Shown: one piece after another, positions 1 through 35,370 of the stretch
Layout: every line of letters starts with the position of its first letter
Position numbering within the stretch: position 1 is the first letter of the stretch
Source: Gammaproteobacteria bacterium
GTDB taxonomy: Bacteria > Pseudomonadota > Gammaproteobacteria > SZUA-152
DNA: 35,370 bases
Assembly: GCA_015487095.1 (NCBI GenBank)
Contig: WFQM01000284.1
Span: 1-35,370, forward strand
Direction: 5' to 3'
The notes under the pieces: generated by a model
Seen by the model: only the letters and a program-made list of their open reading frames with translations
Databases searched by the model: none
What the model was told of the DNA's origin: nothing
Made by a program: the position numbers and the translations under genes

Positions 1-76
1 GAAGAACATCAGTCCTTTCAACCTGTATTACTCTTTACCCAACCAAAAAGCGACAGTTAGTGCTCGAGCGATCTTA
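1..76 (+). repeat. 76-bp dispersed repeat, left copy (possibly truncated by the window edge)
   Basis: gaagaacatcagtcctttcaacctgtattactctttacccaaccaaaaagcgacagtt...gagcgatctta recurs in direct orientation at 21126-21202 with a few differences. Confidence 0.85.
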
Positions 77-251
77 GGGATGGAACACAATAACTTATAC
101 GATTGGCATCTCTGCTTCAGCCCGTATTTGCCCGTTCTTCAATCGAAAAAACTCGAAATAGAACAACTATTCCTGCATTTTTGCTCAATCAGAACAAACA
201 AATACGAACTAAATCAGAGCGCCACTTATATAAGTTATTGTGTTCCATCCC
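77..251 (+). mobile_element. MITE-like non-autonomous element, copy A (175 bp)
   Basis: 23-bp perfect terminal inverted repeats GGGATGGAACACAATAACTTATA / TATAAGTTATTGTGTTCCATCCC, flanked by TTA (74-76 and 252-254). A same-length copy lies inverted at 20709-20883 (about 8 mismatches by eye). No coding capacity. Confidence 0.85.
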
Positions 252-274
252 TTAACTGATGTTACGCAGGTCTC

Positions 275-290
275 AAATGTGAATTAAGCG
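275..290 (+). repeat. 16-bp exact repeat aaatgtgaattaagcg (copy 1)
   Basis: Identical 16-mer at 1778-1793. The two copies bracket the DsbA/DsbB pair. Confidence 0.5.
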
Positions 291-331
291 CTAAAAATAT
301 CTGTTTTAAGAATCACCGAGTATTTAATTTA

Positions 332-388
332 ACGCAGAGGCACAAAGGACGCAGAGAAAACCCTGTAAAAAATGTTTTTCCTCTGCGT
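332..388. repeat. Short palindromic 'cgcagagg...cctctgcg' intergenic repeat
   Basis: aacgcagaggcacaaaggacgcagag...tttttcctctgcgtg: inverted CGCAGAGG/CCTCTGCG with an extra internal cgcagag. Confidence 0.4.
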
Positions 389-472
389 GACCGATGCTAT
401 GTTTTTTGTTTCCACATTCTGTGGTGAACACTGAATATCACTCGCCACGGGCGTGGGTCAGCTGTCCATTCC

Positions 473-1123
473 TCAGTAATTTGCATTTACCTCTGCATCC
501 ACCAGTGTTTGCAGTTGTTCAAAACCAAAACTGGGCAATGGTTTTCCGTTAACAAAGAAGGTGGGTGTTTTGTCTGCTCCCAGCAACTTGGCATCGGCGA
601 GATCCTGCTGAATTATTTTCATAATTGCAGGGCCGTCCATGTCCTGTTGGATACGTGCAGTATCAACGCCTGCCCGCTCAATAAAGCCCCAGAAAATATC
701 CGGCTGTGCCACATGATTAATGGTCCACTGTGACTGGGTTTCAAACATCAGCTCTAACACTTCCCAGAATTTATTCTGCTTTCTGGCACCCTCCAGCATT
801 GCGACCATCTGATCTGAGCCTTGATGCAATGGCAGATAACGCACCACCAGATTAACTTTGCCGGAATGTTGCTGTATGAGTTGTTTTACAAAGGGGTGAA
901 ACCGGGCGCAGGTTTCACAGGCGGGGTCCAGAAATTCGACAATGGTGACTTTTGCAGATGGATTGCCTACCTTGACTGAATAATCCTTGATCAGCGCGCT
1001 GCTATTGTCTGCCGCGCGTTTTTCCTGTGCCTGTTTTTCTCCGGCATCATGAAACAGCGCTGCGATGACAAAGGCAAGTACCAGTAAAAATAAAGCGATC
1101 AGGGTAAAGTGACTCTGTTTCAT
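473..1123 (-). CDS. DsbA-family thioredoxin-fold protein with CETC active-site motif
   Basis: N-terminal hydrophobic segment; KVTIVEFLDPACETCARFHPFVKQLI motif and a C-terminal cis-Pro region (DKTPTFFVNGKPL). Overlaps the DsbB-like gene by 4 bp. Confidence 0.85.
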   Translation of the reverse strand: MKQSHFTLIALFLLVLAFVIAALFHDAGEKQAQEKRAADNSSALIKDYSVKVGNPSAKVTIVEFLDPACETCARFHPFVKQLIQQHSGKVNLVVRYLPLHQGSDQMVAMLEGARKQNKFWEVLELMFETQSQWTINHVAQPDIFWGFIERAGVDTARIQQDMDGPAIMKIIQQDLADAKLLGADKTPTFFVNGKPLPSFGFEQLQTLVDAEVNANY

Positions 1124-1590
1124 AGTGTATTCCTGGTTTGATTATTGTTTCGATTCAAAAGCCTGTGCGCCTTAAGCAGCAGGATAATGATGGCGACAAA
1201 GGCGGCCAGCGACAGCAGTGGGATAGGCAATATGTCAAACAATACCATACCGTCATCGGCACAGGATATTCCCTGGCGACAGGGTTGCAGGTTTTCCGGG
1301 ATAAGGCCATAAAACAACAGGCTGTGATAAATGGTGAACAATAGCCCGATGGTTGCAATGGGTAGCGCATATCTTATCACGCGGCTATCGAGTGGATGCA
1401 GGCCAAGTAACAGAATAATCGCTAATGGAAACATAAAAATACGTTGATACCAACATAGCTCACAGGGAATCAAGCCCATTATTTCACTGAAAAACAGACT
1501 GCCCAGTGTAGACAGCATTGCAATCAACCAACTGATAAAAACTAACCACCAGCCGGTGGTGTTTGTTTTTATTTGCTCAGCTGCACTCAT
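1120..1590 (-). CDS. DsbB/BdbC-family disulfide bond formation membrane protein
   Basis: Multi-TM protein with CELCWYQRIFMFPLAIILL and a second Cys pair (PCRQGISC). Confidence 0.88.
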   Translation of the reverse strand: MSAAEQIKTNTTGWWLVFISWLIAMLSTLGSLFFSEIMGLIPCELCWYQRIFMFPLAIILLLGLHPLDSRVIRYALPIATIGLLFTIYHSLLFYGLIPENLQPCRQGISCADDGMVLFDILPIPLLSLAAFVAIIILLLKAHRLLNRNNNQTRNTL

Positions 1591-1777
1591 TTCCGTTCGG
1601 CCTCATGAAATGTGTGGGCGAGAAGCATAAATGAAACATTTATGTTGTGTCCTTGTGGAAATACTGAAATTGTCAGGGATTGTATTGCATAGCAGATGAA
1701 AAATCACCAGCGGAGTACGGTATCAGGTGATGTGTGGTATTTCGCTCAAACCCACCTGCTTTTTTGATGTTTGGTTG

Positions 1778-1793
1778 AAATGTGAATTAAGCG
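1778..1793 (+). repeat. 16-bp exact repeat aaatgtgaattaagcg (copy 2)
   Basis: Matches 275-290 exactly. Confidence 0.5.
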
Positions 1794-1833
1794 TTCAATC
1801 ACTCCGTTAGCGATTTTTACTGAAAACATCGGT

Positions 1834-1858
1834 ATTCCGGCATGTTTCTAGCCGGAAC
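1834..1858. repeat. REP-like hairpin attccggcatgtttctagccggaac
   Basis: Inverted TTCCGGC/GCCGGAA stem. A related hairpin lies at 12841-12865. Confidence 0.6.
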
Positions 1859-1906
1859 CCAGGCGTTAAATACGCATTGTTTTTTAGGATGAGGGCGTTT
1901 GAGCGT

Positions 1907-2800
1907 TTAATTGACATTGAAGCGTTGGCCGTTAAGCCGTACCCATTCATCTTTGAACGTGGCGGGTTCCATGGTAAACCAGGGCGCATAGCTGGCTGCA
2001 ACCTGTTCGGCCTGTTCGGCAAGAATCCCCGATAATACAATGTGACCGCCGGGGGCAACGTGTGCGGCAAAACGTTCGGCAAAGTCCATCAATGGCTGAG
2101 CGAGAATATTGGCCAGCAACAAAGAGGTTTGCAGATCAGGCAGGGCATCCGGTAGCACGGCATCGATATTGTCGGCAACCGTATTTTTTTGTGCATTGTC
2201 ATGCGTGGCAATAAGTGCCTGCGGATCATTATCTACAGCCCATACATGGCTTGCACCCAGCTTGGCAGCAGCCACAGCGAGAATGCCGGAACCGCAACCG
2301 TAATCGATGACTTCATCATGATTTGCGCCATGTTCATCCAGCCATTGCAGGCAGAGTGCCGTGGTAGGGTGAGTGCCGGTGCCAAAAGCCAGCCCCGGGT
2401 CTAACAAAATATTGATGGCTTCGGGTTGCGGTGCTGGTGTCCAGCTGGGCACGATCCATAAACGGTGACCAAAAGGCATGGGCTTAAAATTATCCATCCA
2501 TTCACGTTCCCAGTCTTTATCTTCCAGTGGCGAGATACGATGATCTGGCAGACGATTCGGTGTTATGGCATCGCTGATCTGTATTAATACTGTATCCATG
2601 TCGGTAGCAGCATCGAACAAACCAATAATGCGGGTGCGCGACCATAAGGGGGTTTCACCCACGGGTGGTTCGTAAAGTGGCTGATTTGCGCTATCAAGAA
2701 AAGTGACAGCGCTGGCACCAGTCTCGCTAAGCAGCTCAGAAAACTGTTCAGCATTGTCCGGTGTGGTTTCCAGGATGAGTTGTAGCCAGGGCATCGCCAA
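1907..2800 (-). CDS. prmA: Ribosomal protein L11 methyltransferase
   Basis: MPWLQLILET...; LLDPGLAFGTGTHPTTALCLQWL; VIDYGCGSGILAVAAAKLGA; LLANILAQPL: canonical PrmA motifs. Confidence 0.95.
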   Translation of the reverse strand: MAMPWLQLILETTPDNAEQFSELLSETGASAVTFLDSANQPLYEPPVGETPLWSRTRIIGLFDAATDMDTVLIQISDAITPNRLPDHRISPLEDKDWEREWMDNFKPMPFGHRLWIVPSWTPAPQPEAINILLDPGLAFGTGTHPTTALCLQWLDEHGANHDEVIDYGCGSGILAVAAAKLGASHVWAVDNDPQALIATHDNAQKNTVADNIDAVLPDALPDLQTSLLLANILAQPLMDFAERFAAHVAPGGHIVLSGILAEQAEQVAASYAPWFTMEPATFKDEWVRLNGQRFNVN

Positions 2801-3715
2801 TTCTCAGGATGTTTTCGAAAAATATTTGTTGAGCGAGAGTATAGATGCAATGCCTGAAGATTAATACTCAAGTATTTCTTTACGGGTAACACTGTTGTGG
2901 TTTTGAGACAGGGAAACAGGAAATTATCGGTAAATATGTGAAGTGAGTGTTATAAAAATATACTCATCATGATTGAAATTCGAGTATTAAATATGCGTCA
3001 TGTTTTTTATGGTATCGCCAAAAAAATCACTCGCCAGAGAAGTAAATTAATAAGTAATAGTAGATCTTTTTATTCTGGATTTTAAATCTGGGAGTACGGC
3101 ACAGGTTTGTTCATGCAGAAATCACGAATTATATTTTTGAAGGTGTGTTTGTTGATTTCCGGAGGAATCAGTGGTCTGTCTATTTTATTTTTAACGTAAA
3201 TATAGTTTTTAAAATTATTGCTATTAATGGAGAGAAATTTAAGTTTTCTATTTTTATAGTTAATTAGTTAATTAGTTAAATTGGTAATGCTAATATTAAT
3301 AAATACGGATATTGAGAGTATGAATTTAACTTTATTAAATTATAAAAAATTACAGGTTTAATTATTTTTATAAATAAACAGGTTAGCAATATTGAATAAT
3401 AGTTTTACGCAGGGGTGTGGGGATTTTTGCGGATATAATATTTTTTAGTCTTGGTCTAAAGTTTGATTTCGGTTGGTGGAACATTGTTTTTTAAAGAAGG
3501 TGAGTTTTTTGAAGATTATTAAATTTTCGATTTTTTTCTACCAGGAAAAAATCAGACACCAACATCTACGATTAGCTCAGAGCATTAACTGACTATGGGC
3601 AAGAGAATGATTTTTATTCTTTTCAATCATGAATCAGTATCAATGACATTCTATTTGTTCTGCCTCCGTTATAAGTATGAAATCGACTACTTCACTTCAC
3701 AAGGACAATGATCTC

Positions 3716-6607
3716 ATGTTAAAGAAATCGGGCGCTATAGTTCTCTCGCAGCACAAGAAACTGTACGGCATTACATCGCTTGTCGTCTTGGGTTGCTTAA
3801 CTCAAAATGTACTCGCTGATGCAGCATTTGAACCACAAACGGAATACGTAATTTCTGGAACCGACCCAGCCAGTATTATTTTGGGTGACTTTAATAATGA
3901 TGGTATTGATGATATTGCAACAAGCCTGGCCGACGGTGCTACGGGTGGCAGTATCTCAATATTGTTTGGTACAAATGATGGTACATTTACCGATCACCTT
4001 CAGATACCAATAACTGACGGAAATGGAGCAGATTATGTTCCTGCCGGTTTGGCTGGCGGGGATTTTAATGGTGATGGTCGCCTGGATCTGGCCGTTACTG
4101 CGGGTGGTTCTAATCTTGCTGACGTTCATGTGTATCTCAATACAGCTTCTGGCGCTGTGAACTTTTCATACTCGACAACAGTTGTGAGTGGCGGAATACC
4201 TGCCGTAGCTGTTGTGGCTGAAGACCTTGATAAAGATGGTAATTTGGATCTTGGTGTAGGCAATAATGTTGACACGACAGGTTTCGGTGTATCGATATTT
4301 ATGGGTAATGGGGATGGCACATTTTCAGCTGCTCAGAATATTGTCTCGACCGATGGTGTGGAAGCTACTAGCATTATCGCTGTTGATATTGACAAAGATA
4401 ACGATTTTGATCTGGTGATGCCAAGGCTGGTTTTACATAACGATGGAAATGGTGGCTTCGATGTGAGCAACCAGCTGGAGCGGCAAGGTACACCATTACA
4501 TATCGTATCCGTTGACCTTAATAAGGATACCTGGACAGATATTGTCCTGAGTGGAGAAGGTGGGATGGGTACCTATACAAATGACCAGTCAGGAATTTTC
4601 AGTGCTGTGGATAGAGGCTTTGAAGATGGTCCTCTGCGTGGACACACAGCAGGTGATTTTACTCTTGATGGTAATGTTGACGTTGCTCTTGTTAGGGAAG
4701 ACACGGATGACTTGCGGATTTTTCTTGGTGATGGCGCTGGTGTATTAGCACGGGACACGCCACTCCTTTTTCCCGTAGGTGATGAGCCGCAAAATATTGT
4801 CAGCGGTGACTTTAATAATGATGGTATGTTGGATATTGCGGTCTCTAATCGTAATGCCGGGTCTCCCACGGTTTCCGTATTGTTACAGCATGACCCGAAT
4901 GCGCCACCCAATGAACTACCTGTTGCAAACCCCGGTGGTCCATACACTGGTACTGTTGATATTGCTGTACAGTTCGATGGTTCTGCCTCGTCTGACCCGG
5001 ATGGTACTATTGCATCCTATAGTTGGGATTTTGGTAATGGTACAACTGGCACGGGCGCAACGCCGAGCGTGACTTATGCCGAAGCGGGTACGTTTAATGT
5101 GACTTTGACTGTCACAGATGATGCGGGTGAAACAAATTCGGTGAGTACAACCGTGGAAATTGTTGCCGCAGATAATCAGTCACCGGTTGCAAACCCGGGT
5201 GGTCCCTATAATGGTACAGTGGGTGTTGCCGTACAATTTAACGGCTCTGGTTCATCCGATTCCGATGGTACGATTGCTTCCTATAACTGGGACTTTGGCA
5301 ATGGCACAACCGGTACGGGTGCAACGCCGACCGCGACGTATACTGAAGCGGGTACATTTAATGTGACCCTGACGGTAACGGATGATGCCGGTGCAACGAA
5401 CTCGGTGAGTACAACCGTGGTAGTTGTTGCCGCAGATAATCAGTCACCGGTTGCAAACCCGGGTGGTCCCTATAATGGTACAGTGGGTGTTGCCGTACAA
5501 TTTAATGGTTCTGGTTCATCCGACCCTGATGGCACCATTGCATCCTATAACTGGGACTTTGGTAATGGCACAACCGGTACAGGTGCAACGCCGAGTACAA
5601 CGTATACCGAAGCGGGTACATTTAATGTGACTCTAACGGTAACGGATAATGCGGGCGCAACAAACTCGGTGAGTACAACCGTGGTAGTCGTTGCCGCAGC
5701 GAATCAGTCACCGCTTGCAAATCCAGGAGGTCCCTACAACGGTACTGTTGGCATTGCTGTACAGTTCAATGGTTCTGCCTCGTCCGATCCCGATGGTACG
5801 ATTGCTTCCTATAGTTGGGACTTTGGCAATGGCACAACTGGCGTGGGCGTAACTCCAAGTGTGACTTATACCGAATCGGGTACGTTTAATGTGACTTTGA
5901 CGGTAACGGATAATGCCGGTGCAACAAACTCAGCCAGTACAACGGTAGTGATTGGTGCAGTGGTTGTTAACCAACAACCAGTCGCAGATTCTGGTGGTCC
6001 CTACAGTGGTATTGTTGGTGTTGCCGTACAGTTTGATGGTTCAGCCTCGTCCGATCCCGATGGCACCATTGTCTCGTATAGCTGGGACTTCGGTAATGGT
6101 GAAACCGGCACGGGGGCAACACCGAGTAACACTTACACCGAAGAAGGCACATTTGATGTGACTCTGACGGTAACGGATAACGTTGGCGCAACAAACTCAG
6201 TGGATACGACTGTTGAGATTGTCGTTTCCGACAATCAGTTGCCGATTGCGAATCCGGGTGGCCCTTATAAAAGCTCTGTTGACAAGATTGTATTGTTCAA
6301 TGGGTTCTTCTCATCCGATCCGGATGGAAAAATTGTTTCCTATAGCTGGGACTTTGGTGATGGTGGAATTGGTGAAGGTATAAGCCCGATTTACACTTAC
6401 ACTGAAGAAGGAACCTATGATGTTACATTGACAGTAACGGACAATGCTGGCGGTACTAATACGGCCAGTACCACTATTGAAGTTGATGAAGCAGGTGGTG
6501 GTGCCTTTGGTCCCTTCGCTGGTCTTGCATTGTTGATGATGATGGGGCTGCGAGCCCGTAGGTATGGTAATGATAAACATAATAGTGACGGTAACATTGA
6601 TCACTAA
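3716..6607 (+). CDS. Secreted/surface protein: FG-GAP (VCBS-like) repeats followed by six PKD domains and a C-terminal Gly-rich/TM/basic tail
   Basis: Repeated DFNNDGxxDIAxS motifs. Six NPGGPYxGTVxxxVQFxGSxSSDPDGTIxSYxWDFGNG...TNSxSTTV PKD units. Terminal GGGAFGPFAGLALLMMMGLRARR. The listed ORF starts at 3677; ATG 3716 has AAGGA (3701-3705) upstream and gives a cleaner signal peptide. Confidence 0.85.
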   Translation: MLKKSGAIVLSQHKKLYGITSLVVLGCLTQNVLADAAFEPQTEYVISGTDPASIILGDFNNDGIDDIATSLADGATGGSISILFGTNDGTFTDHLQIPITDGNGADYVPAGLAGGDFNGDGRLDLAVTAGGSNLADVHVYLNTASGAVNFSYSTTVVSGGIPAVAVVAEDLDKDGNLDLGVGNNVDTTGFGVSIFMGNGDGTFSAAQNIVSTDGVEATSIIAVDIDKDNDFDLVMPRLVLHNDGNGGFDVSNQLERQGTPLHIVSVDLNKDTWTDIVLSGEGGMGTYTNDQSGIFSAVDRGFEDGPLRGHTAGDFTLDGNVDVALVREDTDDLRIFLGDGAGVLARDTPLLFPVGDEPQNIVSGDFNNDGMLDIAVSNRNAGSPTVSVLLQHDPNAPPNELPVANPGGPYTGTVDIAVQFDGSASSDPDGTIASYSWDFGNGTTGTGATPSVTYAEAGTFNVTLTVTDDAGETNSVSTTVEIVAADNQSPVANPGGPYNGTVGVAVQFNGSGSSDSDGTIASYNWDFGNGTTGTGATPTATYTEAGTFNVTLTVTDDAGATNSVSTTVVVVAADNQSPVANPGGPYNGTVGVAVQFNGSGSSDPDGTIASYNWDFGNGTTGTGATPSTTYTEAGTFNVTLTVTDNAGATNSVSTTVVVVAAANQSPLANPGGPYNGTVGIAVQFNGSASSDPDGTIASYSWDFGNGTTGVGVTPSVTYTESGTFNVTLTVTDNAGATNSASTTVVIGAVVVNQQPVADSGGPYSGIVGVAVQFDGSASSDPDGTIVSYSWDFGNGETGTGATPSNTYTEEGTFDVTLTVTDNVGATNSVDTTVEIVVSDNQLPIANPGGPYKSSVDKIVLFNGFFSSDPDGKIVSYSWDFGDGGIGEGISPIYTYTEEGTYDVTLTVTDNAGGTNTASTTIEVDEAGGGAFGPFAGLALLMMMGLRARRYGNDKHNSDGNIDH
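4920..6490 (+). repeat. Intragenic tandem repeats encoding PKD domains (unit about 264 bp)
   Basis: caccggttgcaaacccgggtggtcccta at 5181 and again at 5445 (264 bp apart). Six consecutive related units, the second and third nearly identical. Confidence 0.9.
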
Positions 6608-6629
6608 TAGTTAGTTATGTTTTGTTGGC

Positions 6630-6662
6630 AGAAGTGGTGCAGGGTTATCCTGCATCACTTCT
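6630..6662 (+). terminator. Stable hairpin downstream of the PKD gene, possible terminator
   Basis: AGAAGTGGTGCAGG-GTTAT-CCTGCATCACTTCT, 14-bp stem with one G-U, but no good U-tract follows. Confidence 0.45.
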
Positions 6663-6881
6663 AAATTATAAAGTCATCGTTATTGAAAACCCCATTTATT
6701 CGGTTAGCGTCTAATGTTATTTTTGAAAACATTAAGAATTATCTGTGTGGAATTTAACCTAACCTAATTAAGGTAGATAAAAGGAACGTGTTGTATCTTT
6801 ACAATTATTGACAGACTCTTATTTTAAAAAAAATAATATGAAAGGCTGTTTCATAAGGGTGCATTTATAAAGGACATTGAT

Positions 6882-7706
6882 ATGAAGTCGAGCGGTAATA
6901 TTAAGCGTTCTTTAGTTTCCGGGATAAAAAAAATATCAATATGGACATTTTTTTTATCGCTGTTAGCAGTATCATTTGTTATTTTTCTCACTCAATCAGT
7001 ATTACCGGTTTCTTCTGATTCTCAGGATTTGCATCGTTTGGCCGGAGAACAATTGGCGCTAAATGGCCGTGGTAAAATTCCTGCCTGTGTCCCATGTCAT
7101 GGTTTACAGGGACAGGGGAATGCTGGAATAGCGAGTCCCAGGCTGGCTGGGTTGCATCCGGAGTACATTAAAAAACAATTAGAAGATTATGCGCGGAATC
7201 CCCTGAAAACACGGGCTTTTGTTGAACCCATTGCACGCGACTATGTTAAAACCCCCCGAACCTATGGTGACCTGACGGTATTCACGCCGGGCACCCGTTA
7301 CGCTCCTAAAATGAATGAGCTGGCTAAAATTCTGAGTGTTGATGATCGGCATAATCTGGCGATTTATTATAGCAAACTGGCTTTTGTGGCCAGCCCGAAG
7401 GCATATGATTTTGAAACCCTGGAACGAGGTGAAGACCTGGCTTTGCGTGGAAAACCGGAATACGGGTTGCCTTCCTGTGATTCTTGTCACGGTCCTGGAG
7501 GACAGGGTTTTGGCGCAATTTTTCCTCCCTTGGCCGGTCAGCCTGTCACGTACATTATTGCGCAAATTAATCAATGGCAAGCCGGGAAAAGGGATAATGA
7601 TCACTTGGCATTAATGAGGAATATTGCTGATCAACTTACCGATGGAGATAAGGTCAACGTAGCTGCGTACTATGACAATTTGTCATACTCCGTTAATAGC
7701 GAGTAA
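6882..7706 (+). CDS. tsdB: Dihaem cytochrome c, c4 type (TsdB-like)
   Basis: N-terminal signal/TM, two CXXCH motifs (CVPCHG, CDSCHG) in two homologous halves. Ends 5 bp before a TsdA-family gene. Confidence 0.75.
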   Translation: MKSSGNIKRSLVSGIKKISIWTFFLSLLAVSFVIFLTQSVLPVSSDSQDLHRLAGEQLALNGRGKIPACVPCHGLQGQGNAGIASPRLAGLHPEYIKKQLEDYARNPLKTRAFVEPIARDYVKTPRTYGDLTVFTPGTRYAPKMNELAKILSVDDRHNLAIYYSKLAFVASPKAYDFETLERGEDLALRGKPEYGLPSCDSCHGPGGQGFGAIFPPLAGQPVTYIIAQINQWQAGKRDNDHLALMRNIADQLTDGDKVNVAAYYDNLSYSVNSE

Positions 7707-7711
7707 TACAA

Positions 7712-8629
7712 ATGAAGCGATTTTTTTTGAAATGGGTTTTAATTTTCAGTTTTTATAACATGGCTGTATTACCTGTTGCAGCACAAGAACTTGGACAAAC
7801 TCTGGATAGTCTGGAAGTCAGGCCCAGCCTGGTAAATTCACGGCTCAGTTTGCCGACGCAATTAACCCAGGTACATGTGATCAGTCCGGGTGAATATTTT
7901 GCCCCCCCGTTGGTGGCAGATATTCCCGATGACAGGTTCGGTGACATGGTGAGAATGGGGCGAAATATTTTCATTAAGACCGGTGTATATGCCAAACGTT
8001 ATGCCGGTAACGGATTAAATTGTTCCAGTTGTCATTTACAGGAAGGTCGCAAGCCACATGGCATTCCTTTATGGGCAGCTTACGGAAGATATCCAATGTA
8101 CCGCCACAAAACTCGCACGGTAGTAACGATTGAGGAACGTATTCAGGATTGTTTTATATACAGTATGGATGGTATTGCACCAACGCTGGATGCACCGGAA
8201 ATGAAAGCTCTGGTCACTTATACAAAATGGCTTTCAAAAGGCGCGCCTGTCGGTGTAGACCTCCCGGGACGCGGTCTTCCTAATGTGAGCCGTACGCAGG
8301 ATCTGGACCCAAAGCGTGGAAAAATTGTCTATGAGATCCGTTGTGAATTTTGTCACGGAAAAGATGGTAAGGGACAAAAACATACAAATGGTGAAGGTTA
8401 TATGTTTCCGCCTCTGTGGGGGAGAAATTCTTATAATAAAGGTTCCGGGTTACAACGTGTCAGAACGTTGGCAAAATTTATCAAAGGCAACATGCCCCTG
8501 GGAGCCAGCTTCAGTTTGACAAACCAGGAGTCGTTGGATGTGGCAATTTACATTTGGCTGCAAGATCGCCCCAGGAACCCAAAAATGAGTCAGGCGATGG
8601 ATTTCTTTTTTCCAAACATGGCACGCTAA
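7712..8629 (+). CDS. tsdA: Thiosulfate dehydrogenase (tetrathionate-forming) family, dihaem cytochrome c
   Basis: Two haem motifs (CSSCH, CEFCH). TsdA-like segments NCSSCHLQEGRKPHGIPLWAAYGRYPMYR, TIEERIQDCFIYSMDG (candidate Cys axial ligand), PPLWGRNSYNKGSG, IKGNMPLGASFSLTNQESLDVAIYI. Confidence 0.85.
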   Translation: MKRFFLKWVLIFSFYNMAVLPVAAQELGQTLDSLEVRPSLVNSRLSLPTQLTQVHVISPGEYFAPPLVADIPDDRFGDMVRMGRNIFIKTGVYAKRYAGNGLNCSSCHLQEGRKPHGIPLWAAYGRYPMYRHKTRTVVTIEERIQDCFIYSMDGIAPTLDAPEMKALVTYTKWLSKGAPVGVDLPGRGLPNVSRTQDLDPKRGKIVYEIRCEFCHGKDGKGQKHTNGEGYMFPPLWGRNSYNKGSGLQRVRTLAKFIKGNMPLGASFSLTNQESLDVAIYIWLQDRPRNPKMSQAMDFFFPNMAR

Positions 8630-8635
8630 ATAGTT

Positions 8636-10525
8636 ATGACCACTAAAACAAATTGGGTTTACACAGTGTTTCCTTTCTTGCGCTGGATATCCATGCTCAA
8701 TCGGGAGGTTGTTAAAGCAGATATTATTGCAGGTGTTACTGCCGGAGTGTTGATATTGCCGCAAGCTATTGCGCTTGCAACATTAGCAGGTCTTCCGCCT
8801 GAATATGGGCTGTACACCTCGATATTTCCCGTTATGTTTGCCGCGTTATTTGGCTCATCCTGGCACGCCATGTCAGGTCCTAATACAGCATTAAGTATAC
8901 TTATTGCTTTTACCATTGCCCCGTATGCCAGTATTGCCTCGCCTGAATGGATTCAATACGCTGTTACCCTGGCATTCATGGCAGGTGTTATTCAGATTGC
9001 GCTAGGTTTGTTACGTCTTGGTATTATATTTAACTATTTCTCCCAAACTGTAACGATTGCACTGATTACCGGTGTTGGCATTATCATTATTGTCTCCCAG
9101 CTGGGTAATTTTATGGGTGTCTTGATGAATATCGCTGAGCCGATAGAAGATGCTATCCCTCAAGTTATTTACGGTATATCAAGAGCTAATGGGTTTGCTG
9201 TGTCTGTTGGTGTTGTTACCGTACTTTCGGGATTGCTGATCAAACGCTACTACCCAAAGCTGCCCTTTCTTATTATCGCAGTTATCGTGGGGATGTTATT
9301 CGCGACTGGATTGGAATTAACACTGGGTGAATCCAATGTGGGCCTGGATAAACTGGGTACCATGTCATTATCCGCATTACCACTTTCTTCCCCGGATTTT
9401 AGTCCGGAGAATTTTGCTGAAGCCTCTCAGGGCTTATTACCCGCAGCCTTTGTAATCGCATTTTTAGGTCTGATACAGGCGTCTCTTATTGCCCGTGCTA
9501 TGGCAATTAAATCGGGCCAGTGCATTGATATTAATCAGGAGGTTTTGGGGCAAGGTATCTCAAATCTGGCAGGCAGTTTTGTTTCCTGTTTTCCCAGTTG
9601 CAGTTCTTTTAACCGTAGCGCATCCAATTTTGAATCAGGCGGGAGAACGCCCTTATCTGCGCTGATATCCGTTGTTACCCTGGGAGTTCTCGTTGTATTT
9701 GCCGCTCCACTTATCGCACATATGCCAATTTCTGTAATGGCTGCCATATTATTATTAGTAGGTGCAGGGCTGATTAAAAAAAATGACATCAAAAAAACAC
9801 TTTTGGAAAAAAGAGAGAATCAATTTATTTTTGCTTTGATTTTATTTTCTACAATCTATGGTGGTGTTGATTACGCGGTATTTTTTGGTATCGTTTTGTC
9901 TATTATTGCCTACTTGAAAAATGTATCAAAACCTGAAATAGAACTGTTGACAGGGAAAGACGTGCAGCAATATCTTCCTCAATCTGTATCTGGATCGGTT
10001 GTACAGAATACCGTGTCCAGAGAAGGTAAAAAATGCTATCAATATTCACAGAATAAGTGCGTTTTACTTCCTTCCGAAGAAAAAAAATATAATGATCTAA
10101 ATGTGCAAATACCCAAACGATTTGACCACGTTACAGTATTGCAGATTTCAGGCAGTTTGTTTTTTGGTTCTGTGATGCATTTAGAGAGTGTTTTGACAGA
10201 ATTAAGAAAACAAGATGGCGGAAAAGGGGATTTAATCATCTCAGGTGAGAACCTCCAGTCGGTCGATGGCACTGGTGCGGAAGTTTTGGTAAGAGAAGCT
10301 CAAAGCCGCACAAGGGCGGGTGCCCGAATGTTATTGTGGCTGCGGAATCACAACCACGATGCAGTGCTTCATTCCAGTGGGTTGAAAAAAATTATTGGTG
10401 AAGAGAATATTTATTACTTGAAAGAAAATAATAACGGGGATCACCAGGATCACCAGGATCACCAGGATCACCAGGATCACCAGGATCACCAGGATCACCA
10501 GGATCACCAGGATCATGTGGCATAA
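8636..10525 (+). CDS. SulP-family anion (sulfate-type) transporter with C-terminal STAS domain and (DHQ)8 tail
   Basis: VKADIIAGVTAGVLILPQAIALATLAGLPPEYGLYTSIFP; SGPNTALSILIAFTIAPY; STAS segment VTVLQISGSLFFGSVMHLESVL...VDGTGAEVL. Confidence 0.92.
   Translation: MTTKTNWVYTVFPFLRWISMLNREVVKADIIAGVTAGVLILPQAIALATLAGLPPEYGLYTSIFPVMFAALFGSSWHAMSGPNTALSILIAFTIAPYASIASPEWIQYAVTLAFMAGVIQIALGLLRLGIIFNYFSQTVTIALITGVGIIIIVSQLGNFMGVLMNIAEPIEDAIPQVIYGISRANGFAVSVGVVTVLSGLLIKRYYPKLPFLIIAVIVGMLFATGLELTLGESNVGLDKLGTMSLSALPLSSPDFSPENFAEASQGLLPAAFVIAFLGLIQASLIARAMAIKSGQCIDINQEVLGQGISNLAGSFVSCFPSCSSFNRSASNFESGGRTPLSALISVVTLGVLVVFAAPLIAHMPISVMAAILLLVGAGLIKKNDIKKTLLEKRENQFIFALILFSTIYGGVDYAVFFGIVLSIIAYLKNVSKPEIELLTGKDVQQYLPQSVSGSVVQNTVSREGKKCYQYSQNKCVLLPSEEKKYNDLNVQIPKRFDHVTVLQISGSLFFGSVMHLESVLTELRKQDGGKGDLIISGENLQSVDGTGAEVLVREAQSRTRAGARMLLWLRNHNHDAVLHSSGLKKIIGEENIYYLKENNNGDHQDHQDHQDHQDHQDHQDHQDHQDHVA
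10439..10510 (+). repeat. 9-bp tandem repeat (gatcaccag)x8, in-frame Asp-His-Gln tail
   Basis: 72 bp of perfect 9-bp units inside the 3' end of the SulP gene, followed by a partial unit gatcat. Confidence 0.98.
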
Positions 10526-10539
10526 ATGGGGGGGTAAGG

Positions 10540-10965
10540 ATGAAAATTAGGAAATGGCTGCCAGGCATCATGTGTTTGATACTACTTGTTGGTACGGCAT
10601 GGTCCAGTGAAACACCACGTTATAGTCTGCTACTACAGGTTAGTGAAGACAGCCTGGATAAGCTGAATCTCGCTTTAAATAATGCCAAAGATGTACAAAA
10701 ATCTTTTGGTCCTGAAAATATAGAAGTGGAAATAGTGGTGTTCGGTGCTGGTGTTCATACATTAAAATATTATGCACCGGCACCGATATCTGACAAGGTA
10801 AAAGCAGCCACATACAGCGGGGTACGTATTGTTCTTTGTGAAATTTCTATGCGCGCGGCCAATCTGCGTCCTTCTGATATGCTGCAATCTGTACGTTATG
10901 TGCCTTCAGGTGTTGCTGAGATCGTCGAGAAACATACCCTGGGGTGGACTTATATACGTCCTTGA
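10540..10965 (+). CDS. Periplasmic DsrE/DsrF-like family protein
   Basis: Signal peptide; YSLLLQVSEDSLDKLNLALNNAKDVQKSFG...VEIVVFGAGVHTL...GVRIVLCEISM...YVPSGVAEIVEKHTLGWTYIRP fits the DsrE-like fold family. Confidence 0.75.
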   Translation: MKIRKWLPGIMCLILLVGTAWSSETPRYSLLLQVSEDSLDKLNLALNNAKDVQKSFGPENIEVEIVVFGAGVHTLKYYAPAPISDKVKAATYSGVRIVLCEISMRAANLRPSDMLQSVRYVPSGVAEIVEKHTLGWTYIRP

Positions 10966-10966
10966 T

Positions 10967-12730
10967 ATGCAGAAATTGAAAATGAAACTAATAACCAGAT
11001 GGGTATGTTCAGTATTTTTATACAGCATATTTTTTTCATCTGTACAGGCAGATGACAATACAATCACACTGATACACATGGGTGACATCCATGGGCATCT
11101 TGTACCTCGTCCTAATATGCGGGACAGTGAATCAACTACAGAATACAAAGTGGGTGGGCTTTCCTATTTATACAGCGCAATAAAAAAAATTCGTGAAAAA
11201 AATACCAATACATTATTGATTAACACGGGGGACACCATACAAGGGTCTGCCGAAGCCTTGTTTTCCCGTGGCCAGATTATTGTCGATATACTTAACAAAT
11301 TTGATATCGATGCCTTTGCACCGGGAAACTGGGATTTTTTATACGGTACAAGGCGTTTTATCGAGCTTTTTTCAGGGGAAAATCCAAAAGCCAACTGGAA
11401 TGCTCTGGCTGCTAACCTCTATTATGTCACCCTCTATGAATACCCCCTCACACCCTATCCACAAAAAGCAGGGCGGCGGGTTTTACCATCACATTTGATT
11501 AAACAAATGGGTGATATAAAAGTAGGTATTGTCGGCCTTACTGCTGAGCGTGGCCCACAATCCGTGAGCCCGTTTTTAATGGATGGGTTTTATTTAAGCC
11601 CCGGTGAGGAAGAGCTTGCAGAAGCCATATCTCTGCTGAAAAAAGAAGACAAGGTTGATTTGATCATACTGATTTCAGAGCGTGGCCTGTCTTCCAATCT
11701 TGATATTGCAGAACGAATTCCAGGTGTTGATATCATATTATCTTCAGATATGCATGAAGAAACCCGGGAGGTTTTGCAAACAAAAAGCGGTACATTAATT
11801 ATAGAAGAGGGCCAGGATGGTACCATGCTCGGAGAAATCACTCTGACAATTACGGATAAGAAAATCAGCAATTGGAACTGGAAGCCCCATTTTATCAATA
11901 CCCGTGATTATAAACCCGATCCGGAAATACAGGCAATGATCGAAAAATACCGGAGACCTTTTATAAAAGGGCCGGGTTTTGTATCCCATGTTAATCCTGT
12001 TAATGCGGCAGTATTACGAACACCCATCGATACCGTCATCGGCTATACAAAAGTTGCCTTGCACCGTTCCAATTTTTCCGATGCTGCATCTATGCCCGCA
12101 GTAGTAGAAGGTTCGTCCCACAATTTTCTTTCCGATGCATTCAGGCTGGCCTGTAATGCCGATGTGGGTGTTATTCGCGGGTTTCGTTATGGCACACACA
12201 TTGCTCCGGGGCCAATCCGTCTTGAAGATATTTACCACTATATTCCCATTGGGCCGCAAATTGCCTGCGGTAAAGTGTCAGGTGATAATTTATACCTCGC
12301 CATTGAAAGGTCTGCTGATGATGTTTTCAGTGGCTGGGTTGCCAATTGGGGAGGGGGCTGGTTACAGGGATCTTCAGGTATTACTTACACACTTGATCCG
12401 GGCAATGAATATCGGGTGAGGGTATCGAATATGCGTATTAATGGTGAATTACTGGATGCTACGCGCATGTATACCGTTGCAGGTTATTGGTATCTTGACA
12501 ACTCACATAAGATCAATGGCATGCTTGCTCAGGAAATCAAAGTGTTAAAAGACAGGTATGGCGGTATCGTGGATGCAACGGAAGTTGTTTCCTATTATTT
12601 ACAATCCCTGCCGAGTAAAACGGTTGATCCGGAAAAAAACCGTATCCACTTGTTAAAACCTTTGCCCAAACCCATCAGTAACAATAAAGAAATACAACCA
12701 TTGCGGGGTATACCCCGTCCGGATTATTAA
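10967..12730 (+). CDS. Metallophosphatase/5'-nucleotidase superfamily protein, SoxB-like
   Basis: ITLIHMGDIHGHLVPR; LLINTGDTIQGSAEALFSRGQIIVDILNKFDIDAFAPGNWDF; C-terminal 5'-nucleotidase domain. ATG 10967 is one base after the upstream stop; the listed start at 10829 would overlap the DsrE-like gene. Confidence 0.75.
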   Translation: MQKLKMKLITRWVCSVFLYSIFFSSVQADDNTITLIHMGDIHGHLVPRPNMRDSESTTEYKVGGLSYLYSAIKKIREKNTNTLLINTGDTIQGSAEALFSRGQIIVDILNKFDIDAFAPGNWDFLYGTRRFIELFSGENPKANWNALAANLYYVTLYEYPLTPYPQKAGRRVLPSHLIKQMGDIKVGIVGLTAERGPQSVSPFLMDGFYLSPGEEELAEAISLLKKEDKVDLIILISERGLSSNLDIAERIPGVDIILSSDMHEETREVLQTKSGTLIIEEGQDGTMLGEITLTITDKKISNWNWKPHFINTRDYKPDPEIQAMIEKYRRPFIKGPGFVSHVNPVNAAVLRTPIDTVIGYTKVALHRSNFSDAASMPAVVEGSSHNFLSDAFRLACNADVGVIRGFRYGTHIAPGPIRLEDIYHYIPIGPQIACGKVSGDNLYLAIERSADDVFSGWVANWGGGWLQGSSGITYTLDPGNEYRVRVSNMRINGELLDATRMYTVAGYWYLDNSHKINGMLAQEIKVLKDRYGGIVDATEVVSYYLQSLPSKTVDPEKNRIHLLKPLPKPISNNKEIQPLRGIPRPDY

Positions 12731-12749
12731 GCTTGTTTCTCTCTTTTTC

Positions 12750-12779
12750 CTTATATAACTTATTGTGTTCCATTCCTTA
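12750..12779 (+). mobile_element. Solo terminal-inverted-repeat remnant of the MITE-like element
   Basis: cttatataacttattgtgttccattcctta matches the right end of copy A (cttatataagttattgtgttccatccctta) with 2 differences. No left end found nearby. Confidence 0.7.
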
Positions 12780-12840
12780 AATGACTCAGATTAAGCTGAG
12801 GATGGGTAAATCAATATAAGGTGTCTACTAAAACACAGTC

Positions 12841-12865
12841 ATTCCGGCACGTTTTTAGTCGGAAT
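12841..12865. repeat. REP-like hairpin attccggcacgtttttagtcggaat
   Basis: Same family as 1834-1858 (ATTCCGGC...TAGYCGGAA). Confidence 0.6.
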
Positions 12866-12900
12866 CCAATTCCCAAATGGCAAACAAATAATGGGAAATA

Positions 12901-15900
12901 TCAATTATTACGAATGTGATTCAGTGTTAGCAGAGCTACCTGCTCTACTGTCGCGCCACTCATGATGTCTAATATTGGCATCATGAGACCATATTTCTCA
13001 CCCATGCTGCCGGAAAATTCAACGGCCATAAGGGAATTGACGCCGATATCCACAATTCGTGTATGCATTTCAATTTTTTCGGCTGGTATTTTCAATAACG
13101 CTGAAAGTTCATTTCTCACAAGTTCTTTGAAAAAGTCTTGCTGTGCTTCTTCATCAAGGTCTTTAATGCTGGCCCGTGTTTGAAGTAGTGCGTCGGAGTT
13201 CCCACCTTTAGCATCATTCATGATGTCTTCATATATTGGCGGTATCCAGTCGGTGGGTAGTATTGCGCTCCATTTTTTCCAATCCAGGTCGAAGTAAGCA
13301 ATTTGTGCGGGTGATGTTTGATAGGCAAATTGTAAAAATTCACCCACCTGAATGGGCTTGATACCCGAGAATCCTGCATTGGCAAAAAAATCTTCAACCT
13401 CTTTTCGTTCAGAAACAATGCCGCTATCAGAAACTACGCCGAGGTTCACCGTTGTTGCGGGTAAACCCAGGCCTTGGCGGTAATGGGAGAAAGCATCCAG
13501 AAAACAGTTCGCCGCAACGTAGTTTGCCTGCCCGGGGTTTCCTATCAAAGAAGATACCGATGAAAAGCTGAAGAAAAATTCCAATGGCATGTCCAGGGTC
13601 AGTTGGTGAAGGTTCCAGGCTCCACGCACCTTGGGTGATAGCACTTTATCCATACGTTCTGGAGACAGCGACTGCAAAAAGTCGTCATCCAGGACCATTG
13701 CGCCATGTATCACACCTTTAAGTACAGGAATGTCGTCACTAACAGCACTAAAAGCCTCTTTTAGTGCTTCTCTATCAGCAATGTCCACGGCTATTATTTT
13801 TACCCGGCAACCTTTGGCCTCAATCTCTTTTACTGTCTCGATGGCATAATCACTTGTCAAACCTCGTAAGCTTAATAAAACCAAATATCTGGCACCCTGA
13901 GCTGCGGCCCATTTTGCAAGCTCCAGCCCCAGTCCTCGGGTTCCACCGGTAATAAGATAGGTGGCATCTGCGACAAATAAGGGTTTTTCACTATAGGGGA
14001 TATTGGCTTCAACCATGGCATCCGCAGGAAATGTCAGTAAGCCCGGTGCAATATTATGCTCGCTATTTAAAGTATTGAAGATATCTGACAACTGGTTGTG
14101 CGTGTAACAGGTTAATGAATGTTCATAATCAAACCGGATAGATGATTGTGTCATGAATGTTTTTGCTCGTAATAATATCTCCGATGACTGTGGTTTATTC
14201 AGGTTATTAATGCTTGATGACAGATAAGTAATATTTCGTTCTGATAATACTTTCCAGAGAGTTTCGTCATAAGTGATATTCTCGCCCAATGCCAGTAATC
14301 GGCCATAATATTTAATTTTATGGTAAGTCGAAAAGCCAGTGTTAGTGTTACCGCAATCGATCAATATGTCATAAGCTGCCTGTTTCTGAGCATCAGTATC
14401 CAGAACATCAAAATCCAACCCTTGATGCTGAAGCAAGGCGCTGACTAATTTACCTGTCTCATTATGTTGGCCTGAGAGTAGAATTGACCGGGTTGTGCCT
14501 AACTGAAGTGCATCAAAGGCGGCACATACCGGTAATGTTAATGATAGCGGTGCCCAATATTGTTGCGATTTGCAAGGCATCAACCATTTTTTGTCCACTG
14601 CCAAAAATGTACTCAGTTCCTGGTCAAAGCCAAGAAAACTGACTTTATCACCGGGCTGGAACTCAGTATCTGTGCTTCTGCCGGGAACAATGATTTCACC
14701 CCAGCCTTCCCATCGGCCTCTACCGGTGCTGAGATTAACTGTTTGTTTTGTCATATCACCGATATAGTAAGAGATAACACGCACAATACATTTATCAGGA
14801 TGAATGGCCGGTGCCGATATTTTATTGAATAAGTCTGATTTAGGATTATAGCTTAGCGGATTTTCCAGCGCCTCTTTCGCTAGCCGACTCTGAGGTTGTA
14901 GGGATTTTTCTTCCACTCGCTCTAAACGGTGTATGTAACGCTTTCCGTCGCGATAGGCAATTTCGGACTCCATATCTTCAAACAGGAATTCTTTTACCAA
15001 TAAGTCAATTTCATTGTCGCTCAGGTTATTTGCTCGATCAAAATCAACAGATTTGCAGCGTTTTGAAACAATTTCACTCATCAATACACGTTGAATACCC
15101 CAAAGCGTGGATGAGCCCAGTCCTTCACATTTATCAGAGTGTACAACATGATTTGCATGGCTCACTGCCAGTCCTACCTTGAATTGTCTGTGCAGAATAT
15201 CTTGCCGTGACATGGAAAATAGCGATAACAAGAGGATATCACCATTCTCATAATGGTCTATCGGAGTGTTTTCTCCCAAATGCCACAAATAAATCATAGC
15301 GGAGAATTCAAAGCCAGATAAATCTTGCCACAATTGTTTCCAGTGTTGCTCATTTTTGGGATTAACAGAATAATTATTTCCGCCAAGAACGTTATAATCA
15401 TCATCCCGGAAAACCTGTATACAGCCAGGGTCCTGTTCTCTCCAGGCTTGGGAGATACTTTTCTGGTTATGCCTTAAAAAAACAATAGAGTTTGAAGAGT
15501 CTTTTTTTCTTTTTATTTCATTGTTTTCTTCATGCCAGGTCATTTTATACAGGTTTCCGCCATATTTCTCATCAGTGGTCTGTAAGGCAGGTACTTCGCG
15601 ACAGATAATACCTTTTACCTGAACTAAAAGTGTTCCATTTAGATCAAAAATATCAAAGTCAGCTTTCAGTTCTCTTGTTGTTCTTGATGCCACTTTCAGA
15701 TAGCACCAGAATTCCTCTTGGGGGCTGGTCTTGATGATGAGTTGTTCAAGTGCAATGGGTAAATAGGGCCGTTCTGAATCAATTTGGAGAATGGCCAGGG
15801 TTTGAAAACAAGGGTCAAGCTGACAGGGGTGTAAATAATAATCTTCCTTTAACAGTTCTGTAGGTGTTTTGATTTTTACCAATGCCTCATCATTTCCAAC

Positions 15901-18900
15901 GTAAATCTCCTGTACGCCCTGGAAGGTGGGGCCATACTGCAATCCCACATCCGCCAGCATGGTGTAGAAATTTTCCACATTGTAAGGGTCGCCAAACTTA
16001 TTTTTTAAAGTAGTAAAATCATGTTTGGTTTCGTTAAAAATTTCTTGATATGCCCGCATTCTGGAGCCTGCATGGTAGGTCCATGTGTGATTTGCCTGAT
16101 GGTTCTGGCTATAAACGGAAAAACGCTGACGTTCATGGCTATAGTGTATTTGTATTCTTTGGCTATCTTTTTCACGATAAACAAGAGGCGTGTTGAATTG
16201 AACATCTTCCAGAATACAGGGTTTGTCGCCAAATATTTTTTTACATAGCATTAAACCGGCTTCAATATATGCAGCGCCTGGATTCAGAACCAAACCTTCT
16301 ATTTTGTGATCGGTTAACCAGGGAAAGTAATTCAGGTTAAAATCCACTTCCCAGGCAGGATGAGGTAGACGTAAATCCAAAGAAAAAATGGGATGTTCAG
16401 AATTTCCTAAGCGATCCTCCCGGGTATAGGGGTCTTCACCCCAGTAAATTTCTTTATCCCAACAGTACATCGGTAAGCTGGTAAGTTTTCCGTTGTTACC
16501 GCCGAACTTCGACCAGTCAATGTCGTAGCCTATGCAATATAATTGTCCCAGGCTGAGTAAAATATTTTCTCGTTCAGGTTTTTTGCGAACCAGGGAGCTG
16601 ATTGTATGCCCACGTTTTTGTTCTGCCTGTAAACACTGTTTGATGGCGGAGCCCAGTACGGGGTGAGGACCAATTTCTACAAATACATTGGCATCATTAT
16701 TAATCATCGAGATGGTACTTTGAGCAAAACAAACAGGGCGGCGAACATTTTTCCACCAGTATTCTGTATTAAAGCAGTGGCCTTCTTCGAGTTTGCCAGT
16801 AACACTGGAGTACAATGGTTTCGTTGTGCTGGAAGTTTGAATATCTTTTAAACTTTCGAGTAGCTCAGTTTTCAGGCCATCCATGACAAAACTGTGGAAA
16901 CCGGTTTTTACATGTAGTTTACGGTGGAAAATTCCCTCATCTTCGAGCGTTTCTGAAAGTATGGAAATAGCTTCCAGATTTCCGGAAAGAGTGACTGCTC
17001 CCGGGCTGTTAATAGCCCCTATACACAAGCGATCACCATAGGGTTCAATATAATCAGTAATATCACTTGTGCTTAAGCCGACAGCCAACATACCACCTTC
17101 GCCATCGGTGTGCTGTTGTAATCGGCCCCGGTGATAAATAACTTTTAGTGCATCTTTCAGGCTGAGAGCACCCGCTGCGTGAGCTGCCGCAACTTCTCCC
17201 AGGCTATGGCCTACAATCAGGTCGGGTTCCACACCGAGCGACTGCCAATAGGCGGTTAATGCATACTGCAAGGCAAAGTTGGTTGGCTGAGTGATATCGG
17301 TTTGTGTGATATTGGAGGTTTCCTCATCCTGGGAAAGTTCTTCAATCAATGACCAGCCAGAAATCGGTTTGAAGGCAGTGTCGCAGGCTTCCAATGCATT
17401 CCTGAATACAGGCTGAGTTTCCATAAGCTCACGACCCATTGCCCACCATTGTGGACCCATACCGGTATAGACGAATGCGATTTTTGTATTTTCTTCACCG
17501 TCTCCAGAGGTGATATGGGGTGCCAATTCATCCCTGGCATAATCACGCAGTTTGTTTTTTAAATCTTCCAGGTTTTCAGCGTATATGGCCAGTCGTTTGT
17601 TGTAATGGCTGCGTCTATACCGTACGGAATAATATACATCATCGAAGTCATCTGCGGATGCAATTCGGTCTGCCATCATAAGGGCGCTCTTTTTTAACGC
17701 ACTTTCACTGCGGGCTGACAAGGGGAATAAAATGGGCCAATTGATGGTGGATTCAGGTTTTTTTACTGCTGGTGTTACCGTAGGCTGATATTTTTCAACA
17801 ATGACATGTGCATTGGTCCCACCAAAGCCAAAGGAGTTAATGCTGGCGAGCGGGACATCACATTCTGGCCAGTCCTGGTTTTTCAATGGTATCTGTACAG
17901 CAAGGTTGTTAAAATCAACCTCAGTATTACCCTCTTTAAAATGAATATTTTGTGGAATAATATCGCTCTGCAAGGATAATGTGGTTTTAATCAGACCAGC
18001 GATACCCGCTGCGGCTTCCAGGTGGCCAATGTGAGATTTGGCCGACCCAACAAAGACCTTTTCTTTTTTTTCTGTATCAGTATTGCGTTGGCTCATTAAA
18101 TCATGCAGGACGCCCAGTTCGGTGGAATCACCTGCTTTAGTACCGGTACCATGGGCTTCAATATATTGCACATCAGAATAACCAACACCTGCTTCCGCAT
18201 ATACTTTTTCAATCAGTGATTTTTGTGAAGAAGGGTTTGGTAAAGTGATGCCTGCTGTTCGGCCATCCTGATTAACCCCAGTATTTTTGATAATGGCATA
18301 TATTTTATCACCATCGGTTTCAGCCTCACTTAATCGTTTCAAAAACGCAATACCACCACCTTCGCCACGACCATATCCATCTCCGCGGTGGTCAAAACTC
18401 ATGGAACGCCCGTGGGTAGATAGGAACCGGCCTTTTGATAAAGTGATCGTCGTTGTTGGGTTTATCATCAGACTTATGCCGCCCACAACAACGATTCGAC
18501 ATTCGTTATTCCACAGGCTGTTGCAGGCATAGTGGACTGCGACCAGTGAGGAGGAACATGCGGTATCCATTGTAACACTTGGTCCCTTCAGGTTAAGGGA
18601 ATAGGAAATCCGGTTAGACAATAAGGTGCAGGAAACGGCAGTCGATGATACGGAGGAAATTTCTCTGCGATTAAGATAGTGAGTATGCAGACTAAGATGA
18701 TCCATAAAAAATCCGCCCATAAACACGCCAGTATTGCTGTCAGATAAATCTTCCAGACGAATGCCGGCATCATCAGCTGCTTCAATAACCAGTTCCAGAG
18801 CCAAGCGTTGTTGAGGGTCTAAAATCTGTGCTTCACGGGGTGACAGACCAAAAAATAATGCATCAAAGGCGGCAATATCAGTATCGAGAAAAGCACCTTC

Positions 18901-19101
18901 ACGCATGTACATTTTTCCCGGTTTGTCAGGATCAGGGTCATAAAACTTTTTAGTACTCCAACGATCACCAGGCACTGGAATAACCGTGTCTTTACCGGCA
19001 ATAAGATTGTCCCAGAATTCGGTGGGCGTATTACCTCCACCCGGTAAACGGCATGACATGCCGACGATTGCGATTGGCTCTTTATTCTCATTCTTTTTCA
19101 T
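12901..19101 (-). CDS. Type I polyketide synthase, single module: KS-AT-DH-(degenerate ER)-KR-ACP, no thioesterase
   Basis: KS: DTACSSS, EAHGTGT, KSHIGHLEAAAG. AT: GHSLGEVAAAHAAG. DH: DHKIEGLVLNP and LDPCFQ. KR: LITGGTRGLG, VLDDDFL, S/Y/N in FSSVSSLIGNPGQANYVAAN. ACP: DIGVNSLMAVEF. Start set to ATG 19101: AAGGAG 8 nt upstream and ATGA overlap with the preceding stop; the ORF track lists 19134. Confidence 0.95.
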   Translation of the reverse strand: MKKNENKEPIAIVGMSCRLPGGGNTPTEFWDNLIAGKDTVIPVPGDRWSTKKFYDPDPDKPGKMYMREGAFLDTDIAAFDALFFGLSPREAQILDPQQRLALELVIEAADDAGIRLEDLSDSNTGVFMGGFFMDHLSLHTHYLNRREISSVSSTAVSCTLLSNRISYSLNLKGPSVTMDTACSSSLVAVHYACNSLWNNECRIVVVGGISLMINPTTTITLSKGRFLSTHGRSMSFDHRGDGYGRGEGGGIAFLKRLSEAETDGDKIYAIIKNTGVNQDGRTAGITLPNPSSQKSLIEKVYAEAGVGYSDVQYIEAHGTGTKAGDSTELGVLHDLMSQRNTDTEKKEKVFVGSAKSHIGHLEAAAGIAGLIKTTLSLQSDIIPQNIHFKEGNTEVDFNNLAVQIPLKNQDWPECDVPLASINSFGFGGTNAHVIVEKYQPTVTPAVKKPESTINWPILFPLSARSESALKKSALMMADRIASADDFDDVYYSVRYRRSHYNKRLAIYAENLEDLKNKLRDYARDELAPHITSGDGEENTKIAFVYTGMGPQWWAMGRELMETQPVFRNALEACDTAFKPISGWSLIEELSQDEETSNITQTDITQPTNFALQYALTAYWQSLGVEPDLIVGHSLGEVAAAHAAGALSLKDALKVIYHRGRLQQHTDGEGGMLAVGLSTSDITDYIEPYGDRLCIGAINSPGAVTLSGNLEAISILSETLEDEGIFHRKLHVKTGFHSFVMDGLKTELLESLKDIQTSSTTKPLYSSVTGKLEEGHCFNTEYWWKNVRRPVCFAQSTISMINNDANVFVEIGPHPVLGSAIKQCLQAEQKRGHTISSLVRKKPERENILLSLGQLYCIGYDIDWSKFGGNNGKLTSLPMYCWDKEIYWGEDPYTREDRLGNSEHPIFSLDLRLPHPAWEVDFNLNYFPWLTDHKIEGLVLNPGAAYIEAGLMLCKKIFGDKPCILEDVQFNTPLVYREKDSQRIQIHYSHERQRFSVYSQNHQANHTWTYHAGSRMRAYQEIFNETKHDFTTLKNKFGDPYNVENFYTMLADVGLQYGPTFQGVQEIYVGNDEALVKIKTPTELLKEDYYLHPCQLDPCFQTLAILQIDSERPYLPIALEQLIIKTSPQEEFWCYLKVASRTTRELKADFDIFDLNGTLLVQVKGIICREVPALQTTDEKYGGNLYKMTWHEENNEIKRKKDSSNSIVFLRHNQKSISQAWREQDPGCIQVFRDDDYNVLGGNNYSVNPKNEQHWKQLWQDLSGFEFSAMIYLWHLGENTPIDHYENGDILLLSLFSMSRQDILHRQFKVGLAVSHANHVVHSDKCEGLGSSTLWGIQRVLMSEIVSKRCKSVDFDRANNLSDNEIDLLVKEFLFEDMESEIAYRDGKRYIHRLERVEEKSLQPQSRLAKEALENPLSYNPKSDLFNKISAPAIHPDKCIVRVISYYIGDMTKQTVNLSTGRGRWEGWGEIIVPGRSTDTEFQPGDKVSFLGFDQELSTFLAVDKKWLMPCKSQQYWAPLSLTLPVCAAFDALQLGTTRSILLSGQHNETGKLVSALLQHQGLDFDVLDTDAQKQAAYDILIDCGNTNTGFSTYHKIKYYGRLLALGENITYDETLWKVLSERNITYLSSSINNLNKPQSSEILLRAKTFMTQSSIRFDYEHSLTCYTHNQLSDIFNTLNSEHNIAPGLLTFPADAMVEANIPYSEKPLFVADATYLITGGTRGLGLELAKWAAAQGARYLVLLSLRGLTSDYAIETVKEIEAKGCRVKIIAVDIADREALKEAFSAVSDDIPVLKGVIHGAMVLDDDFLQSLSPERMDKVLSPKVRGAWNLHQLTLDMPLEFFFSFSSVSSLIGNPGQANYVAANCFLDAFSHYRQGLGLPATTVNLGVVSDSGIVSERKEVEDFFANAGFSGIKPIQVGEFLQFAYQTSPAQIAYFDLDWKKWSAILPTDWIPPIYEDIMNDAKGGNSDALLQTRASIKDLDEEAQQDFFKELVRNELSALLKIPAEKIEMHTRIVDIGVNSLMAVEFSGSMGEKYGLMMPILDIMSGATVEQVALLTLNHIRNN

Positions 19102-20546
19102 TTTGACAACTCCTTGTTCATCGTCTTTCTCCAACAGCCATGAAAGGTCAGCGGTATTTCATTTTCAATATGGACTAATGTCAGTGGTCCCTGGTTTATT
19201 TCCCCACTTCTGAAAATGGCCAGATAATTACATTTATTTATTCCATCATGAATTAATGACATCAGTAAGCCGACAGACTCATTAGGGCCGAAAATCACTC
19301 CCTGCATGGTGGGTGCAAGTATTGGTTCAGAGCAATAAATACCTTCACCAAAACAATGCTCCTGTTGTATTCCTGTTTCCATATCAACTTGAACGACGGT
19401 ATTCCAAAAAGGGTTTTGAGTATTTCCTTTCACCATGTAGCTGAATTTGTTTTTTAAGCCGACACGATCAGGGTGTACGGTTGGAAATTCATAATTACCT
19501 TCAAACAAACGTGTTTCATGTAAATTACGGTTGTTTATATTAATTTCGTATCGCCATATTTCTCCGGGGGCATAGGGGCCATCAGCTGTGCCTGTCAGTG
19601 CATTTTTATACATGGGTGAAGTGCCCATGAGATGATCAGGTGATGAGTGCCCCACAAAATCCATGACTATTTTATCGTGGTCCTCCCAGGCATTGACTGA
19701 ATGTAACCACCAGCGTGCCTGTGCATCATAGTATTTAGGCGCTTCTTTTCCTGACTTGTGGTAGACAACAATCAAATTTCCTTCTTCGGGACGCCACTTT
19801 ATTGAATCGATAAAGCTCCGGGTTCCCGCCAATACTGACTGAATGCGTATAAATGCCGGGTGCAGGCACATGACGATATAATTTTCAGTTGTAAAGAAAT
19901 CATGCACATACACAGCCCGGGGAAGGATTTGTGAAAAGCTGTTTAATAATCTTCCTTCATTGTCAAGAATGGTGAAATAGACTTCCGCCTGCTTTCCATG
20001 CTTTAAACCAAAATGCAGCCATTGGTTTTGGAAGGTATGAATTTTGGAGTGTGCTGAAAATTCTGCCTGTGGATCTAACAGTCCCAGTGTTGAGCGGCCA
20101 ATTGTTTCCAGGCTGTCTGGATCCAGCTCGTAAGGACTGAACGATTCATCAAATGCAAACAGTTTTTTATGGTGAAAGACCGATGCGATATAAGCCTGGC
20201 TTTCATATTTAGGAGGCTCAACTTCATCAAACTCGCTCTGACCTGCTTGGAATGTCCAGGTGTCATAAATAAATTCTTTCTTCCTGGATTCTTCTACAAA
20301 TTTTTTTGTTTGGACAAAACGGCTTGTGTAACAAATATTATTACCGTCAAAAGCGAAGCTGTGAATCATGCCGTCGCCATCAACAAAATAGGATTTTTTC
20401 TGACCGTTTCGTTCAAATAAAGCAGGGCCACTACGATATAATACGCCGTGAAAGTCTGACGGTAATTTATTGCCGGTATTAATGTGTTTCTTTTTTTCGG
20501 AGGGTTCAGCATTTATCCAACTGTAATAGTATGGTTTTGTACCCAC
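19098..20546 (-). CDS. Carotenoid oxygenase family (RPE65/CCD/lignostilbene dioxygenase-like) protein
   Basis: DFHGVLYRSGPALFERNG...YFVDGDGMIHSFAFDG; candidate Fe-ligand His contexts FSAHSKIH, VYVHDFF, WWLHSVNAWED, PLTFHGCW. GTG start with an AAGGAAG SD upstream. Confidence 0.9.
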   Translation of the reverse strand: MGTKPYYYSWINAEPSEKKKHINTGNKLPSDFHGVLYRSGPALFERNGQKKSYFVDGDGMIHSFAFDGNNICYTSRFVQTKKFVEESRKKEFIYDTWTFQAGQSEFDEVEPPKYESQAYIASVFHHKKLFAFDESFSPYELDPDSLETIGRSTLGLLDPQAEFSAHSKIHTFQNQWLHFGLKHGKQAEVYFTILDNEGRLLNSFSQILPRAVYVHDFFTTENYIVMCLHPAFIRIQSVLAGTRSFIDSIKWRPEEGNLIVVYHKSGKEAPKYYDAQARWWLHSVNAWEDHDKIVMDFVGHSSPDHLMGTSPMYKNALTGTADGPYAPGEIWRYEININNRNLHETRLFEGNYEFPTVHPDRVGLKNKFSYMVKGNTQNPFWNTVVQVDMETGIQQEHCFGEGIYCSEPILAPTMQGVIFGPNESVGLLMSLIHDGINKCNYLAIFRSGEINQGPLTLVHIENEIPLTFHGCWRKTMNKELSK

Positions 20547-20708
20547 AATGATAACTTCCTTGTTATTACCTTAAATCATCACTTACAGGGGGTGATGACA
20601 GGGTTATATGTTTATTGATTACTTCTACTTTATTACATTTAAAGCCGATAAAAATATAATTGTTTACAATAAATACGAATAACCAAAGAGCAAAAAGAAT
20701 GATGGTTA

Positions 20709-20883
20709 GGGATGGAACACAATAACTTATATAAGTAGCGCTCTGATTTAGTTTGTATTTGTTCGTTCTGATTGAGCAAAAATGCAGAAATAGCTGTTCT
20801 ATTTTGAGTTTTTTCGATTGAAGAACGGGAAAATACGGGCTGAAGCAGAGATGCCAGTCGTATAAGTTATTGTGTTCCATCCC
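20709..20883 (-). mobile_element. MITE-like element, copy B (175 bp), inverted relative to copy A
   Basis: Same 23-bp TIRs, flanked by TTA (20706-20708 and 20884-20886). Reverse complement aligns without gaps to 77-251. Confidence 0.85.
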
Positions 20884-20955
20884 TTAGGGTCGCTTGAACA
20901 ATAACTGTCTCATTGGTGAGCGGGTTCGATTTTTTTTGGGGCTGCACAAGACTCT

Positions 20956-20982
20956 GGTGGAACCGCTACGCTTGTTCCACCC
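20956..20982 (+). repeat. REP-like palindrome GGTGGAACCGCTACGCTTGTTCCACCC
   Basis: Internal GGTGGAAC/GTTCCACC stem. Perfect 27-bp inverse of 21087-21113. Confidence 0.75.
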
Positions 20983-21086
20983 TGCGTAGATCACTGACGT
21001 TGGCGTATTCATAACCCGGGTCGGAAATGGGTCAGAATCAGCGGAGTGGTTTGTTTGTTCCGTCTCCTCAAACACAAGGTAAAGCC

Positions 21087-21113
21087 GGGTGGAACAAGCG
21101 TAGCGGTTCCACC
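21087..21113 (-). repeat. REP-like palindrome, inverted partner
   Basis: GGGTGGAACAAGCGTAGCGGTTCCACC, exact reverse complement of 20956-20982, forming a BIME-like pair. Confidence 0.75.
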
Positions 21114-21125
21114 AAAAGGTCAAGG

Positions 21126-21202
21126 GAAGAACATCAGTCCTTTCAGCCTGTATTACTCTTTACCCAACCAAAAAGCCACAGTTATTGTTCGAGCGATCCT
21201 TA
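21126..21202 (+). repeat. Dispersed repeat, second copy
   Basis: gaagaacatcagtcctttcagcctgtattactctttacccaaccaaaaagccacagtt...gagcgatcctta matches 1-76. Confidence 0.85.
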
Positions 21203-21573
21203 GCAGATAACAAATACATTAAAGAAGGGATATGAGGCAGTAAAATTACCTGTATTTTTAAGGTGTCAGCGTCTTGAGTACGTATGCTATTTAGATGGTT
21301 ACAGTAGATATGGACTTTCTTTGAGGCTTGTTTTTTGTGTTTGGCGAAGTTGTTTCTCATGCAATCATTAGTTTGTTCATTATATTGTATAGCTAAGCGA
21401 GTTTTGTTTAAAGCATAACTTGAAACCGTTAGTTTTTGTTGGGGGGATGTTTATGCCGTTGATATTTTATTTTTGTTGACGACAATTTTTTCTAACACGA
21501 CACAATAGTGGAAAAAATGAAAGACCATAGGCGTTGAAATTGTTACATGTCTGGACTTCATGACAGACTCTGT

Positions 21574-22581
21574 TCATACGCCACCGAAGACAACTTCAAG
21601 TTTAAATGTTAACGAATGTCGCGAGTGAAAATTCTCGGCTTGTGGATAGATTACTTTGGGGTTGATTTCGAAAAACAGCCAGTTGCGATGAATCTGTTGG
21701 CGCAGGCGCACTGACACGATGTAGCCAGTGGTTTGCATTTTTGGTTCGCTGACCGCGGTCAGCCCGGTACGGTAAATGACCGCACGGTGTTTGTTGATGG
21801 TATGGATCAGAAAAAAATCCTGGTTCATATCGAACTGGCGGGTTTTGTCCAGCCAAGTGACTTTGTTGGTGGCACGGAACAACCAGGTTTTAGCAAACCG
21901 GCGTTCGATATCCAGCCGTGTGGTTGTACCGGGGCCGGTTGAGTCACGCCAGAACAGGGTTTCGGTGGCGCGCAGATTCCAGTAGCCGAAGTGAAATAAT
22001 CCCCGCAGGCGAAAACGGGCAAAGCTGTCCAGTCCCCCGGAACGGAAACGCACGCCGACATCGGTATTGGCGCGTAACCAGTCGGTGGAGAGCTGGATGT
22101 ACCGCAGACCGAGGGATTGCTCCTGTGCTTCCACAGCTTCTACGACGGTATTGTCGGCATTTGCATTTTCTTCGGGGTCACTCTCGAATAAAAGCTCCAG
22201 CCGTTTTTGTGTATTGGGCAGGGTGAGTTTGCCTTGCACGTTGGCTTCGTAGCGTGGTTGATAGCCTTCTTCGTTAATTTGCAACAGGTTCAGCTTGAGG
22301 CTGCTGTTTTGCGATTCATCGTAGATGCGCTCATCACCAAAAAAATTGTCCAGCCAATTGGCAAATTCGGTGACTTGATGCGAGATGACATTGCGTGTGC
22401 TGTCCAGCGGTTCCAGCAGAGGGATGCGTGGCTGCTCTATTGTCCTTTCTGTTGAGTCTGTGTTTGTTTCTGCGGCGGCATGAAGGGGGATTGCACAAAG
22501 CAGTATTGAAAAAAACAGGGTCGTACAACAGCAGATAAGGCTAAGCGGTGGTGCAGTATTTGGGGGGGGCGGTTGTACCAC
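21574..22581 (-). CDS. Hypothetical secreted/outer-membrane protein (probable beta-barrel)
   Basis: Signal-peptide-like N-terminus, alternating amphipathic strands (GYWNLRATETLFWRDSTGPGTTTRLDIERRF...), terminal FKLEVVFGGV. Confidence 0.6.
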   Translation of the reverse strand: MVQPPPPNTAPPLSLICCCTTLFFSILLCAIPLHAAAETNTDSTERTIEQPRIPLLEPLDSTRNVISHQVTEFANWLDNFFGDERIYDESQNSSLKLNLLQINEEGYQPRYEANVQGKLTLPNTQKRLELLFESDPEENANADNTVVEAVEAQEQSLGLRYIQLSTDWLRANTDVGVRFRSGGLDSFARFRLRGLFHFGYWNLRATETLFWRDSTGPGTTTRLDIERRFAKTWLFRATNKVTWLDKTRQFDMNQDFFLIHTINKHRAVIYRTGLTAVSEPKMQTTGYIVSVRLRQQIHRNWLFFEINPKVIYPQAENFHSRHSLTFKLEVVFGGV

Positions 22582-22683
22582 GTTTTGTGAACTCTTTGAT
22601 CGTCCGTGCGGGTCTTTAGCCTACGGTGGAATGGCAGTTAATTCAAAGATTTGTGCGGTATGAGTGAAGAAATGCGTACAGGC

Positions 22684-22714
22684 AAAAAAAAGCCCTGCCA
22701 GGCTGTGTTGGCAG
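22684..22714 (-). terminator. Intrinsic terminator downstream of the TusE/DsrC-like gene
   Basis: On - strand: CTGCCA-ACACAGCC-TGGCAG-GGCTTTTTTTT; stem plus 8-U tract. Confidence 0.7.
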
Positions 22715-22768
22715 GAGATATTCGGCAAGAATGGTCAGTACATCGTTAAAATGATTATTAATACCCTC

Positions 22769-23101
22769 CTAGCTACAACCTTTGGGACGTGGCAGTCCGG
22801 CAATTTTGTTGGCTGATTTTACCAGACCGTAAGGGAACAGGGAGTAGAGGTACTTGCTATCGCTACGATCTTTGCCGTATTTCTTTTTCATGATTTTGGA
22901 AAAAGCGCGGGGTTCACAGACTTTGCCGTTTTCTTCAAAAAAATGTCGGGCTTCGTTAATAATGTCCCAATGTTCGGGGGTGAGTTCCACTTTTTCATTT
23001 TTAGCGATTTCGTAGGCGAGGGCTTCGCTCCATTCGCTCAGGTTTTCCAGCCATCCGGCTTCACTCAGTTCAATGATCTTGCCGTTTACTTCTGCCTGCA
23101 T
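22769..23101 (-). CDS. tusE: TusE/DsrC-family sulfur-relay protein
   Basis: MQAEVNGKIIELSEAGWLENLSEWSEALAYEIAKNE...LTPEHWDIINEARHF...LFPYGLVKSANKIAGLPRPKGCS, with only the penultimate Cys. Start at 23101 has GGAG upstream; the listed ORF extends to 23143. Confidence 0.88.
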   Translation of the reverse strand: MQAEVNGKIIELSEAGWLENLSEWSEALAYEIAKNEKVELTPEHWDIINEARHFFEENGKVCEPRAFSKIMKKKYGKDRSDSKYLYSLFPYGLVKSANKIAGLPRPKGCS

Positions 23102-23218
23102 GATTGACTCCAACGGTTCTGCGTTGCCGGGTGGCAACAACATTAAGGGGCTCTGTAGGTTATTTTAGATAACCTAGCATTTTCGTCAACTACCCCTTTG
23201 GGGGAGCATGGACAGACT

Positions 23219-23959
23219 CTAGTGTTTAAGCAGGCAATCTTTGGCCTGGTTGATCTTAGTGGCCAGATAAGTGGAGCCACCGCGATCCGGGTGGAGTTTG
23301 TGGATTAGCCGCCGATGGGCCTGGGTGATTTCTTCTTTGCTGGCTTTGGCCGCCACACCTAAAATGTCGCGGGCTTCGGCGGTAGACATACCGTGTTCCG
23401 ATGGAGTTTCGTGAGGTCTGTCGTTGTCAGCTTGTGTACGCCAGCCGCTGTGGTGACGGTCCAGATAAGCCGCGAGCAGGGCTACAGAGCGTGGGTCGGT
23501 GCTGCACTCCTGTAGCAGACGCAGCAGTTCGTCCAGTGTCAGTTTGCTGAGAAATTGTCCCTCAAAGGCACCGTCCAGCACTTCACCGTCCAGGTTGCCG
23601 GTACTGATGTCCAGACTGACCCGCAAGAAACGGGTTTCCAGTGTGGAGAACGGACTGCCCTGCTGCTGACCGAAAGCAGCACCCGCCTGACCGGCTGCGC
23701 CGCCAAACAGACCTCGCACCATGGGCAGGAAACGCAACAGCGTAAAGCCTCGTCTCAGGAAGGGCAGGGCTGCTGCGCCGACGACAAAGATCCAGTTGAG
23801 GCGACCGGTAAGGGCAAGAAAGGCAAGTACGAGCAGTGCAAGCATCAGTCCGGCACGTTTGGCGGTGGTGATCACCTGTTTGGGCGGGGTGCGCACAAAC
23901 CAGCGCACCAGCAGCCAGGCAGCCAGTACAACAGCGATTAGAATGATGAGGCGAGACAT
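23219..23959 (-). CDS. Membrane-anchored J-domain protein (C-terminal DnaJ domain, HPDRGGS)
   Basis: N-terminal TM segments (MSRLIILIAVVLAAWLLVRWFV...); C-terminal ARDILGVAAKASKEEITQAHRRLIHKLHPDRGGSTYLATKINQAKDCLL. Listed ORF start 24202 lies inside purT; 23959 is preferred. Confidence 0.85.
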   Translation of the reverse strand: MSRLIILIAVVLAAWLLVRWFVRTPPKQVITTAKRAGLMLALLVLAFLALTGRLNWIFVVGAAALPFLRRGFTLLRFLPMVRGLFGGAAGQAGAAFGQQQGSPFSTLETRFLRVSLDISTGNLDGEVLDGAFEGQFLSKLTLDELLRLLQECSTDPRSVALLAAYLDRHHSGWRTQADNDRPHETPSEHGMSTAEARDILGVAAKASKEEITQAHRRLIHKLHPDRGGSTYLATKINQAKDCLLKH

Positions 23960-23981
23960 AGTAAGACGCAGCCAGTTTTGG

Positions 23982-25196
23982 TTATTTCGGTACAGGCTTG
24001 ATGAGCGATGCGGCTTGTTTGGCACGCTGGCGGGCATCGTTGGCGCTGTTGTTGGCACCGCCGCCACCGTAAGCCAGAGCCACGCCCATGCGTCGGCGTA
24101 CAAAGGCCTCAGGTTTGCCAAATAGACGCAATTCGGTTTGCTGAACGCGCAATGCCTCGGCGATGCCTTCAAAAGCAATGCCTGCCAGTTCATGGCCGCC
24201 ATAAATCACTGCGCTGGCTCCGGGTTCGCGCAGGCGGGTGTCCACCGGCAGACCGAGAATGGCGCGGGCATGCAATTCAAATTCATTTTGCGCCTGGGTC
24301 ACCATGGTGACCATGCCGGTGTCGTGCGGTCGCGGGCTGACTTCACTGAACCAGACTTCGTCGCCTTTGATGAATAATTCCACGCCAAACAGCCCGCGAC
24401 CACCCAGATTGTCAGTGACTTCTTTGGCGATTTGCCGGGAGCGTGCCAGGGCGATTTCGCTCATGATCTGGGGCTGCCAGCTTTCCACGTAGTCACCTTG
24501 CTGTTGCAGGTGACCAATGGGGTCGCAAAAATAAGTTTGTATTTCGCCTTGTGCGTTCAATGCGCGCACGGTGAGCTGGGTGATTTCAAAATCAAAACGG
24601 ACCATTTCTTCCACGATCACCCGGGTTTGCGACACGCGACCGCTGCTGATGGCATGGTCCCAGGCCGCAGCCACATCATCCGGGGTGTGCAGGGTGGACT
24701 GGCCTTTGCCCGAAGAGGACATCACCGGCTTGACGATACAGGGATAACCCACACCATTATCAATGGCTGTCTGCAATTCATCGTGCGAATCAGCAAAGGC
24801 ATAACGTGAGGTGGCTATGTTCAGTTCTTCTGCGACCAGTCGGCGAATGCCTTCGCGATTCATGGTTAATTGTGTCGCTCGTGCCGTGGGTATCACCTGT
24901 GTCAGACCATCGGCCTCGATTTCCGCCAGCATATCGGTGGCAATGGCTTCGATTTCCGGCACGATGAAATGGGGCTTTTCCTGTTCAATCAGTGCGCGCA
25001 ATGCCGCACCATCGGTCATATCAATGGTATGAGCACGGTGTGCCACCTGTTGTCCCGGTGCGTTGTCGTAACGATCCACAGCGATGACTTCCACCCCCAG
25101 GCGTTGCAGGGCGATGATGACTTCTTTGCCCAGTTCACCGCTGCCCAACAGCATTACACGCAGCGCGGTATCAGAAAGGGGAGTACCTATTTTCAT
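23982..25196 (-). CDS. purT: Formate-dependent phosphoribosylglycinamide formyltransferase
   Basis: [72 protein letters not shown]. Confidence 0.96.
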
Positions 25197-25225
25197 ATGG
25201 AGCCCTGATTTTTATCAGCCTGGAT

Positions 25226-26329
25226 TTAGATTTGCAGTGATTGGAAAAAATGATTGATAACATCGGTTTGTAGCTGAGTGCAATGACCAGTATCACGCAG
25301 GCTGTGTAATTCATCCAGCAATGGCTGGCGCAGGCCGGGCATAAACATCAGGTCAGCCATGATGTTATCAAAAGCGCCCTGGCCGGCATCACAAAGGGCC
25401 AGATTGCATAAAAAGGCGCGGCGAATATCGTCCTGTTCGAGGCAGTGCCAGGCGCGCCCGGCAATGGTGGCCAATACTTCCACGTTGCGTCCGCTGTTGC
25501 TGTTCAGTACAGCGTGGAGGACGGTAACGAGTGCCTGTTGGTCGCTGCCGTGTGACAGGCCACGAATGGCAGCGGCAACGGTATTGGCGGTAATGGTGAT
25601 ATCGGTCTCTTGCAGGGCTATTGTAATGCGTGCCGATAAGGCAGCACTCAGTGCCGGATCGATGGTCTCGTTTTCCAAACAACTGCACAATGCCGCGAAA
25701 GGCGTGATAGGTAGTTGCGGAATGGCCTTGATCAGCGTCGCCAGATTATTATTTTCATCGAGGCGGGTAGCAACATCGGCGATGCCTTGCAGGCCGACAA
25801 AATTCCATTGCTCAAAGCCATTGCTACCGGTGAAATAATCAACGGCGTGGGCGTAAAACTGGCTGGCTGGCTGGCCAAGCTGTTTGGCAACCCTGGCGTG
25901 AAAGCAGGCCATGCGGTCTTCACGCGGGGTGAAACCATGGGGGTTGTCTTCCGGCATGTCGGGCGGGTTTTGTGTGGTCTCGGGATCGTGTCTGGCAAGT
26001 GTTTGTTCCGCCAGCCGTTCTACCATGCGACGCAGAAAGTCATCTCGCGCAGCTTGTTGCAGCAGACCCTGTTCGTCCAGCGGAAATTTCAGAAACCAGA
26101 TTTGCTGATCGCTGCTGGCACCGTCATCATCTTCGTAATAAAACAATACGCCCAGCGAGGCGCTGCGCAAAAAGGGTTGCGGATAGGCTTGTTGCTGGCG
26201 CTCAATAGCCAGCATATTGGCACCTGGGATTTCCACCAGGCGACGGCCCATGTCATAAAATTGCACCTGGGCACCGGCCTGTTGAAGAAACTCGCTCAGA
26301 GTCTGCGGGAAGGGATTGCTGTCAGTCAT
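25226..26329 (-). CDS. Conserved hypothetical protein, DUF3549-like
   Basis: Long ORF; FLQQAGAQVQFYDMGRRLVEIPG...FLRSASLGVLFYYED resembles remembered DUF3549 proteins; not searched. Confidence 0.65.
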   Translation of the reverse strand: MTDSNPFPQTLSEFLQQAGAQVQFYDMGRRLVEIPGANMLAIERQQQAYPQPFLRSASLGVLFYYEDDDGASSDQQIWFLKFPLDEQGLLQQAARDDFLRRMVERLAEQTLARHDPETTQNPPDMPEDNPHGFTPREDRMACFHARVAKQLGQPASQFYAHAVDYFTGSNGFEQWNFVGLQGIADVATRLDENNNLATLIKAIPQLPITPFAALCSCLENETIDPALSAALSARITIALQETDITITANTVAAAIRGLSHGSDQQALVTVLHAVLNSNSGRNVEVLATIAGRAWHCLEQDDIRRAFLCNLALCDAGQGAFDNIMADLMFMPGLRQPLLDELHSLRDTGHCTQLQTDVINHFFQSLQI

Positions 26330-26384
26330 GGCACGATTTTATCAAACGTGTGCGCATTCTGCTGGTCTGTTTGGGAATCCGGTT

Positions 26385-26882
26385 CTATTGCCTTTGTTTT
26401 GCCTCGCTGACACGCAAATTGCGCTCACAAAACTCCGTGTTATCCAGCTGGCTGATGGCTTTATGTGCGGCATTGCTTTCCATTTCCACAAAGGCATAAC
26501 CTCGTGGTCGATGGGTGGTGCGATCCATCATGATACGCACGGAATTGACCTGTCCGTACTGTGAAAACAATGTGTGCAGCTCCTCACGTTTTGTGCGGTA
26601 GGCGAGATTGCCGACGTAGAGGCTGATGGTGTCGCCAGACTGGGGAATGGCAGCCGTTTGCGGGGAATGATGTGCAGTGGTTGCACGTTCGCGTTGTTGT
26701 GCTGATGATGTCCGGCTGCAAGCGCCGATCAGATGACCGATGAGCAGCCCTGCTCCCAGTACGAGCAAGCCATTGCTTACCAGGTTTTGTGTTTGCAGAA
26801 TCCAGTAGGCCAGACCGGCAACAGGTAGAGCAATGAGCAGGCTGCCGAAATAAACGGTAGGGGATGGAGTTTTGAAGGTCAT
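26385..26882 (-). CDS. RRM RNA-binding protein with N-terminal transmembrane segments
   Basis: RNP2-like LYVGNLAY and RNP1-like RGYAFVEM, preceded by two hydrophobic helices (SLLIALPVAGLAYWIL, GLLVLGAGLLIGHLIGA). Confidence 0.88.
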   Translation of the reverse strand: MTFKTPSPTVYFGSLLIALPVAGLAYWILQTQNLVSNGLLVLGAGLLIGHLIGACSRTSSAQQRERATTAHHSPQTAAIPQSGDTISLYVGNLAYRTKREELHTLFSQYGQVNSVRIMMDRTTHRPRGYAFVEMESNAAHKAISQLDNTEFCERNLRVSEAKQRQ

Positions 26883-27062
26883 TGTTTAATTACCACATAA
26901 AAGATATGGAATGAATAAGTGAATGTGTCGCCGAGAACGTGCGTGCTGACGCAGCGCTGTCACGAGCAGCGGCTTTATACCAGATGTGAATGATTTATTC
27001 GAGTCCGAACAGGAAAGAAGCGCCGCATATGCGGGTTTTTGCTAAACGAGGGGCCGTGCGCT

Positions 27063-28256
27063 TTAGTGGTGCGTGATTGCTTTTCCGTCGATTGCCAGTG
27101 TGAACATAAACGTTGCGCCGCCTTCCCGGTTGGTTTTGTGTGTGAGTTTGCCGCCGTGGTCTTCCACAATGGTGCGACTGATGGCCAGCCCAAGCCCCAT
27201 ACCATTGGCTTTGGTGCTGAAAAAGGGAGTGGGAATTTTTTTCATGTCATCAAGAGGGATTCCCGGTCCGGTATCGCTGACAGAAATGCGCACATGTGTT
27301 GTGGTGGGTTGATCCAGGACAATATTCAAGTGGCGGGTGTCACAATGATTTTGTGGGTCGCTCATGGCCTCACTGGCATTACGCAGCAAATTGAGTACTA
27401 CCTGCTCGACTTGAATGGCATCGGCGGTAATTAATGGCATGTTGGCCAGCGTTTCAATATTCAGAATGATGTTGTGTGTATGGAATTCAGTGCGCATCAT
27501 ACTGACTGCCAGCTGTATTACGTTACCGAGTTCGGTGGTTTCGCGGTGTGAAGCACTTTTGCTGACAAAATCGCGCAGGTGACGAATGATATTGGCAGCC
27601 CGTTGCGCCTGGTTGCATGCTTGTTCGAGGATGCCGGGAACCTGTGCGCGTTTTGTTTCATCACCTTCCAGCAGGCGCAAACAACTTCTGACATAACTGC
27701 TAATGGCAGTTAGCGGCTGGTTTATTTCGTGCGCCAGTCCCGCCGCCATTTCCCCCATGGTATTGAGGCGGGCAACATGGGCGAGTTTTTCCTGGTGCTG
27801 TCGTGATTGTTCTTCAAGCAGTTCGCGTCCGCTGATTTCCTTGCGCAGTTTTGCATGGCTTTTGGCGAGTTCGGCAAGGCATTGGGGATGGCTGGTATTT
27901 TCCTGTAGTGAAATGCGACCGTGAATCATGCCGGTGGTTTGTATTGTGCTTTTCATCTGCACTTTGACTTGCATTTGTTGTGATGTTATTAGCGAGATAG
28001 TGCAGTGTGCGCTGGCACCATTTTTATTATTGTCGCGCAGCCAGGTCAGGTGTCGGATGAAATGGGCATGGTCTTCTGGGGCAATATATTTTCCGATGTG
28101 CTGGCCTATCAATTGTGAGCGTTTTACCTGTAGTAAATTGGCCAGAGTCAGATTGACTTCCACAATTTGCTCATTGGTGTCGTGAGTAAACAGCCCCAGC
28201 GGAGAGGCATCGAAGAGTGTTTCGAAGCGCTGGCGAAGGCCGCTGGATAAACGCAA
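27063..28256 (-). CDS. PAS-domain sensor histidine kinase (HisKA + HATPase_c)
   Basis: PAS-like LFDASPLGLFTHDTNEQIVEVN; H-box GEMAAGLAHEINQPLTAISSY; N-box VVLNLLRNASEAM; G-boxes DTGPGIPL and GMGLGLAIS. Listed start is TTG; the in-frame reading extends to 28430 (see finding on ATC). Confidence 0.92.
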   Translation of the reverse strand: MRLSSGLRQRFETLFDASPLGLFTHDTNEQIVEVNLTLANLLQVKRSQLIGQHIGKYIAPEDHAHFIRHLTWLRDNNKNGASAHCTISLITSQQMQVKVQMKSTIQTTGMIHGRISLQENTSHPQCLAELAKSHAKLRKEISGRELLEEQSRQHQEKLAHVARLNTMGEMAAGLAHEINQPLTAISSYVRSCLRLLEGDETKRAQVPGILEQACNQAQRAANIIRHLRDFVSKSASHRETTELGNVIQLAVSMMRTEFHTHNIILNIETLANMPLITADAIQVEQVVLNLLRNASEAMSDPQNHCDTRHLNIVLDQPTTTHVRISVSDTGPGIPLDDMKKIPTPFFSTKANGMGLGLAISRTIVEDHGGKLTHKTNREGGATFMFTLAIDGKAITHH

Positions 28257-29097
28257 GGTTTGTCGCAGCGTTGCGTTTTGTTTTTGCAGTGTTCGGAATT
28301 TTTCGCGCAGGACGAAGGGTACGTCAGAGGACTGTAAGGCTTTGTGCGCCCTGTCAGCCTGAAAAATCCGACGTGAGAGTGGATCATGGGGTGTGAAATC
28401 AGGTTTGATAGCAGTGTCCTCCGTGAGTCGCTATTGAGTGAACGGAATCTGGGTTGATTATATCCGGTTTTATCATCCTTGGAAAAACTGAATAATGTGC
28501 TGTACTGCACCCGTTTTTTCATCAAGCATATAAATTAATTTATATGTATATGCATTTTACTGTTCCGTTAATCTACGTTCCTTTATCTGAGTATGGGCAC
28601 CCTTCATACTGTATTACGACAAGAAATTTTTAGCTATTAATATTTCATTTGCCATCCATCTGTTTGAGTGGCTACGAGCTACAATGCGGGTTTATATTTT
28701 CTATTATTGATCGCCTCCGTCTAATGTTATCGATGTTGTACATACGACTATGACGTAAGAGGAAGGGAATAGTTCCGATTATTAAGCGATGTGAATTCAC
28801 GCTTTCCCTTATGTCGTTCCTTACCCCGTTTATTTTAGAAAATCAGTCTGTTAGCCGTGTAACAATATGATGTTAGCAGGGTGGCGGTGACATTTTTTCA
28901 GGCATAAAACAATGCTGCTTTGTTCACTGAAAATACCTTTTGGCAATCACGTTTGATATCCGAGTGAAAAGGGTAGATATTCGGGCTTGTTGCGTTACCA
29001 TCGGTTTGTTTGCAGGGGGTGCAGTTGATAACTGCGGTGGAACGATGACAGGGTAGCGAGACATCGAAAAAACCAAAGCAGCAAGGAGAAATCGCAC

Positions 29098-30069
29098 ATG
29101 AAATTCACGAAAAGACGACTTCCGGTAGTGTTGGCTACGGCTTTTATGTCAGCAATGTTTGTTGGTACGCCAGTCATTGCCGGGAAAGATGCAGGACACA
29201 GCCATGACTACCGTACCTTTCATACCAATGGCACCATTGACTATGGTGACATTGGTGATTCTTATCACTCTGATCTGGTGATGTATCTGGCTGGCAATCA
29301 ATTTATGGTGATGGAGGAACTGATCAAGGATTTCCAGTCCAAAAACAAGGATATCAAAACGGTTTACGTGGAAACCATTCCGCCGGGCCAGATACTCAAA
29401 AAGCAAATCCTTAAACAGGGGCAAATTGAGGGCCAGGATACCAACCAAACACCGGACTTGTTTGCCAGCGTAAAAATTGCCCACCTTAAAAAGCTGAAGA
29501 AAGAAGGCAAGATGACTGAGGGCATGATCTATGTACATAACAAACTGGAGCTGATGGTTGCCAAAGGTAACCCCAAGGGTATTAAAGGACCGGAAGACCT
29601 GGGGCGTGATGATCTGGTTCAGTCTCACCCCAACCCCATTACTGAAGGCATTTTTAAATTTTATGGATCTGAAATGTTGAAAGACATGGGCTTACACAGC
29701 AAAGTGACGGGCGGTAAGGTTTGCAAGGGTTGCTGGGCTGTACCGGGCAAGACCTGGTTTACTGTGCGCCACCATCGCGAAACCCCGCATCGCATTGAAA
29801 ATGGTGAAGCCGATGTCGGCATTGTGTGGACTACGGAAGTGGCGCATGCCAAGGCCGAAGGCCGCAAGGTTGAAGGTGTTGCGATTCCTGCGCCGCTCAA
29901 CAAGGAATCTAAAGTGGGTTATGCCATTGGCAAGCTGAACAAGGCGAAAAATGCCAAAAATGCGGATCGTTTTCTGGCTTATCTGGCATCGGTTGACGCA
30001 CAAAACATCTATGCCAGCTATGGGTTTTTAAAGGCCACTGCTGAAGAGCTGAAGCTGAAAAAACTGTAG
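29098..30069 (+). CDS. Periplasmic substrate-binding protein (ModA/AcfC-like PBP superfamily)
   Basis: Signal peptide; LAGNQFMVMEELIKDFQSKN...PDLFASVKIAHLKKLKKEG...LELMVAKGNPKGIKGPEDLGRDDL...IENGEADVGIVWTTEVAHA. Confidence 0.8.
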   Translation: MKFTKRRLPVVLATAFMSAMFVGTPVIAGKDAGHSHDYRTFHTNGTIDYGDIGDSYHSDLVMYLAGNQFMVMEELIKDFQSKNKDIKTVYVETIPPGQILKKQILKQGQIEGQDTNQTPDLFASVKIAHLKKLKKEGKMTEGMIYVHNKLELMVAKGNPKGIKGPEDLGRDDLVQSHPNPITEGIFKFYGSEMLKDMGLHSKVTGGKVCKGCWAVPGKTWFTVRHHRETPHRIENGEADVGIVWTTEVAHAKAEGRKVEGVAIPAPLNKESKVGYAIGKLNKAKNAKNADRFLAYLASVDAQNIYASYGFLKATAEELKLKKL

Positions 30070-30107
30070 TTGTCAGGTGCTGATTGCAGGAGCTGGCAAA
30101 ACGGATG

Positions 30108-30138
30108 CCGACCGGGAGCGTATTTCCGGTCGGTTTTT
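30108..30138 (+). terminator. Intrinsic terminator of the substrate-binding protein gene
   Basis: CCGACCGG-GAGCGTATTT-CCGGTCGG-TTTTT; perfect 8-bp stem plus U-tract. Confidence 0.9.
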
Positions 30139-30256
30139 GGGTCAGGAATAGCACCAGGCCGTAAGGCGCTGGACTGGTGTTGCTAAAATTTGTGCATGCT
30201 GGCTGCATTTTTACTGTACAATCTGCGCCCTTTCAATCCAGTAGAGCCGCATTCTC

Positions 30257-32077
30257 GTGATCCAGAAACTCAGAAACATTGCCATCATCGCTCACGTCGA
30301 TCATGGCAAGACCACCCTCGTCGATAAACTCCTACAGCAGTCCGGCACCGTCACCAGTCGTGGCGATGCCGAAGAGCGAGTGATGGACTCTAATGACATA
30401 GAGAAAGAGCGCGGGATTACCATTCTTGCCAAAAACACGGCTATCGAATGGAACGACTACCACATTAATATTGTAGATACCCCCGGCCATGCCGACTTTG
30501 GTGGCGAGGTGGAGCGAGTGATGTCCATGGTGGATTCGGTGCTGTTGCTGGTGGATGCCGCCGAAGGCCCGATGCCGCAAACCCGCTTTGTTACGGAGAA
30601 GGCGCTGGCGCAGGGACTTAATCCCATCGTGGTGGTGAACAAAATTGATCGTAATGGCGCACGCCCGGACTGGGCAGTGGATCAGACCTTTGATCTGTTT
30701 GACCGTCTCGGTGCCACTGATGAGCAAATGGATTTTCCCATTATTTACTGTTCGGCCATCAACGGCTACGCCGGATTGGAATCCGATATCAGTGGCGGCG
30801 ACATGACTCCCCTGTTCGAGACCATCGTCGAACATGTCAAAGCGCCCGATGTGAATGTGGACGGTCCTTTCCAGATGCAGGTCAGCGCGTTGGATTACAA
30901 CAGCTACACGGGTGTTATCGGCATTGGTCGCGTTACCCGTGGCAGGCTCAAGGCCAATTCGCCAGTGGTTGTGGTGGATGTTGAAGGCAAGGAGCGTCGT
31001 GGACGCATTCTGCAAATTTTCGGTTTTTTGGGGCTGGAGCGCATCGAAAAAGCCGAGGTGCAGGCGGGCGACATTATTGCTTTCACCGGCCTCGATCCTC
31101 TGAATATCTCAGATACCCTGTGCGATCCCAATAATGTTGAAGCCATGACGCCGCTGTCAGTGGACGAGCCTACAGTGAGCATGACTTTTGGCGTCAACAA
31201 CTCCCCCTTCGCCGGGCAGGATGGTAAATTTCTGACCTCGCGCCAGATCCGCGAACGCCTTCAGCGCGAACTGTTGCACAATGTTGCCCTGCGCGTGGAA
31301 GAAACCGACGACCCGGACAAATTCAAAGTCTCTGGTCGCGGTGAATTACATCTGTCGATTCTCATTGAAAACATGCGTCGTGAAGGCTACGAGCTGGGTG
31401 TGTCCCGTCCTGAAGTTATTATTCACACACTGGAAGACGGCACCAAAGAAGAGCCTTACGAGCAGGTCACTGTGGACGTGGAAAGCGACCATCAAGGCAG
31501 CGTGATGGAAAAGCTCGGTGAACGAGGTGGCGAAATCAAGGATATGGTGCCTGATGGTCAGGGCCGGGTGCGGGTGGATTACATCATGCCCGCGCGTGGG
31601 CTGATCGGCTTTCGCACGGAATTCCTCACCGCCACCCAGGGTACCGGTCTGATCTACAGCGTGTTCGATCATTACGGACCAATGAAACCCGGTAATTACG
31701 GCCAGCGACTCAACGGTGTGCTGATCTCTAACGGCAAGGGCAAGGCACTAGGTTATTCCCTGTGGAACCTGCAAGAGCGTGGCAAGTTGTTCATTGGAGC
31801 CAATACCGAAGTTTACGAAGGCAGTGTTATTGGTATTCATGCGCGAGATAACGATCTGGTGGTTAACTGCCTCAAAGGCAAGCAGCTTACCAACGTGCGT
31901 GCTTCCGGTACTGACGAAAACATCCAGCTCACCCCGTTTATCAATTTGAGCCTGGAGCAGGCACTGGAGTTCATCGACGATGATGAGCTGGTGGAAGTAA
32001 CGCCCATCAATATCCGTCTGCGTAAAAAAGTTCTCAACGAAAGTGACCGTAAAAAGGCCAGTCGCGCCGCCAAATAA
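30257..32077 (+). CDS. typA: Ribosome-associated GTPase TypA/BipA
   Basis: [50 protein letters not shown]-terminal [36 protein letters not shown] start. Confidence 0.97.
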
Positions 32078-32082
32078 CATGT

Positions 32083-33243
32083 TCAGGGTGATTCTGACGG
32101 GAGTGTCTGAGTGCTCTCGTTGGATGTTGCCGCATTCTTGAATCGTGCTACGCGCTCTTTGGTGAGCGGATGGCTTGCGAAATATTGGCGGATATCCTTT
32201 TTTTCCTGCGTTATGCCCTGATTTTCATTGGCTGTATCAATGGCTTTGCGCAGACATTCCTGTATGTCTGCCTGATGCGTAGCGCATTGCCGACTTACCT
32301 GTAATTTTTGCATCATAGTGGAAAAATACGCAGGATCAATGGCATACCGAAGCATGTATTGCAGCGCAAATTCATCAGCCTCAGTTTCCATGTCGCGTGA
32401 ATAACCGGATTCCACCAATAGCACAGGTAGCCCGGTGATGATGGCGCTACTGGTGGAAACATCGCCGGCAATCACGGCGACAAACAATGCCAGACTGGCC
32501 CCCTGAATAACCCGGCGCAGGCTGTGCCGGTATTGCAGATGACCGATTTCATGCAGCATGACAGCAACAATCTCATTGTTATCTGCGGCGAGATTGATGA
32601 GATCATCTGTGAAAACGACGGTGCCGTCAGGAAGCGCCAGGGCGTTGGCACCGATAGTGTTACTTTTTCTGAACACGACGCGAATGTTGTTCAGGTCTAA
32701 AGTGTCCAGCAGAACAGCAAACGCCTGTTGTAGATCCTGCTGACGTGTTTTGCTTAATTCGCTGGCCTGCATGAGATGCTCATCGAGTGAATCCAGTACA
32801 CCATCACCGAGTAAACGGGCGTGTTCATCAGGAATCATGAAAGCGATTTCCTTGCTGAAATAAGGAATGCCAAACTGAATAAAACTCCAACCGAAAAAAA
32901 TCACCACCAGCAGTGTTGAAAGCACCCATCGTTTGGACTTTTCGAGCTTGTGAACCAGGTTATGCGAGCGCTTGCTGGATGTTCGTTCAATGATATGGTC
33001 AACACCATCATTGTCCAGCGTTTCAAAATGCGCGCCGTTAGGGAACTCTACATAGCGCGGAGAGTTGCCGATGCGTGGAGAGAAGCTCACTGCGGCAACG
33101 GCGATCAGTTCTTCATTAATACCTTCCAGGCTGATAAAGCCTTCATCGGTTAGGTATAAAAGTGTCTCGGTACAGTGTGAGGTTTTGCCGTCAGAGTATT
33201 GACCCGTGATTTTAATATTCACTGTCATTGAATCAACAGCCAT
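32083..33243 (-). CDS. M48-family metalloprotease, membrane associated
   Basis: HEIGHLQYRHSLRR zinc motif, TM segments, ETEADEFALQYM third ligand. Confidence 0.9.
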   Translation of the reverse strand: MAVDSMTVNIKITGQYSDGKTSHCTETLLYLTDEGFISLEGINEELIAVAAVSFSPRIGNSPRYVEFPNGAHFETLDNDGVDHIIERTSSKRSHNLVHKLEKSKRWVLSTLLVVIFFGWSFIQFGIPYFSKEIAFMIPDEHARLLGDGVLDSLDEHLMQASELSKTRQQDLQQAFAVLLDTLDLNNIRVVFRKSNTIGANALALPDGTVVFTDDLINLAADNNEIVAVMLHEIGHLQYRHSLRRVIQGASLALFVAVIAGDVSTSSAIITGLPVLLVESGYSRDMETEADEFALQYMLRYAIDPAYFSTMMQKLQVSRQCATHQADIQECLRKAIDTANENQGITQEKKDIRQYFASHPLTKERVARFKNAATSNESTQTLPSESP

Positions 33244-33248
33244 CGGGT

Positions 33249-34460
33249 TTACACACCCAGGCCCATATCAAAGACTTCTCCCATTTCTTCGCCAAAGGCC
33301 GATTGTCCTTCAGGCTGTACACCAAAAAAATTATCCAGATCACCAGTAACGATGACGGATGTCATTTGTGCGCGGTATCGTGCCGTACGAATTTTAGCCC
33401 AGGGCATTAATAACCCCAAGCTAATGGCGATAGCCAGAGTATTGGTAACATATAGGTACAGCATGGCACCGACTTTTAAATCAGATTGCACACGGTGCTC
33501 GGCAATGCCGAGATTGCCAAAAATAAAATTGGTTTTTTTAGTCTGGATGTAAGAGAGCAGCCAAAGGTATAAGGGTAATGCCAGGATGAAGCCAAGCAGC
33601 GGAATGATAAGCAGATTAAACAGCCACGATTCTACTGTAACAATATCCCTTAGTTCATTAAATGCAAACACTGCAAGCAGGCCAAAAACAGATATTACCA
33701 GAAATGCTTTGATATAAATGCTGTACAAGCTGCCGACAGTACCACTAAAACTGAAATCGGCCAGCCCGAAACAGGCGTGAGAGGATTTGAGTTTGATGAT
33801 CATGTATTGCCACAGAGGGAAAAGACAGACGATGGGCAGCAGGGGGAGGATGACAAATGAAAATAATGACGAAAAAATGGAAGAAGGAGGTGTTTCGGTT
33901 TCATTTTCTGCGGCTGCCGCAGTGGGTAGAAAGTTGTCCTGAAAATAAGCGACGAATAAAAAATACAGTATGGTAAGCAACAGGGGATAGGCAAAAATTG
34001 TATAGGCGCGTTTAAAGTTTTTCCGGAAATTGAATTTGATGTTGCGATACGCAGTGTTGCGGAGCTGAAATGACATGGACATAACCACCATTGCCGGAAT
34101 CAGTAAAGCAATGACTCCAATCGTAATGCCCGTAGCCAAAGGACTGATGAGCCCGGAAAAATAATAAGCTGCAAAAAACACCAAGGCGATAACGCGACCT
34201 TTGAGTATTTGCAGGGGACTGGCCAAATAACGAAAGCTGGCACCATCCAGCTGGGTATTACCATAAAAATATTGGAGCGTGCGTACCTTGGCCCAGGGGG
34301 AATAAATACCCAGCGTCAGTATGGTCAGCAGTACGTTGATGATCCAAATGGAAAAAAATTCGTTAGCGTCGCCGGTAAATTCAAAGGGTATGCTGTGTTC
34401 TGGCGTGGGGTTTGTTGTAGGCGCTATCGTGTGTTGCTCGTCATTTGTGTGAGTATCCAT
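33249..34460 (-). CDS. YjgN/DUF898-family multi-TM protein
   Basis: FEFTGDANEFFSIWIINVLLTILTLGIYSPWAKVRTLQYFYGNTQLDGASFRYL, repeated later as NTLAIAISLGLLMPWAKIRTARY. Confidence 0.85.
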   Translation of the reverse strand: MDTHTNDEQHTIAPTTNPTPEHSIPFEFTGDANEFFSIWIINVLLTILTLGIYSPWAKVRTLQYFYGNTQLDGASFRYLASPLQILKGRVIALVFFAAYYFSGLISPLATGITIGVIALLIPAMVVMSMSFQLRNTAYRNIKFNFRKNFKRAYTIFAYPLLLTILYFLFVAYFQDNFLPTAAAAENETETPPSSIFSSLFSFVILPLLPIVCLFPLWQYMIIKLKSSHACFGLADFSFSGTVGSLYSIYIKAFLVISVFGLLAVFAFNELRDIVTVESWLFNLLIIPLLGFILALPLYLWLLSYIQTKKTNFIFGNLGIAEHRVQSDLKVGAMLYLYVTNTLAIAISLGLLMPWAKIRTARYRAQMTSVIVTGDLDNFFGVQPEGQSAFGEEMGEVFDMGLGV

Positions 34461-34668
34461 CCCTTATCCTTGTATAGGCTACCCGTCATGCGGATATTTA
34501 TTTTTGTTCCCAGGATTATTAATGGCTATCCCGATTCAGTGCTGAAATTTATTATTGCGCCAAGGCATCAAAGTGTAAGGGTCCCCGTGGCAAAAATAAG
34601 GTTTTGGCATTATTACCTGTTTCAATCCGATGTGATATCGGGGCGAGGAATGCTTGCAAAGTGTGATT

Positions 34669-35361
34669 TTATTCCAGATATTTTTTCTGCCATTGCAGGT
34701 ACATTTTTCGTACATGCTCAGCATAGGCTACCTTGTCATCAAAATCAGCCGGGTCGATTGCGTCAAACACATAATAGTTGGCCCGGTGATTTTGAGTGCG
34801 AATGAAATGCCACATTTTATCCACCAGCGTGTACGGGTCCTGCCACTCGAAATCCTCCTGGGACTCATAATGAATGAACACGGGCACAATGGGCACGCCG
34901 GTTTGCAGTGACACATCGAAGGCACCCAACTTGAAGTCACGGGTAATGCGCCGTCCGGTACAGCCACCTTCCGGATACAGGGCGATATTTTTGCCGTGAT
35001 CCAGAGCCGTGATCATCGTATCGATCACAGCCCGGCGTGAGTCGGGGTTATCACGATCCACGTACAGGTTGCCTGCTGCCTCGGTGATGCGTCCCACCAG
35101 CCACCATTTCTTCACCTGCACCTTGGCCACTGAATGCACAGGAAACAGTGCGGGAATGCCCACATCTTCCAGCGCCGAAGGATGGTTGGCAATCAGAATA
35201 TAGCGTTCGGGCAGGGCCGAGACATTTTTTTGATGCAGACGCAGATCCACCCTCAGTGCGCGTACAAAACTGCGACACCAGAAGCGAAACAGCGTGAAAT
35301 AAACACAGCTGTCGTGCAGTCTGCGAAAGTGACTCAACCCGTTCATGGCCAGAGTAAACAC
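34669..35361 (-). CDS. 1-acylglycerol-3-phosphate acyltransferase-like (PlsC) protein, 5' end near the window edge and possibly incomplete
   Basis: NHPSALEDVGIPALF (HX4D-like block: here H-P-S-A-L-E-D) and ALYPEGGCTGRR; reading frame still open at 35370. Confidence 0.8.
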   Translation of the reverse strand: MFTLAMNGLSHFRRLHDSCVYFTLFRFWCRSFVRALRVDLRLHQKNVSALPERYILIANHPSALEDVGIPALFPVHSVAKVQVKKWWLVGRITEAAGNLYVDRDNPDSRRAVIDTMITALDHGKNIALYPEGGCTGRRITRDFKLGAFDVSLQTGVPIVPVFIHYESQEDFEWQDPYTLVDKMWHFIRTQNHRANYYVFDAIDPADFDDKVAYAEHVRKMYLQWQKKYLE

Positions 35362-35370
35362 GGCCAGCTC

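Follow-up and report, generated by a model that had tools for sequence, protein, structure and literature searches.

A carotenoid-oxygenase-family gene coupled to a polyketide synthase gene suggests a carotenoid-free route to retinal-like molecules

Why would a bacterium translate an enzyme of the carotenoid oxygenase family (CCD) together with a polyketide synthase (PKS)? The two genes form a cassette on the reverse strand of a 35,370-nucleotide stretch of gammaproteobacterial DNA (contig WFQM01000284.1; hereafter the window). The cassette suggests an undescribed route that makes and cuts retinal-like molecules without carotenoids. In our best reading, to which we give an even chance, a polyene made by the PKS is cleaved to aldehydes by the co-translated CCD.

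Anatomy of the two-gene unit

The CCD gene (19098-20546, minus strand) has a GTG start, encodes 482 amino acids and ends with a TGA at 19100-19098. The PKS gene (12901-19101, minus strand) begins with an ATG at 19101-19099 and its stop codon ends at 12901. It encodes a single-module, highly reducing type I PKS of 2066 amino acids. At the junction (19098-19115, minus strand) an AAGGAG motif at 19115-19110 is followed by an 8-nt spacer and by the PKS ATG, which overlaps the CCD stop as ATGA. Coordinates, strands and overlap are all as an earlier note on this DNA had described them. The AAGGAG and its spacing are kept in two other genomes of the genus, G002 and G004. The ATGA overlap is an exact match in G002. 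In G004 the CCD gene stops with TAA, leaving a 2-nt gap before the PKS ATG, and the AAGGAG is identical. Hence the 4-nt overlap is not invariant, but the coupling geometry is conserved nonetheless.

The PKS has the layout KS-AT-DH-psiKR-psiER-KR-ACP, with no MT and no TE. Pfam places the ketosynthase at residues 8-438 (17788-19080; all domains on the minus strand), with the motifs DTACSSS, EAHGTGT and KSHIGHLEA. The acyltransferase (residues 543-858; 16528-17475) carries GHSLG and GFHS, the latter suggesting a malonyl-type domain. The dehydratase (residues 903-1173; 15583-16395) carries HKIEGLVLNP and LDPCFQ, the ketoreductase (residues 1713-1891; 13429-13965) is found by Pfam and by motif scan, and the acyl carrier protein (residues 1994-2056; 12934-13122) has GVNSL. 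These are the five domains that the earlier note had named, all with intact motifs and with Pfam matches far beyond chance. It had missed a segment of about 530 residues between DH and KR, a structural psiKR followed by a degenerate psiER (residues 1180-1711; 13969-15564).

This segment is homologous to the psiKR-ER of mycocerosic acid synthase (MAS, PDB 9d2y; E 1.4e-18), which shares the order KS-AT-DH-psiKR-ER-KR-ACP with our PKS. MAS is a fully reducing enzyme that works with methylmalonyl-CoA; our PKS differs in its degenerate ER and its malonyl-type AT motif. A motif scan of the segment found no NADPH-binding G-G-V-G, as a functional ER would have. The segment is also the fastest-evolving part of the protein, with 69% identity to the G002 orthologue against 84% overall, KS and ACP being the most conserved parts. 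Its AlphaFold model has a pLDDT of 36 and was left out of the evidence. The missing motif and the fast evolution bear out the proposal that the PKS has KR and DH but lacks ER activity.

Since the PKS has a single module and the cassette holds no other PKS gene, it probably acts iteratively. An iterative PKS that has KR and DH, a degenerate ER and neither MT nor TE would be expected to make an unbranched conjugated polyene. There is a fungal precedent: LpaA, a mono-modular highly reducing PKS whose ER is inactive, suffices on its own for the polyene laetiporic acids (PMC7473843). LpaA and PPS1 resemble our PKS in having one module, an inactive ER, the order KS-AT-DH-psiER-KR-ACP and an expected polyene product. 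Unlike it, they are fungal, carry MT and TE and are described with no named CCD partner (PMC7473843).

The CCD matches the RPE65 profile (PF03055) over its full length (residues 27-473; E 8.8e-95), far beyond chance, so its family had been assigned correctly. Its nearest solved structure, by sequence and by fold, is Synechocystis apocarotenoid oxygenase (ACO, PDB 2biw; E 1.7e-46, about 25% identity). The predicted structure (AlphaFold; pLDDT 86, pTM 0.89) has the beta-propeller fold of ACO and RPE65 and superposes on ACO with a Foldseek TM of 0.88-0.89. The four iron-binding histidines (H166, H215, H282, H469) and three second-shell glutamates (E134, E353, E407), all shared with ACO, are invariant in a 6-sequence alignment with distant CCDs. 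Among 47 sequences the histidines and E407 are invariant and E353 is more than 90% conserved. The loss of iron ligands, which the earlier note had named as a way for its proposal to fail, is thus not what the residues and the modelled fold reveal. The CCD is probably an Fe(II) dioxygenase of the apocarotenoid-oxygenase type, with iron bound by four His, and would cleave alkenes oxidatively.

What such an enzyme would cleave is less evident from its relatives. ACO acts on linear apocarotenoids. The wider CCD family includes stilbene cleavers, and RPE65 demonstrates that its members can be isomerases. At the position of ACO Trp149, a lysine (Lys135) is reported for the lignostilbene dioxygenase PbLSD. 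Our CCD appears to have Asp133 there, the PbLSD residue being reached by way of ACO. The best sub-threshold NCBIfam match is lignostilbene dioxygenase, with 121.6 bits against an equivalog cut-off of 800. The apparent Asp133 and this low score suggest that the substrate pocket probably differs from those of both ACO and PbLSD. In a tree of 101 sequences the three CCDs of the genus form one clade, which lies far from every other CCD sampled and has a branch 1.9 changes per site long; the tree was built with a quick method, so that the position of the clade is unsure and its isolation clear. With so long a branch the reaction itself may have changed.

Distribution and inheritance of the pair

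If the two enzymes work together, their genes should travel together. The CCD is present in three of the 12 genomes of the genus: G000, G002 (86% identity) and G004 (93%). The same three carry the PKS orthologue (84% in G002 and 91% in G004). The remaining nine showed neither gene. Some of these are 73-86% complete, and the absence is firm mainly for G005, G009, G010 and G011, which are 93-99% complete. Other PKSs of the genus share at most 45% identity with the cassette PKS over any matched stretch.

The sister genome G009 has the empty site. The SoxB-like and u335 genes that flank the cassette in the window are adjacent there, and the 8.8 kb that hold the cassette and its upstream region (12739-21533) are replaced by about 111 nt (blastn of locus L203 against the window). 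G002 shares the upstream flank and differs in the downstream one. Both genes evolve under purifying selection, with dN/dS of 0.09-0.12. The joint presence and absence and the empty site support the view of CCD and PKS as one unit whose genes are gained or lost together, and the coupling is kept in all three carriers. Beyond the cassette, window 6882-12730 holds a row of genes for a cytochrome c, a SoxA/TsdA-like cytochrome, a SulP transporter, a DsrE-like protein and a SoxB-like protein, with a DsrC gene further on. By its gene content this is a sulfur-oxidation neighbourhood, and the host is sulfur-oxidiser-like.

The pair is narrowly distributed: its carriers are three species of one genus, and it was not found elsewhere in the data searched. 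In the class sample and in plasmids the best CCD matches reached about 29% identity at most. A scan of genome contigs, with at least 577 CCDs on at least 590 stretches, gave none above 28% among the matches listed. Viral contigs yielded no homologues. No PKS flanks the CCDs of 98 further loci (1.5 Mb), save for one weak KR-like match. Because this search, which was not exhaustive, found neither a close CCD nor a PKS-linked one, the pair looks like a genus-level innovation. We also found no description of a CCD-type I PKS pair in the literature, subscription papers being mostly outside the search. Both protein families are known, and the two-gene unit looks new. The suggestion that this is an undescribed system stands as far as the literature searched goes, for a pair found in one genus.

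What the pair may make, and the alternatives

The PKS, working iteratively on malonyl-CoA, would build a conjugated polyene on its own ACP, because its KR and DH are intact and its ER is degenerate. The CCD would then cleave a C=C bond of this polyene, and the product would be a polyenal or a two-ended oxo/acid compound. The PKS carries neither thioesterase nor reductase, so the same cut might also detach the distal portion of the chain from the ACP. In that case an iterative PKS would be off-loaded by the CCD, which would cut an ACP-tethered polyene and release a retinal-like polyenal; apocarotenoid-type molecules would arise by a polyketide route with no isoprenoid involved. This more specific version we consider somewhat unlikely.

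Cleavage of a PKS-made polyene by an oxygenase is known or proposed elsewhere. Fma-ABM (af470) cleaves a polyene oxidatively on the way to fumagillin, and Lim18 is proposed to do so for limocrocin; in both cases, as proposed for the CCD, the polyene is made by a PKS of the same pathway (PMC11727611). Unlike the CCD, both belong to the unrelated PF13826 monooxygenase family. Within the genus, a paralogous TE-less highly reducing PKS has an alpha-oxoamine-synthase-like PLP gene after it, so that a single off-loading or tailoring enzyme downstream of such a PKS is nothing unusual here.

Cleavage of a PKS-made polyene is thus supported by the intact PKS motifs with a dead ER, the LpaA precedent, the intact CCD residues and a fold closest to that of ACO. 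The co-occurrence of the pair, the empty site in G009, the low dN/dS, the absence of a visible endogenous carotenoid pathway in the CCD carriers and the PPTase-family genes (present in 12 of 12 genus genomes) point the same way. Against it, co-translation is no proof of a shared pathway. An oxo-acyl stub would be left on the ACP after cleavage, and another enzyme would have to remove it. Furthermore, a trans-acting ER could give a more saturated chain that the CCD could not cleave. The long branch of the CCD also counts against this reading, as its reaction may have changed.

The CCD might instead act on an unrelated substrate from outside (an apocarotenoid, a stilbene or another lignin-derived alkene) and merely be co-transcribed with the PKS. 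Most CCD relatives that we found are not linked to any PKS, and both the stilbene cleavers of the family and the sub-threshold lignostilbene dioxygenase match fit such a role. An endogenous carotenoid is an unlikely substrate. All 12 genus genomes have SQS_PSY-family genes, of which the only two in G002 are the hopanoid genes HpnC and HpnD, adjoining HpnE, and no CrtI scored over the cut-off in five genus genomes, three carriers included. A carotenoid taken up from outside is possible. However, the CCD stays coupled to the PKS and co-occurs with it, its clade is isolated and the phenol-contacting lysine (PbLSD Lys135) is apparently lacking, all of which speaks against an outside substrate and makes this explanation unlikely in our view. 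A further difference from ACO is the genetic link of the CCD to a PKS, in a host without a visible carotenoid pathway.

Quite unlikely, though worth considering, is that an unlinked trans-ER assists the PKS, whose product would be a lipid that is for the most part saturated or hydroxylated. The CCD would then isomerise or oxidise the few remaining alkenes, or supply an aldehyde or acid starter. Some highly reducing PKSs with a dead ER domain use trans-ERs, as in LovB/LovC, and RPE65 sets the precedent for an isomerase. A paralogous PKS operon with MMPL and LolA-like genes also looks like a lipid pathway. Yet the cassette and its surroundings showed no ER gene, and the CCD retains the ACO-type residues that one would expect of an oxygenase.

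That a CCD-made apocarotenoid serves as the PKS starter, as the earlier note had also considered, is very improbable: the CCD gene does come first in the operon, but with only hopanoid HpnC, HpnD and HpnE and no CrtI over the cut-off in the genus genomes searched, only an external carotenoid would do.

If cleavage of a PKS-made polyene is what the cassette encodes, CCD chemistry reaches polyketide polyenes, beyond carotenoids and stilbenes. Bacteria that lack carotenoid genes could then produce polyene aldehydes, and there would be a new way to end a chain on a thioesterase-less PKS.

Paralogous loci and repeats

The paralogous operon is conserved in the genus (loci L151, L152, L153 and L158/L159). 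It comprises a TE-less highly reducing PKS of 2056 amino acids, a BioF/SPT-like PLP enzyme, an MMPL transporter, a LolA-like protein and a 400-aa unknown protein; from its genes it looks like an outer-membrane lipid pathway. Another paralogous highly reducing PKS (L155) sits in a PKS-NRPS cluster. In G007 (L154, 6597-13672) the closest other PKS has an ER segment detectable by Pfam (ADH_zinc_N) and a LysR gene before it, and a PF13826 af470-like monooxygenase gene follows 204 nt downstream. This neighbour is suggestive only, and we rejected it as a general parallel (one case in eight), because seven further af470-like genes have no PKS nearby. CrtP, with which SmcC4 is grouped, we take to be a carotenoid-desaturase-type flavoenzyme and not a member of the RPE65 family. 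Simocyclinone SimC4/SmcC4 was dropped as a CCD precedent; the limocrocin paper makes this grouping (PMC11727611).

A MITE-like palindromic repeat, AGGGATGGAACACAATAACTTATA with its complement, occurs at window 74-254, 12750-12779 and 20706-20886. The PKS gene has a single arm just beyond its 3' end, and one copy sits upstream of the CCD gene. Genome-wide there are 50 arm-sized matches with at most one mismatch, and none with a reversed control pattern. A 104-aa open reading frame upstream of the CCD gene (20566-20880) was rejected as a gene; it is poorly conserved and overlaps the MITE-like repeats. Also upstream of the CCD gene is a second inverted repeat, TGGTGGAACCGCTACGCTTGTTCCACC, with 31-nt arms at window 20955-20985 and 21084-21114 that are 97% complementary.
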